Shown: in pieces, positions 1 to 64,000 of the stretch
Numbering within the stretch: the stretch's first letter is position 1
How the letters are laid out: the number at the start of each line of letters is the position of its first letter
Notes under the pieces: generated by a model
The model's input: the letters and a program-made list of their open reading frames with translations, nothing else
Told to the model about the DNA's origin: nothing
Database searches by the model: none
Assembly: GCF_003403315.2 (NCBI RefSeq)
Contig: NZ_CP048407.1
Span: forward strand, 2,666,001 to 2,730,000
Reading direction: 5' to 3'
Length of the DNA stretch: 64,000 nucleotides
DNA from: Thermaerobacter sp. PB12/4term
Lineage (GTDB): Bacteria; Bacillota; Sulfobacillia; Thermaerobacterales; Thermaerobacteraceae
Translations under genes and position numbers: made by a program

Positions 1-66
1 AGACGGGATTCGAACCCGCGGCCTTCTGCATGGCAAGCAGACGCTCTACCCCTGAGCTACTCCCGC
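1..66 (-). tRNA. tRNA-Gly(GCC), 3' end cut by window edge
   Basis: The reverse strand reads GCGGGAG-TA-GCTC from the 5' end at 66, a D-arm, a 5-bp anticodon stem closing the loop TTGCCAT (anticodon GCC) and a T-arm with GGTTCGAATCC. The acceptor 3' strand and any CCA lie outside the window. A clear promoter stands upstream at 153-181. Confidence 0.95.
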
Positions 67-152
67 GCGCTAGCTCGAATCACCCAAGCCTGCTTCGCGA
101 AGCGCTTGGGCCGACCTGGTGTGGACGGCTTTGGGCCGCCCGACAGCACCTG

Positions 153-181
153 ACTATAACACGAAACCTGTGACGGCGCAA
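153..181 (-). promoter_or_regulatory. Promoter of tRNA-Gly(GCC)
   Basis: On the minus strand TTGCGC (181-176) is followed by a 17-base spacer and TATAGT (158-153). The spacing is ideal for a housekeeping sigma factor, and the site sits about 87 bases upstream of the tRNA. The same two hexamers with the same spacing recur before tRNA-Pro. Confidence 0.75.
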
Positions 182-353
182 CCCGCACCCACCGCCAGCC
201 GCACCCCACCCCGCCCCCGCCGGGCTGCCCGGGGCAGGCGCAGCGTCCTGAGCCCGGCTTAGCCCCTGCATCTTCACGCCGGCTCAGCAGCCGGCGGCAG
301 GTTGCGGGGCGGCCGGCCGGACCTGCTGGCCGCGGCCGGGATGGCCGTCCCTG

Positions 354-435
354 TGCGGGCGGGGAGACTCGAACTCCCACGGGACGAACCCACCAGATCC
401 TAAGTCTGGCGCGTCTGCCGTTCCGCCACGCCCGC
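354..435 (-). tRNA. tRNA-Leu(UAG)
   Basis: Class II tRNA with acceptor GCGGGCG pairing with CGCCCGC, anticodon stem CCAGA/TCTGG around the loop CTTAGGA (anticodon TAG), a long variable arm and T-arm GGGAG-TTCGAGT-CTCCC. The discriminator is A. CCA is not encoded. It decodes CUA and, by wobble, other CUN codons. Confidence 0.95.
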
Positions 436-468
436 CTGCCAGCGGGATCCGGGGTCGCAGCACCGCTC

Positions 469-498
469 ATTTTAGCATCCCGCTCCAGCGAGTGTCCA
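469..498 (-). promoter_or_regulatory. Promoter of tRNA-Leu(UAG)
   Basis: The minus strand shows TGGACA (498-493), an 18-base spacer and TAAAAT (474-469), about 34 bases upstream of the tRNA 5' end. It lies in the divergent gap between tRNA-Leu and speE. Confidence 0.65.
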
Positions 499-724
499 CG
501 CCGCACCCGGGCCGTGGGCCGCGCTTGCGCCTGGCAACCGGGCGGCGGCCGGGAGGGTTCCCACAGCCCGTGGCAAAGTGGCAAAGTGTTGGATTGCAGG
601 ACCGCTCCCCGGCCGCGCGCCGCGGGCCGCAGCTGCGCGGGCCCGGGGCGGAGCCCGGCAGACGGCACCGCACGAACCTGACCTCGACCACAAGCACCCT
701 CATGGCAAAGGAGTGGACGGTAGA

Positions 725-1612
725 GTGGGAGTCAACGAGCTCACCCAGGCCGGCTGGCAGGTGGACCCCGAATCGGGCTGGCTCGTGGAGAACCAGACGG
801 TGGGCTTTCAGGTCCGGTGGCGCCTGCAGCGCCTGCTCCACCACGAGCGGTCCCCCTACCAGGACATCGTGGTGGCGGAGCTGGAGCGGTTCGGGCGTGC
901 CCTCTTCCTGGACCGGATCCTGCAGGTGGCCGAGCTGGACGAGTTCATCTACCACGAGATGCTGGTTCACGTGCCCCTGGCGTCGCTGCCCCGGGCGCGC
1001 CGGGTCCTGATCATCGGCGGCGGCGACGGCGGCACCTTGCGGGAGGTGACCCGCTGGCCCGAGGTGGAGGCCATCCACATGGTGGAGATCGATGAAGCGG
1101 TGGTCCGCGTCTGCCGCCAGTGGCTCCCCCAGGTGGGCGGCACCGCCTGGTCGGACCCGCGACTCCAGATCCACTACGCCGACGGCTTCGCGTTCCTCCA
1201 GGAGGCCGAGCCGGGCCGGTACGACGCCATCCTGGTCGACTGCAGCGACCCGGGCACGCCGGCCGACACCCTGTACGGCGAGACCTTCTACCGGCTGGCT
1301 TACCGGGCCCTGGCCGAAGGCGGCCTGCTGGTCCAGCAGGCCCTCTCTCCCTTCATCCACCGGGAGGCCCTGACCACCATCACCGGCCGGCTGGGAACGG
1401 TGTTCCCCAACAGCGGGGTGTACTATTGCCCTTCCATTGCGTACCTCATCGGCCTGCAGGCCTTCGTCTGGGGGGCGCGCGGGACGGACCCGGGCGCCGG
1501 GCCGGTGCGCGGCGCCCCGCAGGGGACCCGGTGGTACACTCCGGAGGTGCACCGGGCGGCCTTCGTCACCCCGCCGGCCCTGGCGGCGCTGCGGCCAGCC
1601 AGCGCCGGATGA
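725..1612 (+). CDS. speE: Spermidine synthase (polyamine aminopropyltransferase)
   Basis: Transfers an aminopropyl group from decarboxylated S-adenosylmethionine to putrescine in the cytoplasm. The 295-residue product has the SAM-binding loop GGGDGG at about 98-103, an acidic DEF/YHEM stretch near 72-79, and the catalytic-region motif DCSDP at 172-176, where many family members have DSTDP or DSSDP. A YTPEVHxAAF-like segment near the C-terminus also fits the family. The GTG at 725 is chosen because AAAGGAG lies about 11 bases upstream. An open frame continues upstream to 578 but has no family similarity. No decarboxylase (speD) or agmatine pathway gene is adjacent. The last 47 bases overlap the convergent ankyrin gene. 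Confidence 0.9.
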   Translation: MGVNELTQAGWQVDPESGWLVENQTVGFQVRWRLQRLLHHERSPYQDIVVAELERFGRALFLDRILQVAELDEFIYHEMLVHVPLASLPRARRVLIIGGGDGGTLREVTRWPEVEAIHMVEIDEAVVRVCRQWLPQVGGTAWSDPRLQIHYADGFAFLQEAEPGRYDAILVDCSDPGTPADTLYGETFYRLAYRALAEGGLLVQQALSPFIHREALTTITGRLGTVFPNSGVYYCPSIAYLIGLQAFVWGARGTDPGAGPVRGAPQGTRWYTPEVHRAAFVTPPALAALRPASAG

Positions 1613-2456
1613 CGGGATCGCGGGCGTGATCACCGGGGGTGCGCTGGCGGGCATCGCGGGCCCGCGGGTCGGCGCCCCGGTCGAGCAGCCAGCGCACGGC
1701 CTCCCGCTGTCCCGCCAGGGCCGCCACGTGCAGGAGCGTCCCCTGCCAGTCGTTGCGTGCCGAGAGCCACCCCGGGTCCCGCTCCACCCAGGCGGCCAGT
1801 CGTGCCACGTCGCCCAGGCCGGCGGCCGCGAAGGGCCCGATGGCGGCCCCCCGCTCGACCAGAAGGCGAGCCACCTGCGGGTGCCCGAAGACGATGGCCC
1901 AGTCCAGGGGCGTCTGCCCCCCTGCCGCGGCCACGTCCGGCCGGGCGCCGCGGTCCAGCAGCAGCTCCACCACGGCACCGTGGCCGTACCGGGCGGCGTA
2001 ATGCAGGGGGACCAGGCCCCAGCGGTTCACCGCATCGGGGTCGGCCCCCAGGTCCAGCAGCCGCTGCGCCACGCCGGCCCAGCCGTGGCGCGCGGCATGG
2101 TGGAGCGGCGTCATGCCGGTGGCCGCCGTCACCCGGGCCAGTCCGGGCCGAGCGGCCAGCAGCGCCAGCACCTCCTCCCTCCGCCCGTCCCGCCCGGCCC
2201 GGAGCAGGCGGGCAGCCGGTTCGTCCTTATCCTGTGCATGTCCTGCCGGCCGCGTTCCGCCGTATCCGGCCCCGCCCTGTGCGCTCCCTTGCGGCCCGGC
2301 CCCGCCCGGACGGTCTCCGCCCGGGCCGCCCCTGTCCTGCCGGGCCCAGGCCGTTTCGGCCCTCCCCTGCCGGGTGGCGTCCTGTTCCGGCACGGCGGGC
2401 TCCTGCCCGTCCCGGCGACGGCCTTGTGGAGATGGAATGGCACCCTGACCCTCCAT
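1566..2456 (-). CDS. Ankyrin-repeat protein
   Basis: About 296 residues. The first 80 or so are low-complexity and rich in Pro, Gly, Arg and Asp. After that come about five ankyrin repeats with the typical TPLHHAA / VPLHYAA / TPLDWA helix starts and LLDLGADP or LLDRGADP loops. The repeats imply protein-protein binding, but the partner cannot be read from the sequence. There is no signal peptide or membrane segment. The ATG at 2456 is preferred because a GGTGAGG-like ribosome site precedes it; a GTG nine bases upstream is the alternative. The 3' end overlaps speE on the other strand by 47 bases. Confidence 0.8.
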   Translation of the reverse strand: MEGQGAIPSPQGRRRDGQEPAVPEQDATRQGRAETAWARQDRGGPGGDRPGGAGPQGSAQGGAGYGGTRPAGHAQDKDEPAARLLRAGRDGRREEVLALLAARPGLARVTAATGMTPLHHAARHGWAGVAQRLLDLGADPDAVNRWGLVPLHYAARYGHGAVVELLLDRGARPDVAAAGGQTPLDWAIVFGHPQVARLLVERGAAIGPFAAAGLGDVARLAAWVERDPGWLSARNDWQGTLLHVAALAGQREAVRWLLDRGADPRARDARQRTPGDHARDPVIRRWLAAAPPGPAG

Positions 2457-2680
2457 CCGGCTCACCTCACCGCCATGACTTCCAGTTTGGGCCTTGGTGG
2501 GCTCCCGGCGCCAGCTCCTGCACCGCCCCGGGCGCCGGCCCTAGCCCGCCGGCCCCCTCCTGGCGGCGTCCCTGGCCAGGATGAGTCCCCTGCCCGGGTC
2601 CCATGCTAAAACCCGGGCGGTGCCGCGCGCCACCAGGTGGCGGTGCAGCACCGCGCGACGCCACGCAAGGGGGAGTCGCC

Positions 2681-4381
2681 ATGGCCAGGCGCGAGGGGCT
2701 GACGGCCGGCCAGCTGACCATGCTGGCCCTGGGCAGTGCCATCGGAGGAGCTTTCTTCCTGGGTTCCGCCGTGGCCATCCGCAGCGCCGGGCCCGCCGTC
2801 CTGCTGGGGTTTGCCGCAGGCGGCGCCCTCGTCTATGTGGTCCTGATGGCGCTGGCCGACCTCACCCTGGACGACCCGGCCCCCGGATCCTTTCGCGACT
2901 ACGCCCAGCGCGCCTTCGGCCCCCTGGCCGGCTTCGTGGTGGGGTGGGTGTACTGGGCCGGGCTCACCCTGGCCATGTCCAGCGAGGCAACGGCGGCGGC
3001 CGTGTTCCTGCGGGCGTGGTGGCCCGGCCTGTCCGGTCCCGTGCTGGCGACCCTGATCGTGCTGGTGGTAACGGGGTTGAACCTGCTGGGCGCTCGCCAG
3101 CAGGCCCGGCTGGAAGGCGCGCTGGCCGGCGTCAAGGTGCTGGCGGTGGCGGGGTTCGTCCTGGTGGCCCTGAGCCTGATCACGGGGCTCTGGCCCGGCA
3201 AGGCCCCGGTGGGGCTGGGCGCCCTGGCGCGCGAGCCCTGGCAGGCCGCAGGCTGGCGCGGGCTGCTGGGGGCCATGCTGGTGGTGATGTTCACCTACGC
3301 CGGGACGGAGATCATCGGGCTGGCGGCCCCCTCGGCCCGGGATCCCCGGCGGAACGTGGTCCGGGCGGCGCGGTGGACGGCTGTGGTGCTGGCCGGGCTC
3401 TACGTGCTGGCCGTGGGGGTGCTCTTGGCCCTGATCCCCACCCGCAGCCTGAGCGTTTCCGCCAGCCCCCTGGTGACGGCCCTGGCCGCCCACGGGCTGG
3501 GGACCGCCGCCCGCGCGGTCAACGGGGTCCTGGTGACGGCCATCCTGTCGACCATGCTGGCGGTGATGTTCAGCCTGGGCCGGGTGGTGCGCTCCCTGGC
3601 CGAAGACGGCATGGGGCCGGCCTGGCTGGTGGACCGCAGCCCCGTCCCGCGCCGCGGGATCCTGTTTTCTGGTGCGGTGATGCTGGCCGGGGTGGCCCTG
3701 GCCTACCTGGTGCCCCGGCAGGTATACCTGTTCCTGGTCAGCGCGGGCGGCTTCGCCCTGCTGCTGGTGTACGCCAGCATCGTGGCAGCCCACTGGCGGC
3801 TCCGGGCGGCACAGGCCCGGCTCCACGCCGCCGGTGGCCCACCCACCGGGCACCGGCCCACCCTGGTGCCCTGGTTCCCCTGGAGCAACGCCCTGGTCCT
3901 GGCCATCGTGGTGGCGGTGCTGGCGGGCATGCCCCTGGTGCCGGGCCAGGGCGCCGGGCTGGGGGCGGGCCTGGCCATGACCGCCCTGGCCGCAGGGATT
4001 TACGCCTGGCGGGCCCGGAGGCGCCCCCGGACCCCGGCGGAGGTCTGGAGTCCCGGACGGGAAGCAGCGGCCCGGGGCGAGCAGGCCCACGCGGCCCCTG
4101 CCTCCTCCGCGCCCCACCGCGCTCCGTCCCCGCCCCGGCGGCTCCGGCCGGAACCGGCCAGGGCGCCCCTTCAGGCGCCGGCACCCCTTCCCGCGCCCGC
4201 CCTGGAGTGGGAGGTGGCCCCCGAGATCGCGCCGGACGAACCCGCCACCAGCAGGACGCCGCCCCAGGCCTCCGGTCCCCAGGCGGCCGGCGGGCCGCGG
4301 CAAGCCCGCGAGCGGCGACGGCCGGGCCGGTCCCACCACCCCGGCCACCCCGGGAGGAAAGACAAAGGGCCCGCCGGATGA
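2681..4381 (+). CDS. APC-superfamily amino-acid permease
   Basis: Predicted cytoplasmic-membrane transporter of 566 residues. The first ~450 contain about twelve hydrophobic helices and begin with an LGSAIGGAFFLGSA segment that matches the Gly-rich first helix of amino acid-polyamine-organocation permeases; a helix with FTYAGTEIIGLAAP resembles the conserved helix 6 region. Overall it looks closest to basic or aromatic amino-acid permeases, but the substrate cannot be assigned. The last ~100 residues form an Arg/Pro/Ala-rich hydrophilic tail, unusual for the family. The ATG at 2681 follows AAGGGGGAG. It stands alone and is read toward the tRNA-Lys end of the next cluster. Confidence 0.85.
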   Translation: MARREGLTAGQLTMLALGSAIGGAFFLGSAVAIRSAGPAVLLGFAAGGALVYVVLMALADLTLDDPAPGSFRDYAQRAFGPLAGFVVGWVYWAGLTLAMSSEATAAAVFLRAWWPGLSGPVLATLIVLVVTGLNLLGARQQARLEGALAGVKVLAVAGFVLVALSLITGLWPGKAPVGLGALAREPWQAAGWRGLLGAMLVVMFTYAGTEIIGLAAPSARDPRRNVVRAARWTAVVLAGLYVLAVGVLLALIPTRSLSVSASPLVTALAAHGLGTAARAVNGVLVTAILSTMLAVMFSLGRVVRSLAEDGMGPAWLVDRSPVPRRGILFSGAVMLAGVALAYLVPRQVYLFLVSAGGFALLLVYASIVAAHWRLRAAQARLHAAGGPPTGHRPTLVPWFPWSNALVLAIVVAVLAGMPLVPGQGAGLGAGLAMTALAAGIYAWRARRRPRTPAEVWSPGREAAARGEQAHAAPASSAPHRAPSPPRRLRPEPARAPLQAPAPLPAPALEWEVAPEIAPDEPATSRTPPQASGPQAAGGPRQARERRRPGRSHHPGHPGRKDKGPAG

Positions 4382-4405
4382 CGCCTCCGGCCGGGCCCTG
4401 CAGGG

Positions 4406-4478
4406 TGGGCCATGAGGGAGTCGAACCCCCAACACCCCGGTTAAAAGCCGGGTGCTCTGCCAGTTGAGCTAATGGCCC
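4406..4478 (-). tRNA. tRNA-Lys(UUU)
   Basis: Acceptor GGGCCAT pairs with ATGGCCC; anticodon stem CCCGG/CCGGG encloses CTTTTAA (anticodon TTT); the T-arm contains GGTTCGACTCC. Discriminator A. The next three bases read CCC, so CCA is not encoded. It is the last tRNA of the His-Gln-Lys group. Confidence 0.96.
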
Positions 4479-4486
4479 CTCTTCTG

Positions 4487-4557
4487 CTGGGGCGGCAGGA
4501 TTCGAACCTGCGATCGAGGATCCAAAGTCCCCTGCCTTGCCGCTTGGCTACGCCCCA
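4487..4557 (-). tRNA. tRNA-Gln(UUG)
   Basis: Acceptor TGGGGCG pairs with CGCCCCA; anticodon loop CTTTGGA gives TTG; the discriminator G is usual for Gln. No encoded CCA. It lies 8 bases upstream of tRNA-Lys. Confidence 0.95.
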
Positions 4558-4619
4558 CCGAGGCCGGCATAAGGCCAATGGGCGGCTCAAAGCCTGTTCG
4601 GCTCGGAGCCGCCGCGCTG

Positions 4620-4694
4620 GGTGACTGAGGGGATTCGAACCCCCGACCTCCAGGGCCACAACCTGGCGCTCTAACCAGCTGAGCTACAGCCACC
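4620..4694 (-). tRNA. tRNA-His(GUG)
   Basis: Anticodon stem CCAGG/CCTGG encloses TTGTGGC (anticodon GTG). The extra G at position -1 (base 4694) opposite C73 (base 4620) is the histidine identity pair. It is the first tRNA of a His-Gln-Lys group. Confidence 0.96.
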
Positions 4695-5016
4695 ACGTTT
4701 CGTACCGCTGCGTTGCCTTGGCCCGGTGGTGCCCTGGCCGTCCCGGGGAACCGTCCCGGGGGACCTTCCCGGGGCTGCGCGCCGGGCGAGCAGGCTGGCC
4801 CCCATGCCGGCAGCAACCTGGGCAGTAGCCTGCCGCCGTCCGGACGGGCCTGGCGCTGCCCTGGCGGGGGCGGCGCCCGCACCGCGCGGCCCGGTCACCG
4901 CCGGATCGCGCCGCCGGGTCCCGGCACCACACCGGCTTCCCTATGATAGCACACCGGGCGTGCCCCGTGGACCCACCGGGCGTACCGGTTCCTCCCACTC
5001 CCGGCACCGCGCCGGC
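4695..5016. other. 322-base gap between tRNA-His and tRNA-Arg(UCU)
   Basis: No reading frame with family likeness is present. The sequence is GC-rich, with a tandem pair of near-identical CCCCGGGACGG-type words (minus strand) around 4740-4765 and a possible extended -10 at 4943-4951. It may be a long leader for the His-Gln-Lys transcript. No SRP RNA, RNase P RNA or riboswitch core was recognised. Confidence 0.5.
4943..4951 (-). promoter_or_regulatory. Possible extended -10 for tRNA-His-Gln-Lys
   Basis: The minus strand reads TGC-TATCAT, an extended -10 form. No good -35 lies 16-18 bases upstream. Transcription from here would give a leader of about 240 bases before tRNA-His. Confidence 0.4.
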
Positions 5017-5091
5017 TGGCGCGCCCGGAGGGATTTGAACCCCCGACCCACCGCTTAGAAGGCGGTTGCTCTTCCGCTGAGCTACGGGCGC
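5017..5091 (-). tRNA. tRNA-Arg(UCU), CCA encoded
   Basis: Acceptor GCGCCCG pairs with CGGGCGC; anticodon stem ACCGC/GCGGT encloses CTTCTAA (anticodon TCT); T-arm GGTTCAAATCC. Discriminator G is followed by genomic CCA, the only complete tRNA in the window where I see an encoded CCA. Confidence 0.96.
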
Positions 5092-5126
5092 GGGTGGAAG
5101 CGCCGGCAAACGCCGCGCGCCCGCTG

Positions 5127-5197
5127 AGCGGGAGACGGGAATCGAACCCGCGTCACCGGCTTGGAAGGCCGGCGCTCTACCATTGAGCTACTCCCGC
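5127..5197 (-). tRNA. tRNA-Gly(UCC)
   Basis: Acceptor GCGGGAG pairs with CTCCCGC; anticodon stem GCCGG-type around CTTCCAA gives TCC; T-arm GGTTCGATTCC. Discriminator T is usual for Gly. CCA is not encoded. Confidence 0.96.
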
Positions 5198-5275
5198 GTG
5201 TGAGCTCCTGCCCCGTGACGGGCCGGCTCTTCAAGCGGCCCGCTTCCGTGCCCGGGCGCGGGGGGCGCCGGGTTG

Positions 5276-5347
5276 TCGGGGCGGGCGGATTCGAACCGCC
5301 GACCTCTTGCTCCCAAAGCAAGCGTGCTGCCCCTGCACCACGCCCCG
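5276..5347 (-). tRNA. tRNA-Pro(UGG)
   Basis: Acceptor CGGGGCG pairs with CGCCCCG; anticodon stem CTTGC/GCAAG encloses TTTGGGA (anticodon TGG); T-arm GGCGG-TTCGAAT-CCGCC. Discriminator A. It begins only 13 bases after the rdgB stop codon and probably heads a Pro-Gly-Arg transcript. Confidence 0.96.
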
Positions 5348-5360
5348 CCGGTCCACGCCG

Positions 5361-6032
5361 TCAATTAACTATACCGTCCACCAGCCAGGCGCGCAACGCC
5401 GGCAGCAGCGCGCGCAGCGCCCGGGACCGGTGGCTGACGCGATTCTTCGCCCCCGTGCCCGCTTCGGCGAAGGTCATGCCCAGCTCGTCCGAGTAGAAGA
5501 GCGGGTCATAGCCGAAGCCGCCCTGGCCCCGGGGAGCTTCCAGGATCCGCCCGGGGGCCTCCCCTTCCGCCCATGTCCAGCGGCCGCCCGGCAGCGCCAG
5601 TACCACCACGCAGCGGAAGCGCGCCGTGCGGCGCGCAGCGGGCACACCGGCCAGTTCCGCCAGCAGGCGGGCGTTGTTGGCCGCGTCGCTGGCGCCGGGA
5701 CCGGCGAACCGGGCCGAGTGGACCCCGGGCCGCCCGCCCAGGGCATCGACGCACAGGCCGGAATCGTCGGCCAGGGCCGGCAGGCCCGCCTGCCGGGCCA
5801 CGGCCTCGGCCTTCAACCGGGCATTCTCCAGAAAGGTGGAACCCGTCTCTTCCGGCAGGTGCACGGGCCCCACCTGATCCAGGGTGAGGACCTGAATGGG
5901 CAGTCCCGCCGCCTCCAGGAGCTCTTCCAGCTCCCGCACCTTGCCCGGGTTGTGGGTGGCCAGCACCAGCCGGGCCGGCAGCCGGCCGGATCCTCCCGCT
6001 GGCGGACACTTCCCATCCCGCTGCATCTCCAT
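5361..6032 (-). CDS. rdgB: XTP/dITP diphosphatase (RdgB/HAM1 family)
   Basis: Hydrolyses non-canonical purine triphosphates (XTP, dITP, ITP) to monophosphates and pyrophosphate, keeping them out of DNA and RNA. Family motifs are all visible: [10 protein letters not shown] near the N-terminus, [27 protein letters not shown] and SHRSRALR near the end. About 223 residues from the ATG at 6032; an ATG six bases downstream is also possible, with AAAAGG a better distance away. The family is usually near 200 residues, so the N-terminus carries a short extra stretch. The 3' end contains the tRNA-Pro promoter. Confidence 0.92.
5368..5396 (-). promoter_or_regulatory. Promoter of tRNA-Pro, inside the rdgB coding end
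   Basis: The minus strand shows TTGCGC (5396-5391), a 17-base spacer and TATAGT (5373-5368). Both hexamers lie inside the last 36 bases of rdgB, so the coding end also serves as promoter. Hexamers and spacing are identical to those of the tRNA-Gly(GCC) promoter. Confidence 0.75.
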
Positions 6033-6171
6033 CACACCTTTTCGGCTTGCTGGCGCCTTGCCGGGCCCGGCCCAGCGCGGGCGGGGCACGGTCCATGGGC
6101 GCGCTCCTGCGCCTTCTCCGCCGGCCGCCCGGCGACCGCCAACGGGCCCCGGCCTGCGCGCGGCCGGCAAC

Positions 6172-7563
6172 TCAGGCCTGGCCCACGGGGACCAGGCCGG
6201 CCTTCAGCAGCTTCAGGGCGGCCGCCGGGTCGACCGCGGCCAGCAGGCCGGCGTGGCTCAACAGGTAATCCCCGTCGACCCAGAGGCGGGCCTGCCGAGG
6301 CCGCAGGACCGGCCCTTCGCCCTGGAGGTCCAGGGCCGCCGCCAGGATCCCGGCCGGGTCGGGGGCGTGGCGGAAGATGCCCCCCGTGCCGATGACATGG
6401 CGGATGCCGCGCAGGTCTTTGCCCCGCTGGATCCAGCGGCGGCCGTGGGGCGTGGCCAGGGTCTCACGGCGGCCGGCGTGGCGTTCCACCGCCAGCCGCA
6501 CCGCCGCCCGCGCCAGTTCCTGGTCGGCCAGTCGCTCCTCGGTCTCCTGGGGACCCGGCACAAAGGCCGGGTCGGCGGCGCGCCGCCGGACCCGCTGCAG
6601 CCAGGGGCTCGGACCGCCGCCCGCAGGGATGAACCCGGCCGCCTCGGCGAGGGACGGTGCTCCATGGCGCAGGCCCAGGTCGCCCTCCACGGTGCGCTGG
6701 CTGCGGGGCGGCGGCAGGCCGCGGAGCACGGTCTTGCCGTCGGTGGGCAGCCCGTCGGCCACCGAATGGACGTCGGTGGTGGCCCCGCCGATGTCCACCA
6801 CCAGCACATCCCCCAGGCCTTCTTCCGGCCCGGCGCCAGCGGCCAGAAGCTCCGCTCCGCGCAGGGCGGCGGCCGGGGTCGGCATCAGGATGGAGCCCAG
6901 GCGGGACTCCACCTCTTTCCAGCCCCGGGCCACCACGATGCGCTCCATGAAGACCCGCCGAATGGCCTCCCGCGCCGGTTCGACCTGCAGGGTGTCCAGG
7001 CGCGGCAGCACGTTCTCGACCACCACCACCGCCTTCCCCGCCGCCTCCAGGATGGCGGCCGCATCAGGGCTGGCCTCCCGGTTCCCGGCCACCACCACGG
7101 TGGCCCCGGTGGGGCAGCGGGCCAGGGCGCGGGCGAAGTCCAGCAGCGCGGTGCGGTTTCCCCCGTCGGTGCCACCCGCCAGCAGGATGATGTCGGGCTC
7201 CAGCTCCGCCAGCCGGTCAAGGTCGGCAGGGCGCAGCACACCGCTGAAGGTGGCCAGCACCCTTGCTCCCGCTCCCAGGGCGGCGCGGCGGGCCGCCTCG
7301 GCGGTCAGGCCGGGAACCAGCCCTACGGCCACCATGCGCAGGCCGCCGCCGGCGCTGGAGCACGCCAGCCGGTGACGAAAGGCGGGCAGGCGCCCGCCCA
7401 GGGCCTCCCGGAGGGCCTCCAGGGCCCCCTCCAGCCCCTGTTCCAGGCCGGTGGCGTAGGTGGTGGGCGCCTGGGCGCGGGCCAGAAGGCGCGGCGGGTC
7501 CAGGTCGACGGCCGAAACCTTGGTAAAGGTGCTGCCGAAATCGACCAGCAGGGCGACGTTCAT
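6172..7563 (-). CDS. GlmL/MutL-type ASKHA ATPase
   Basis: A 463-residue protein of the family named after GlmL/MutL, the accessory protein of the coenzyme-B12-dependent glutamate mutase locus. The N-terminus has a phosphate-1 loop, [19 protein letters not shown] lies near 170 and [10 protein letters not shown] near 280, the pattern of the actin/Hsp70/sugar-kinase ATPase fold. Family members are thought to reactivate or load B12-dependent mutases. No mutase subunit lies in the window, so the client is unknown. The ATG at 7563 follows GGGGAGGG; the frame is open 69 bases further upstream. Confidence 0.8.
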
Positions 7564-7644
7564 CGGACCCTCCCCATCCCGGTCCCCCGGTCCTCGTCCC
7601 GCTCCCCCGGAGCGAATCCCGGGTTCCAACACGGCGCACCCCGG

Positions 7645-8175
7645 CTACTTCCCCTTGCGCACGCGGGGGAAGACGCCGCCGATGGCGCGCCGGGTATCCA
7701 GCACGGTCACGAAGGCCTGGGGCTCTCGCTCCCGCAGGGTCGCCAGCAGCTGGGGTAGCCGCTTGCGTTCCACGGTGATCAGCAGCACGGTGCGGTGGCC
7801 TTCCCGGCCCTGGCCCTCCAGCTCCGTCACGCCGTAGCCCTGCTGCCGCAGGTCACCGGCCAGGATCCGGCCCCCCGACCCGTGGGGGATCACCTGCACC
7901 ATCTCGACGCCCAGGGCCAGCCGCTCCTCCAGCACGCCGCCCAGGTAACTGCCGCTGGCGAAACCCAGGGCGTAAAACAGCAGGGTGATGGGATCCTCGT
8001 GCAGCCGTTCCACCACAAAGCCCAGGGCCACGATGTAGATGCTGACTTCGAACAGGCCGACTAGGGATCCCAGCAGCCGCTGGCCCCGGAAGACCAGCAT
8101 CAGGCGCAGCGTGCTCAGGCTGACGTCCGCGACCCGGGCCAGGAAAACCAGGACGTAGCTGAAACCGTCGCTCAC
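7645..8175 (-). CDS. DUF2179/UPF0316 membrane protein
   Basis: A 176-residue protein with three hydrophobic helices in the first ~85 residues (a segment like VLFLARVADVSL, then FEVSIYIVALGFVV and ITLLFYALGFASG) and a soluble C-terminal DUF2179 domain of about 80 residues. Members of this UPF0316 group have no established biochemical role. The GTG at 8175 has a GGAGG site 9 bases upstream. Its start overlaps the dinB stop in a GTGA arrangement, so it is probably translationally coupled to dinB. Confidence 0.8.
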   Translation of the reverse strand: MSDGFSYVLVFLARVADVSLSTLRLMLVFRGQRLLGSLVGLFEVSIYIVALGFVVERLHEDPITLLFYALGFASGSYLGGVLEERLALGVEMVQVIPHGSGGRILAGDLRQQGYGVTELEGQGREGHRTVLLITVERKRLPQLLATLREREPQAFVTVLDTRRAIGGVFPRVRKGK

Positions 8176-9470
8176 CGCTGGGCGCCTCCCCGCGGCCGGC
8201 GGCCGGGGGCCGGTTCCACCGGCGCGCCTCGCGCCCCGAGGGCGGGGTCGGCCGGCTGGACGGGCCGGCCCCCGCCGGGCGAACCGGCCGGGCCATGCTC
8301 CGGCGGGACGCGGCGGCCGCCCTGCTCGCCCTGGCGCAGCCACCGGGCCGCCAGGCCGATGGCGCTGGGGCCGAAGCGCCCGCGCACCCGGTCGACGGCC
8401 TCCGCCAGCCTCTGGGCCCGCTGGTCGCCAGGCCAGAGGTGCAGCTGCAGCGGGTCATGGCGGTGGATCAGGCCGCCGGCGGCCACCCCCACCAGCCGCA
8501 GCCAGCGGCCGGCGGGCACGTGCCGCTCCAGCAGCTCCCGGGCCACGGCAAGCAGCTCCCCGTCCCCGCAGATGGGCTGCTCCAGGCTGCGGCTGCGGGT
8601 GATGGTGGTGAAGTCGGCGAAGCGCACCTTGAGGGTCACCTGGGTCGCCCGGTAGCCGTGGCGGCGCAGCCGGCTGCCCAGTTCCTCACAAAGTTCGGCC
8701 AGCACCGGCAGGACCTGCCCCGCCCGCCGGTCCCGGGCCAGGGTGCGCTCCTCGCTGAAGGACCGCACCGGCGCGCCGGCTCCCACCGGGCGCGGATCCC
8801 AGCCCCGCGCCCGCGCCTGCACTTCGGCCACCCGGCTCTTCAGGACGGGATGCAACCGGGCCGGATGGGCCGTGGCGAGCTGGCCCAGGGTCTCGATGCC
8901 CAGGCGGCGCAGGCGGGCGGCCGTCACCGGACCCAGGCCGGGCAGAGCGTCCACCGGCTGGGGAGCCAGCCACCGCTCCACCGCGTCCGGCGGCACCACC
9001 AAAAGCCCGTCGGGCTTGGCCATCTGGCATGCCATCTTGGCCACCAGCCGGTTGGGCCCCACGCCCACGGTCATGGCCAGCCCCACCTCCCGCCGCACGG
9101 CCTCCCGCAGCCGGTGCGCGGTCGCCGGGCCGTCGCCCCGCACCTCCAGGTACGCCTCGTCGATGGACACCGGCTCGAGCACCGGGCTCTCCCGGGCCAG
9201 GATCGCCATGACCCGGCGGGACACTTCCTCATACCGTTCCCGGCGCACGGGGAGGAACACGGCCTGGGGGCACAGGCGGCGCGCCTGGGCCAGGGGCATG
9301 GCGGAGCGCACCCCGAAGGCCCGGGCTTCGTAGGAGCAGGTGGCCACCACGCCACGGGACGCGGGATCGCCGCCCACGACCACCGGGCGGCCCGCAAGCT
9401 CGGGCCGGTCCAGCTGCTCCACGGCGGCAAAGAAGGCATCCAGATCGCAATGGAGGACCCAGCGGTCCAT
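8172..9470 (-). CDS. dinB: DNA polymerase IV (Y family)
   Basis: Translesion DNA polymerase of 432 residues. Visible hallmarks are CDLDAFFAAVEQ at the N-terminus (first metal-binding Asp), SYEARAFGVRSAM, and SIDEAYLEV around 105 carrying the catalytic acidic pair. Helix-hairpin-helix and little-finger regions follow, with LPGLGPVTAARL and a C-terminal domain of normal size. The last ~50 residues are Gly/Pro/Arg-rich. The ATG at 9470 is preceded by GAGGA. It is cotranscribed with the downstream DUF2179 gene. No LexA-like operator was recognised. Confidence 0.93.
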   Translation of the reverse strand: MDRWVLHCDLDAFFAAVEQLDRPELAGRPVVVGGDPASRGVVATCSYEARAFGVRSAMPLAQARRLCPQAVFLPVRRERYEEVSRRVMAILARESPVLEPVSIDEAYLEVRGDGPATAHRLREAVRREVGLAMTVGVGPNRLVAKMACQMAKPDGLLVVPPDAVERWLAPQPVDALPGLGPVTAARLRRLGIETLGQLATAHPARLHPVLKSRVAEVQARARGWDPRPVGAGAPVRSFSEERTLARDRRAGQVLPVLAELCEELGSRLRRHGYRATQVTLKVRFADFTTITRSRSLEQPICGDGELLAVARELLERHVPAGRWLRLVGVAAGGLIHRHDPLQLHLWPGDQRAQRLAEAVDRVRGRFGPSAIGLAARWLRQGEQGGRRVPPEHGPAGSPGGGRPVQPADPALGARGAPVEPAPGRRPRGGAQR

Positions 9471-9673
9471 CAGGTTCCTCCTCGGACAAACCGGCCCGCG
9501 CCCGCCCGGCCCGGGCCGGGCGGGCATGCCACCGCAGCCCGGCCATCGGCGGCCGGGCCACGCCACGACGGTGCCACCGGGCCGCAGCCAGCCGGCGCCG
9601 CGCGCCGGCTTCCGCCCACAAGCACGCCGGCGCCCCGGGCGGCCGGGATCACCGGCCACCCGGGGCGCCCCGG

Positions 9674-10021
9674 TGGAGGTGCGGGGATTTGCACCCCGGT
9701 CCGCCGGCGGGCCAGCCGGAGCCTCTACGAGCGTAGCCCCTGGATGGGTCTCGCCCTCCCGTCCCCCAGGGGCAGGGTCCGGGACGGGCCAGCCCGCTTG
9801 GATCTCACCGCCCGCCCCGCGGGCCGGGCAGGCGGCCAGCCTGCTGCATGAAACCGCGCCCGCCCCGCAGGCAGGGGCTCACGCGGCTTGGCCGCTAGCG
9901 ATTAAGCAGCCAGAGCGAGCTCTTCGTTGGCACTTATTGGCCGTTCCGCTGTTTAACGAGGGGCGGAACCTCGGCTCGCTTCTCCAACCCACCCTACCGG
10001 CGTCGAATCTAAATCACCCCC
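9674..10021 (-). ncRNA. ssrA: Transfer-messenger RNA (tmRNA)
   Basis: About 348 bases. The 5' end GGGGGTG pairs with the 3' end CACCTCC (one G-T pair), and the tRNA-like 3' part has GGGGTGCAAATCCCC. The tag frame at 9931-9902 encodes ANEELALAA followed by TAA, a classic Firmicute-like proteolysis tag. CCA is not fully encoded (CCG follows the discriminator A). It works with SmpB, encoded 263 bases upstream, to release stalled ribosomes. Confidence 0.95.
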
Positions 10022-10127
10022 GCAGGATGCCGTAGCCCGCCGCGCCGCTGCGGCCCGTCCGGCCGCAGCCGGCCCGCCGTTCCCCGGGGCCGGCTCGCGG
10101 GCCGGCGGGCATACGACGGCTAGCTAC

Positions 10128-10133
10128 ATTATA
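10128..10133 (-). promoter_or_regulatory. Probable -10 of the tmRNA promoter
   Basis: The minus strand has TATAAT about 107 bases upstream of the mature tmRNA 5' end. Immediately before it is a duplicated word, TTGCGC-TA-TTGCGC. No well-spaced -35 was found, although TTGCGC is the -35 word of two tRNA promoters in this window. A long processed leader would result. Confidence 0.5.
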
Positions 10134-10284
10134 GCGCAATAGCGCAACGGTTTAGGCGGCGCTTGGGGCCGGCTGCCATTGTAGCGTAGCGGCCGTCCCC
10201 ACGCAGCGGTCACGCCGGCCCGGCTCCCGGCCCGCACCACCGGCGGCAGTGCCACCGCCGGTCCGCCCCCGTCCCGGCCCCCGC

Positions 10285-10752
10285 TCACCGGCGGGCGCGC
10301 AGGGCCTGGGCGATCCGCCGCTGGGCTTCCCGCTGGGCAATGGTGGCCCGCTTGTCGTAGCTCTTCTTGCCCCGGGCCAGGGCCAGTTCGACCTTCGCCC
10401 AGCCGCCCTTGAGGTACAGCTTGAGTGGTACCAGAGTGTAGCCCCGCTCCCGCACCCGGCCCGCCAGGTAATCGATTTCCCGGCGGTGCAGCAGGAGCTT
10501 GCGCGGCCGGTCCGGCTCGTGGTTGAACCGGTTGCCGTGCTCGTAGGGCGCGATGTGGACGCCGTAAAGCCACACCTCGCCCCGCTCCACCCGGGCGTGG
10601 CTGTCCCGCAGGTTGACCCGGCCCGCGCGGATGGACTTGATCTCGGTACCGGTCAGCACCAGCCCCGCCTCGAAGGTCTCGTCGACAAAGTAGTCATGGC
10701 GCGCCTTGCGATTTTCGGCCACCAGGCGCACTCCGTCGCCCCGTGCCGCCAT
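10285..10752 (-). CDS. smpB: SsrA-binding protein SmpB
   Basis: Binds the tRNA-like domain of tmRNA and places it in the ribosomal A site during trans-translation. The 155-residue protein has the family landmarks [35 protein letters not shown]-like text (here [11 protein letters not shown]), LHRREI and the basic C-terminal GKKSYDKR. The ATG at 10752 follows a GAGGAG site. The start lies inside the 3' end of rnr (59-base overlap), and the tmRNA gene follows on the same strand, so all three partners are clustered. Confidence 0.95.
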
Positions 10753-13285
10753 GGGCTCTCCTCTCCCGGCCCTTGCCGCTGTTGCTCCGGGCCGCGGCCG
10801 GCGCCGCCGCCGCGGCGCCGCGGGCCGCGTTCTTCCCTCGCTCAGCCTGGGTGGTCGCGGTGCCGCCCCTCCGGCGCCCGGCGCGCGCCGGCCGGCCGGC
10901 ATAGTCCTCCAGCTCGCCGGCCAGCTCCGCCAGCACCAGGTCGATGGTGCGGGTCTCCGGATGGACCCCGGCCACCACCACCTCCACCTCGTCGCCCAGG
11001 CGGAAGGTGCGGCGGGTGCGCTCGCCCACCAGGCTGTAGAGCTTCTCCTCGTAGTGATAATAGTCGTCGGTCAGCGTGCTGACATGGACGAGCCCTTCCA
11101 CCAGGTTCGGCAGGGTGACGAACAAGCCGAAGGAGGTGACCCCCGAGATGATGCCCCGGTAGGTCTCCCCCACCTTGTCCGCCATGAACTGGACCTTCTT
11201 CAGGTCGACGCTCTCCCGCTCGGCCTCCTCGGCCACCCGCTCCTGCTGGGAGCAGTGGTCGGCGATCTCGGGCAGGAGGGCCTCCAGCTGGTCGACCCTG
11301 GCCGCAGGCAGCGTGCCCCGCGCCACCAGCTCCTTCACGATGCGGTGCACCACCAGGTCGGGATAGCGCCGGATGGGCGAGGTGAAGTGGCAGTAGAACC
11401 GGGCCGCCAACCCGAAGTGGCCCAGGGCCTCGGTGGCGTAGCGGGCCCGCTTCATGGTGCGCAGCACCACGGCATTGACCAGGTATTCCTCGGGGCGGCC
11501 TTCCACCTGCTTGAGCACCTGCTGGAAGAGCCGCGGGTGCAGCTTGCGCCGGGGCGGCAGGTGATAGCCCAGGATGGTGAGGAAGGCAGCCAGTTCCTCC
11601 ACCTCGTCGGGGTCGGGCTCCTCGTGGACCCGGTAGAGGAAGGGCGCCTGCCGCCAGTGACAGTGCTCCGCCACCGTCTCGTTGGCGGCGATCATGAACT
11701 CCTCGATGATCCGGGTGGCCACGGTGCGCTCCCGGCGCAGAAGCTCCCGGGGCATGCCCTGCTCGTCCAGGACCACCTTGACTTCGGCGATGTCGAAGTC
11801 GATGCTGCCCCGCCGCTCCCGGCGCGCCGCCAGCCGGGCCGAGAGTCGCGCCATGTCTTCCAGCATGGGCAGCACGTCGGCGTGCTGCTCCCGCAGCGCC
11901 CGCACCTCGGGGTCGGCGGAATCCCCCTCCAGCATCCGCTGCACGCCCTCATAGGTCAGCCGGTGACGGGTGCGGATGACGCTGGGGAAGATCTCGTACC
12001 CAACCCGCCGCCCCTGGGCGTCGAAGTCCATCAGCACCGTGACGGTCAGCCGGTCGACCCGCGGGTTCAGGCTGCAGATGCCGTTGGAAAGACGGGGCGG
12101 CAGCATGGGCACCACCCGGTCCACCAGGTAGACGCTGGTGGCCCGGCGGCGCGCCTCCAGGTCCAGCGGGCTGCCCTCGGGGACGTAGTGGGACACGTCG
12201 GCGATGTGGACGCCCAGCCGCCAGACCGCCTCGCCCCCCTCGGGCAACCGCTCCAGAGAGACGGCGTCGTCCAGGTCCTTGGCGTCGGCGCCGTCGATGG
12301 TGACGATCAGCCAGTCGCGCAGGTCGCGCCGGCCCCGGCGGTCGCGGGCGGTGACCTTCTCCGGCACCTGCTCCGCCTGGGCCAGGGCCGCCGGCGGGAA
12401 GTCGACCCGCAGGCCCGCCTTGGCGACGATGGCCGCCACGTCGACGCCCGGCGCATCGGCCGGGCCCAGCACCCGCACCACCCGGCCTTCGGGGCCGCGC
12501 CGCTTCTCCGGCCAGCGGGTGATCTCCACCACCACCATGTCGCCGGCCCGCGCGCCGCCCAGCTGGCCCTGGGGGATGAAGACGTCCCAGAACAGCCGCT
12601 GGTCCACGGGGGTGACAAAGCCGTAGCCTGCCTCGTCCCCGCGCCACTCCAGGCGGCCCACCAGCTCGCGGTTGGCCCGCTCCAGGATCCGGATGACCTC
12701 GCCCTCGGCCTTGCGCCCGCCCCGGGCGCGGCCCACCAGCCGCACCACCACCCGGTCCCGGTGCATGGCCCCGTTGAGGTTCTCCGCCGGGATGAAGACG
12801 TCATCCCCGTCGGGCTGGATGAGGAAGGCGTAGCCTTTGGGGTGTCCCTGTAGCACGCCCACGGCCAGGTTCATCCGCTCGGGGACGCCGTAGCGCCGGG
12901 TGCGGGTGCGGACAACCCGGCCCCCGGCCTCCAGCCGCTCCAGGGCGGCGCGGAAGGCGGCATCCGCCTCGGGATCTTCCACGCCCATGGCCGCGGCCAG
13001 CTGGCCTGCCGTCAGGGGGCGGTAGGCCTTTTCCCGCATGAAGGCGACGATGCGCTCTTCCCAGCGGGCCACCGCCGCCGGGGCGGCCGAGGGCGCACCG
13101 GCGGCCGCGGTGGCACCGGCGGCCGGCGCGCCCGCAGGCCCAGGCGCTTCCCCGGCGGCAGCCCGCTCGGGCTGCTCTTGGCCGGCGCCGGCCGCCGAGC
13201 CGGCCGGGGCTCGTTCGTCCCGGCCGGCAGCCTCGGCCGCGGGGCCGGTGGTGGTCTCGCCCTGCTTCCTTCTCCGCCTTGCCAA
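10694..13285 (-). CDS. rnr: Ribonuclease R
   Basis: 3'-to-5' exoribonuclease that degrades structured RNA and, with tmRNA-SmpB, non-stop mRNA. From the TTG at 13285 (GGGAGG nine bases upstream) it has 863 residues. In order: ~75 residues of Ala/Gly/Pro-rich linker, an N-terminal helix-turn-helix, cold-shock domains (PKGYAFL, YGFVTP), the RNB catalytic domain with [14 protein letters not shown] carrying the metal-binding aspartates, an S1 domain ([15 protein letters not shown]), and a basic Ala/Arg-rich tail. The tail overlaps smpB by 59 bases. A frame extends further upstream without family likeness. Confidence 0.94.
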
Positions 13286-13412
13286 AGTACGGTCCCTCCC
13301 GGGCCCGGGAACGGCCCGGGACCCGCAGTCCGGCAGGCGCCGGTCCCCCGGGGGACCGGGCCGGGGCCGGCTGGCCCGGCCCTGGCACGCCCTGCCTGTC
13401 CCCATGATACAC

Positions 13413-13430
13413 GGCCGGCGGCCGCCGGCC
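13413..13430. terminator. GC palindrome between hppA and rnr
   Basis: An 18-base perfect palindrome, GGCCGGCGG followed by its complement, lies 29 bases after the hppA stop and upstream of rnr. It can fold into a 7-bp stem with a 4-base loop. No T-tract follows. It may end hppA transcription or be part of the rnr control region. Confidence 0.35.
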
Positions 13431-13458
13431 TACGCCCGCCGGGCTGCGGTCCTGGCGC

Positions 13459-15552
13459 CTAGCCGCCCAGCCGCAGGAAGAGGGGCGCGAAGACCAGGGC
13501 CACCACGGACATCAGCTTGATCAGGATGTTCAGGGACGGGCCCGCCGTGTCCTTGAAGGGGTCGCCCACGGTGTCACCCACCACCGCCGCCCGGTGGGGG
13601 TCGGAGCCCTTGCCTCCCAGGGCGCCCCCCTCGATGAACTTCTTGGCGTTGTCCCAGGCGCCGCCCGCGTTGGCCATGAAGATGGCCACCAGCACGCCGG
13701 TCACCATGGCCCCCGCCAGGAGGCCGCCCACCGCCTCGGGCCCCAGGATCAGGCCCACGGCCAGGGGCGCGGCCACCGCCAGCAGGCCCGGCAGCACCAT
13801 CTGGGCCAGGGCCGAACGGGTGCTGATGTCCACGCAGCGGGCGTAATCGGGCCGCTCCTGCCCCGTTAGGATGCCCGGCTTCTGGCGGAACTGGCGCCGG
13901 ACCTCCTCGATCATGGCAAAGGCCGCCCGGCCCACGGCCTCGACGGCCAGGGCGGAGAACAGCATGGGCAGCATGCCGCCCACCAGGGCGCCGGCAATCA
14001 CTCGCGGGTCCAGCAGGTCGATGGCGCCCAGCCCCGTGGTGGTGGCGTAAGCGGAGAAGAGCCCCAGGGCCGTCAGGGCGGCGGAACCGATGGCAAAGCC
14101 CTTCCCCATGGCGGCGGTGGTGTTGCCCACGGCGTCCAGCCGGTCGGTGACGGCCCGCACCTCTGCCGGCAGGCCGGCCATCTGGGCGATGCCGCCGGCG
14201 TTGTCGGCGATGGGGCCGTAGGCGTCAACGGCTACGGTGATGCCCGTGGTCGCCAGCATGCCCACGGCGGCCACGGCGATGCCGTACAGGCCGGCGTAGT
14301 GGTGGGCCACCAGGGTGGCCACGCCCACCATCAGGACGGGCAGGGCGGTGCTCTTCATGCCCACCGCCAGGCCGGCCAGGATGTTGGTGGCGGTGCCGGT
14401 GGCGGAAGAACGGGCCACCTGCTGCACCGGCGGCCGGTCGCCGGACGTGTAGTACTCCGTCACCAGGCCGATGAGGACGCCGGCCAGCAGGCCGGCCACC
14501 ATGGCCGCCGCCGCCCGGGGCAGCCCGAGCCAGCCCGCCGCCAGACCCCCGCCTGCCGCCAGCAAGAAGGCCGCGGCCAGGGTACCCCGGCGCAGGGCGG
14601 CGGCAGGATCGCCACCCGCCCCGGCCCGGGTGATGGCGATGCCCAGCAGGGAGGCCACCACGCCGACGGCGGCCAGCACCAGGGGAAAGAGCACCTGGGC
14701 CGGCCCGGCTGCCGCAGCGCCCGCCAGCGGCCCCGCGCCGCCGCTTCCGGCCAGCCCCCCGGCGGCCCCGCCGGCTGCCGCCCCCCCGGCCGCCGCCACC
14801 ACCACGGCCGCCACCACCGACCCCACGTAGGATTCGAAGAGGTCTGCCCCCATGCCGGCCACGTCGCCCACGTTGTCGCCCACGTTGTCGGCGATCACCG
14901 CAGGATTGCGCGGGTCGTCCTCCGGGATCCCGGCCTCCAGCTTGCCCACCAGGTCCGCGCCCATGTCGGCCGCCTTGGTGTAGATGCCCCCGCCGACCCG
15001 GGCGAAGAGGGCAACGGAACTGGCGCCCATGGCAAAGCCGTTGAGGACCGCCAGGGTCGCCGGCCGGGCCGGGTCGACCCACGCCAGGTACAGGACGCCC
15101 AGGCCCAGCAGGCCCAGGCCCACCACCGCCAGCCCCATCACCGCCCCGCCGCTGAAGGCCACGGCCAGGCCCGCCGGCAACCCACCCTGCTGGGCCATCC
15201 GGGCGGTGCGCACGTTGGCGGTGGTAGCGACCCGCATGCCCCCAAAGCCGGCCGCCAGGGATGCCGTGGCCCCGATCAAGTAGGCAGCGGCCGCCGCCGG
15301 GCCGAAGCCGGCGCCCGGTGCCCAGCGACCGGCCACCGCCAGCACGCCCGCCATCACCAGCACGAAGGCCACCAGCGCCCGGTATTCCCGGGCCAGGAAG
15401 GCCATGGCCCCCTCCTGGATGGCCCGGGCCACCTCGACCATCTTGCCCTCGCCGGCGTCGACCCGCGCCACCGAGCGGGCCAGGGACACGGCCACCACCA
15501 GCGCCAGGAGGCCGACGGCCGGGACCAGCAGGGCCAGTTCCCGCTCCACCAC
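13459..15552 (-). CDS. hppA: Membrane-bound, ion-pumping pyrophosphatase
   Basis: Couples pyrophosphate hydrolysis to H+ or Na+ export across the cytoplasmic membrane. The 697-residue protein is mostly transmembrane (about 15-16 helices). The substrate region has [18 protein letters not shown], then an [22 protein letters not shown] stretch; acidic Mg-PPi motifs recur near the C-terminus ([11 protein letters not shown]). The motif [10 protein letters not shown] carries Ala where K+-independent enzymes have Lys, which predicts the K+-dependent subclass; Na+ versus H+ cannot be decided by eye. The GTG at 15552 follows GGAGGGG. It lies downstream of secG and the glycolysis genes. Confidence 0.93.
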
Positions 15553-15925
15553 GGCATGACCCCTCCCTCGGTCGCCCGCGGTCCGGGGACCCGCCCCCGC
15601 GGGCTCCTGGGAAGTCCTATGCCGGTGGGCGGCTTGTCATCCCGGCCGCCGGGACCGGAGGGGGCCGAACCAAGGGACCCGGGAGAAGGGGGACCGGAGG
15701 AAAGGGGGAAGAACGCAGCGGCCCGCATCCTCTGGGGATGCGGGCCCCGTGGTCGAGACTCGGCGCCGGCCCCTGCGGCCCTCCCGGCGGCCCAGGCCGT
15801 GCCCCGGCTGGCAGGTCCGGCCGCGGCGTAGCCGCGGCGGCCCATTCCCGGCGGCCTATCCCCCGGCGGTGGGGCCCCCGGCGCTGCGGTCCCCGGCCGG
15901 CAGGGATCCCTGCGCCGCCAGCAGC
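15553..15925. other. 373-base gap between secG and hppA
   Basis: No gene is supported. It contains one strong hairpin (15720-15746), described separately, and the purine-rich ribosome site of hppA. The rest is GC-rich with no recognised RNA or promoter. Confidence 0.5.
15720..15746 (-). terminator. Hairpin after secG
   Basis: Perfect 11-bp stem GGCCCGCATCC / GGATGCGGGCC with a 5-base loop, about 180 bases after the secG stop. The flank after the stem on the minus strand (GCTGCGTTCTTCCCC) has few T residues. It could separate secG from hppA transcription. Confidence 0.55.
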
Positions 15926-16162
15926 TCACTTCATGAAATAGCCCAGCACGAAGGAGGTGACGAAGAACACGACGGCCAGGATCACCGTCATGCGGCTGAG
16001 AAAATCGTCCAGCCCCCGCCGCTTGCCGAAGAAGGCCTCGGCCCCGCCGGCGATGGCCCCCGAGAGGCCGGCGCTGCGGCCCGACTGCAAGATGACCGCG
16101 GCAATCAGGCCGATCACCGCCAGGATGTGCAGGATCAGCATCACCGTCTCCAAGGCATCCAC
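15926..16162 (-). CDS. secG: Preprotein translocase subunit SecG
   Basis: Small SecYEG subunit with two transmembrane helices (LILHILAVIGLIAAVIL and VILAVVFFVTSFVLG) separated by a loop with QSGRSAGLSGAIAGGAE, the most conserved part of the family. About 78 residues from the GTG at 16162. An ATG at 16141 has a better-placed GGAG and would give 71 residues; both are plausible. It sits just after eno, as in many Firmicutes. Confidence 0.9.
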   Translation of the reverse strand: MDALETVMLILHILAVIGLIAAVILQSGRSAGLSGAIAGGAEAFFGKRRGLDDFLSRMTVILAVVFFVTSFVLGYFMK

Positions 16163-16264
16163 CCCAATCCCGCCGCCGGCCGCTGCCACCCTGCGGCCGG
16201 CGGTGGCTGTGCGGTGCCATGCTACCACAGCCGGCGGGGACCGGCAACGATGGCGGCCAGAGCC

Positions 16265-17602
<1,338 letters not shown>

Positions 17603-17741
17603 CTACCACTTCCTGGTTGTCGAGGAGTCCCCGGGCGCCCGGGCCGCCGCCCGGGACCGGTGCCCTGGCCCGCCGCGCCGGGCCGGCCCATGGCCATCCC
17701 GCCCCCGCCGGCACCGCCCGCCTCCGGCCGGGGGGGAGCCG

Positions 17742-19286
17742 TTAGCCCCCGACGATCAGGGACCGGCCGGTCATGGCCCCCGGCGGCTCCAGCCCCAGAA
17801 GCTCCAGCAGCGTCGGCGCGGCGTCGGCCAGGATCCCGTCCCGCAGCCGCACGTGCCGGCGCCGCCGGTCGACCAGCACGCAGGGCACGGGGCTGGTGGT
17901 GTGGGCCGTGTGCGGCTCGCCCGTGGCCGGGTCGACCATGATCTCGGCGTTGCCGTGGTCCGCCAGCACCAGGGCGGCCCCGTCCTGGCGGCGGATGGCC
18001 TCCAGCACCCGGCCAAGGCAGCGGTCCACGGTGGCACACGCTTTGATGGCCGCTTCCAGCACGCCCGTGTGCCCCACCATGTCGGGGTTGGCGAAGTTGA
18101 GGACCACGGCGTCGAAGCGGCCGCTGTCGATGGCGGCCACCACCTGCTCCGTCACCTCGGGGGCGCTCATCTCCGGCTTGAGGTCGTAGGTGGCCACCTT
18201 GGGGGAGGGGACCAGCACCCGCTCCTCCCCGGGGAACGGCGTCTCCTCCCGGCCGTTGAAGAAGTAGGTCACGTGGGCGTACTTCTCCGTCTCGGCGATG
18301 CGCAGCTGGGAGAGCCCGGCCCGGGACACCACCTCGCCGAAGGTTTCCTTCAGGTACACCGGCGGGAACGCGGTGGGCAGGGGGAATTCCTCGTCGTATT
18401 CGACCATCTGGGTCAGCGGCACCGGGCCCACCCCCTGGGGCCGGGCAAAGGCGTTGAAGGCCGGATCGGCCAGGGCACGGGCCAGCTGCCGCGCCCGGTC
18501 GGCCCGGAAGTTGAAGAAGACCGTCTCGTCCCGGGCGGTGATCCGGGGCAGGGGCTGCCCATCCTCGCCGGTGATCACCACGGGCTCGATGAACTCGTCG
18601 GTCTGCCCGGCAGCGTAAGCCTGTTCCACCGCCGCCTCGGGCGAGGGGGCGCGGCGGCCCTCCCCCAGCACCAGCGCCCGGTAGGCGCGCTCGGTGCGGT
18701 CCCAGCGCTTGTCCCGGTCCATGGCGAAATAGCGGCCCACCACGGTGGCGATGCGGCCCCCGGCCGCCGCCACCCGCCGCAGGTACTCGGGTGCGCTGGT
18801 GGGCGGCGTGTCCCGGCCGTCGGTGAAGGCGTGGACCACCGTCTCGACCCCCTCCCGCCGGCCCAGTTCCAGCAGGGCCAGCAGGTGCTCCAGGTCGGAG
18901 TGGACCCCGCCGTCGGACACCAGCCCGATCAGGTGGAGCCGGCCGCCCCGCTGCCGGGCCCGCCGCGCCGCTCCCACCAGGGCCTCGTTGGCGAAGAAGG
19001 ACCCGTCGGCGATGGCGCGGCTGATGCGGACGATGTCCTGGTAGACGATGCGCCCGGCCCCCAGGTTGAGGTGGCCCACGTTGGAGTTGCCCATCAGGCC
19101 GCGGGGCAGGCCTACCGCCTCGCCGCTGGCCTCCAGCTGGCTGTGGGGCCAGTGGGCCCAGAGCTCGTCCATCACCGGGGTCTCGGCCAGGGCGACGGCG
19201 TTGTTCTCCCGCTCGGCCCGCAGCCCCCAGCCGTCGAGGATGATCAGGGCCACGGGGCGGGGCCGGTTGATCCCGGCGATGGTCAT
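17742..19286 (-). CDS. gpmI: 2,3-bisphosphoglycerate-independent phosphoglycerate mutase
   Basis: Manganese-dependent mutase interconverting 3- and 2-phosphoglycerate. 514 residues, the normal length. The N-terminus has ALIILDGWGL with a metal-binding Asp; MGNSNVGHLNLGAG holds the catalytic Ser; FTDGRDTPP and LADHGNAEIM carry further metal and substrate residues. The ATG at 19286 overlaps the tpiA stop by 4 bases and follows a GGAGG-type site, so translation is probably coupled to tpiA. Confidence 0.96.
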   Translation of the reverse strand: MTIAGINRPRPVALIILDGWGLRAERENNAVALAETPVMDELWAHWPHSQLEASGEAVGLPRGLMGNSNVGHLNLGAGRIVYQDIVRISRAIADGSFFANEALVGAARRARQRGGRLHLIGLVSDGGVHSDLEHLLALLELGRREGVETVVHAFTDGRDTPPTSAPEYLRRVAAAGGRIATVVGRYFAMDRDKRWDRTERAYRALVLGEGRRAPSPEAAVEQAYAAGQTDEFIEPVVITGEDGQPLPRITARDETVFFNFRADRARQLARALADPAFNAFARPQGVGPVPLTQMVEYDEEFPLPTAFPPVYLKETFGEVVSRAGLSQLRIAETEKYAHVTYFFNGREETPFPGEERVLVPSPKVATYDLKPEMSAPEVTEQVVAAIDSGRFDAVVLNFANPDMVGHTGVLEAAIKACATVDRCLGRVLEAIRRQDGAALVLADHGNAEIMVDPATGEPHTAHTTSPVPCVLVDRRRRHVRLRDGILADAAPTLLELLGLEPPGAMTGRSLIVGG

Positions 19287-20110
19287 GGCCGGCCTCCCTC
19301 CGGGACACCGCCGGTCCGGGCCGCCGCGCCTTCCCGGACCAGCCGGGCGAAGGCCGCCCCGTCCAGGGAGGCGCCGCCCACCAGGGCGCCGTCCACATCG
19401 GGCTGCGCCATGAAGCCGGCGATGTTGTCGGGCTTGACGCTGCCGCCGTACAGCACCCGCACCGCAGCGGCCGCGGCGGGGCCGTGCAGCCGCGCCACCA
19501 GCTGGCGGATGGCCGCTGCCACCGCCTGGGCGTCGCCGGGGGTGGCCGGGGTGCCGCTGCCGATGGCCCACACGGGCTCGTAGGCGATGACCACCTGGGC
19601 GGCCTGGCCCGGCTCGAGGCCCGCCAAGGCGAAGGCCACCTGCCCCAGCACCACCGCCGCCGTGCGGCCCTCCCGGCGCTGGGCGGCATCCTCGCCGACG
19701 CACAGGATCGGGGTGAGCCCGCCCGCCAGGGCCGCTTCCAGCTTGCGCTGGATCAGGGCGTCGGTCTCGCCCAGCAGCTGGCGCCGCTCCGAGTGGCCGA
19801 CGATGACGTAGCGGCAGCCCAGCTCCCGCAGCATGGGGGCCGAGATGGCCCCGGTGAAGGCACCGAACTCGCCCCAGACCAGGTCCTGGGCCCCAAGGGC
19901 GATGGAACTGCCGGCCAGCGCCCGGCCCGCCGCCGCCAGCGAGGTGAAGGGCGGGCAGAGCACCACCTCGGCGGACGGGGTCTGCCCTTCCAGGCCCTGG
20001 CGGACCGCCGCGGCCAGCTCCGCGGCCTCCGCAGGCAGGGTGTGCATCTTCCAGTTGCCGGCCAGCAGGGGCCTGCGCCCCGCCGGCCCGCCGGAGGCCG
20101 CCGGGTTCAT
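19283..20110 (-). CDS. tpiA: Triose-phosphate isomerase
   Basis: Interconverts dihydroxyacetone phosphate and glyceraldehyde 3-phosphate. 275 residues with LLAGNWKMH (catalytic Lys), GHSERRQLLGE (catalytic His region), YEPVWAIGSGTPA (catalytic Glu and flexible loop) and LYGGSVKPDNI (phosphate loop). The ATG at 20110 overlaps the pgk stop by 4 bases; the stop overlaps gpmI by 4 bases. The N-terminus has about 12 extra residues compared with many homologues. Confidence 0.96.
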   Translation of the reverse strand: MNPAASGGPAGRRPLLAGNWKMHTLPAEAAELAAAVRQGLEGQTPSAEVVLCPPFTSLAAAGRALAGSSIALGAQDLVWGEFGAFTGAISAPMLRELGCRYVIVGHSERRQLLGETDALIQRKLEAALAGGLTPILCVGEDAAQRREGRTAAVVLGQVAFALAGLEPGQAAQVVIAYEPVWAIGSGTPATPGDAQAVAAAIRQLVARLHGPAAAAAVRVLYGGSVKPDNIAGFMAQPDVDGALVGGASLDGAAFARLVREGAAARTGGVPEGGRP

Positions 20111-21381
20111 CCCGCCATCCCCCCGCCCGGCCCGGCCGGGCCGCCGCGCTCGCTGGCGCCACCGGCCGCACCCGCACCGCCCGGCCCGCTCCCGTTTCCG
20201 CGGGGCGCGGGCGCCTCGGGTAAGACCGCCACCCCGGGCAGCTCCTTGCCTTCCAGCAGTTCCAGCGACGCCCCGCCCCCCGTGGAGATGTGGTCGATCC
20301 GGCCGGCCACACCGGTGCGCTGGACCGCCGCCACGCTGTCGCCGCCTCCCACCACCGTCACCGCCTCCAGCCCCGCCAGGAACTCCGCCAGGGCAAAGGT
20401 TCCCCGGTGGAAGGGCTCCACCTCGAACACCCCCAGGGGACCGTTCCAGAACACGGTGCCCGCCCCCCGCAGCCGCTCCTGCCAGGCCGCCAGGGTGGCC
20501 GGTCCCACGTCCACGGCCATGGCCCCGGCGGGGATCCGGTCCACGGGCACCACCCGGCTGGGCGCCCCCGGCTCGAGCTTCTCGGTCACCACCACGTCGG
20601 CGGGCAGCAGCAGGCGATCGCCGGCGGTCTCCAGCCACCGCCGGGCCGGTTCGACCTGCTCGGGTTCGTAGATGGAGCGGCCCACGTCGAAGCCCCGCGC
20701 CGCGAGCAGCGTGTTGGCCATGGCGCCGCCGATGGCCAGGCCGTCGCACACCTCCAGGAGCCGCTCGATGACCCCGATCTTGTCCGACACCTTGGCGCCG
20801 CCCAGCACAGCCCAGAAGGGCCGCCGGGGGCGTTCCAGCAGATCGCCCAGCACCTGCAGCTCCCTCTCCAGGAGGAACCCGGCCGCCGCGGGCAGGCGCT
20901 CCGCCACGCCGACCACCGAGGCATGGGCCCGGTGGGCGGCGCCAAAGGCATCGTTCACATACGCATCGGCCAGGCGGGCCAGGGCAGCGGCAAACTCCGG
21001 GTCGTTGGCCGTCTCCCCCGGATGGAAGCGCAGGTTCTCCAGCAAAACCACCTCACCGGGCTGGAGACCGGCCACTTCCCGCTCCACCTGGGGCCCCACC
21101 ACCTCCGGCAGGGCCCGCACCGGCCGGCCCAAAAGCTCCTCCAGGCGCCGGGCCACGGGGGCCAGCCTGAGCTCCTCCACCACCTTGCCCTTGGGCCGGC
21201 CCAGGTGGGAGCAGAGGATGACCGCCGCGCCCTGCTCCAGCAGGTAGCGGATGGTGGGAAGGGCGGCGCGGATGCGGGTGTCGTCGGTGATGCGGCCGCC
21301 TTCCAGGGGAACGTTGAAGTCGGCGCGGACCAGCACCCGCCGGCCGCGCACATCCAGATCGCGCACCGAGCGCTTGCGCAA
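20107..21381 (-). CDS. pgk: Phosphoglycerate kinase
   Basis: ATP-generating glycolytic kinase, 424 residues. RVLVRADFNVPL near the N-terminus, SHLGRPKG and GGAKVSDKIGVI, and the C-terminal nucleotide region VVGGGDSVAA are characteristic. The start is TTG at 21381 with AAAGGAGG seven bases upstream. After the normal C-terminus there is a Gly/Ala/Pro-rich tail of about 35-40 residues not found in typical homologues; its coding end overlaps tpiA by 4 bases. Confidence 0.95.
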   Translation of the reverse strand: MRKRSVRDLDVRGRRVLVRADFNVPLEGGRITDDTRIRAALPTIRYLLEQGAAVILCSHLGRPKGKVVEELRLAPVARRLEELLGRPVRALPEVVGPQVEREVAGLQPGEVVLLENLRFHPGETANDPEFAAALARLADAYVNDAFGAAHRAHASVVGVAERLPAAAGFLLERELQVLGDLLERPRRPFWAVLGGAKVSDKIGVIERLLEVCDGLAIGGAMANTLLAARGFDVGRSIYEPEQVEPARRWLETAGDRLLLPADVVVTEKLEPGAPSRVVPVDRIPAGAMAVDVGPATLAAWQERLRGAGTVFWNGPLGVFEVEPFHRGTFALAEFLAGLEAVTVVGGGDSVAAVQRTGVAGRIDHISTGGGASLELLEGKELPGVAVLPEAPAPRGNGSGPGGAGAAGGASERGGPAGPGGGMAG

Positions 21382-21468
21382 GGCCGGGCCTCCTTTCCAG
21401 GCCCGGGGCGCCCGGCCGCTCCCGGCCGGGCGCCCCGGCTTCCTGCCAGCTACCCCATGCGCCGCTCT

Positions 21469-22506
<1,038 letters not shown>

Positions 22507-23580
22507 CTACGGGTCCATCATAGCAGTTTCCCCTGATGATTCCTTGAGGGGCGCCGCCGTGGCCGGGGGAGGTGCCGCCGTCCCCGCACCCTGCCCTCCC
22601 GCACCCTGCCCCCCCGCGCCCTGCCTTCCCGCGCCGGCCACGCCGGCCGCCCCCACGCCCTCCGCCCCGGATGGGCCGCCCTCGCCGGGATCAACGCCCT
22701 GGGCCGAACCGCCCCGGGTCGAACCCGCCGCCGGGCCGCGGCCCTCCGCCGGGCCGGCGCCGCCCCCGGCCAGCCGGCGGGCCACCACGTCCAGGGCGAT
22801 CACGTTCAGGGCCGTCATGTGCTCCACCGCCTGCAGCGCCTGGCGCTGGGCCGAGGCCAGCACGGCCCGCAGGGGGCGCCCCGGTTCCACGGCCACCTCC
22901 AGGGTGATGGCCACCCCCTCCTCCCGGTCCGTAACGCCGGCCCGCAACACCTCGGCCACCCCCGTCACCCGGGCGGCCGCGTAGGCCGCGATGCTGCCCA
23001 CCACCTGGCGGGTGATGAAGAAGCGGCCCAGGGAGCTGTAGGTGGGGCGCACCATGGTCTTCTCGATCACCTGGCCGGAGCCCGCCGGCCGGTTCTTCCC
23101 GCGGTAGAACAGGCGCAGCGGGTCCAGCAGGTAACCGGAGAAGCTGCGCTTCACCTCGAAGGTGGGCGCCGGGATCACGTGCCGGCCCTGGGTCCGGCGG
23201 ATGAGCTGGGCCCGCCGGATCCCCGCCGGCGTGGCCACCTCTTCGATCCCGATGTAGCGCGCTGGAGCCGGCAGCCCCAGGGTGGCGGCGATCCGGTCCA
23301 CCATGTCCCGGGAGGTGCCCAGGATCAGCACCCGGCGGGGCCGGAGGGCCTCCAGGGCCCGGCGGACCTCGTCCCGGTGGGCCGGGTCGACGAACAGGGC
23401 GCGGCGGATGGCGCCGATCTTGGTCGCCTCCCGCTTGGCCGACACGCCGGCGACGATGCGGCTCTCCCGGATGAGCAGCCCGTCGTCGATCAGGGCGTCG
23501 GCCTCCACCTCCCGCGCCACGGCGGCGGCGCGGTGGCTCTTGCCGGTTCCGCTCGGCCCCACCAGGGCGATGACTTCCAT
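22507..23580 (-). CDS. P-loop ATPase fused to an Asp23/Gls24-like domain
   Basis: 357 residues. The N-terminus is a Walker A nucleotide-binding domain, VGPSGTGKS at 7-15, followed by kinase-like strands including RVLILGTSRDMV. From about 165 to 270 the sequence (ITRQVVGSIAAYAAARV, ending MTALNVIALDV) resembles the Asp23/Gls24 envelope-stress family. The last ~80 residues are Gly/Ala/Pro-rich with GAGGQ-type repeats. No biochemical function can be given. The ATG at 23580 follows GGAGGG. It sits between hemL (58-base gap) and gapA (27 bases), where many Firmicutes carry the regulator CggR. Confidence 0.72.
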   Translation of the reverse strand: MEVIALVGPSGTGKSHRAAAVAREVEADALIDDGLLIRESRIVAGVSAKREATKIGAIRRALFVDPAHRDEVRRALEALRPRRVLILGTSRDMVDRIAATLGLPAPARYIGIEEVATPAGIRRAQLIRRTQGRHVIPAPTFEVKRSFSGYLLDPLRLFYRGKNRPAGSGQVIEKTMVRPTYSSLGRFFITRQVVGSIAAYAAARVTGVAEVLRAGVTDREEGVAITLEVAVEPGRPLRAVLASAQRQALQAVEHMTALNVIALDVVARRLAGGGAGPAEGRGPAAGSTRGGSAQGVDPGEGGPSGAEGVGAAGVAGAGRQGAGGQGAGGQGAGTAAPPPATAAPLKESSGETAMMDP

Positions 23581-23638
23581 GAGGGCCTCCCTCGTGGTCG
23601 CAGCCGGGGCCGGTGCCCTTGCCGCTGGCACCGGCCTG

Positions 23639-24946
23639 TCACTGCCGGGCGCGGCGCAGGGCACGGGCGTGGGCCTCCACGGTGAACTCGATGTCCTGGT
23701 CCGTGTGGGCCAGGGAGACGAAGGCCGCCTCGAAGGCCGAAGGCGGCAGGTACACGCCCTCCCGCAGCATGCCGTGGAAGTAGCGGGCGTAAAAGGCCGT
23801 GTCGGAACGGCGCACCTCCTCCAGGTTCCGCAGCGGCCCCGGATGGAAGAACCCGGTCCACATGGACCCCACCCGCTGCACGCAGTAGGGCACGTCCTGC
23901 GCCCGGGCCTCGGCCAGCAGGCCTTCCGCCAGCCGCGCCGCCTGGCGTTCCAGGCGCTCGTAGGTGCCGGGCTGGCTCAGCACCTCCAGGGTGGCCAGCC
24001 CCGCCGCCATGGCCAGGGGATTGCCCGAGAGGGTCCCCGCCTGGTAGACGGGCCCCGCAGGGGCCACCCGCTCCATGATGTCGGCCCGGCCGCCGTAGGC
24101 GCCCACCGGCAGGCCGCCGCCGATGATCTTGCCCAGGCAGGTCAGGTCGGGGACGATGCCCAGCAGGCCCTGGGCGCCGCCCAGGCCCACCCGGAAGCCC
24201 GTGATCACCTCGTCGAAGATCAGCAGGGCCCCCGCCTCCCGGGTCAGGCGGCGCAGGGCGGGCAAGAACCCCGGTTCGGGCGGCACCACCCCCATGTTGC
24301 CGGCGATGGGCTCGACGATCACCGCGGCGATTTGCTCGCCGTGCCGGGCGAACAGTTCTTCGACGGCTGCCACGTCGTTGTACGGCAGCACCCAGGTATC
24401 CCCGGCCGCCCCCGCCGTCACCCCCGGCGACCCCGGCAGGCCCAGGGTCAGCACGCCCGAACCCGCCTCCACCAGCAGGCTGTCGGCATGGCCGTGGTAG
24501 CAGCCGGCGAACTTGACGATCTTGTCCCGCCCGGTGAAGGCGCGGGCCAGGCGCAGGGCGCTCATGGCGGCCTCGGTGCCCGAGTTGACGAACCGGACCC
24601 GTTCCATGGAGGGCATGGCGGCGGTGATGGCCTCGGCCAGGGCCAGTTCCACCTCGGTGGGGGCGCCGTAGGCGGTGCCCTGCTCCGCCTGGCGCTGGAC
24701 GGCCTGGACCACGGCCGGGTGGGCATGGCCCAGGATCAGAGGACCCCAGGCCATGACGTAGTCCACGTAGCGGATGCCGTCCACGTCGGTCACGTAGGGC
24801 CCCTTGGCCCGGTCGATGAACCGCGGCGTGCCGCCGACGGCCGCAAAGGCCCGGACGGGGCTGCTCACCCCGCCCGGGAGCAATTGTCGCGCCCGCTCCC
24901 AGAGCTCCCGGGACCGGGCGGCGCGGCGCTCTTCCCCGCTGTCCAT
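23639..24946 (-). CDS. hemL: Glutamate-1-semialdehyde 2,1-aminomutase
   Basis: PLP-dependent enzyme that makes 5-aminolevulinate for tetrapyrrole synthesis. The 435-residue protein has LLPGGVSSPVRAF, FVNSGTEAAMSALRLAR, KFAGCYHGHAD, IFDEVITGFRVGLGGAQ and LGKIIGGGLPVGAYGG, whose Lys should bind PLP. This set distinguishes it from other class III aminotransferases. The ATG at 24946 is preceded by AGGGGAC. No other heme genes are adjacent; it heads the run leading to the glycolytic genes. Confidence 0.94.
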   Translation of the reverse strand: MDSGEERRAARSRELWERARQLLPGGVSSPVRAFAAVGGTPRFIDRAKGPYVTDVDGIRYVDYVMAWGPLILGHAHPAVVQAVQRQAEQGTAYGAPTEVELALAEAITAAMPSMERVRFVNSGTEAAMSALRLARAFTGRDKIVKFAGCYHGHADSLLVEAGSGVLTLGLPGSPGVTAGAAGDTWVLPYNDVAAVEELFARHGEQIAAVIVEPIAGNMGVVPPEPGFLPALRRLTREAGALLIFDEVITGFRVGLGGAQGLLGIVPDLTCLGKIIGGGLPVGAYGGRADIMERVAPAGPVYQAGTLSGNPLAMAAGLATLEVLSQPGTYERLERQAARLAEGLLAEARAQDVPYCVQRVGSMWTGFFHPGPLRNLEEVRRSDTAFYARYFHGMLREGVYLPPSAFEAAFVSLAHTDQDIEFTVEAHARALRRARQ

Positions 24947-25170
24947 GGGCGTCCCCTTTCTGCTCCTGGGGCCTGGCCGGGCCTGGCTGCCAGGCCTCAT
25001 GGGCGGCCTTGTTTCGCTGGGCCGCAGCCGGTGACCCGGCCGGCGGCCTTGCCGCCACCGGGGCTGCGGCGGCTGCCGGACCCGCAGTCGCCCGGCCGCA
25101 GCCGGCGGCATGGCACCGGCGGTTGGCGGGCCGGCCCATGCCGCCGGACCTCGGGTGATTTCAGGTTGAA

Positions 25171-25179
25171 TGGTACAAT
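25171..25179 (+). promoter_or_regulatory. Extended -10 promoter of lgt
   Basis: TGG-TACAAT is an extended -10 form 31 bases upstream of the lgt start. No good -35 is seen at 16-18 bases. It lies in the divergent gap between hemL and lgt. Confidence 0.45.
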
Positions 25180-25210
25180 GAACCGGCAAGGAAGACGAGG
25201 AGGGCGCGCC

Positions 25211-26059
25211 GTGGAAGTCAACTGGGACCCCGTATTGATTCAGATCGGCCCCCTGGCCATCCGCTGGTACGGGTTCTTCATGGCGGTGTCCATGGCCGCG
25301 GGCCTGTACGTGCTGGTGCGGGACGGTATCCGGCGGGGCTACGACGAGGAGTTCCTCTACAACGTCAGCGCGCTGATCATCGTCGGCGGGATCGTGGGCG
25401 CCCGCCTGGTCTACGTGCTGACCAATCCGGGCGATTACTTCGCTCCCGGCCGCTACGGCGAGATCATCCGGGTCGACCACGGCGGGCTCTCCCTGCACGG
25501 CGCCCTGCTGGGCGGCGGCCTGGCCGGCTGGTGGTACATCCGTCGCCGGCTGCCGGGGCCGGCCTGGCCCCATTTCCAGCGCCTGCTGGACCTGGCGGTG
25601 CCGGGCGTGGCCATCGGCTACATGCTGGTGCGCATCGGCAACCTGTTCAACGGCGAGGTGCTGGGCAACTTCACCACCGCCCTGCCCTTTCCCCGCCACC
25701 CCGTCCAGCTCTACGCCTCGGCGGCAGGGCTCGGGCTCCTGCTCCTGCACCACCGGCTGGCGCGCCGCCGGCCTCCCGCCGGTTACCTCTTCTGGAGCTT
25801 TCTCTACTACTACCAGTGGTGGCGGGTGGCGGTGGAAGAAACGGTGCGGGACGCCCCCATCGCCTGGCCCGTCTACGCCAACCCGGCCTACGGCATCGAA
25901 ATCCTGACCGTCACCCAGGTGACCACCTGGCCGCTGCTGGTCCTGGCCTGGTGGCTGCGCAAGCGGTCCCTGGAACAGGACATCGATCCGGCCTGGGAGC
26001 CCGGAGAAGGGGCGGGGCTGGATTACGGCACGGAAGACGGCAGGGAAGGCGAGCGGTAG
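25211..26059 (+). CDS. lgt: Prolipoprotein diacylglyceryl transferase
   Basis: Membrane enzyme that attaches diacylglycerol from phosphatidylglycerol to the lipobox Cys of prolipoproteins. 282 residues with about seven transmembrane helices. The family signature appears as GGLSLHGALLGG (conserved His-Gly) and RIGNLFNGEVLG. The C-terminus is a ~30-residue acidic tail. The GTG at 25211 has GGAGGG about 6 bases upstream; upstream in-frame ATGs lack such a site. It stands alone, convergent with the Xre gene. Confidence 0.93.
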   Translation: MEVNWDPVLIQIGPLAIRWYGFFMAVSMAAGLYVLVRDGIRRGYDEEFLYNVSALIIVGGIVGARLVYVLTNPGDYFAPGRYGEIIRVDHGGLSLHGALLGGGLAGWWYIRRRLPGPAWPHFQRLLDLAVPGVAIGYMLVRIGNLFNGEVLGNFTTALPFPRHPVQLYASAAGLGLLLLHHRLARRRPPAGYLFWSFLYYYQWWRVAVEETVRDAPIAWPVYANPAYGIEILTVTQVTTWPLLVLAWWLRKRSLEQDIDPAWEPGEGAGLDYGTEDGREGER

Positions 26060-26220
26060 ACCCCCGCAGCCAGGGGCCAGGCCCTCGGCAGGCCCCAGTC
26101 ACCGCGCTCCCCGGGACTGCCCGGCCGAGGCCGGCTCCGGCGGGCCCCAGGTGCGGGAGCAGCCTGGCCGGAATCCCGGGGGTCACCCCGCCGGCCCCGA
26201 GGTAGCCGTCGCTTCCGGCT

Positions 26221-26877
26221 TCAGCCGGAGGGACCGGGTTCTTCGCCCGGTGCCCCGCCCGGAGACGAGCCGCCCGGCATCCCGCCCGGCGCCGGGCCGC
26301 CCGGTGGCGGGGGCGGGGCGCCCGGTGGTGAGGGCTGGCCCGCTCCCGGCGCAGCTTCCGCCGGCTCCGCTTCCGCCGCCGTGTCCGCCTCCGGGGCTCC
26401 ATGTGCCTCCGGGCCGGAAGGGGCGAGCGAACGGGAGTCGCCGCTCAGGCGGGGTCCGCCCCGCGGGCGCGGGTACAGGGTGCCTCCCCGGCGGCGGCCG
26501 CCGGTGGTCCCGCGCCCCCGCCCGGTGAGTCCCACCCGGTCGAGAAACTCCGCCACCGCCTCCAGCTGCTGGTCCTCCAGGGTGGCGAGCCGCTGGCACG
26601 CCTCGGCCAGGGCCGGCCGGTCCAGCAACTGGAGCGCCAGTCCCGCCAGCGGCTGAGGCAGCAGGGTCTCCAGCGCCAGCCGGTCCGTCAGGAAGACCGA
26701 AACGGGCACTTCGTAGAGGGCCGCCAGCTCCCGCAGCACGTCCAGGCTGGGTTGCCGTTCGTTGCGCTCGTATTTGCTGATGGTCGAGAAATGCATCCCC
26801 GTCCGCCGCTCCACCTCGTAGATGCTGAGGTTGCGGCTCTCGCGGATGCGGCGCAAGCGGCCTCCCAGGTCGTCCAC
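26221..26877 (-). CDS. Xre-family transcriptional regulator with Pro/Gly-rich tail
   Basis: 218 residues. A helix-turn-helix of the Cro/C1/Xre type covers about 5-60 (RLRRIRESRNLSIYEVE, then STISKYERNERQPS). A helical segment follows to about 115 (LLDRPALAEACQRLA, EDQQLEAVAEFLDRVG), then a ~100-residue Pro/Gly/Ala-rich tail. The GTG at 26877 has GGAG eight bases upstream; another GTG lies at 26886. It is divergent from rocA, and two direct repeats in the shared gap could be its operator. The ligand and targets are unknown. Confidence 0.8.
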   Translation of the reverse strand: MDDLGGRLRRIRESRNLSIYEVERRTGMHFSTISKYERNERQPSLDVLRELAALYEVPVSVFLTDRLALETLLPQPLAGLALQLLDRPALAEACQRLATLEDQQLEAVAEFLDRVGLTGRGRGTTGGRRRGGTLYPRPRGGPRLSGDSRSLAPSGPEAHGAPEADTAAEAEPAEAAPGAGQPSPPGAPPPPPGGPAPGGMPGGSSPGGAPGEEPGPSG

Positions 26878-27260
26878 GCTGGTCACTCCAGGCGGTGGTG
26901 AATGGTCCACCCCGCGGGCCCATGCCCGGCACTCCCTGCCATGCATTCCGGCTGGGCGGGAGGCTTCCTATAGCCACAGCGGACATACACCGGCGTGATG
27001 TAGCCACTGTGTCGACACCGGGTGCGGGAGGTCCCGAACGAACCCGCCGCCAGGGCGCGGGTTCGTCCGGCGGGTGGCACCCGGTTGGGCCGGTCGCGCG
27101 GGCGGTGCAGGGGGAACGGCAGGGATGTGGGCGGCGGCTGTCTAAGGGTTGGCGCGGCCGGCACCGGACTGGTGAGGACTTCCACAGCCCTGGCCGCCCC
27201 CTGGGGTGTATCGGGTGCGCCGCGCCATTGGCAAGGTATCGGCGGAAGGAGGATGCGTAG
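26878..27260. other. 383-base divergent gap between the Xre gene and rocA
   Basis: No gene is supported. The region holds the rocA ribosome site (AAGGAGG) and a pair of direct repeats at 26971 and 27001. No well-formed -35/-10 pair was found in either direction. Confidence 0.45.
26971..27009. repeat. Two TAGCCAC direct repeats, candidate operator
   Basis: TAGCCACAG at 26971 and TAGCCACTG at 27001 lie exactly 30 bases apart, about three helical turns, in the divergent gap next to an Xre regulator. The second copy runs into the palindrome TGTCGACA. Binding of the neighbouring regulator is inference. Confidence 0.4.
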
Positions 27261-28811
27261 ATGCCCGTGCCGGAATTCCGCAACGAGCCGCTCACGGACT
27301 TTACCCAGCCGGCCGCGCACCAGGCCATGACCGAGGCCCTGGCCCGGGTGCGGGCGGAGTTCGGCCGCCACTATCCCCTCTGGATCGGCGGCCGGGCGGT
27401 CGACACGCCGGAGCGCATCGTCTCGTACAACCCGGGCCGCAAGACGGAAGTGGTGGGGACGGTGGCCCGGGCCAGCCGCGAGCATGCCGAGCAGGCCCTG
27501 GCCGCCGCCTGGGAAGCCTTCGGACCCTGGAGCCGCCTCTCGGCGGCCGCCCGGGCGGCCGTGCTCTTCCGGGCCGCCGCCATCATGCGCCGGCGCAAGC
27601 TGGAGCTGGCGGCGTGGGAGGTCTACGAGGCCGGCAAGACCTGGCCGGAGGCCGACGCCGACGTGGCCGAGGCCATCGACTTCCTCGAGTACTACGGGCG
27701 GCAAGCCTTGCGGCTGGAGGAACCGCAGCCCCTGACGCCCCTGGCCGGGGAGTTCAACGAGGCCTTCTACATCCCCCTGGGAGCCGGCCTGGTGGTGCCG
27801 CCGTGGAACTTCCCCCTGGCCATCCTGACCGGCACCACCGTGGGTCCGGTGGTGGCGGGCAACACGGTCGTCCTCAAGCCGGCCAGCAACACCCCCATCA
27901 TCGCGGCCAAGTTCATGGAGATCATGATCGAGGCCGGCATCCCGGCCGGGGTGATCAACTTCCTGCCGGGCCCCGGCCCGGAGGTGGGCGACTACCTGGT
28001 GGCCCACCCGCGCACCCGGTTCATCAACTTCACGGGCTCCATGGAGGTCGGCCTGCGCATCTACGAGCAGGCGGCGCGCCGCCAGCCCGGCCAGATCTGG
28101 CTGAAGCGGGTCGTGGCCGAGATGGGCGGCAAGGACGCCATCATCGTGGACGACAGCGCCGACCTGGAGGACGCGGCCAGCGGCATCGTGACGTCGGCCT
28201 TCGGCTTCCAGGGCCAGAAGTGCTCGGCCTGCTCGCGGGCCATCGTGGTCGACCGCGTCTACGATGAGGTCCTGCGCCGGGTGGTGGAAAAGACCCAGCA
28301 GCTGCGGGTCGGCCAGGCGGACGACCCGGCCACCCAGGTGGGTCCCGTCATCGACCACGCGGCCTTCCAGAAGATCATGCGCTACATCGAGATCGGCCGC
28401 GGCGAGGGCCGGCTGGTGGCCGGCGGCCAGGGCGACGACCGCGAGGGCTACTTCATCCAGCCCACCGTCTTCGCCGACGTGGACGGCCGCGCCACCATCG
28501 CCCAGGAGGAGATCTTCGGGCCCGTGGTGGCCTTCATCCGCGCCCGCGACTTCGACCACGCCCTGGCCCTGGCCAACGACACCATGTACGGGCTGACGGG
28601 CTCCGTCTACGCCCGCGACCGGTACAAGCTGGAGCGCGCCAAGCGGGAGTTCCACGTGGGCAACCTGTACTTCAACCGCAAGTGCACCGGCGCCCTGGTG
28701 GGCGTGCACCCCTTCGGCGGCTGGAACATGTCCGGCACCGACGCCAAGGCCGGCGGGCCGGACTACCTGCTCTGGTTCCTGCAGCCCAAGGCGGTCTCGG
28801 AAAGGCTGTAG
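27261..28811 (+). CDS. rocA: L-glutamate gamma-semialdehyde dehydrogenase (P5C dehydrogenase)
   Basis: NAD-dependent aldehyde dehydrogenase that oxidises glutamate semialdehyde to glutamate, the second step of proline breakdown and the last of arginine breakdown. 516 residues, the usual length for the RocA/PruA monofunctional type. PPWNFPLAI, the catalytic Glu in AEMGGKDAI and the catalytic Cys in GFQGQKCSACSR are typical of this subfamily, as is the C-terminal GGWNMSGTDAKAGGPDYL stretch. The ATG at 27261 follows AAGGAGG. No proline dehydrogenase or arginase gene lies nearby. Confidence 0.93.
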   Translation: MPVPEFRNEPLTDFTQPAAHQAMTEALARVRAEFGRHYPLWIGGRAVDTPERIVSYNPGRKTEVVGTVARASREHAEQALAAAWEAFGPWSRLSAAARAAVLFRAAAIMRRRKLELAAWEVYEAGKTWPEADADVAEAIDFLEYYGRQALRLEEPQPLTPLAGEFNEAFYIPLGAGLVVPPWNFPLAILTGTTVGPVVAGNTVVLKPASNTPIIAAKFMEIMIEAGIPAGVINFLPGPGPEVGDYLVAHPRTRFINFTGSMEVGLRIYEQAARRQPGQIWLKRVVAEMGGKDAIIVDDSADLEDAASGIVTSAFGFQGQKCSACSRAIVVDRVYDEVLRRVVEKTQQLRVGQADDPATQVGPVIDHAAFQKIMRYIEIGRGEGRLVAGGQGDDREGYFIQPTVFADVDGRATIAQEEIFGPVVAFIRARDFDHALALANDTMYGLTGSVYARDRYKLERAKREFHVGNLYFNRKCTGALVGVHPFGGWNMSGTDAKAGGPDYLLWFLQPKAVSERL

Positions 28812-29168
28812 GACGCCGGCACCGGAACAGCGGGGAGGCCTGAAGCCCGCGGGACGGGCACCCCGGGCAGGGATCAGGGAGGGCGCCCGCCGGCCTTACC
28901 GGCTCCCCCCGGCCCTGCCCGGCGGCCCCGGTCGGGGCGGGTGAACCGGCGGACCCGGAGCCCGCGAGGCCGGGTGGACCTGCGAGCACCGGGGGCCCGG
29001 TCGACCACAAGCCGGGTCAAGGGGCCGGCGGGGCAGGTGGAAGCAGGTATGGCATCGGGGGGTACCGCCGGGGCAGCCGTGGCTGCGGCGGTGCCGCCCG
29101 GCCCGTGCCGGCCTGTAGCCGCCGGGCGGGCGTCAGCCCGCCCGGCGGTCACCTGGCCCCGGCGGAGT
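28812..29168. other. Gap between rocA and the fur promoter
   Basis: GC-rich spacer with no gene support. A short GCCGG/CCGGC hairpin near 28890-28905 might end rocA transcription. Nothing else was recognised. Confidence 0.4.
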
Positions 29169-29198
29169 CTTTGACGCTGGCAGCCGGTTCCGCCTATA
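29169..29198 (+). promoter_or_regulatory. Promoter of the fur-family gene
   Basis: TTGACG (29169-29174), an 18-base spacer and TATAAT (29193-29198) make one of the best sigma-A-type promoters in the window. A palindrome begins 2 bases after the -10. Confidence 0.85.
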
Positions 29199-29200
29199 AT

Positions 29201-29232
29201 GGCGATAACGGTTGTATTTTTAGAACCGGTAT
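29201..29232 (+). promoter_or_regulatory. Palindromic operator over the fur start site
   Basis: CGATAACGGTT (29201-29211) and AACCGGTATCG (29222-29232) form an 11-base inverted repeat with one mismatch around a 10-base AT-rich centre. It covers the expected transcription start. Autoregulation by the Fur-family product is the simplest reading; an RNA hairpin at the 5' end of the transcript is the alternative. Confidence 0.65.
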
Positions 29233-29291
29233 CGAGTAGTTGGCCGAGCCGGGGGTGGCGGCGCCCCCGCCCGTTCCGTGGGGTGAGCCCG

Positions 29292-29903
29292 GTGACCATC
29301 CGCAGGATCCTGGAGACCCTGGCCCAGCACGAGTACCGCCTGACCTGGCAGCGGTGGGCGGTGGCGGCAGCGGTGGTCCTCAATCAGGACCGCCTGCTGA
29401 CGGCGGAAGAGCTCTACTCCCAGCTCAAAAAGGATTGGCCGGACATCGGCCTGGCCACGGTCTACCGCACCCTGGACCTGCTGGTCGAGCTGGGGCTGGT
29501 GGACCGGGTGCAGGTGGGTGAAGGGCCGACGAAATACGGGCTCCGCAACGCCAACCTGGAGATCCGCCAGCAGCTGGTGTGCGAGTGCTGCGGAGAGGTC
29601 GCCCCCGTCGACGACCGCCAGCTGGAGCCGCTGTTCAAGCACCTGGCCCACACCAGCGGCTATCAGATCTCCGAGATCGAAATCAAGGTGACCGGCATCT
29701 GCCCGCGCTGCCGCAGCGCCGCGCGCTCTGGCCCAGCTTCCGGGGCCCCCGCTTCCCGGTCCCCCGGAGGCGGCAACGCGGGAGCCGCCGCGGAGGGCGG
29801 GGAGCAGGCCACCGCCACCCTGCCGCGCCCCACAGGAAGCCCGGCGCCGGTTCTTCCCGAAGACCCCGGCGCGGGGCGCGCCCAGGCGGGGGACGGCGCC
29901 TAG
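29292..29903 (+). CDS. Fur-family metalloregulator without the usual His cluster
   Basis: 203 residues. The winged-helix DNA-binding domain is clear (YRLTWQRWAVAAAV, LTAEELYSQLK, IGLATVYRTLDLLVELGLV). The dimerisation domain keeps two zinc-type Cys pairs, C97-x2-C100 and C137-x2-C140. The His-rich motif normally just before the first pair (HHHLIC in PerR/Fur) is replaced by IRQQLVC, so the regulatory metal site is altered; His117 and His120 remain. The ~60-residue C-terminal tail is low-complexity. The GTG at 29292 is chosen because the upstream frame runs into the promoter. Whether it senses iron, zinc, peroxide or something else cannot be told. Confidence 0.85.
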   Translation: MTIRRILETLAQHEYRLTWQRWAVAAAVVLNQDRLLTAEELYSQLKKDWPDIGLATVYRTLDLLVELGLVDRVQVGEGPTKYGLRNANLEIRQQLVCECCGEVAPVDDRQLEPLFKHLAHTSGYQISEIEIKVTGICPRCRSAARSGPASGAPASRSPGGGNAGAAAEGGEQATATLPRPTGSPAPVLPEDPGAGRAQAGDGA

Positions 29904-30105
29904 CGCGCCCGCACCTGCGGGATGGCCGGTCGCACGACCTGCCACAGGTGCCGTGGCAGCGCCGTGGCCAAGTGCTCCTGCCGCACCTCCCCGTGGACCC
30001 CCAACCGGGTGGCCCCCCAACGGGGCCACCGGCCGCACCCACCGCCTGGCCTGCCGGCCGGGTCCTCCGGCCGACCTTGCCGTCCGGTGGTGAAGCTCCC
30101 GGCGA

Positions 30106-30147
30106 ACAATGGCGGCGGCCGCCTCCCGGCGGCCGCCGTCGCATTGT
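30106..30147. terminator. Large hairpin between convergent fur and HtrA-like genes
   Basis: A 13-bp stem (one G-T pair) around the loop TCCC, extended by a 2-base bulge and 5 more pairs (ACAAT/ATTGT). It lies in the 295-base convergent gap 29904-30198, which has no gene. It probably ends transcription from both sides; no T-tract follows. Confidence 0.6.
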
Positions 30148-30198
30148 CGGGCAGCTTCCAAGACGCCTCGGGGAGGCGCCTTCTGAGGCGAGATGCCT

Positions 30199-31134
30199 TC
30201 AAGACGCCGACGCCAGGCGCGGGATCTCCTCCACCGGGAACTCCAGCTCGATCAGCTCGCCGCCCCGCAGCACCGTCAGCCGGGCCCGGTCGCCCGGCCG
30301 CCGGTAAGCCAGCACCTTGCGGATGGTCCCGGCGTGGGTCACCGGCTGGTCGTCGGCGCGCACCACCATGTCGAAGGGCTTGATGCCCGCCCGCTTGCCC
30401 GGCCCGTTGTCGGCCACGTGGCCGACCACCAGGCCGCGGTCCACCGGCAGGGCGAAGAGCTGGGCCAGGGCGGGGTCCACCACGTCGGGCTGGCCCGAGA
30501 AGCCCAACCAGGGGTGGGTGGCACGGCCGAACTCGATGATCTGGTTCACCACCCGGCGCACCACGTCGCCCTGCACCGCCAGGCTCATGCCGTGGGACCA
30601 GGGGATGCCGTTGACCCCGGCCACGGCGCCGTCCAGGGTGACCAGGGGCCCGCCGGTGTTGCCGGGGTGCATGGGCGCCTGGGTGACGATCAACCCGTCC
30701 ACAGGAATGCGGTCGGGACGGTACAGGGTCATGTCCACGGTGCTGACGATGCCGAAGGTGGCGTTGAGCTGCAGGTTGAGAGGGTAGCCCGCGGCCACCA
30801 CGAAGTGGCCCACCCGCAGCTCGGCCGTGGGCCGCCAGGTGGGAAGGGGCCCCGGGAACCGCTCGGCGAGCCGCAACACGGCGATGAAGTACACCGGATC
30901 CGACCCGACGACGGTGGCATCCACCTTGGTTCCGCCGGGCAGGGTCACCACCACCTCGGCGGCGTCGTCCACCGTCTGGGCGTTGCAGATCACGTGCCAG
31001 TGGTCGAAGAGGATCCCCGTGCCAAAGGCCGTGGTCTGGCGCTTGCGGTCGGTCCCTGCCACGTGGCAGAGGAACGGCCGCACCCGCTCCAGGGTTTCGA
31101 CAATGGCCGTCTCCCAGCCGAACGGTTGCATCAT
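30199..31134 (-). CDS. HtrA-like PDZ protein with a lost catalytic triad
   Basis: 311 residues. Residues ~25-200 follow the trypsin-like HtrA/DegP fold (FGTGILF, VTLPGGTKVDATVVGSDP, AAGYPLNLQL, GNTGGPLV) and ~215-300 a PDZ domain (HPWLGF, NGPGKRAGIKPFDMVVRADDQPV). All three catalytic positions are changed: His is Gln53 (CNAQTV for TNxHVV), Asp is Phe83 (DPVYFIAVL for DxxxDIAVL) and Ser is Thr160 (GNTGG for GNSGG). It should be a non-proteolytic binding protein. There is no signal peptide or membrane anchor, unlike most HtrA proteins. Two adjacent ATGs (31134, 31131) could start it. Confidence 0.82.
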   Translation of the reverse strand: MMQPFGWETAIVETLERVRPFLCHVAGTDRKRQTTAFGTGILFDHWHVICNAQTVDDAAEVVVTLPGGTKVDATVVGSDPVYFIAVLRLAERFPGPLPTWRPTAELRVGHFVVAAGYPLNLQLNATFGIVSTVDMTLYRPDRIPVDGLIVTQAPMHPGNTGGPLVTLDGAVAGVNGIPWSHGMSLAVQGDVVRRVVNQIIEFGRATHPWLGFSGQPDVVDPALAQLFALPVDRGLVVGHVADNGPGKRAGIKPFDMVVRADDQPVTHAGTIRKVLAYRRPGDRARLTVLRGGELIELEFPVEEIPRLASAS

Positions 31135-31274
31135 GGCGATCGCCCCAAGCCGTTGAGCCCGGCGCGCGCCGGGCTTTCGCGAAGTAACCGGCCTTGGAAG
31201 GGAAGAAGCGCTACCGGCCCCAATGAACCAAGGGGCGGCGCCGGCCTGTCTTGCACCGGTCACCGCCCCTGATG

Positions 31275-31349
31275 TGCGCCCGGCAGGAATCGAACCTGCG
31301 CAAGACGTGGCTCCGGAGGCCACCGCTCTATCCGCTGAGCTACGGGCGC
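31275..31349 (-). tRNA. tRNA-Arg(CCG)
   Basis: Acceptor GCGCCCG pairs with CGGGCGC; anticodon stem GTGGC/GCCAC encloses CTCCGGA (anticodon CCG); T-arm GCAGG-TTCGATT-CCTGC. Discriminator A; CCA not encoded. A strong promoter lies 36 bases upstream. Confidence 0.96.
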
Positions 31350-31384
31350 ATGCGCGAGCGCCGGTGGCGCCCGCCGCGCTACTC

Positions 31385-31413
31385 ATTATACCCCGCTCCG
31401 GGCATCATGCCAA
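31385..31413 (-). promoter_or_regulatory. Promoter of tRNA-Arg(CCG)
   Basis: TTGGCA (31413-31408), 17-base spacer, TATAAT (31390-31385) on the minus strand. Confidence 0.8.
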
Positions 31414-31890
31414 GGGCTCCCCGGGGCAAGCCGGGCTGCCGGAGCACCGGGCGCTCCGGAAGCCGAGGGCCGCGCGGCCTGGCGGTCGGCGCACCGCGCG
31501 CTCCGGCGGCCGGCTTGCCTCGCCGCCCCGCGGGGGCACCGAGCGGCCCGCGGGCGGCGGCCCGGCGGGCCTCGCCCTGCGGGGAGGCGGGTGGCAAGCG
31601 TGGCCGGATACGCCCCGTTTCCACCGGGAGGGCGGCTTCAACCTCCGGCGGCTCGCCGGCGCAAGGAAGGTGGGGACCGGCGCCGCCCTTGACGTGGCCC
31701 GGCCTGGTCCCGTCCGGGGATGGGCGTCCCGGGCAGGGACCGCGGTGGTGGGCGCCGAATCCTCTTGCCAGGCCTGGTTCAAGGCGCGCGCGGGGTGGAT
31801 CGCCCCGCAGGGTCGGGCCGGCTCAGCCCGGCGGCCCGCGGCGGGCACCGATCCCCGCCGGCAACCTGCCCGGCAAGGAGGATTGAGCTC
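31414..31890. other. 477-base gap upstream of the small His-rich gene
   Basis: No gene supported. GC-rich, with a lone TTGACG at about 31689 that lacks a convincing -10. The 3' end carries the AAGGAGG site of the next gene. Confidence 0.4.
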
Positions 31891-32328
31891 ATGGTACCCG
31901 CAAGCGGGTTGCCGGTTCAACCGGCGCATCCCGGCCGCCACGATGCCGGTGCAGCGCAGGGTAGCGCGCCAGCCGGCCAACATCACCACGGCACCGGTCA
32001 TCAGCACGGTGATCCGCTGTTGCGCCGGCACGGCCAGCCCCAGGTCCACAGCTGGCTGGCCCAGCGGCCCACCACCTTCTGGGGAAAGGTCAAGCAGTTC
32101 GTCTGGGGCTTCCTCTTTTTCGACTGGTATCACGAGCTTCAGCATGCCCGCTCCCAGTACAACGACGTGATGAACCTGGTGCTGTTTGGCGAGCTCTTGG
32201 GGATCCCGCTGATGAACTCGTCCATCGGGCTGCGGCTGCTGCCCTATGTCCTGCCCGACCTGGGCGCCTGGAAGCACCGGCAGCTGGAAGAGCACCTGGT
32301 CGAGGAGCATGCGCCCCACATCCATTAG
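31891..32328 (+). CDS. Small His-rich protein, homologue of the ArsA-linked small protein
   Basis: 145 residues, family not recognised. The first ~55 residues are His-rich, including the run HHHGTGHQH at 31-39. The remainder has two amphipathic or hydrophobic stretches (KQFVWGFLFFDWY, NDVMNLVLFGELLGIP) and the string LGIP-x7-LRxLPY-x7-WKxR at 103-130. That string recurs with identical spacing in the 99-residue protein at 36291-36590, so the two are homologues. AAGGAGG lies 9 bases before the ATG. The gene is followed by a membrane-anchored protein and converges on the ArsA-type operon. Function unknown; membrane association is inferred from hydrophobicity. Confidence 0.72.
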   Translation: MVPASGLPVQPAHPGRHDAGAAQGSAPAGQHHHGTGHQHGDPLLRRHGQPQVHSWLAQRPTTFWGKVKQFVWGFLFFDWYHELQHARSQYNDVMNLVLFGELLGIPLMNSSIGLRLLPYVLPDLGAWKHRQLEEHLVEEHAPHIH

Positions 32329-32420
32329 GCGTCAGGCCTTGGGGGTTTGGAGGCATGCGCCCCATAAGGGCGCCCCGGGGAACACGGCCCCGGGTGGAAC
32401 CGGCGGGTGAGGTGAACCCC

Positions 32421-32975
32421 GTGCCCGAACCGCTTCTGGACCGCATCGCGCTGGCCGTGGCCGTCCTGCTGGTCCTGTGGTGGGTGGCCGGCCGGCAGTG
32501 GAACCGGCACCGGGCGGTACAGCTCGCCCGGGTGGCCCGGGAAGCCATGGCCACGCTGGGCGGCGACGTCACGCTGCGCGCCCTGGGTGGCGGCACCAGC
32601 GGCTTCATCATGGAAGTGGGCCGCCCCGGGCCGGGCATCCGCTCCGCCCAGATGCTGTGCCTCCTGGAGCCCCGCGATTTTCCCCTGGCCTGGGCCTGGA
32701 CCCGCTGGCGCGGCCGGCGGGACCAGTTCATCCTGAAGATTGAGGCCACGGCGTCCTTGCGCCCGGCGCGCCTGGAGGGCCGGAGCGGGCCGGCGGGCGG
32801 GTTCGGCCTGCGCCGGCTGGTGCTGGCCGCCACCCAGGCCCAAAGTCCCCATGTTCAGGTGAGCTTTGGTGTGGGACCGGGCGAGGAAAGCGACATCCCG
32901 CGGGCCGTCCAGCTGGCGGCCGGGCTTGCCCGGGGCGAGCTGCAACTGGCGGCCCGGGGACAGGATTCGGCTTGA
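32421..32975 (+). CDS. Unknown protein with one N-terminal membrane helix
   Basis: 184 residues, not recognised. Residues 8-24 (IALAVAVLLVLWWVAG) form one transmembrane helix, followed by a basic stretch (RQWNRHR) that would keep the rest in the cytoplasm. The soluble part is mixed alpha/beta, without Cys pairs or a known motif. The GTG at 32421 has GAGGTGA about 8 bases upstream. It lies 92 bases after the small His-rich gene, probably in one operon, and ends 13 bases from the convergent thioredoxin-like gene. Confidence 0.6.
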   Translation: MPEPLLDRIALAVAVLLVLWWVAGRQWNRHRAVQLARVAREAMATLGGDVTLRALGGGTSGFIMEVGRPGPGIRSAQMLCLLEPRDFPLAWAWTRWRGRRDQFILKIEATASLRPARLEGRSGPAGGFGLRRLVLAATQAQSPHVQVSFGVGPGEESDIPRAVQLAAGLARGELQLAARGQDSA

Positions 32976-32988
32976 GATGCCACTGCTC

Positions 32989-33396
32989 TTATCCCGCGGC
33001 CTGGTCTTCGCCCAGGCACGATGCCAGGAGGCGGTCTATGGCCTCGTAGCCTTCATCCAGCCGCACGCAGCGGCCCGCGGCCACCAGGGCCACTTGGCCG
33101 GTGCCGATGCCGTACCGGGTGGCCAGCCACATGCCCCTTAGGGAAGTAAGGGGAACGGTGACCACCTGCAGCCGCCAGCCGAAACGGGCCGCCAGGTGAG
33201 CCACAAGGGACTCCAGCTGCCGCTGCCGCGCCTGTTCCTCCGGCGGATAGTCCTGGGTCTGGTCCGCAGGCCACTCCAGGCCACAGCCCGCACCCCAGCC
33301 CATGCCGCGCGGGCACATCTTGTAGATGAGGGGAAACAGGCCGACGATCTCCACCCGCAGGGGACGTCGCCGGCTCTTCCTGCCCAGGGTCGCCAC
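32989..33396 (-). CDS. Small thioredoxin-like protein (ArsD-like position)
   Basis: 135 residues, no sure family. The predicted order of elements fits a thioredoxin-like fold: strand VEIVGLFPLIY, a Cys-containing loop (MCPRGMGWGAGC, two Cys ten residues apart), helix RQLESLVAHLAARFG, strand RLQVVTVPL, a helix, strands QVALVAAGRCVRL and a last helix. ArsD, the metallochaperone of ArsA, has such a fold and genomic position, but its vicinal Cys motif is absent here. The GTG at 33396 follows GGGAGGG. It is the last gene of the ArsA-type operon, 51 bases after the preceding one. Confidence 0.5.
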   Translation of the reverse strand: MATLGRKSRRRPLRVEIVGLFPLIYKMCPRGMGWGAGCGLEWPADQTQDYPPEEQARQRQLESLVAHLAARFGWRLQVVTVPLTSLRGMWLATRYGIGTGQVALVAAGRCVRLDEGYEAIDRLLASCLGEDQAAG

Positions 33397-33447
33397 TTTC
33401 CCGTCCCTCCCTGGCGCACCGGCTTGGCCCCGCCCGCGCCGGATTCC

Positions 33448-34125
33448 TTAATGGCACCGCCACTCCGCCAGCAGGGCCTCCCAGGCAGCCTCCAGGTCGC
33501 CCGGCTCAACGCCTGGCACCGCTTCCAGGCGGATGTGCAGGCGGCGGCGAGTGAAGCCACACTCCAGCACCAGCGCGCGGGCCGGCCGCCACCGGCCGGG
33601 GAACCCGCGCCGTACGGCACCTGCGGCCCACCAGCCTGGGTGGCCGTCCAGCAGGCAGGTACCCGTGGCGTCGATCCGGCCGAGCCCCCAATCCCTGGTG
33701 GCGGGGCGGCCACCACCTCTCTTCCCTGATGCCCTTGCCTGCGGGACGCCCTTTCCGGTCCGGGGGCCAGCGTTCCGCCCGTCGCGCCCCGCTGCCGACA
33801 CCGCCTCCGCCGCCGGCGTCCCGGGGCCGGCGGCCACCGCTCCAGCCGGCGTGACATGGAGGAAGAGCTCCGCCCGCAGTGCCGCCCTGCCCCCCGTACC
33901 GGTCCGGGCAGCCAGCCACCAGTGGCCACGACCCGCCGTGGCCCAGCTGACGCCATCCCGCACGTGCCAGCGGTCGACCTCGGGCGGGAAGGCTCCGTCC
34001 CCCAGGCGCCATCCGGCCGGCACCCCCAGCAGCAGCAGGTTGCACGTGCCGAAGACCACGCTGCGGACGGCCAGCAGGTGGGGCCGGGCGGCGTCCCGCC
34101 CGGCCCCCTGGGCCCCCGCGCTCAC
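33448..34125 (-). CDS. Unknown protein coupled to the second ArsA-type ATPase
   Basis: 225 residues, not recognised. It looks bipartite: an N-terminal ~90 residues (SVVFGTCNLLLLGVPAGW, RDGVSWATAGRGHWW), a low-complexity Gly/Arg linker of ~50, and a C-terminal part with DGHPGWWAAG and RRRLHIRLEAVPGVEPGD. The GTG start overlaps the stop of the preceding ATPase gene in a GTGA arrangement, so it is probably made in fixed ratio with that ATPase. Confidence 0.6.
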   Translation of the reverse strand: MSAGAQGAGRDAARPHLLAVRSVVFGTCNLLLLGVPAGWRLGDGAFPPEVDRWHVRDGVSWATAGRGHWWLAARTGTGGRAALRAELFLHVTPAGAVAAGPGTPAAEAVSAAGRDGRNAGPRTGKGVPQARASGKRGGGRPATRDWGLGRIDATGTCLLDGHPGWWAAGAVRRGFPGRWRPARALVLECGFTRRRLHIRLEAVPGVEPGDLEAAWEALLAEWRCH

Positions 34126-35153
34126 CCGGTCACCTGGGCCAGGGCCCAGTGCTGGTCGGGATCGAAGAGGTCATCCACCGCCTGCTTGAGGGCGTCCAGG
34201 CCGTGCACCTCGCTCTTGTACAGGGGCAGGAAGGCGCGGACCAGGTCGCCCAGTTCCCGCTGGATCCGCTCCAGATAGCCCGCCTGCTCCTGGTACTTGT
34301 TCAGAAGGTACTCGTCGCCGCTGGCTTTCTCCACCTCTTCGCCGCGAATGACACCGTTGACCAGGACCCCGCCCACGGGAATGTCATAGGCGCGCACCAT
34401 CTTGATGAAGCGGGTGACCACGGAGATGGGCAACGCCAGGGGCAGGGTGACGAAGAAGAAGGCGGTCAGGTTGGGGTCGACCAGCAGCCGCTTGACCGCC
34501 TTAAACCGCTCGTCCATGGCGATCAGGTCGGCCAGCATGGGGTCCTTCTTGACTTCTTCCATCACCTTTTCCTTGCGGAAGCTCAGCTGCACCCGTAGCG
34601 AGAGCGCCTCCTTGCGCGACTCGATCATCCGCTGGAGCCACAGGCCGTAGATCTTGGACAACCCGATGAGCCGCACGGCGTTGGCCACCGCCGCCGTATC
34701 GAACACCAAGATGTCGTACTCCTGACCCTCCCGCAGCATGATGTCGACCATCTTGTCGAACATGGCCGACTCTTCGAAGGCAGGGTTCGTCACGGCAATG
34801 TCGACGAAGGGCTTGGCATCGACGGGGATGTCCGCATACTTGAGGAATTCCTTCACCCGCTGGCCGATGTTCTCCCGGTAGCGGGCCACCACGTCCGAGG
34901 CATCCACCTCGACGGCATGGAGGTTGGGTACGCCCTGTACCGGGCGCACCTGGCCGCCCGACAGGTCCTGGCCGAACACCGACGTCAGCGAATGCACGGG
35001 GTTCAGGCTGGCCAGCAGGGTGCGCTTGCCCTGCTCGGCAAAATGGTACGCCAGCACGGCGGCACAGATGGTCTTGCCCACACCACCCTTGCCGCCGGTG
35101 AACACGAATTTCAACTGGGGGTGCTCCTGCAAGAAGGCTCCGATATGCTGCAC
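34122..35153 (-). CDS. ArsA/Get3-type ATPase, probably hydrolysis-impaired subunit
   Basis: 343 residues of the ArsA/Get3/MinD P-loop class. The deviant Walker A with both lysines, GGKGGVGKT, is at 20-28. Two catalytic loops are altered: the switch I Asp (STDP in Get3, Asp57 in yeast) is Asn51 in ASLNPVHSL, and the DTAPTGH signature is DTAAVAN at 152-158. Both changes predict weak or no ATP hydrolysis. There is no CxxC zinc motif as in Get3. The GTG at 35153 follows AAAGGAGTGA. It is 49 bases downstream of its intact paralogue, with which it may form a heterodimer. Confidence 0.8.
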   Translation of the reverse strand: MQHIGAFLQEHPQLKFVFTGGKGGVGKTICAAVLAYHFAEQGKRTLLASLNPVHSLTSVFGQDLSGGQVRPVQGVPNLHAVEVDASDVVARYRENIGQRVKEFLKYADIPVDAKPFVDIAVTNPAFEESAMFDKMVDIMLREGQEYDILVFDTAAVANAVRLIGLSKIYGLWLQRMIESRKEALSLRVQLSFRKEKVMEEVKKDPMLADLIAMDERFKAVKRLLVDPNLTAFFFVTLPLALPISVVTRFIKMVRAYDIPVGGVLVNGVIRGEEVEKASGDEYLLNKYQEQAGYLERIQRELGDLVRAFLPLYKSEVHGLDALKQAVDDLFDPDQHWALAQVTG

Positions 35154-35202
35154 CCGTGGTCACTCCTTTGCGGCTCCCCAGGCCCCGCCCCGGACCCGTC
35201 CG

Positions 35203-36219
35203 TCAGGCCTCCAGGGCGATCTCGCAGTTCATCAGGTAGCGGGAAGCCTGCTCGATCATCTCCAGCCCCTTGGGCTCCCGGGTGAACATGGGCACCACCG
35301 ACTGGACCCGGTCGCCGAACTTGCGGGCAATGTCGGCCAGGTGCTGCTGTTGCATCAGGACCCGGTTGCGCAGGTACTCCGACGTACCGGGGCGATCCAG
35401 CAGCTCCCGCGGGTACACCTGGTTGACCACCAGGCCGGACATCTCCATGCCCAGGGCGTGGAACATCGCCAAAGCCCGCTCGGTGTCGAGGATCGCCATC
35501 TTTTCCGGGATCAGCACCATGAAGAAGGCTGTGCGGCGGCGGTCGGTGATGAGGTCGGTGAAGGCCTTGATCTTGTTGCGGATGTCGATCAGTTCCTGCA
35601 TGACCGCGTCCTCATGGCCCTTCTCGCCCTTGAGGGTCGCGGCAATGGCATCGTACTCGGCCACCTTGGAGCGAGCCTCGGTGATCTTCTCCACCCATTT
35701 GGAGAGAATGTCGGCCATGGCCACCATGCGCACCCCGTGGCCGAAGGGCGGCATGTCGAAGATGTAGATGTCGTATTCGTGGGCCGCCACCAGCTCGGCC
35801 ATGGCATCGTAGGTGGCGGACTCGTACATGGCCGGCTCCGCGGAGGTGGAGTCGATGTACTCCTCGATCTCCCGCGGCACCTCGTCCAGGCCGTACATGT
35901 CCTTGATCTTCTGTTTCACCGACGCCTGGTAGTCGGCCACCCGGCGGTCCGCGTCGATCTCGACCACGAACAGGTTGGGGGCCACCTCGATCTCGCCCAG
36001 GCCGTAGAAGTTGCGCTCGAAGATATCGCTCAGCGAGGCCTGGGGATCGGTGCTGAAGAGCAGCGTCCGCTTCTTCTTCACCTGGGACATGTACCAGGCC
36101 AGGGACGAGCTGGACGTGGTCTTGCCCAGGCCGCCCTTTCCCGCGAAGATGACGATCTCCACGTCGGGGTGCTCGTTGAAGTACGACTCCAGTCCCCGGG
36201 GCCGTACCAGGGTGGGCAT
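35203..36219 (-). CDS. ArsA/Get3-type ATPase, active-looking subunit
   Basis: 338 residues. Deviant Walker A AGKGGLGKT at 26-34; switch I STDPQASLSD with Asp58; switch II signature DMPPFGHG at 155-162, a variant of DTAPTGH. All catalytic groups needed for hydrolysis appear present. Middle segments (SAEPAMYESA) align with NPAFEESA of the second ATPase, showing common origin. No CxxC motif, no arsenic-binding Cys triad, single ATPase domain, so arsenite transport is unlikely. The ATG at 36219 follows GGAGTGGAGG. It is preceded by the small LGIP/LPY protein gene. Confidence 0.82.
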   Translation of the reverse strand: MPTLVRPRGLESYFNEHPDVEIVIFAGKGGLGKTTSSSSLAWYMSQVKKKRTLLFSTDPQASLSDIFERNFYGLGEIEVAPNLFVVEIDADRRVADYQASVKQKIKDMYGLDEVPREIEEYIDSTSAEPAMYESATYDAMAELVAAHEYDIYIFDMPPFGHGVRMVAMADILSKWVEKITEARSKVAEYDAIAATLKGEKGHEDAVMQELIDIRNKIKAFTDLITDRRRTAFFMVLIPEKMAILDTERALAMFHALGMEMSGLVVNQVYPRELLDRPGTSEYLRNRVLMQQQHLADIARKFGDRVQSVVPMFTREPKGLEMIEQASRYLMNCEIALEA

Positions 36220-36290
36220 GCCTCCACTCCTCCCTTTCAGCGTCTCCGGCGGCACCGGCGCCAGGCCCTCTCCAGGAGACTCGCTCATCC

Positions 36291-36590
36291 TCAGTAGATG
36301 GCGTCGGTGAAGTCCCGCTCCCGGAAGACCCGCTGCTTCCACGACTCGATGTTGGGAACGGCGTACGGCAGGATGCGCAGGCTGTAATAGGGCGGCAGCA
36401 CGGGGATGCCGAGCATGTCGCCCAGGGTGATGAACATGAACAGGTGCTCCAGGTGCATCCGGGTGCGCAGCGCCGCCGTGACGTTGCCGTGGCTCGCCAT
36501 GCCGTACATGACGCCCCGGAGCTTGGTCAGGAACCCAGCCTTCTGCTCCTTGCGGGCTCCGTTGGCCGGCCCGTCCTTGCGACCCAACAT
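36291..36590 (-). CDS. Small LGIP/LPY protein heading the ArsA-type genes
   Basis: 99 residues, no recognised family. A basic N-terminus (RKDGPANGARKEQK) is followed by a likely helix-rich hydrophobic middle (HLFMFITLGDMLGIP) and the string LRILPY-x7-WKQR at 71-87. It matches the C-terminal half of the 145-residue protein at 31891-32328 without gaps. The ATG at 36590 is favoured because AAAGGAGG lies 9 bases upstream; an in-frame ATG at 36596 is too close to it. It lies 135 bases after cstA and 71 before the first ATPase. It might be a peripheral membrane partner or substrate of the ATPases. Confidence 0.7.
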   Translation of the reverse strand: MLGRKDGPANGARKEQKAGFLTKLRGVMYGMASHGNVTAALRTRMHLEHLFMFITLGDMLGIPVLPPYYSLRILPYAVPNIESWKQRVFRERDFTDAIY

Positions 36591-36725
36591 GGGCATGCGC
36601 CTCCTTTGTCGACCTTGGCCCGGCCCGGTAGGTGGAACCGGCCCGGCCGCCGCCACGGATGGCGGATCCGGCGGCGGGCCCTGCCGCGGTGGCAGGGCCC
36701 GCCGCGACGGCCGCCTCGGTGCCGG

Positions 36726-38498
36726 TCAGTCGCCCGGTGCCGCCTGCGGCTGGGCCAGCAGGCCCGCCTTGGCGCGGCCGTACGCCTGCAGCGTCAGGAT
36801 CGCCATCCGCAAGCCGAGGACGAAGAGCACCACGCCGATCAGCACCGACGCCCAGTCGATGATGTTGGCGACGGTGGGCGCCAGGGTCTTGAGCGGGTCC
36901 TGGGTCAGCGTCTTGGCGGGCCCCCCCAGGGCGGCCTGGAGGAAGCGCACCGTCTGGACGGCGATGGCCGCCAGGGTGGTGACGATCATGAACAGGGCCG
37001 GGACCAGGGTGTAGCGGCTGGGCGCCTTGACCCGGGCCAGGTGGATGGTAATCAGCATCAGGGCCAGGCCGGCCAGCAGCTGGTTCGACCCGCCGAAGAA
37101 CAGCCAGATGTTGTTCCACGAGCCGCTGACCGCCATGATCCATGGCAGCAGCAGGCCGATGAAGGTGGCCACATGCTTCTGGGCCAGGATGCTCTCGCCG
37201 AACACCTCGACGGAGACCAGGCGCCAGAAGCGGGTGACCAGGGCCTGGACGGTGATGGCGTAGATGACCAGCACCGTACCGAAGAACACGCGAATGGCGT
37301 TGTCGGACATGAAGGCGCCAAGGATCGGCTTGGTGATCAGCGTCGCTCCGAACACCCAGGAACCGACGCTGGCGCCGCCCAGCTCGGCGATGCGCTCCGG
37401 GCTGAGCACCATGTAGGAGGCCAGGGACACCAGCGCCAGCAGGCCCTCGCCCAGCATGGCGCCGGCGCCCACGGGGTGGGCGTCGGGCTCGATGTCCAGC
37501 TGCTTGGCGGTGCTGGACGAGCTGACCAGGCTATGCCACCCCGAGATGGCACCGCAGGCGATGGCCGTGAACAGCACAGGCCACATGGGGTTGCCGCCAG
37601 CGGCAAAGCTGCCCTTGGGCCCCCAGAAGCCGACATACGCCGGCTGCGCCAGGGTGACCCCGGTCAGGGGGGTGATCAGCGCGCCCACCAGGATCACCAG
37701 CACCGCGAACATGGCGGGGAAGAAGGACACGTAGTTGAAGGGCTGGATGAAGGTGGGCAGCGGCAGGATCGAGCCCACGTACAGGATGACGCAGCACAGC
37801 GCCGCCCAGAGCCAGACGTTGAAGTTCAGCGCGCCCTGGGCCGTCAGGTTGAACTTCACCGCCTGGCCGATGCTGGTGGAACCCAGCCAGAAGGACAGGA
37901 TCATCAGGGCGAAGGCGATCAGGGTCACCGCGCCCACGTTCATCCGGCGCTTGTACAGCAGCTGGCCGCAGATCACACCGGTGAGGATGATGCCGGCGGT
38001 GGCCACGAACGACCCCGCGAAGGTGTTCCAGAATACGGCGATCAGCTGGATGAAGGTGGCCGAGATGATCAGCAGGTAGAACAGGATGAAGCCCAGCAGG
38101 GTACTGCGTCCCGCGGCCCCGGTGAACTCGTAGGTGATCGGACCGAAGGACCGCCCCTGGTTGCGCACCGACAGCATGATGGCCCCGTAGTCCTGGAGCC
38201 AGCCGATGAAGAAGTTGCCGAAGATGATCCACAGCAGGGCGGGGACCCAGCCGTACTGGATGGCGATGAAGGGTCCCAGAATGGGCCCCAGGGCGGCGAC
38301 GCTCTTGTACTGGTAGCCCCAGAGCACGTAGCGGCTGACGGGGAAGTACTCGACCCCGTCGGTGTACATGTGGGCCGGCGTGGTGCGGTTGGGGTCAGGC
38401 CGCCAGACCGTGCGGTCGTACCAGCGCCCGTATCCCCAGTAGGCGATGCCGTAGGCGATCAGCGCCAGCACCACGAACATCGCCGGCGAGTTGAGCAT
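36726..38498 (-). CDS. cstA: CstA-family transporter
   Basis: Carbon-starvation protein family; members import peptides or pyruvate. 590 residues with about 16 membrane helices. Family landmarks include YWGYGRWYDRTVW, ALGPILGPFIAIQYG, a GPITYEFTG segment, AISGWHSLVSSSSTAKQL and GSNQLLAGLAL. The ATG at 38498 has a GGGGAGAGG site. The substrate cannot be read from the sequence. It is on the same strand as, and directly upstream of, the ArsA-type genes, and could share their transcript. Confidence 0.92.
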   Translation of the reverse strand: MLNSPAMFVVLALIAYGIAYWGYGRWYDRTVWRPDPNRTTPAHMYTDGVEYFPVSRYVLWGYQYKSVAALGPILGPFIAIQYGWVPALLWIIFGNFFIGWLQDYGAIMLSVRNQGRSFGPITYEFTGAAGRSTLLGFILFYLLIISATFIQLIAVFWNTFAGSFVATAGIILTGVICGQLLYKRRMNVGAVTLIAFALMILSFWLGSTSIGQAVKFNLTAQGALNFNVWLWAALCCVILYVGSILPLPTFIQPFNYVSFFPAMFAVLVILVGALITPLTGVTLAQPAYVGFWGPKGSFAAGGNPMWPVLFTAIACGAISGWHSLVSSSSTAKQLDIEPDAHPVGAGAMLGEGLLALVSLASYMVLSPERIAELGGASVGSWVFGATLITKPILGAFMSDNAIRVFFGTVLVIYAITVQALVTRFWRLVSVEVFGESILAQKHVATFIGLLLPWIMAVSGSWNNIWLFFGGSNQLLAGLALMLITIHLARVKAPSRYTLVPALFMIVTTLAAIAVQTVRFLQAALGGPAKTLTQDPLKTLAPTVANIIDWASVLIGVVLFVLGLRMAILTLQAYGRAKAGLLAQPQAAPGD

Positions 38499-39124
38499 GG
38501 CCCTCTCCCCTTTCCCCTCGAGCGCGCGTCGCCAGGCGGGCGCGGCTCCTGCGGGCGATGCCGTCTTGCCACCCTTCCGCGGGCCGGGGATGATGACGGG
38601 CCATGACTCCTGTTGGGATCGACCGGCCCGCCGGCGACCCGGTGCGGGCCGCCCTGCCGGCGCTGGCCTGGAGCCGCAACCGGCGGCGGGACGGCGGCGG
38701 ATCCCGGCCTGGGTGAGGGCCGGCGATGCCGCCCGGCGGCGATGAGCCCGCGGAAGGCGAAACTCCGGGCTCCGATACCGGCCTCCAGGGTGCATCCCGA
38801 AGGCATACCCCGGGTGGCCGGCGCGGGCCCGGACCTCAGACTGGTGGTCTCAGGCGCCGGTCAACCGCCCTGCACCCGCCGGACCGGCCCGAGGCCGGGC
38901 CCGCCCGCAGCCGGTGCCGGGCGACCTTCCACCTCCCTGCCTGGAGTCCCGGCCGGCGATCCCTCCCCCAGCGGGGACCGGCGGCGGGACGCCTTTCCCA
39001 TCCCAGGGCCCGCCCGGTTTGTCCGAAACCGGTGGCGTGGTCCCGTTTAGCGGTGGATTTCGTCGAGCGGAAGGAAGTTCCTGCTCCCCGGCGGTCCGGG
39101 CAGCTCGCCGGCCCCGCCCCCCAT
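38499..39124. other. 626-base gap upstream of cstA
   Basis: No gene is supported on either strand. The sequence is GC-rich; I found no convincing promoter, riboswitch core or repeat. A long cstA leader is possible. Confidence 0.4.
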
Positions 39125-39802
39125 TCAACTGAGGAGCCACCACACGGGCACGCCCGCCAGACCCGCCCCCGCCCGCTCCTGGGGGCCAAACCCGGCCAGG
39201 TTGGCCGGCAGAACCACCGGGGCAGGGACGGGTTCTTCCAGGTTCCGCAGGAGCTCCCGCCGCACCCGGGCCAGTTCCGCCGCCAGGCGCGACGGGACCT
39301 GGTGGTCCCCCTGGAGTCCTGCGGGCATGATGACCGGACCGGCCGCCGCCGGGGCCCACGCGGTCACCCGGGCCCAGGCCCGGGCCCATAGAGGCGGCGC
39401 CGTCAGGGCATCCCAGGGGAGCAGCACCCAGCGGGTGCCGGGCCACCGGCCGGCGACCTCCAGAAGGGCCTGCAGGTGCTCCGGGTCCCGGGCCGTCACG
39501 CCCTGGAGGACCGTGCCCCACAGGGGCGCCACGGCAGGAGCCGGCACCGGCGTCACCAGCACCCGGGGTGCCGGGTAGCGGCCGGCCGGTCCGCCTTCCG
39601 GCCTGCGGAGCTCGTCGCCGTCCAGTTCGTCAAGATCCGATAGGTAGGTTATGGTATAACGGTCCGGGACGAGCCGGACGCCGGGCCGGGGAGGGACCGG
39701 GCCGCCGCCCGGGGGACGCAGCCCCGCGGCCGGCAGCAGCCAGCGGTCCCCGGGCTCCCACGGTACGGCGGGACGGGGGGAAGCCTGACGATCGGCCATC
39801 AT
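39125..39802 (-). CDS. Unknown protein
   Basis: 225 residues, not recognised. The first ~45 are Pro/Gly-rich. A mixed alpha/beta region follows ([40 protein letters not shown]) and a C-terminal part ending VPVWWLLS. No signal peptide, no membrane helix, no Cys pairs. The ATG at 39802 has a GGAAGGA-type site. Protein-like composition and a ribosome site support it as a gene, but there is no family evidence. Confidence 0.5.
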
Positions 39803-40192
39803 GCCATCATCCTTCCCGTTCTGTCATGGCGGTGCCGCCGCCCCTCGCCGCGGTGCCACCGCCCGGTTCCCTGGCCGGCAATGGCTCCGGCGAAGGGCCA
39901 CCGCTGGGGCGGGCCGCTCCAGCCGGCAGCCGGGGCGATGGTCCCGGGCCGCAGGCCGCGCAGGCCGGCCGGCCACGGCTTCTTCACCCGCCGGCCGGGG
40001 CAACGTCGCCTGCCGGCACGGCGGGCGCCCACCGGCCGTCCCGGCTGCCCCCGGGGCGGCGGGGGCGCCCGGGGGCAGCCCGCCCGGCCGGGAACCTGCT
40101 TTCAGCATGGTGCCGGTCCGCGGCACAGGCAAGGACCGCGGAGCGCAGGAAACGCCGGCCCGGCTGCGAACCTTCACGGGGAGGTCGAGGCC
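39803..40192. other. 390-base divergent gap before accC
   Basis: No gene supported. It contains the accC ribosome site (GGGGAGG) at its end. No promoter pair stood out. Confidence 0.4.
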
Positions 40193-41548
40193 ATGTTCCA
40201 GAAGATTCTGATCGCCAACCGCGGCGAGATCGCCGTGCGCATCATCCGGGCGTGCCGGGAGCTGGGCATCCGCACCGTGGCGGTGTTCTCGGAGCCCGAC
40301 GAGGACGCCCTGCACGTGGCCATGGCCGACGAAGCCTACTGCATCGGCCCGGCCCCGGCCACCCGCAGTTACCTGCACATCCCCAGCCTCATCGAGGCGG
40401 CCAGCAAGGCCGGCGTGGACGCCATCCACCCGGGCTACGGCTTCCTGTCGGAAAACGCCCACTTCGCGGCCGTTTGCAAGACGTGGGGGATCGAATTCAT
40501 CGGCCCGCCCCCGGAGGCCATCGAGACCATGGGGCTCAAGTCCCTGGCCCGGGAGGCCATGCTGCGGGCCGGCGTGCCCGTGGTGCCCGGCAGCGAGGGT
40601 ACGGTGGACGATGAAGACGAGGCCCTGGAGATCGCCCGGCGGATCGGCTACCCGGTCCTGGTCAAGGCGGCGGCGGGCGGCGGCGGCCGGGGCATCCGGG
40701 TGGCGCGGAACGAGCAGGAACTGGCCCAGGCCATAGCGTCGGCCCGCCGGGAGGCCGAATCAACCTTCGGCAACGGCGCCGTCTACCTGGAGAAGTTCCT
40801 GGAGGAACCCCGCCACATAGAGATCCAGGTGATGGCCGACAAGCACGGCCACACCCTGCACCTGGGCGAGCGGGAGTGCTCGGTGCAGCGGCGCCGGCAG
40901 AAGCTGATCGAAGAGGCGCCCTCGCCGGTGATGACGCCGGAGCTGCGCCAGCGGATGGCGGAGGCGGCCATCCGCGCTGCCGAGGCGGTGGAGTACGTGG
41001 GCGCAGGCACGGTGGAGTTCCTGGTGGACCGGGACGGCCACTTCTACTTCATCGAGATGAACACCCGGATCCAGGTGGAGCACCCCGTCACCGAGATGAT
41101 CACGGGCATCGACCTGGTTAAGGAGCAGATCCGGGTGGCCGCCGGCGAACCCCTGTCCTTCACCCAGGACGACGTGGCCTTCCGGGGTTGGGCCATGGAA
41201 TGCCGGATCAACGCGGAAGACCCCGGCAACCGCTTCCTGCCCTCCCCCGGCACCATCACCGCCTGGGAACCGCCGGCCGGTCCCGGCGTGCGCCTGGATG
41301 CCGGCTTCCGGGCCGGCTCGGTGGTCCAGCCCTTCTACGATTCCCTCGTAGGCAAGCTGATCGTCTGGGGTCGCGACCGGCAGGAGGCCATCGCGCGCAT
41401 GCAGCGGGCCCTGGCGGAGTTCCACATCGACGGCATCCGGACCACCATCCCGCTTTACCAGGAGATCCTGCGCCGCGACGACTTCCGCCAGGGCCGGTTC
41501 CACACCCGCTGGCTGGAGGAAGAGGTGCTGGCCGGACCGGCAGGCTAG
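40193..41548 (+). CDS. accC: Biotin carboxylase subunit
   Basis: ATP-grasp enzyme that carboxylates biotin on a carrier protein, for acetyl-CoA carboxylase or another acyl-CoA carboxylase. 451 residues. [17 protein letters not shown] at the N-terminus, the Gly-rich ATP loop [33 protein letters not shown] and [15 protein letters not shown] are all present. The ATG at 40193 is preceded by GGGGAGG. No biotin carrier or carboxyltransferase gene is next to it, so its partner complex must be encoded elsewhere. Confidence 0.94.
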
Positions 41549-41574
41549 GAGGCCATCGGCCGGCAAAGGGAGCC

Positions 41575-41605
41575 GGCGCCCGGCGGGTTCGACCCGCCGG
41601 GCGCC
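41575..41605. terminator. Hairpin between convergent accC and rpsI
   Basis: Perfect 13-bp stem GGCGCCCGGCGGG / CCCGCCGGGCGCC with the loop TTCGA. It sits between two converging genes, so it can serve both. Only a weak T-rich flank (GTGTTGCG) follows. Confidence 0.75.
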
Positions 41606-41716
41606 GTGTTGCGACGGATACCGTGCCGTGAGTTTTCCCGGGCAATGGAATCCTGAAGAATCCGGCCGGCGGGCGTCCCCTGGCCGGCTCGGCCCCGCGG
41701 GCATGCAGCCCGGGGA

Positions 41717-42112
41717 TCAGCGCTTGGAGAACTGCGGCGCCTTGCGGGCCTTCTTGAGGCCGTACTTGCGGCGCTCCTTGACCCGGGGATCCCGCGTCAG
41801 CAGCCCCGCCTGCTTCAGGGGCTTGCGGTAGGACTCGTCCACGCGGAGCAGGGCGCGGGCGATGCCGTGCCGCACGGCCCCCGCCTGGCCGGAGATGCCG
41901 CCGCCGCCCACCCGGGCAAGCACGTCGTACTTGCCCAGCGTCCCCGTCACCTTGAGGGGACGCTCCACTTCGGCCCGCTGGGCAATGGTAGGGAAATACT
42001 CCTCCATAGGGCGGCCGTTGATGATGATCCGCCCGTCTCCCGGGATCAGGCGGACCCGCGCCACGGCCTCCTTGCGCCGCCCGGTGCCCCAGTAAACGGC
42101 TGTGGTCGCCAC
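41717..42112 (-). CDS. rpsI: 30S ribosomal protein S9
   Basis: 131 residues. [16 protein letters not shown] and the basic C-terminal tail ending QFSKR, which reaches the P-site tRNA, are diagnostic. The GTG at 42112 has GAGGTGAG upstream. It follows rplM by 191 bases, the universal L13-S9 pairing. Confidence 0.96.
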
Positions 42113-42303
42113 CTTCTCACCTCGCTTCCCGCCGAACCTGTGCCGCACGCCAATGCCGTCCTCGTGCCGTGCTCGAAGCCGGTCGCACCGGGTCACCCCG
42201 GCGAGTGACGACCGGCCGGACCGGCTCCAGCCGTGGGCCCCGGCCGATTCCGCCCGCCCTGGCGGAGCACCGGCCGGCGGGCCCGCGGCCCGGCCTGCGC
42301 CGG

Positions 42304-42789
42304 CTAGCCGTCCTGGCCGGCAGCCGCGCCGCCGTCCCAGACCGGCGTGCCGTCGCTACGCAGGACCAGGGGGCGCGGCTGCTGCGCCTGATGAGGGTGC
42401 TCCGCCCCGGCGTAGACGTGCAGCTTGCGGAATTGCCGGCGCCCCAGGGCAGTGCGCGGCAACATGCGCCGCACGGCCAGTTCGACCATCCGCTCCGGCC
42501 GGGTCTCCAGCAGGCGCCGCGCCGTTACGGCGCGCAGGCCGCCGGGGTAGCCGGTGTGGCGGTAGTAGACCTTCTTGTGGAGCTTTTCGCCCGTCAGGCG
42601 CACCTTGGCAGCGTTGACGACGATGACGTGGTCCCCCGTGTCCACGTGGGGCGTATAGATGGGCTTGTGCTTGCCCCGCAGGATCTTGGCCACCTGGCTG
42701 GCCAGACGGCCAAGGGGTACGCCCGCAGCGTCGATCACGTACCACTGCTGCTGCACGTCCTGGGGGCGGGCCATGAAGGTGGTCCGCAT
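42304..42789 (-). CDS. rplM: 50S ribosomal protein L13
   Basis: 161 residues, starting with a short MRTTFMARP lead. [40 protein letters not shown] and [10 protein letters not shown] are typical. The C-terminus is ~15 residues longer than usual. A consensus promoter lies about 107 bases upstream. Confidence 0.96.
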
Positions 42790-42885
42790 GGTGTTGCCTC
42801 CCGTCGTTCCGGTCCCGGGGCGAAATCAAGAAAGGAGCCCGCGGCGCCGCCGGGGCCGTTATGACGCCAGGAACCCGATAAAAAC

Positions 42886-42900
42886 AGCATTTTCTATGCT
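42886..42900 (-). terminator. Short hairpin with T-run after truA
   Basis: On the minus strand AGCAT-AGAAA-ATGCT is followed by GTTTTTATC: a 5-bp stem and a run of five T, 45 bases after the truA stop. Its left arm overlaps the -10 of the rplM promoter. A weak terminator is possible. Confidence 0.4.
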
Positions 42901-42924
42901 AGCCGGAGGTCTCCCGCCTGTCAA
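42896..42924 (-). promoter_or_regulatory. Promoter of rplM-rpsI
   Basis: TTGACA (42924-42919), 17-base spacer, TAGCAT (42901-42896) on the minus strand. The -35 is a full consensus match. It gives a leader of about 100 bases before rplM. Confidence 0.85.
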
Positions 42925-42945
42925 GGGAACACGACGCCGGGCGTA

Positions 42946-43983
42946 TCAAGGCCGGGAAAGGCCGGGCGGGGCGCCGGGCCAGGGAGGCCCCTCGGCCACC
43001 CAGTCGTCGTACTCCACCCGCCAGAGGATCAGGCCGTGGGCCGGCGCCGTGGGTCCGGCCAGCTGCCGCCGGCCCGTGGCCAGCAGCGTGTCCACGTGGC
43101 CGGCGGGCCAGCGTCCCCGCCCAATCTCCACCAGGGTACCCACGATGCCGCGGGCCATATGCATCAGGAACCCGTCGGCTTCCAGCACGATCCGCAGCAG
43201 TGGGCCGTGTTCCTCCAGGCGGCAGCGATAGAGGGTGCGGCGGGTATTCCGTACCGGAGACCCCGCCGCCTTGAAGGCTGCAAAGTCGTGGTGGCCCTCC
43301 AGGCGCCGGGCCGCTTCAGCCATGGCCGCCACATCCAGAGCCAGCGGCAGGTGCCACTGCCACCGCCGGTGCAGGGGGTCCGCCACGGGCGCCCTCCACA
43401 GGTGGTACACGTAGGTCTTGCGCCGGGCGGCGTACCGGGCGTGGAACCCCGCCGGCGCCTCGCCGGCGGCGACGGCCGCCACGTCGGGCGGGAGCAGACC
43501 GCGCAAGGCCGGTACCAGGCGCTCCACCGGGAAGGGACGGGCGGTCTGCCAGTGGATGACCTGGGCCCGGGCATGCACGCCGGCGTCCGTGCGGCCGGCG
43601 GCGGTCACCCGCACGGGATGGCCCAGCAGCCGGGAGATGGCCTCTTCCACCACCTGCTGGACGGTGCGCCGGCCGGCCTGGCGCTGCCAGCCGGCGAAGT
43701 CGGTGCCGTCATAGGCCAGCACGGCCCGCAGCGTCCGCTGGCCGGCCGGTACCGGACGATACCCGGCGCCGGGGCCGGCGGGCGCCTTCCGGGCTCCGCC
43801 CGGTCCCGGCACGGACCCCCGCGGCGTGATGCCGGGATCAGCGGGTTCGCCGCGCCCCGCCCCGGGCGGGGGAGCCGCAGCGGCCTCCGCCCCTGCGGCA
43901 CCGGGCAGGGCGCCGGGGCCGGCGGGGCCGGGCTCGGCGCGGCGGCGTTCGTCCTGGTCGTGCTGGTCCCAGGGTCCCGGCAT
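42946..43983 (-). CDS. truA: tRNA pseudouridine(38-40) synthase
   Basis: Modifies U38-U40 in the anticodon arm. 345 residues from the ATG at 43983, of which the first ~80 are Pro/Ala/Gly-rich and not part of the family. The catalytic domain begins near LRAVLAYDGTDFAGWQRQ; the catalytic Asp is in TAAGRTDAGVHARAQV, and GFLMHMARGIVGTLVEIGRG is conserved. It starts 4 bases after the ecfT stop with AGAGG upstream. A later start that skips the low-complexity part cannot be excluded. Confidence 0.9.
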   Translation of the reverse strand: MPGPWDQHDQDERRRAEPGPAGPGALPGAAGAEAAAAPPPGAGRGEPADPGITPRGSVPGPGGARKAPAGPGAGYRPVPAGQRTLRAVLAYDGTDFAGWQRQAGRRTVQQVVEEAISRLLGHPVRVTAAGRTDAGVHARAQVIHWQTARPFPVERLVPALRGLLPPDVAAVAAGEAPAGFHARYAARRKTYVYHLWRAPVADPLHRRWQWHLPLALDVAAMAEAARRLEGHHDFAAFKAAGSPVRNTRRTLYRCRLEEHGPLLRIVLEADGFLMHMARGIVGTLVEIGRGRWPAGHVDTLLATGRRQLAGPTAPAHGLILWRVEYDDWVAEGPPWPGAPPGLSRP

Positions 43984-43987
43984 GCCT

Positions 43988-44779
43988 CTACCGCCCCCAC
44001 CACAGGGTAATCCCAAACAGGACGGCGGCCAGCGCCACGGCCATGGCGTCGGCCCGCCCCGGCCGCAGCTGCCGGTAGCGGGTGCGCCCCGCACCGCCGC
44101 GGTAGCCGCGCGCCTCCATGGCCAGTGCCAGGTCATCGGCGCGGCGGAAGGCGCTGACGAACAGGGGGACCAGCAGGGGAACCAGCGCCCGCAGCCGCTG
44201 CACCGGCCCGCCGCGGTGGAACCGGGCGCCCCGCGCCAGTTGGGCCTTCATGATGCGGTCCGCCTCTTCCGCCAGGGTGGGGATGAAGCGCAGGGCAATG
44301 GTCATCATCATGGCCAGCTCGTGGGCAGGCACCCTTCGGCCCAGGCGCCGCAACAGCGCCTCCAGCCCGTCGGTCAGGGCGATGGGCGAGGTGGTCAGGG
44401 TCAGCAGGGAGGCGGCCGCTACCAGCAGCAGCAGCCGGACCGCCAGGCGCAGGCCCAGCTCCAGCCCCTGGCGGGTCGCCGCCAGCGGTCCCAGATGGGC
44501 CAGGGGATCACCCGGCACGGCCACCAGATTGAGCACCAGGGTGAGCGCGGCCAGCCAGGCCATGGGCCTCAGGCCGGCCACCAGGTAAGCCAGCGGCAGC
44601 CCGGCCGCCAGGGTGCCGGCCAGAACCACGGCGGCCAGGAGCCCGTAGGCGGCCCACTCCCGGACCAGGAACAGCACCACGGTGTAGCCCGCCAGCAGGG
44701 CGATCTTGGTGCGGGGGTCCAGCCGGTGGACGGGGCTTTCGCCGGGGACGTACTGGCCGACCAGAGGCTCGGGGATCAC
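43988..44779 (-). CDS. ecfT: ECF transporter transmembrane subunit EcfT
   Basis: Scaffold subunit that couples the two ATPases to vitamin- or metal-binding S components. 263 residues, about five to six membrane helices after an HRLDPRTKIAL start, and two Ala-Arg-Gly coupling motifs (LARGARF near 195 and MEARGYRG near 235). The GTG at 44779 overlaps the ecfA2 stop by 4 bases. No S component is encoded here, as expected for a shared group II module. Confidence 0.93.
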   Translation of the reverse strand: MIPEPLVGQYVPGESPVHRLDPRTKIALLAGYTVVLFLVREWAAYGLLAAVVLAGTLAAGLPLAYLVAGLRPMAWLAALTLVLNLVAVPGDPLAHLGPLAATRQGLELGLRLAVRLLLLVAAASLLTLTTSPIALTDGLEALLRRLGRRVPAHELAMMMTIALRFIPTLAEEADRIMKAQLARGARFHRGGPVQRLRALVPLLVPLFVSAFRRADDLALAMEARGYRGGAGRTRYRQLRPGRADAMAVALAAVLFGITLWWGR

Positions 44780-45855
44780 GGGCTTCCCTCCTCCGGCACG
44801 GGCGGCCCGGGGATCGCGGCGGGCCCCGGGCCGCACCCACCGCCCTCCCCGGGAGCCCGCCGGTCGCCGGCCCCGGCCTGGCCCGGCAAGGCCCCCTGCG
44901 TCCCGCCATCTCCGCCCGTGGTCTGCGCGCCTGCAACGGGTGCGCCCGCCCCGTCAGGGGCGGAGGGGCGACCGTCCCGGCCGGCCACTGGCCCCAGCAG
45001 GTGCCCCACGGCCAGGAGCTCGGCTTCGGCTTCGTCCAGGCTCACGCGCCGGGGGTTCACCGGCAAGCCGCGCCGGGCCAGCTCGCCCAGCAGCCGGGCC
45101 GTGGCGGGGGGCCGCAGGCGGCACTCCGCCAGCAGGTCTTCGTCCGCCAGCACCTCGCCTGCAGGGCCGTCGGCCACCACCCGGCCGTCCCGCATCAAGA
45201 CTACGCGCCGGGCCAGGGCGGCCACCTCGTCGACGTCATGGGATACCAGCACCACCGTCAGGCCCGCGTCCCGGTGGAGCCGGTCCAGCAGTTCCACCAG
45301 GGCCGCCCGTCCTTGAGGATCCAGGCCCGCCGTGGGTTCGTCCAGGACCAGGGTCCGGGGCATCATGGCCAGCACCCCGGCGATGGCCACTCGCCGCATC
45401 TGGCCGCCGCTCAGGCTGAAGGGCGAGCGGTGGGCCAGCTCCGGATCCAGGCCTGCCAGGGCCATGGCCCGCTGGACCCGGGCGGCCACCTCCTCCTCGG
45501 CCAACCCCAGGTTCCGCGGTGCAAAGGCGATGTCGTCCCACACCGTTTCGGCGAAGAGCTGCTGCTCGGGAAACTGGAAGACCAGGCCCACCCGGCGGCG
45601 CGCCTCGGCCAGGCGGTCGTCCCGGTCGCGCCCGGGCGCCCAGAGATCCAGGCCGTCCACCTCCACGCGCCCGCGGGTGGGGCGCAAGAGGCCGTTGAAG
45701 TGCTGGACCAGGGTGGACTTGCCGCTGCCGGTGGGCCCCATGATGGCCACCCTTTCCCCGTCGGCGATGGCCAGGCTGACCCCCTTGAGGGCCTCCCGGG
45801 CGGCATAGCCCGCGCCGCCGTAGACGTGAACCAGCCCCTCGACCCGAATGGCCAT
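44776..45855 (-). CDS. ecfA2: ECF transporter ATPase EcfA2
   Basis: ABC ATPase of the energy-coupling module. 359 residues: Walker A MGPTGSGKS near 40, Q-loop FQFPEQQLF, signature SLSGGQMRRVAIAG, Walker B LVLDEPTAGLDP and switch His in VSHDVDEV. The PT-AGLDP form is typical of the A2 paralogue. The last ~65 residues are Pro/Gly/Ala-rich and exceed the family length. Cotranslated with ecfT by a 4-base overlap. Confidence 0.93.
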   Translation of the reverse strand: MAIRVEGLVHVYGGAGYAAREALKGVSLAIADGERVAIMGPTGSGKSTLVQHFNGLLRPTRGRVEVDGLDLWAPGRDRDDRLAEARRRVGLVFQFPEQQLFAETVWDDIAFAPRNLGLAEEEVAARVQRAMALAGLDPELAHRSPFSLSGGQMRRVAIAGVLAMMPRTLVLDEPTAGLDPQGRAALVELLDRLHRDAGLTVVLVSHDVDEVAALARRVVLMRDGRVVADGPAGEVLADEDLLAECRLRPPATARLLGELARRGLPVNPRRVSLDEAEAELLAVGHLLGPVAGRDGRPSAPDGAGAPVAGAQTTGGDGGTQGALPGQAGAGDRRAPGEGGGCGPGPAAIPGPPVPEEGSP

Positions 45856-45873
45856 GGCCTCTCCGCCCGCCCC

Positions 45874-46740
45874 TCAGGGCCTTTCCCGGGCCGCGGCCGG
45901 GGACAGCCCCAGGGCGGCCAGGAAGTCGTCCACCGTGATGATGCCCGGCGGCAGGCGCCACCCGCGCCGGCGCAAGCGGGCGGCCAGCTGGCCCATGGGG
46001 GGCGGCACCAGGCCCAGCCGTTCCAGCCAGGCGGGCCGGCCGAAGAGGTCCCGGGGCGCGCCGGTCGCCACGATCCGGCCCCGGTCCATCACCGCCACCC
46101 GCTGGGCCCGGGCCGCTTCTTCGAGGAAGTGGGTGATGAGGACCACGCTGATGCCCTTCTCCCGGTGGAGCCGGCCCACGGTGCCCAGCACCTCCGCCCG
46201 GCCGGCGGGGTCCAGCATGGCCGTGGCTTCGTCCAGCACCAGGCAGGCGGGTTCCATGGCCAGCATGCCGGCCAGGGCCACCCTTTGCTTCTGCCCGCCG
46301 GACAGGCGGTGGGGCGGGTCGGTCCGCCGCTCCCAAAGGCCGACCGCCTCCAGGGCGGCCCGCACCCGGCGCCGGATCTCCTCCCGGGGCAGGCCCAGGT
46401 TCTCGGGTCCGAGGGCCACGTCTTCCTCCACCGTGGGGGCCACCAGCTGGTTGTCCGGGTTCTGGAAGACCAGGCCCACCAGCCGGCGGATCTCCCAGCG
46501 GGCCTCGGGATCCGCCGTGGAATGGCCTGCCACCCGCACCTCGCCCCGGGTGGGCAGGATCAACCCGTTGAGCAGCCGGGCCAGGGTCGACTTCCCGGAT
46601 CCGTTGGCGCCGACCACCGCCAAAAACTCACCCCGGCGCACCTCGAGGTCGATGCCCCGCAGGGCTTCGACGGCGTCGGGTTGGCCGGGGTGGTACACGT
46701 AACTGACTTGCCGAACCTCGATCAGTGGTTCCCCCGTCAC
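45874..46740 (-). CDS. ecfA1: ECF transporter ATPase EcfA1
   Basis: Partner ABC ATPase, 288 residues: Walker A GANGSGKST, Q-loop FQNPDNQLV, signature RLSGGQKQRVALAG, Walker B LVLDEATAMLDP and ITHFLEEA. The EATAMLDP form marks the A1 paralogue. The GTG at 46740 is chosen because GGAGGG lies nine bases upstream; a GTG at 46788 that overlaps the rplQ stop by 4 bases would add 16 low-complexity residues. Confidence 0.93.
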   Translation of the reverse strand: MTGEPLIEVRQVSYVYHPGQPDAVEALRGIDLEVRRGEFLAVVGANGSGKSTLARLLNGLILPTRGEVRVAGHSTADPEARWEIRRLVGLVFQNPDNQLVAPTVEEDVALGPENLGLPREEIRRRVRAALEAVGLWERRTDPPHRLSGGQKQRVALAGMLAMEPACLVLDEATAMLDPAGRAEVLGTVGRLHREKGISVVLITHFLEEAARAQRVAVMDRGRIVATGAPRDLFGRPAWLERLGLVPPPMGQLAARLRRRGWRLPPGIITVDDFLAALGLSPAAARERP

Positions 46741-46784
46741 GGCGCCGGGCCCTCCACCGCCGCGCCGGGCCGGGCCACCGGGGC

Positions 46785-47126
46785 TCACACCAGCTCCAGA
46801 AGCGCCATGGGCGCGCCGTCGCCCCGGCGCGGCTCCAGCTTCAGGACGCGGGTGTAGCCGCCGGCCCGGTCGCTGTAGCGCGGTCCGATGACGTCAAACA
46901 GCTTCTTGACCACCTGCTTGTCGTAGAGCACCGCCAGCGCCTGGCGCCGGGCATGAAGGTCGCCGCGGCGGGCCAGGGTGATCAGGTGCTCGGCCAGCCG
47001 CTGGGCCTCCCGGGCCCGGGTCTCGGTGGTCTCGATCCGCTCGTGGATGAACAGCGACGTCACCAGGTTCCGGACCAGGGCCTGGCGCTGGTCCGTGGGC
47101 CGGTTCAACCGGGATTTGTGCGCCAT
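46785..47126 (-). CDS. rplQ: 50S ribosomal protein L17
   Basis: 113 residues. [24 protein letters not shown], a motif stretch typical of L17, and the C-terminal [14 protein letters not shown] are diagnostic. The ATG at 47126 is at the right distance from AGGAGGG; the ATG six bases upstream is too close to it. Last ribosomal gene of the alpha operon. Confidence 0.95.
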
Positions 47127-47175
47127 GATCATTCCCTCCTGCTGCCTGCCCCCGGCCGGTCCCAGGGCCGGGCCG

Positions 47176-48123
47176 TCAGTCCTCAGGCTGCTTCAGCGAC
47201 AGCCCCAGGGCAGCCAGCTTCTCCTCCACTTCCTCCAGCGACTTCTTGCCGAGGTTGCGCACCCGCATCATGTCCTCGGGGGTCTTCTCCACCAGCTCGC
47301 CGATGGTGTTGATGCCAGCCCGCTTCAGGCAGTTGTAGGAGCGCACCGAGAGGTCCAGCTCGTCGATGCTCATCTCCAGCAGCTTGGCGCGGGCATCGTC
47401 TTCCTTCTCGACGGCCGTCCCGGTGCCCCGCGCCTGGTCGGTCAGGGTGAGGAACAGGGCCAGGTGATCCGTCAGGATCTGGGCCGCCTGGCTGGCCGCC
47501 TCATCGGGCGCGATGGTGCCGTTGGTCCAGACCTCCAGGGTCAAACGGTCGTAGTCCGTCACCTTCCCCACCCGGGTGTTCTCCACCTGGAAGTTCACCT
47601 TACGGATGGGCGTGAAGATGGAATCGACGGGAATCACCCCGATGCTGCGGTCGGGGTCCTTGTTGCGGTCGGCCGGCACGTAACCGCGGCCCCTCTGCAC
47701 GGTCATCTCCATGAAGAGCCGGCCGTCGGGTTCCAGCGTGGCGATCAGGTGATCGCCGTTGACGATCTCCACGTCCGGCGGCGTGATGATGTCGGCCGCC
47801 CGCACCTCCCCCTCGCCCTGGGCCTCGATGCGCAGGACCTGGGGTTCGTCGGTATACATCTTGATGGCCAGTTCCTTCAGGTTGAGGATGATCTCCGTCG
47901 TATCCTCGACCACGCCCGGCAGGGTGGAGAACTCGTGCAGCACCCCTTCGATGCGCACGCTGGTGACCGCCGCGCCGGGCAAGGACGAAAGCAGGACCCG
48001 GCGCAGGGCATTGCCGAGGGTAATGCCGTACCCGCGCTCCAGCGGCTCGACGACGAACCGGCCGTACGTCCCGTCGTCGCTGAGCTCCACCGTTTGGATG
48101 GTCGGCTTCTCCATCTCGCTCAT
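47176..48123 (-). CDS. rpoA: RNA polymerase alpha subunit
   Basis: 315 residues. The N-terminal assembly domain shows [20 protein letters not shown], and the C-terminal domain shows [22 protein letters not shown], which contacts UP elements and activators. Normal length. rpsD does not lie between rpsK and this gene, as in many Firmicutes. Confidence 0.97.
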
Positions 48124-48169
48124 GGCTCCGCCCCTCCTGTCGAGCCGCCGACAGCGGGCCTGCGCCGGA

Positions 48170-48592
48170 TCAGACGCGGCGCCGCTTCGGCGGGCGGCAC
48201 CCGTTGTGGGGGATGGGGGTGACGTCCTTGATGGCGGTCACTTCCAGACCCGTGGCCTGCAGGGAGCGGATCGCCGCCTCGCGACCCGGACCAGGGCCCT
48301 TCACCCAAACCTCCACCTCGCGCATGCCGTGCTCCATGGCCTCGCGGGCCGCCTGCTCGGCGGCCAGCTGGGCCGCATAGGGCGTGCCCTTCTTCGACCC
48401 GGTGAAGCCGTTGGTCCCGCCCGACCCGAAGGCGATGGCGTTGCCCTGCAGGTCGGTGATGGTGACAATGGTGTTGTTGAAGGTCGACCGGATGTGGGCG
48501 ATACCCCGCTCCACGTTCTTCCGGTCCTTGCGGCGCAGCCGGGTTGCCGCCCCCCGGCGGCCACCCCGGCGCGGTGCGCCCGGTCGTGCCAT
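48170..48592 (-). CDS. rpsK: 30S ribosomal protein S11
   Basis: 140 residues. [33 protein letters not shown] and the end [13 protein letters not shown] are diagnostic. The Arg/Gly-rich N-terminus is slightly longer than in Bacillus. Confidence 0.96.
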
Positions 48593-48611
48593 GGGCCAGC
48601 CTCCTTAACCC

Positions 48612-48992
48612 TTACTTCTTGCCCGGCCGCTTCTTGCCGGCCACCGTGCGGCGCGGTCCCTTGCGCGTCCGGGCGTTGGTCTTGGTGCGCTGCCCGCGCA
48701 CCGGCAGGCCACGGCGGTGACGCAAGCCGCGGTAGCAGCCGATGTCCATCAGGCGCTTGATGTTGCGCTGGACCTCGCTGCGCAGCTCGCCCTCCACCTT
48801 GTAGTCCCGCTCGATGATGGCGCGCAGGCGGTTGATCTCGTCTTCCGTCAGATCCCGCACCCGGGTGTCGGGGTTCACCTGGGCCTTGGCCAGGATCTCC
48901 CGGCTGCGGGACAGGCCGATGCCATAAATATAAGGAAGCGCGTACTCGACGCGCTTGTCGCGCGGCAGGTCGACGCCTGCGATGCGGGCCAT
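48612..48992 (-). CDS. rpsM: 30S ribosomal protein S13
   Basis: 126 residues. [51 protein letters not shown]-type text in the head-contact region and a Lys-rich tail identify it. It lies 19 bases before rpsK. Confidence 0.97.
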
Positions 48993-49008
48993 CCGAACAC
49001 CTCCAGGC

Positions 49009-49122
49009 TTAACCCTGCACCTGCTTGTGCTTGGGGTTCTCGCAGATCACCCGCACCTTCCCCTTGCGGCGAATGATCTTGCACTTGTCGCAGATGCGCT
49101 TGACCGACGGACGGACCTTCAT
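49009..49122 (-). CDS. rpmJ: 50S ribosomal protein L36
   Basis: 37 residues beginning [15 protein letters not shown]. The zinc ligands C-x2-C, C and H are intact (CDKC, CENPKH), so this is the zinc-binding form. The ATG at 49122 has GAGGAGG 9 bases upstream; the longer open frame above it is not coding. Confidence 0.97.
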
Positions 49123-49215
49123 CGTAAAAGCCTCCTCGCAACTCCGCCCCGCAGGCGCGGGACGGAGCCGGCCCGGGCTGCGGTTCCCTTGCGTCACGGG
49201 TCGCGGCTGGCCGGA

Positions 49216-49440
49216 TCAACTCCGGTGGCGGTAGGTGATGCGCCCCCGGGTGAGATCGTATGGAGACAATTCCAGGGTTACGCGGTCGCCGGGCAAAATA
49301 CGGATGAAATGCATGCGGATCTTGCCCGAGACATGGGCCATGACTTTATGGCCATTATCCAATTCTACACGAAACATCCCGTTAGGCAAGGGCTCCACCA
49401 CGGTCCCCTGGACCTCCACCACGTTCTCCTTGCGTGCCAC
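49216..49440 (-). CDS. infA: Translation initiation factor IF-1
   Basis: 74 residues, one S1-like OB fold: [40 protein letters not shown] and LTRGRITYR are the classic segments. The GTG at 49440 follows GGTGAGG. It lies 4 bases after the KOW protein gene. Confidence 0.97.
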
Positions 49441-49444
49441 GGCC

Positions 49445-49762
49445 TCACCCCCCTTGCGCCTCCGGCTTCTCGTCCGCGCTGTCCTTCTCCCCGAAGTATT
49501 GGGCCACCAGGCCGCTTAGCGCCCGGCGGAGCTCGGAATTGCTGGGCCGCTGGCCGGCCTCCAGACGCTGGCGGATCTCTTCCGCCCAGGCGCGATGGAA
49601 GACCAGGTGGCGCACGTTCTTCCGCTTCGGCCGGTCCGCCGGGCGCAGGTCGCCGTCGGCCACCAGGACGAACCGGTCATCCAGGACGCCCACCACCAGG
49701 TACGGGCGCCCCTGGTCGCGCCCGGCGCGGGATGTGACCAGTTGCCCGATGGACTGGTGCAC
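49445..49762 (-). CDS. KOW-domain RNA-binding protein (L14e-like)
   Basis: 105 residues. The N-terminal ~50 resemble the KOW/L14e-type domain ([39 protein letters not shown]); the C-terminal part is charged and helical. A gene of this kind between map and infA is a conserved Firmicute feature (ybzG position in Bacillus). Its exact role is not settled. The GTG at 49762 has GGAGGTGG upstream, and a good promoter stands right before it. Confidence 0.82.
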
Positions 49763-49782
49763 GGAGCCACCTCCGGCCACAA

Positions 49783-49811
49783 TTTATAGTATGGCCAGGC
49801 CGTTGCCTCAA
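49783..49811 (-). promoter_or_regulatory. Promoter of the KOW-infA-rpmJ-rpsM-rpsK-rpoA operon
   Basis: TTGAGG (49811-49806), 17-base spacer, TATAAA (49788-49783) on the minus strand, in the 84-base gap after map. The start site would be only about 14 bases before the KOW gene start. Confidence 0.75.
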
Positions 49812-49846
49812 GATTCCGGTCCTGGCCGCCATTGTCGGTATGCGGT

Positions 49847-50602
49847 TCAGAAGGCACCGCCCGTCAGGACCTCCGGCTCGCCGCCGGTGATCAGCACCGT
49901 ATGCTCGAAATGGGCGGACAGGCTGCCGTCGGCGGTGCGCACCGTCCAGCCGTCGGGGTCCGTCCGGACCGCGTGGCCACCGGCGTTGACCATGGGCTCG
50001 ATGGCGATCACCAGGCCGGGCCGCAGGCGCAGGCCGGTGCCGGGCCGCCCGTAATTGGGCACCTGGGGATCTTCGTGCATGGCCCGCCCGATGCCGTGGC
50101 CGGCATAGTCCCGGACCACGGAGAAGCCCGCGGCCTCCACGTACTCCTGCACGGCATACCCGATGTCGCCCAGCCGGTTGCCGGCGCGGGCGGCGGCGAT
50201 CCCCCGGGCCAGGGATTCCCGGGTGACCTCCAGCAGCCGCCGGGCTTCGGGGGAAACCTCTCCCACCGCGAAGGTGGCGGCCGAGTCGCCGTAGTAGCCG
50301 TGGTAGCGCGCGCCCACGTCGATGGAGACCAGGTCCCCTTCCCGGATCACCCGGTGGGGGCTGGGGATGCCGTGGACCACCTCATCGTTGATGGACGTGC
50401 AGATGCTGGCCGGAAAGCCCTGATAGCCCTTGAAGGCCGGCTCCGCCCCCGCCTCCCGGATCAGGCGCTCGGCCAGCCGGTCCAGCTCTGCCGTGGTGAT
50501 CCCCGGGCGTAGGGCAGCCGCCAGTTCCCTCAGGACGGCGGCCACGACCCGCCCCGCCTCCCGCATGTACCGGATCTCCCGCTCCGACTTGAGCTCGATC
50601 AT
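49847..50602 (-). CDS. map: Methionine aminopeptidase
   Basis: Removes initiator Met from nascent proteins; a type I enzyme of 251 residues. Metal ligands appear in [45 protein letters not shown] and the C-terminal FEHTVLIT. The ATG at 50602 overlaps the adk stop by 4 bases. Confidence 0.96.
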
Positions 50603-51249
50603 GCGCCAACCCCCGTGATCCGGGCGATCTCCGCTTCCACCGCGTCGATGGGCTGGCCCGCGTCCAAGGTGTGCAGAAGGCCGGCCTCCCGGTAGTAGCG
50701 GACCAGGGGTTCCGTCTGCTGGCGGTATACCGCCAGCCGCTGCCGCACCGTCTCCTCCCGGTCGTCGGAGCGCTGCACCAGCTCCGCACCGCAGCGATCG
50801 CAGCGCCCCTCCACCTGCGGCGGCTCGAAGCGGACGTGATAGGTCGCTCCACAGGCGGGGCAGACGCGCCGGCCGCTGAGGCGCTCCACCACCACCGCAT
50901 CGGGCACGTCGAAGTACAGGACCCCGTCCAGGCGGACACCCAGCCCTGCCAGCACCTCGTTGAGGCCTTCCGCCTGGGGCACGGTGCGCGGGAACCCGTC
51001 CAGCAGGAACCCGTTGCGGCAGTCGGGCTGCGCCAGCCGCTCCCGGACCAGGCCCAGGGTCACCTCATCGGGCACCAGCTGGCCCGCCTCCATGTAGCGC
51101 TTGGCTTCCAGCCCCAGCGGCGTCCCTTCCCGCACCGCAGCGCGGAACATGTCCCCCGTGGCGATCTGGGGCACGCCGGCCCGCTGGGCCAGGCGCGCCG
51201 CCTGGGTTCCCTTCCCCGCGCCAGGCGGGCCCAGAAAGATCCAGCGCAC
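50599..51249 (-). CDS. adk: Adenylate kinase, zinc-lid type
   Basis: Balances AMP, ADP and ATP. 216 residues with P-loop [11 protein letters not shown], the NMP-binding segment [10 protein letters not shown] and [11 protein letters not shown]. The lid has two Cys pairs (CPACG and CDRCG) that should hold a structural zinc, common in Gram-positive enzymes. The GTG at 51249 follows GGGGAGGGG; the open frame above it is low-complexity. secY ends 291 bases upstream. Confidence 0.96.
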
Positions 51250-51540
51250 GTTACCCCTCCCCACCAGGGCCCCTACCAGGCCCCGCCGGCGACCCGCCGG
51301 GTTCCCGCCGCCGGGCGCCGGGCGTCCTGCTTCAGCCGATCCCGGCCGGCTTCCAACCGGCCTTTCCTGCCCCAACCACCGCTCCACCGGACTCGTCACC
51401 CGCCGGGGGGACGGCGCCGCCCCCGGCCCCCGCCGGCGGGGTACCGCCGGCTACGGCCCCGCCGGCCCGCGCCACCCCGGCAGCGGCCACCGCGTCCGGC
51501 AAGGGCCGAGGCCCGGGCCGGTTCCACCGGCCGGCGGGCC

Positions 51541-52809
51541 TCAGCGCTTCATGAAGCCCTGGTACTGGCGCATCAGCAGGTGGGCTTCGATCTGCTTCAT
51601 GGTCTCCAGAGCGACGCCCACCACGATGAGCAGGGCCGTTCCGCCAAAGTATATGGATGCGATGTTGGTCACGCCCCGCACCAGGAGGGGCAGGACGGAG
51701 ATCAGCGCCAGGAACAGCGCGCCGAAGACGGTGATGCGGGTGACCACCCGGGCCAGGTACTCCGCCGTCGGCCGGCCCGGCCGCAGGCCGGGGATGTAAC
51801 CGCCGTACTTGCGCAGGTTGTCGGCAATGTCCTGGGGGTTGAACGTGATGGCCGTGTAGAAGAACGTGAAGCCCACGATCAACCAGAAGTACACCGCGGT
51901 GTTGAGCGGCGTCCCCCAGTCGAACCACCGCGCCAGGAACTGGGCCCAGCCCGCCCGCGGGAAGAACCCGGCCACCGTCAGGGGCAGGCCGACCAGCGAG
52001 GCGGCGAAGATCACAGGGATCACCCCGGCCTGGTTCACCCGGATGGGGATGTGGGTGCTCTGGCCGCCGTAGATGCGCCGGCCCACCACCCGCTTGGCGT
52101 ACTGCACGGGGATCCGCCGCTGGCCCTCGGTCACCCAGACCACGGCCACGATGACCACCAGCCCCAGGATCACCAGCAGGAGGATCTGGAACAGGTTGAC
52201 GGACCCGGCCCGCCACATCTCGGCCAGGGTGACCAGCCCGTGGGGCAGGCGGGAGACGATGCCGGCAAAGATCAGCAGGCTGATCCCGTTGCCGATGCCC
52301 TTGTCGGTGATCTGCTCGCCGACCCACATCAAAAGGACGGTGCCGGCCGTCAGGGTGATGGCCACCACCGCCATGCCGGGCAGGCCCGGCCATTCCAGGG
52401 CCCCGGCCCGGTTGAGGTAGAAGGCGATGCCGCCGGCCTGCAGCAAGGCCATGACCACGGTGCCGTACCGGGTGAGCTGGGTGAGCTTGCGGCGACCCTC
52501 CTCGCCCTCCTTGGCCAGTTCCTCCAGCCGGGGGATCACCACCGTCAGCAGCTGGACGATGATGGACGAGTTGATGTAGGGCGTGATGCTCATGGCGAAC
52601 ACCGAGACGGTGGCCAGGGCGCCGCCCGCGAACAGGTCCAGCAGCTGGAAGATCGAGCCCGTGGCGAAGAGCGGCGCCACCCGCTCGGCAATCACGCCAG
52701 GGGTGGGCACGTGGACCCCCAGCCGGAAGACCAGCAGCATGGCCAGGGTGAACAGGATGCGCCCGCGCAGGTCCTCGATCTTGACGGCCCGGCCCAGGTT
52801 GGCCAGCAT
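51541..52809 (-). CDS. secY: Preprotein translocase subunit SecY
   Basis: 422 residues, ten membrane helices. Starts with the DLRGRILFTLAMLLVFRLG region; contains INSSIIVQLLTVVIP plug-side text, the cytoplasmic loop RRIPVQYAKRVVGRR and PGLRPGRPTAEYL, all typical. The ATG lies one base after the rplO stop. Confidence 0.97.
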   Translation of the reverse strand: MLANLGRAVKIEDLRGRILFTLAMLLVFRLGVHVPTPGVIAERVAPLFATGSIFQLLDLFAGGALATVSVFAMSITPYINSSIIVQLLTVVIPRLEELAKEGEEGRRKLTQLTRYGTVVMALLQAGGIAFYLNRAGALEWPGLPGMAVVAITLTAGTVLLMWVGEQITDKGIGNGISLLIFAGIVSRLPHGLVTLAEMWRAGSVNLFQILLLVILGLVVIVAVVWVTEGQRRIPVQYAKRVVGRRIYGGQSTHIPIRVNQAGVIPVIFAASLVGLPLTVAGFFPRAGWAQFLARWFDWGTPLNTAVYFWLIVGFTFFYTAITFNPQDIADNLRKYGGYIPGLRPGRPTAEYLARVVTRITVFGALFLALISVLPLLVRGVTNIASIYFGGTALLIVVGVALETMKQIEAHLLMRQYQGFMKR

Positions 52810-52810
52810 T

Positions 52811-53257
52811 TCAGATCACCTCGGCCCGGCCGCCCGCCTGCTCGATCTTGGCGCGAGCCGACGCGCTGAACTTGTGGACCCGCACCGTGAGGGCCACCTT
52901 GAGCTCGCCGTCACCCAGGATCTTGATGCCGTCCCGGGCATCCTTGACGATGCCCCGCTCCTGCAACAGCTCCGGGGTGACCTCGGTGCCCGGCTCGAAC
53001 CGGTTCAGCGTCTCCACGTTCACCACGGCGTATTCCTTCTTGAAGGGCGCGTTGGTGAAGCCCCGCTTGGGGATGCGCCGCTGCAGGGGCATCTGGCCGC
53101 CTTCGAAGCCTGGCCCCTTGGCGCCGCCCGACCGGGCCTTCTGGCCCTTGGTACCGCGGCCCGCCGTCTTCCCATGGCCCGAACCGATCCCGCGGCCCAC
53201 CCGCTTGGGGCGGTGCCGGGCGCCGGGTGCGGGCCTCAGCTCATGCAATCCCGCCAT
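52811..53257 (-). CDS. rplO: 50S ribosomal protein L15
   Basis: 148 residues. The Gly/Arg-rich N-terminus ([21 protein letters not shown]), [18 protein letters not shown] and the C-terminal [15 protein letters not shown] are diagnostic. The gene normally before it, rpmD (L30), is absent. Confidence 0.97.
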
Positions 53258-53292
53258 GCTTCCAACCCCCGTCGTCCGGACTCAAAGCCGGC

Positions 53293-53319
53293 CCGCGCCG
53301 GCCGGACGAACCGGCGCGG
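53293..53319. repeat. Inverted repeat in the empty rpmD slot
   Basis: CCGCGCCGG (53293-53301) and CCGGCGCGG (53311-53319) make a perfect 9-bp stem with a 9-base loop in the 91-base rpsE-rplO gap. It may act as an mRNA hairpin that insulates or attenuates downstream genes. Confidence 0.5.
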
Positions 53320-53348
53320 ATCGCGGGTGAACCCCGGCTGCGCAAGCC

Positions 53349-53858
53349 TCAGCCGATCAGCTGCTCGACGGGCTTGCCCCGCAGCCGGGCCACTTCCTCG
53401 GCGCTGCGCAGGGACTTGAGACCTTCCATGGTGGCGTACACCACGTTGGCCGGGTTGCTGGAGCCCAGGGACTTGGTCAGCACATCGCGAATCCCCGCCA
53501 GCTCCAGCACCGCCCGCACGGCGCCGCCGGCGATGACCCCCGTGCCCGGGGCCGCCGGCTTCATCAGCACGCGCCCCGCGCCAAACTCGCCCACCACGGG
53601 ATGCGGGATGGTGGTGCCGACCCGGGGCACTTCGATCATGCTCTTCTTCGCCTTCTGCACCGCCTTGCGGATGGCGTCGGGAATCTCGGCCGCCTTGCCC
53701 ATGCCGACGCCCACCCGGCCGTTGCCGTCGCCGACCACCACCAGGGCGCTGAAGTTGAAGCGCCGGCCACCCTTGACCACCTTGGCCACGCGGTTGATGG
53801 CGACCAGCCGCTCCTGCAGCTCGTCCCCGTCCTGCTGCCGCCTGCGATGACGCGCCAC
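53349..53858 (-). CDS. rpsE: 30S ribosomal protein S5
   Basis: 169 residues. [36 protein letters not shown] and [15 protein letters not shown] are diagnostic. The GTG at 53858 has AAAGGAGG upstream. Confidence 0.97.
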
Positions 53859-53885
53859 GCCGTCCCCTCCTTTCCCTGCGGAGCC

Positions 53886-54269
53886 TTAGAAGTCCAGACC
53901 CGCTTCCCGGGCCGCCTCCGCCAGGGCCTTGACCCGGCCGTGATACTTGTAGCCGCCGCGATCGAAGACCACCTTGGTGATACCCCGGGCCAGGGCCCGC
54001 TGGGCGATGGCCCTCCCGACCACCTTGGCCGCCTCCACGTTGCCGCCGTAGCCTCCCACCGCTTCGCGGAGCTCCGGTTCCACCGTCGAAGCGGCGACCA
54101 GGGTGACGCCCGCTTCGTCGTCGATCACCTGGGCGTAGATGTGCTTCAGGCTCCGGAAGACGTTGAGGCGCGGGCGCTCGGCCGTTCCGAGGACCTTCTT
54201 GCGAACCCGCCGGTGCCGGCGGTCGCGGGCTTCCTCGCGCGTCTTGGGCTTCCGCGCCATTTCGGACAC
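53886..54269 (-). CDS. rplR: 50S ribosomal protein L18
   Basis: 127 residues. [31 protein letters not shown] and [26 protein letters not shown]-type ending are typical of this 5S rRNA-binding protein. GTG at 54269 or ATG at 54260 could start it; the ribosome site AAGGA favours the GTG. Confidence 0.96.
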
Positions 54270-54349
54270 CCCGTTCCTTCAATTGCTGAGCCTCGTCGGC
54301 GTGAGCCTGCTGAACCTCGTCTGCATGGGCCCTTGGTGCCTGGGCAGCC

Positions 54350-54898
54350 TTACTTGCCGGTCTTCGCCGGCCGCAGGGCCACCCGCTCGTCGGTGTACCG
54401 GATGCCCCGGGGCCCGTCGGCGTACCGGAACCGGCTGAGAGGCCGCTTGGCCCGGATGGTGGCCGCCACGTTGCCCACCAGTTCCTTGTCGATGCCCCGG
54501 ACCACCACGGTGTTGGCCGCCGGGACGTCGATCTCGATGCCCTCCGGCGGCGTGTACTCCACCGGGTGCGAGTAGCCCAGGCTCATGACCAGCTTCCGCC
54601 CCTGCTTGGTGGCGCGGTAGCCGGTCCCCTCCAGGGTGAGGGAACGCTCGTAACCCTGGGTCACGCCGGTCACCATGTTGGCCAGCAGGGTGCGGAAAAG
54701 GCCGTGCAGTGCCCGGCGCTCCCGCTCGTCGTCCTGGCGGCGCACCTCCACCGTGCCGTCTTCGATCACCACGTCCAGGCCGGCGGGGATGGTGCGCTCC
54801 AGTTCACCCTTGGGGCCCTTGACCCGCACCACGTTCCCCTGGACGGTCACCTGGACCCCCTGGGGAATGGGGATGGGCTTCTTGCCAACCCGCGACAC
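54350..54898 (-). CDS. rplF: 50S ribosomal protein L6
   Basis: 182 residues from the GTG at 54898, which gives the canonical SRVGKKPIPIPQGV start with GGGAGG 7 bases upstream; a GTG nine bases earlier is unlikely. GYSHPVEYTPPEGI and VAATIRAKRPLSRF-type C-terminal text fit L6. Confidence 0.96.
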   Translation of the reverse strand: MSRVGKKPIPIPQGVQVTVQGNVVRVKGPKGELERTIPAGLDVVIEDGTVEVRRQDDERERRALHGLFRTLLANMVTGVTQGYERSLTLEGTGYRATKQGRKLVMSLGYSHPVEYTPPEGIEIDVPAANTVVVRGIDKELVGNVAATIRAKRPLSRFRYADGPRGIRYTDERVALRPAKTGK

Positions 54899-54937
54899 GC
54901 AATCCACCTCCCGCTGCCAGATTCCCGCGCCGGGCCC

Positions 54938-55336
54938 TTACCAGATGTAGCACAGCACCTCGCCGCCGACGCCCTCCGCCCGGGCTTGCTTGTCGGTCAT
55001 GATGCCCCGGGAGGTGGAGAGCACCGCGATGCCGAGCCCGCCCAGCACCCGCGGGATCTGGTCCTTGCGGGCATAGATCCGCCGCCCGGGCCGGGAGATG
55101 CGCTTGAGCCCCTGGATGACCCGCTTCTTGCCCGGACCGTACTTGAGGAAGATGCGGATCACCCCCTGCTTGCCGTCATCGATCCGCTGGTAGTCGTGGA
55201 TGAACCCTTCCTGCTTCAAGATGTCCGCGATGGCTCGCTTGATCTTGGACCCCGGCACGTCGACCCGCTCATGCCCCACGGTGTACGCGTTGCGGATCCG
55301 CGCCAGCATATCCGCGATGGGGTCGGTCATGGTCAT
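54938..55336 (-). CDS. rpsH: 30S ribosomal protein S8
   Basis: 132 residues. [31 protein letters not shown] and [15 protein letters not shown] are diagnostic. ATG at 55336 or 55330. An rRNA-binding protein that is a feedback regulator of spc operons in other bacteria; no operator could be identified here by eye. Confidence 0.97.
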
Positions 55337-55369
55337 GGGCAGAACCCCCTTTCCCGCTACGCCGGGAGC

Positions 55370-55555
55370 TCACCAGCTGGCCTTCTTCACGCCCGGGATC
55401 TCGCCGCGGTGGGCCAGCTGCCGGAAGCAGTGCCGGCACAGGCCGAAGCGCCGCATGTAGCCGCGGGGCCGGCCGCAGATCCGGCAGCGGTTGCGCCGGC
55501 GCACGGCGAACTTGGGCTCGCGGCTGGCCTTGACGATCAGCGCCTTGCGCGCCAT
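55370..55555 (-). CDS. rpsN: 30S ribosomal protein S14, zinc type (Z)
   Basis: 61 residues with C-x2-C (CRICG) and C-x2-C (CRHCF) zinc ligands, the short type Z form. Ends KKASW as usual. It lies between rplE and rpsH in the normal order. Confidence 0.97.
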
Positions 55556-55567
55556 GAAGCCACCTCC

Positions 55568-56119
55568 TCACTGGCGGAATGGCAGGCCCAGCAGGCGCAG
55601 CAGCTCCCGCGCCTCCTCGTCGGTCTTGGCCGTGGTCACGATGGTCACGTCCATGCCCCGGACCTTTTCGATGTCGTCGTAGTCGATCTCGGGGAAGATC
55701 AGCTGCTCCCGCAGCCCCAGGGAGTAGTTCCCACGCCCGTCAAAGCTGTCGGGCGAGAGGCCGCGAAAGTCGCGCACCCGGGGCAGCGCCAAGAAGATCA
55801 GCCGGGTCAGGAAGTCCCACATCCGCTGCTTGCGCAGGGTCACCTTGCAGCCGATGGGCATCCCCGCCCGCACCTTGAAGGCGGAGATCGACTTCTTGGC
55901 CCGGGTCACCATGGGCCGCTGCCCCGTGATCAGGGCCAGCTCCTTCACTGCCGAGTCCAAGAGCTTCGGGTTCTGGATGGCGTCCCCCACGCCCATGTTG
56001 ATGACGACCTTCTCGATGCGGGGGACCTCCATGATGCTCCTGTACCCGAAGCGCTGCATCAGCGCCGGGACGACTTCCTTCTCGTACTTCTCCTTCAGGT
56101 TGGTCACCACGGTGGCCAT
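55568..56119 (-). CDS. rplE: 50S ribosomal protein L5
   Basis: 183 residues. [45 protein letters not shown] and the C-terminal [15 protein letters not shown]-type segment are characteristic of this 5S rRNA-binding protein. Confidence 0.97.
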
Positions 56120-56222
56120 GGTCGTACCCTCCCGTGCCGGCGCCGCGCCGGTCCCTGCCGGCCGTTCGCGCCGGTCTCGCTGCTGCCCTTGCGGACGAAG
56201 CCGGCCGGGCCGGGGCAGGGCC

Positions 56223-56549
56223 TCAGCGGTCGATGACCTCGCCGCATTTCTTGCAGGCCCGGACCCGGCGGCCGTCGTCCAGCTGCTTCTTGGCCACGCG
56301 GGTGGGCTGGCCGCACCGGGGGCAGACCAGCATCACGTTGGAGCGGTGAATGGGCGCCTCGCGCTCGATGATGCCGCTCTGCACCACCCCGGGCCGCGGC
56401 CGCTGGTGGCGCTTGACGATGTTGACGCCCTCCACCACCACCCGCTCCTCGGCGGGCAGGGCCCGCAGCACCTTGCCCTTCTTGCCGGCGTCCTTGCCGG
56501 CGATGACCAGGACCGTATCGCCCTTGCGAATGGTCATCTTGCGCGCCAT
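56223..56549 (-). CDS. rplX: 50S ribosomal protein L24 with a zinc ribbon
   Basis: 108 residues. KOW motif [16 protein letters not shown], and [14 protein letters not shown]. The C-terminal extension contains two Cys pairs, CPRCG and CKKCG, which should bind zinc. Bacillus L24 lacks these cysteines, while Thermus-type L24 has them. Confidence 0.95.
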
Positions 56550-56597
56550 GGGGGACCCCCTTTCCGCGCGGCTCCCCTCCCGGGCACGCCCGCCGGA

Positions 56598-56966
56598 TCA
56601 CAACACCTCGGGCGCCAGGGAGATGATGCGCATGAACTGCTTATCCCGCAGCTCCCGGGCCACGGGGCCGAAGATGCGGGTTCCCCGCGGCTCGTGGGCG
56701 TCCCGCAGGATCACCGCCGCATTGTCGTCAAAGCGGATGTGGGTGCCGTCCTCCCGGCGCAGGCCGTGGCGGGTGCGCACCACCACCGCCCGCACCACGT
56801 CACCCTTCTTGACCACGCCCCCGGGCGTCGCGGCCTTGACCGATGCCACCACCACGTCGCCGATGTTGCCGTACCGCCGCGCGGAACCGCCCAGGACGCG
56901 AATCACCATCAGCTCTTTGGCGCCGGTGTTGTCGGCGACGACCAGGCGCGACTGCGGCTGGATCAT
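56598..56966 (-). CDS. rplN: 50S ribosomal protein L14
   Basis: 122 residues, exact family length. Starts [19 protein letters not shown]; contains [19 protein letters not shown]-like text and [13 protein letters not shown]. Confidence 0.97.
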
Positions 56967-56999
56967 CCGTCACCCCTCCTTGCCGGCGCGGCCAGCGGC

Positions 57000-57311
57000 T
57001 CAGGCTGGAGGCTGCTCTTCTTCCGGCAGGTCCTCCGCGGCCAGGGCCGCCAGCTGCGGCCGATCCAGGATCTCCACCACCCGCCACCGCTTGTGGCGGC
57101 TCAGGGGGCGGGTCTCCATGATCCGCACCTTGTCGCCCACCCGGCATTCGTTGTTCTCGTCGTGGGCCATGAACTTCTTGGTGCGGCGAATGCGCTTCCC
57201 GTAGAGCGGGTGGGGCACCAGCGACTCTACCGCCACCACCACGGTCTTGTCCATCTTGTCGCTGACCACCACGCCGACCCGCGTCTTGCGCTTGCCCCGT
57301 TCCTGGGCCAT
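57000..57311 (-). CDS. rpsQ: 30S ribosomal protein S17
   Basis: 103 residues. [21 protein letters not shown] and [19 protein letters not shown] are diagnostic. The C-terminus carries ~15 extra acidic residues compared with Bacillus. Confidence 0.96.
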
Positions 57312-57319
57312 CGACCGGA

Positions 57320-57541
57320 TTACCTCCCTTCGCTACCGGTGCCCCGCAGGGCAGCCAGCTCCCGCTGCCGCTGGATGGTCTGAACCCGGGCGATGTCCCG
57401 CCGCACCTGGCGCAGGCGCATGGGGTTGTCGAGCTGGCCGGTGGCGGCCTGGAACCGCAGGTTGAACAGCTCTTCCTTGAGGTCGCGGAGCTTCTTGTTC
57501 AGCTCCTCGTCGGACAGTTCCCGCAGCTCCTTAGCCTTCAT
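57320..57541 (-). CDS. rpmC: 50S ribosomal protein L29
   Basis: 73 residues. [18 protein letters not shown] and [16 protein letters not shown] are typical of this helical protein at the exit tunnel. The ATG at 57541 gives the canonical start and overlaps the rplP end by 11 bases. Confidence 0.96.
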
Positions 57542-57962
57542 GGGCCTCACCACCCACCGCGCGGGCGACGAACTTGGTCTTGATGGGCAGCTTGTGGGAC
57601 GCCAGCCGCATGGCCTCCCGGGCCGTCTCTTCCGGCACGCCGGCGATCTCGAACAGGACGCGGCCGGGCTTCACCACCGCCACCCAGTACTCCGGGCTGC
57701 CCTTGCCGCTACCCATGCGGGTTTCGGCGGGCTTCTTGGTCACGGGCTTGTCGGGAAAGATCTTGATCCACACCTTGCCACCGCGGCGGATGTAACGGGT
57801 CATGGCCACGCGGGCCGCCTCGATCTGCCGGTCGGTGATCCAGCCCCGCTCCAGGGCCTGCAAACCGTACTCGCCGAAGGTCACGGTGTTGCCCCGCTGG
57901 GCCACACCCCGCATCCGGCCGCGGTGCTGCTTGCGCCACTTGACGCGCTTGGGCATCAACAT
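57531..57962 (-). CDS. rplP: 50S ribosomal protein L16
   Basis: 143 residues. [19 protein letters not shown] start, [21 protein letters not shown] and [18 protein letters not shown] are diagnostic. Confidence 0.97.
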
Positions 57963-57965
57963 GGC

Positions 57966-58646
57966 TTATCGGCCTCCCTGGGCGCCCTGCTCGGCGGCCT
58001 CTGCCGGCCGCTTGGCCTCGGGCAGGACCTCCCCGCGGTTGATCCATACCTTCACGCCGATCTGTCCGTAGGTGGTGAACGCCTCGGCCTGGCCGTAGTC
58101 GATGTCGGCCCGCAGGGTGTGCAGGGGCACCGACCCCTCCGCCGTCCACTCGCTGCGGGAGATCTCGGCGCCGCCCAGGCGGCCGGATACCCGGATCTTG
58201 CAGCCCTTGGCGCCCGCCCGCATGGTCCGCTGCAACGCCTGCTTCATGGCCCGCCGCCAGGCCACGCGCCGCTGGATCTGGGCGGCGATGCTCTCGGCCA
58301 CCAGCTGGGCGTCCAGCTCGGGCTCCTTGACCTCGACCACGTTGATGGCCACCTGGCGGCCGGTCATCCGCTCCAGTTCCTGCCGGAGGCTCTCGACGCC
58401 GGTGCCGCCCTTGCCGATGACCATACCCGGCTTGCCGGCGTGGATGGTCAGGCGGATGCGGTTGGCAGCGCGCTCGATCTCCACCCGGGAGATGCCGGCG
58501 TCATACAGGCGCTTCTTGATGTACCGGCGGATGCGCTGGTCCTCCAGGAGCAGGTCGACGAACTCCTGCCGCCGGGCATACCAGCGGGAATCCCAGTCGC
58601 GAATGATACCCAGGCGAAACCCCTTCGGGTGCGTCTTCTGGCCCAC
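57966..58646 (-). CDS. rpsC: 30S ribosomal protein S3
   Basis: 226 residues with the KH domain ([17 protein letters not shown]) and the C-terminal domain around [14 protein letters not shown]. Begins [14 protein letters not shown] from a GTG at 58646, directly adjoining rplV. Confidence 0.97.
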
Positions 58647-58647
58647 C

Positions 58648-58989
58648 TTAACCCTCCTTTCTCTCCGCCACGATCACCGTCACGTGGCTGGTGGGCTTCA
58701 GGATGGGGAAAGCCCGCCCCCGCGCCCGCGGCCGCCAGCGCTTGAGCCGCGGCCCCTCGTCCACGTACGCCTTGACAATGTAAAGCCGGTCCTCGTCCAG
58801 GTCGTGGTTGTTGGTGGCGTTGGCCACTGCCGAGCGAACCACCTTTTCCACGATCCGCGCCGCCCGCTTGGGCGTGAAGCGCAGCAGGGTCAGAGCCTCG
58901 CCCACGGGCTTGCCGCGGACGAGGTCCACCACCTGGCGCGCCTTGCGCGGCGACAGCCGGACGAATCGAGCCACCGCCCGGGCCTCCAT
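58648..58989 (-). CDS. rplV: 50S ribosomal protein L22
   Basis: 113 residues. [36 protein letters not shown] and the beta-hairpin [19 protein letters not shown], which lines the exit tunnel. The ATG at 58989 follows AAGGAGGG. Confidence 0.97.
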
Positions 58990-59015
58990 GGTGTTCCCTC
59001 CTTGGCGGCCCGCCC

Positions 59016-59300
59016 TCACCGCACCCGGGCCTGCCGCTCCGTCTTGTCGGCGTGGCCGCGGAAGGTGCGGGTGGGCGCGAACTCACCCAGCTTGTGACCG
59101 ATCATGTCTTCGGTGATGTAGACAGGGACGTGCTTCCGCCCGTCATGCACGGCGATGGTGTGCCCCACCATCTCCGGCACGATGGTGCTGTCCCGCGACC
59201 AGGTCCGGATGACCCGGCGCTGGTTCTTCTCGTTCAGGGCCTGGACCTTCTTCAGCAGCTTCGGGTCGACGTACGGCCCCTTCTTCAGCGATCGCCCCAT
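59016..59300 (-). CDS. rpsS: 30S ribosomal protein S19
   Basis: 94 residues. [39 protein letters not shown] and [16 protein letters not shown] are diagnostic. ATG at 59300 with AAAGGAGGT. Confidence 0.97.
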
Positions 59301-59430
59301 CCAGCCTGCACCTCCTTTACCCGGGCTGACGGCTTCCACCCCGGGCGGCGGGCCCGCCCCCGTTGCGGGGCGACCCGCCCTGCCGCCGGCCGCCGGGCCG
59401 CGGCCGGGCACCCGCACCTGACGAACCGGC

Positions 59431-60255
59431 CTACTTGCGGCGCCGGACGATCAGGCGATCCGAGGGCTTCTTCTTGCGCGTCTTCTTGCCCAGGGCCGGC
59501 TTGCCCCACGGCGTCACCGGATGGCGGCCGATGGGCGCCTTGCCTTCGCCACCGCCGTGGGGGTGGTCCACCGGGTTCATCACCGAACCGCGGACCGCGG
59601 GCCGGCGGCCCAGCCAACGGCTCCGGCCCGCCTTGCCGATGGTCACGTTCTCGTGGTCCAGGTTGCCAACCTGGCCGATGGTCGCCTTGCACTCCAGCCG
59701 GACCAACCGCACCTCGCCCGAGGGCAGGCGCAGGTGGGCATAGTCGCCCTCCTTGGCCGCCAGCTGGACCTCCGCACCGGCGGCCCGGGCCAGCTGCCCG
59801 CCCTTGCCCGGCTTGAGCTCCACGTTGTGGATCGTGGTGCCCACGGGGATGTTGCGCAGGGGCAGGGCGTTGCCCGGCCGGATGTCGGCGTCGGGACCGG
59901 ACATCACGGTGTCGCCCACCTTGAGGCCGACGGGCGCCAGGATGTAGCGCTTCTCGCCGTCGGCGTAATGCAGCAGGGCGATGAAGGCCGTCCGGTTGGG
60001 ATCGTACTCGATGGACGCCACCCTGGCCGGCACGCCGTCCTTGTCCCGCTTGAAGTCGATGATGCGGTACAGCCGCTTGTGCCCGCCGCCCCGGTGGCGC
60101 ACGGTGATGCGCCCCTGGGCGTTGCGGCCCGCCTTCTTCTTCAGCGGCGCCACCAGCGACTTCTCCGGTTCGTCCCGGGTGACGATCTGCTTGTAGTCCA
60201 GCACCGTCATCTGGCGCCGGCCAGGGGACGTGGGCTTGTACTTGCGAACCGCCAT
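59431..60255 (-). CDS. rplB: 50S ribosomal protein L2
   Basis: 274 residues. The peptidyl-transferase-proximal [14 protein letters not shown] with its conserved His, [12 protein letters not shown] and [13 protein letters not shown] are typical. 130 bases of non-coding sequence separate it from rpsS. Confidence 0.97.
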
Positions 60256-60324
60256 GGTCAGAGCCCCCTTCGGGCGCCCGGCAGCGCCCGGCGCCCTCCA
60301 CGCCTCACGGGTTCACCACCCGCG

Positions 60325-60621
60325 TCAGGACACGTCCTCGAAGAACTCCTTGATGCGGTGCCCTTCCGCCAGGGTGACGATGGCCTTCTTGGCGTCGGGC
60401 TGGTAGCCGGCGAACCGGCCGACCCGGCGCAGCTTGCCCCGCACCCGCACGGTGTTCACCTTGGCCACCCGCACCTTGAAGATCTGTTCCACGGCCCGCT
60501 TGATCTGGGTCTTGTTGGCCTTCGGGTGCACGAGAAAGGTGTACTTGTTGTCGGCCAGCTGCTGCATGCTCTTCTCCGTGATCACCGGGCGCAGGATGAC
60601 ATCATGGGGATCGGTGATCAT
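60325..60621 (-). CDS. rplW: 50S ribosomal protein L23
   Basis: 98 residues. [37 protein letters not shown]-like text and the [13 protein letters not shown] end are diagnostic. Docking site for trigger factor and SRP. The start overlaps the rplD stop by 4 bases. Confidence 0.97.
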
Positions 60622-61256
60622 GCCCCCAGCACCTCCTCCGCCCGCTCCACGGCTTCCCGGGCCAGGACCACGTGGCCGTGGCGCAGCACCTGATAGACGT
60701 TGAGCCGGTCCACCGTCTCGGTGTCGGCCCCCGGCAGGTTGCGCACCGACAGGTACAGCGTCTTGTTCGGTTCCGCCAGGACGAACAGGGGCCGCTTGCC
60801 CTCCAGGTCGAGGCGCCGGATCAGGGCCGCCATCTCGCGGGTTCGAGGCCGCTCCAGCCCCAGGCCATCGAGCCCCTCCAGCACGATCAGCTCGCCGTCG
60901 GCCACCTTGGCCGACAGGGCGGACCGCAACGCGGCCCGGCGCGCCTTCTTGGGCAGGTCCTGGGTGTAGTCCCGCGGCTGGGGGCCGAAGACGATGCCGC
61001 CCTTGCGCCAGTGGGGCGCCCGGATGCTGCCCTGCCGGGCACGGCCCGTGCCCTTCTGCCGCCAGGGCTTGCGGCCGCCTCCCGAGACCATGCCCCGGGT
61101 CTTGGTGGCCGCCGTTCCCCGGCGCTGGTTCGCCAGGTAGCGGACCACAGCCTGGTGCATCAGGGCCTCCCGCACCGGGGCGCCGAAGACCGCGTCGCTC
61201 AGCTCGATCTCCCCGACCCGCTCGCCCTGGGTGTTGTAAACCGCCACCCTCGGCAT
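60618..61256 (-). CDS. rplD: 50S ribosomal protein L4
   Basis: 212 residues. The tunnel loop [34 protein letters not shown]-type region (here around 45-75) and [22 protein letters not shown] are diagnostic. ATG at 61256. Confidence 0.97.
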
Positions 61257-61288
61257 GGGGTTGTCCTCCTTTCGCCGCCCGCCGGGCC

Positions 61289-61942
61289 TCACGCCGGCCG
61301 CGTCTTGCGCGGGACGTTGGTCTTGCGGATGGCGACCACGCTACCCCGCGGCCCGGGTACGGCGCCCTTCACCAGCAGCAGGTTGCGTTCGGGATCCACC
61401 CGCACCACCTGCAGGCCCCGCACCGTGACCCGCCGGTTGCCGGTCCGGCCCGCCATCCGGCGCCCCTTGAACACCCGGCCGGGGAAGGTCGACGGCGCCA
61501 GGGAGCCGGGGCCGCGGTGGTACTTGGAGCCGTGGCTCATGGGTCCCCGGCCGAACCCGTGCCGGGCCACCGGGCCCAGGAAGCCCTTGCCCTTGGAGGT
61601 CCCGGTGACGTCCACGTACTCCCCGGCCTTGAACAGCTCCACCGTGAGCTGCTGGCCGACTTCGGGCATGGGCTCCCCCTCGCCCTCCAGCCGGAACTCC
61701 CGCAGCACGCGCACGGGATTCACCCCGGCCCGGGCGAAGTGGCCCGCCATCGGCTTGTTCACCTTGCGGGGCTTGATCTCGCCAAAGCCCAGCTGGACTG
61801 CCCGGTAACCGTCCCGCTCCGGAGTGCGGGTCTGCACCACCACGCAGGGCCCCGCCTGGATCACGGTGACCGGCACCGCCCGGCCCTCGTCGTCGTAGAT
61901 CTGCGTCATGCCCAGCTTGCGACCCAACAGGCCGACGCCCAT
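61289..61942 (-). CDS. rplC: 50S ribosomal protein L3
   Basis: 217 residues. [14 protein letters not shown] start, [20 protein letters not shown] and [21 protein letters not shown] are typical. ATG at 61942 with GGAGGTG upstream. Confidence 0.97.
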
Positions 61943-62006
61943 GGGTTGCACCTCCGTTTGCCGTCCTGCCCCTTGCCCAAACGCCTGGCCAAGCCAAGGA
62001 CTCGGC

Positions 62007-62315
62007 TCAGAGCTTGATCTCGATGTCGACCCCGGCAGGCAGGTCGACCCGCCGCAGCGCATCGATGGTCTTGGGCGTCGGGTCGATGATGTCGATCAGG
62101 CGCTTGTGGGTGCGCATCTCGAACTGCTCGCGGTGGTCCTTCTCGCCGTTGGGTGCCGTCAGGACCGTGAACACGCTGCGTTCCGTGGGCAGCGGTACGG
62201 GCCCGGAGATCTTGGCCCCCGTGCGCCGCGCGGTCTCCACGATCTTGTCGGCCGACTGGTCGAGCACGCCGTGGTCGAACGCCCGCAGCTTGATCCGGAT
62301 CTTTTGCCGGGCCAT
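62007..62315 (-). CDS. rpsJ: 30S ribosomal protein S10
   Basis: 102 residues. [35 protein letters not shown] and [20 protein letters not shown] are diagnostic. ATG at 62315. First gene of the S10 operon proper, 36 bases after tuf. Confidence 0.97.
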
Positions 62316-62351
62316 CGGTGGTCCCCCCTTGCGCTCTCGTCCCAACCGGAC

Positions 62352-63539
<1,188 letters not shown>

Positions 63540-63676
63540 GGGGTGATCGCCTCCTTGCATCCTGTTCTGCTGCCGCTCGGCCGGTTCTGGCGCCCTTCGG
63601 CCGCCGGGCTACCGGGGTCAAGTTCGCCCAGCCGCCGCCGGTTGCGCCCGCCACCGCCGCCGGTCCGCGCCGGCCG

Positions 63677-64000
63677 CTAGCGGGCCGCCCGGGCCCGGTC
63701 GCCCCGAGCCTCGATGATCTGGTCGGCAATGTTGCGCGGCACCTGCTCGTAATGGCTGAACTGCATGGTGTAGGTGCCGCGCCCCTGGGTCTTGGACCGC
63801 AGGTCCGTGGCGTAGCCGAACATCTCCGCCAGCGGCACCAGGGCCCGGATCACCTGGAGCCCGCCGGCGTCGGGCTCCATGCCCTCGACCCGGCCGCGGC
63901 GGGCGTTGATGTCGCCGATGACGTCGCCCATGTACTGCTCGGGCACCACCACTTCGACCTTCATGATGGGCTCCAGCAGCACCGGGCCCGCCTGCTGGGC
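63677..64000 (-). CDS. fusA: Elongation factor G, C-terminal part only
   Basis: The last ~107 residues of EF-G; the rest lies beyond the window edge. [30 protein letters not shown]-like text marks the start of domain V, and [21 protein letters not shown] is the conserved core. Ends before tuf with a 137-base gap, the normal str-operon order. Confidence 0.95.

Follow-up and report, generated by a model that had tools for sequence, protein, structure and literature searches.

The window analysed is a 64,000-nucleotide stretch of the Thermaerobacter sp. PB12/4term genome (contig NZ_CP048407.1), and the eight genes of the cluster described here are all located at positions 31891-38498, arranged on both strands as the initial annotation had it (Table 1). 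Gene bounds were checked by starts, stops and ribosome-binding-like sites. The ends of cstY and of the thioredoxin-like gene converge 13 bp apart, and because cstX-b and cstY run convergent to the other six genes, no single transcript spans all eight. A promoter and terminator scan of the locus was uninformative. Identity as a defence system was rejected, with no meaningful PADLOC match in the cassette, as was a phage origin, with no significant PHROG match.

Table 1. Genes of the cstA-associated cassette, with positions in the 64,000-nucleotide window.
Gene	Position	Strand	Product and features
cstA	36726-38498	-	590 aa CstA-family transporter; Pfam PF02554 (CstA) E 8.4e-98
cstX-a (99-aa protein)	36291-36590	-	Small protein, one marginally hydrophobic segment
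ATPase A1	35203-36288	-	361 aa; Pfam ArsA_ATPase E 1.8e-66
ATPase A2	34122-35153	-	343 aa; Pfam ArsA_ATPase E 7e-55
225-aa protein	33448-34125	-	Overlaps A2 by 4 bp
Thioredoxin-fold protein	32989-33396	-	135 aa
cstX-b	31891-32328	+	145 aa, His-rich N-terminus; paralogue of cstX-a; AGGAGG precedes ATG
cstY (single-helix protein)	32412-32975, or from ATG at 32355	+	TM helix and globular domain

The order cstA, 99-aa protein, A1, A2 is kept in every one of the 21 relatives with a close homologue of the 99-aa protein, although in one of them the contig stops short of cstA. Among 33 loci with complete flanks, most of them from other phyla, exactly two ATPases are present in every case, accompanied by the nutrient transporter CstA (31 loci), at least two small CstX proteins (31), the single-helix CstY (26), a thioredoxin-like protein (20) and the 225-aa protein family (10); the neighbourhoods otherwise contain only local neighbours, with no recurrent extra family. 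GTDB genomes hold 365 loci related to cstX-a. A search across Firmicutes was first suggested for the cassette, a scope that proves too narrow, as it is found in Chloroflexota, Thermoproteota, Bathyarchaeota, Asgard archaea, Thermodesulfobacteriota and other groups besides Bacillota, with a gene set common to bacteria and archaea in shuffled order. The cluster is thereby confirmed as a genuine, widespread cassette of about eight genes, and its arrangement is far beyond chance. The co-occurrence proposed in the initial annotation is borne out by these counts and by the recurrence of the cluster in other genomes, and the dedicated membrane-associated ATPase cassette that it envisaged around CstA and the LGIP/LPY (CstX) proteins is conserved as a unit.

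A1 and A2 are each single-domain proteins. The A1 P-loop reads GKGGLGKTT and its switch I (STDPQASLS) retains the catalytic Asp, whereas A2 has the P-loop GKGGVGKTI, a switch I with Asn in place of this residue (SLNPVHSLT) and the switch II DTAAVAN. In the alignment, all 87 A1 members have D at the position equivalent to Get3 D57 and all 87 A2 members have N there; the eight single-ATPase relatives all keep D. The catalytic aspartate of Get3 primes water for ATP hydrolysis (PMC10248533), and the invariant D/N pair leads to a clean prediction that can be tested, namely that ATP is hydrolysed on one side only. Neither this asymmetry nor the CCDC47 likeness of CstY described below had been remarked on in the initial annotation. 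Phylogenetically, the A1 clade (support 98) and its sister A2 clade (support 100) resolve as two ancient paralogous clades.

Both ATPases score above the TIGR00345 cut-off of 135 (A1 222.8 bits, A2 196.6 bits) and are closest by sequence to archaeal Get3; the closest solved structures for A1 are the archaeal 3zq6 and 3ug6. A2 aligns to archaeal Get3 with no large gap, in contrast to an 18-column gap against ArsA (9nbo/9nbl), and a helical insert missing from ArsA is retained in the ATPases, after switch II and ahead of the C-terminal part. Any CxxC, the Get3 dimer-interface zinc site, occurs in one of 87 A1 and none of 87 A2 sequences. The ArsA cysteine triad is likewise absent from these alignments, which average less than one Cys per protein, and no ArsB, ArsR or ars neighbours were found beside the cassette in the neighbourhoods of the loci, all in agreement with the absences first recorded. 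Membership of ArsA was rejected, with 94 and 98 bits to the two-domain equivalog TIGR04291 against a cut-off of 650. The comparison made at the outset with Rv3679/Rv3680 (BagA/BagB) is a fair analogy, in that these are also two adjacent Get3/ArsA-type ATPases and are reported as a heterodimer, however it does not extend to membership: against the NCBIfam models the window proteins score 26-45 bits (34.1/44.6 for a cut-off of 400 and 26.6/33.7 for one of 521).

The core of cstX-a reads GD(M/L)LG(I/V)P-LPPYYSLR-LPY, and the gene always lies immediately upstream of A1 in the 21 relatives. The window encodes a second copy, cstX-b, with 23% identity to cstX-a across the core, and exactly two CstX are found in 14/14 CstX-positive Thermoproteota genomes; CstX proteins occur as a pair. 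Homologues of these small proteins were not found widely without an ArsA-type gene: at a strict threshold, CstX adjoins such an ATPase in 15/15 Bacillota genomes (Fisher p 7e-11), and five Bacillota genomes have the CstX-ATPase pair without an adjacent CstA. By gene adjacency the ATPase, and not CstA, is the constant partner of CstX. The CstX segment has a hydropathy of ~1.5, marginal for a membrane helix. Scores of 32-34 bits to the NCBIfam cory-CC-star model NF041419 (cut-off 80) mark CstX as a distant relative only; the CstX relatives next to single ATPases end in CC, and the window copies end in DAIY and HIH. YbdD/YjiX (PF04328) was rejected as a CstX homologue, with no match and an hhalign probability of ~1% from a YbdD profile that is shallow because PF04328 is absent from the 200 sampled Bacillota. 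Asterix was also rejected, as the profiles gave no match and a score of -1.4 bits that fell among decoys.

The AlphaFold2 model of CstY (pLDDT 92.7) comprises one N-terminal transmembrane helix and a globular alpha/beta domain, and its top Foldseek matches are to CCDC47 (7tm3_4, E 2.9e-4, prob 1.00, TMq 0.65; 9i78_4, E 2.9e-3). CCDC47 is a subunit of the human PAT complex, a membrane-protein chaperone of the multipass translocon, and prokaryotes are said to be without PAT (PMC9630114; PMC13261788). The Pfam CCDC47 model PF07946 weakly matches 11 of 49 CstY sequences (E up to 1; best 18.8 bits), none of which reaches the gathering score of 27.7 bits. In the reciprocal test, seven of the 11 matches of this model across 37 whole genomes are CstY. 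With a profile of archaeal CstY, CCDC47 from human and from fungi reaches 13-14 bits, and the best of 115 membrane decoys 2.3 bits; by hhalign the full set of 49 CstY did not rise above decoys against human CCDC47, the archaeal subset alone exceeding them. Run against PDB sequences, the CstY profile did not by itself match CCDC47, so the link rests on the fold, Pfam, reciprocal and decoy tests jointly. Together, the predicted fold of transmembrane helix plus globular domain and a weak but specific colinear sequence similarity, including helix-G-N and LxR(E/Q)(N/D) motifs, liken CstY to CCDC47. CstY differs in being half the size, its model beginning at the membrane helix and ending after one 13-residue helix, without the luminal acidic N-terminus and C-terminal latch helices, and CCDC47 has Asterix as its partner, whereas CstX is not Asterix-like. 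CstY is adjacent to CstA in 7/7 cases and nowhere else, which makes CstA its constant partner.

In the CstA tree, a branch with an SH-aLRT of 100 separates 76 ArsA-linked CstAs from 13 unlinked CstAs, beside which no accessory gene was found. The ArsA-linked proteins group as one separate clade, known only with the cassette, and the long branch leading to it is as compatible with a change in transport as with one in assembly. The thioredoxin-fold protein was modelled by AlphaFold2 with a pLDDT of 86.6; its best PDB matches are thioredoxins, with weak TM-scores and a consistent fold, and its relatives match DUF1525 and Thioredoxin_3. CxxC is present in 22/40 family members and has been lost from the window copy (CPRG). 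This subunit belongs to the cassette. ArsD was rejected as a model for it, as no ArsD is among the best 50 structural matches. The 225-aa family also aligns with members in archaeal cassettes, and matches nothing in Pfam, NCBIfam, PHROG or PADLOC.

The cluster had been put forward as an undescribed system, however CstA-CstX-CstY-ArsA clusters were reported by Castillo and Saier in 2010, who proposed that ArsA energises CstA (PMC2963123); no experiment on the cluster or this proposal was found in the literature searched. Their clusters contain CstA, a CstX of ~90 aa, a single-helix CstY of ~210 aa and a single-domain ArsA of ~330 aa, in bacteria and archaea and without ars genes. The cassette in the window matches this account in composition and sizes, a match made by description and not by individual sequences. 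In that report two CstX and neighbouring ArsA pairs were each seen in only two organisms, CstY was archaeal only and CstX never occurred without CstA, whereas here both normally come in pairs, many bacterial cassettes have CstY and CstX-ATPase pairs are found without CstA. Thermococcus kodakarensis is named there as a carrier of two CstX. Also new are the D/N clades, with one ATPase always D-to-N, the CCDC47-like nature of CstY, the pairing and partners of CstX, the thioredoxin-fold and 225-aa subunits in the set and the single ArsA-linked CstA clade.

The published proposal is the chief rival of the reading favoured below: the ATPase pair would dock on CstA through CstX and make an ATP-driven or ATP-gated transporter out of a secondary one, as ArsA does with ArsB, CstY and the thioredoxin-like protein being auxiliary subunits. 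This is possible, albeit doubtful. CstA adjoins the ATPase pair in 31/33 loci, its ArsA-linked clade is separate and on a long branch, and coevolving trees accompanied the proposal in print (PMC2963123). The E. coli CstA family also requires a small partner, YbdD (PMC5847655), and the order btsT-yjiX-yjiA likewise places transporter, small protein and P-loop NTPase in a row, with the CC-terminus of YjiX/YbdD shared by the cory-CC-star branch of CstX; however, homology between YbdD and CstX is undetectable and the GTPase YjiA is from another family. With the arsenite pump ArsAB the cassette shares an ATPase superfamily, energisation being proposed by analogy, and it differs in lacking ArsB, ArsR, ArsD and the cysteine triad. 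The five Bacillota genomes with no CstA next to the CstX-ATPase pair, the closeness of the ATPases to Get3 rather than ArsA, their missing ArsA cysteines and the hint of membrane-protein handling in the CCDC47 likeness of CstY argue against coupled transport.

We tentatively favour, at somewhat below an even chance, a CstA-dedicated membrane-assembly device in which a lopsided Get3-type heterodimer works with CstX and a CCDC47-like subunit. This reading draws on gene content, conservation, the D/N split, CstX pairing, the CstA clade and the ATPase-CstX and CstY-CstA linkages, all seen at the sequence level, and on a CCDC47 resemblance and thioredoxin fold that come from prediction with weak sequence similarity. 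We infer that A1 and A2 form an obligate Get3/ArsA-fold heterodimer in which both subunits would bind ATP and A1 alone would hydrolyse it. CstX proteins may be ligands specific to the ATPases, serving as clients or as adaptors that recruit them to the membrane, and CstY would sit in the membrane next to CstA with its CCDC47-like domain in the cytosol, the thioredoxin-like protein being a probable accessory. The ATP-bound heterodimer would shield either weak CstA helices or the CstX segment with its marginal hydrophobicity, and pass what it shields to CstY/CstA, a chaperone fusing the ideas of GET and PAT. The likeness to Get3/TRC40 lies in the fold, the deviant Walker A GKGGxGKT, the helical insert and archaeal Get3 as nearest relative; the cassette differs in having two distinct subunits, one without the catalytic Asp, in lacking CxxC and any identified Get1/Get2, and in being tied to a multipass transporter. 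Against the assembly reading, a biogenesis factor serving one transporter is unusual, the Get3 CxxC is absent, and CstY is below the Pfam cut-off and lacks the latch helices and luminal N-terminus. That CstY is a true prokaryotic CCDC47 homologue, and the cassette a chaperone coupling a half-dead Get3-type heterodimer to a PAT-like subunit whose relatives may be ancestral to eukaryotic PAT, seems rather unlikely; if true, a CCDC47-like protein tied to Get3-like ATPases in archaea and bacteria would make the process tractable in prokaryotes and might show where the eukaryotic system came from. Bacterial shielding of marginally hydrophobic helices is described in reviews and primary papers as largely uncharacterised, and the 2010 proposal now has a defined alternative to be weighed against.

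A1/A2 and CstX might instead form a switch, or a holdase, that controls CstA activity in an ATP-dependent manner when cells starve or are under oxidative stress; the thioredoxin-fold protein would then sense the redox state. The frequency of this subunit and of its CxxC, and the redox-switched chaperone role of eukaryotic Get3/TRC40 described in PMC9803280, are in keeping with such gating, which is nevertheless improbable given the many cassettes without the gene, the lost CxxC of the window copy and the ATPases' lack of the Get3 CxxC. That the genes are chance neighbours of unrelated functions is scarcely credible: the convergence of cstX-b and cstY and the presence of the 225-aa gene in only a third of loci would allow it, however bacteria and archaea keep the same gene set through reshuffling, and the CstX-positive Thermoproteota consistently carry two CstX.

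The features described in the initial annotation are all present at the positions it reported (table below), in a host genome assembled as one contig of 2.82 Mb. The genes for CstA, a 99-aa protein, two Get3/ArsA-type ATPases (A1 and A2), a 225-aa protein and a 135-aa thioredoxin-like protein follow each other in one direction with close spacing; the 225-aa gene and A2 share 4 bp. Two convergent genes encode a 99-aa protein paralogue and a single-helix protein. Among the cassette proteins, Pfam and NCBIfam name just CstA and the two ATPases; both small proteins match the NCBIfam 'cory-CC-star' model far under its cut-off.

Cassette genes, neighbouring features and loci read for comparison
Feature	Sequence	Position	Strand	Remark
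cstX-b	window	31891-32328	+	99-aa protein paralogue
cstY	window	32412-32975	+	single-helix protein
135-aa gene	window		-	thioredoxin-like
225-aa gene	window		-	
A2	window	34122-35153	-	ATPase
A1	window	35203-36288	-	ATPase
cstX-a	window	36291-36590	-	99-aa protein
cstA	window	36726-38498	-	
tRNA-Arg(CCG)	window	31274-31349	-	right outside cassette; overlapping ORFs are artefacts
HtrA/PDZ-type serine protease-like ORF	window	30199-31200	-	downstream of cassette; resemblance by eye
tmRNA	window	9672-10021	-	tag ANEELALAA
ATPase remnant	L223	7099-7323		75-aa open stretch with FDTAPTG
btsT-yjiX-yjiA	L192 (E. coli K-12)	2910-6280		

The proposal that this system is undescribed does not hold, as CstA-CstX-(CstY)-ArsA clusters were reported in 26 cases by Castillo & Saier 2010 (PMC2963123), with CstX of ~90 aa and CstY of ~210 aa carrying one membrane segment each, a single-domain ArsA of ~330 aa, and the suggestion that CstA is energised by ArsA via CstX. 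Judged by size, context and topology, the 99-aa protein and its paralogue are the CstX of these clusters, and CstY is the single-helix protein. We found no later experimental work in the literature searched; the outline of the cassette has been known since 2010, yet it is uncharacterised. Three features are new, as far as our searches show: the ATPase pair is universally split D/N, CstX is linked primarily to the ATPase, and CstY resembles CCDC47, a protein of the PAT complex.

The cassette is real, ancient and widespread. Of 61 related genomes, 21 encode a protein closely homologous to the 99-aa one, and the order cstA, 99-aa gene, A1, A2 is kept in all 21 (in one of them the contig stops short of cstA), even where CstA identity falls to 33-38%. 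A scan of GTDB species genomes returned 365 related loci, 80 of which were kept, from Bacillota, Chloroflexota, Acidobacteriota, Thermodesulfobacteriota, Rokubacteria, Bacteroidota, Bathyarchaeota, Thermoproteota, Asgard archaea and others. All 33 loci with full flanks encode exactly two ATPases; 31 include CstA and 31 two or more small proteins. Of the same 33, 26 encode the single-helix protein, 20 the thioredoxin-like protein and 10 the 225-aa protein, and gene order and strand vary. The small protein is also present in 14 of 29 genomes of the archaeal phylum around one match, always in exactly two copies, and the two of these read throughout carry the same gene set. No further recurrent gene family adjoins the cassette in these neighbourhoods, only local neighbours. 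A family of response regulators resembling REC-LytTR types recurs near cstA in five loci (L049, L051, L057, L132 and L138); BtsR regulates btsT in E. coli, and by analogy these regulators may point to pyruvate-like sensing.

Across 87 aligned A1/A2 pairs, A1 always carries the motif S(T/V)DPQASL(S/T) and A2 S(T/L)NP(V/I)HSL, such that the position of yeast Get3 D57 is aspartate in 87/87 A1 and asparagine in 87/87 A2. In Get3 this aspartate primes the water attacking ATP (PMC10248533). The identical D-to-N change distinguishes the sequences of solved ArsA structures 9nbl and 9nbo in both halves, and we read 9nbo as an engineered hydrolysis-dead form. Switch II is also split, with GH in A1 and AN in nearly every A2. 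The aspartate is kept in 8/8 single-ATPase Bacillota loci. In a tree, A1 and A2 are sister clades supported at 98 and 100 whose inner splits mirror each other, and single ATPases of related loci branch outside them; the pair arose by one ancient duplication. The nearest structures to both are archaeal Get3, and for A2 also algal ARSA1; A1 and A2 keep a helical insert missing in ArsA, and lack both the CxxC of Get3 and the ArsA cysteines. We infer that A1 and A2 form an obligate heterodimer in which one subunit hydrolyses ATP.

Of 250 sampled Bacillota genomes, 15 encode CstX-type proteins and 45 encode ArsA-type ATPases (E below 1e-25), the two lying side by side in 14 of the 15 CstX genomes (Fisher p 7e-11); in the fifteenth the adjacent ATPase scores more weakly. 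In five of the 15, a CC-ended CstX adjoins a single ATPase and CstA is not nearby; CstX is therefore tied first to the ATPase and second to CstA, contrary to the published view that CstX is always accompanied by CstA (PMC2963123). Such CC-terminated relatives of the cory-CC-star type, paired with a single ArsA-type ATPase without CstA (L181, L183, L184 and L187; genomes G080, G123, G224 and G296), possibly constitute a separate system; the L184 pair adjoins a Cys-rich protein with the motif CQVPLCANYGRHLLCPP. CstY, present in 7 of the 250 genomes, lies beside CstA in 7/7, one case retaining just an ATPase remnant. At locus L223, where a remnant of an ArsA-type gene separates cstA from a cstY-like gene, the cassette seems to have lost its ATPase.

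AlphaFold2 predicts for the window CstY (49-row alignment, mean pLDDT 92.7) a globular alpha/beta domain along with a long membrane helix, and the best PDB match to this model is CCDC47 (7tm3 chain 4, E 2.9e-4, probability 1.00, TM 0.65). CCDC47 is also matched in 9i78 chain 4 (E 2.9e-3, probability 1.00) and in human 6w6l chain 7, the next unrelated structures having probability <=0.23. Sequence agreement is weak but specific: the Pfam CCDC47 model matches 11/49 CstY (best E 0.001, under cut-off) and any other model at most 3, and among 37 whole genomes searched with it at E up to 10, 7 of 11 matches fall on CstY (converted coordinates), most spanning just the membrane helix and following stretch. 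Scored with a profile built from 15 archaeal CstY, human CCDC47 reaches 13.7 bits and a Chaetomium fragment 13.1, compared with 2.3 for the best of 115 membrane-protein decoys, and hhalign aligns archaeal CstY with human CCDC47 colinearly over 164 columns (score 29.9, decoys' best 19.6; probability 21% with a single-sequence template). The full 49-row alignment did not exceed decoys against human CCDC47 in hhalign, and a PDB search with the CstY profile gave no match. The human CCDC47 and Asterix probe sequences were confirmed residue by residue with PDB chains. CstY lacks the latch helices and luminal N-terminus of CCDC47; it is CCDC47-like, with homology probable but unproven. PAT components have been described as absent from prokaryotes (PMC9630114) and without obvious bacterial homologues (PMC13261788).

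A single segment of CstX is marginally hydrophobic (mean hydropathy ~1.5). As a tentative first choice, A1/A2, CstX and CstY may serve membrane assembly: the heterodimer would bind CstX at its marginal membrane segment, or else weak helices of CstA, and deliver to CstY beside CstA, with A1 hydrolysis as a one-sided timer. Alternatively, and somewhat less probably, CstX could link the ATPase to CstA so that ATP drives or gates uptake. Cassette CstAs form one clade (support 100) on a long branch apart from 13 unlinked CstAs, beside which none of the cassette genes was found; this special clade and the published coevolution fit transport, and assembly as well. The Get3-like ATPase features, the occurrence of CstX-ATPase pairs away from CstA, and a subunit resembling CCDC47 speak for assembly rather than transport.

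Redox or regulatory gating is improbable. The 135-aa protein has a predicted thioredoxin fold (pLDDT 86.6; best PDB matches thioredoxins, weak) and relatives matching DUF1525 and Thioredoxin_3; CxxC is present in 22/40 relatives and missing in the window copy.

CstX has no detectable homology to Asterix or to YbdD, sharing with YbdD/YjiX just a short GxP motif and, in the cory-CC-star branch, a C-terminal CC. Where present in relatives, YbdD-type PF04328 adjoins a second, classical CstA; genomes G022, G042 and G057 (L157, L059-L061) have two such systems, one with a full-length CstA of the classical kind and PF04328 (YbdD-like, ...MRCC), the other with an ArsA-linked CstA. E. coli CstA needs YbdD (PMC5847655), and btsT-yjiX-yjiA encodes a transporter, a small CC-ended protein and a P-loop GTPase, which shows that carriers of the CstA family act together with small proteins in other settings too. 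The similarity of this layout to the cassette is possibly a convergent design.
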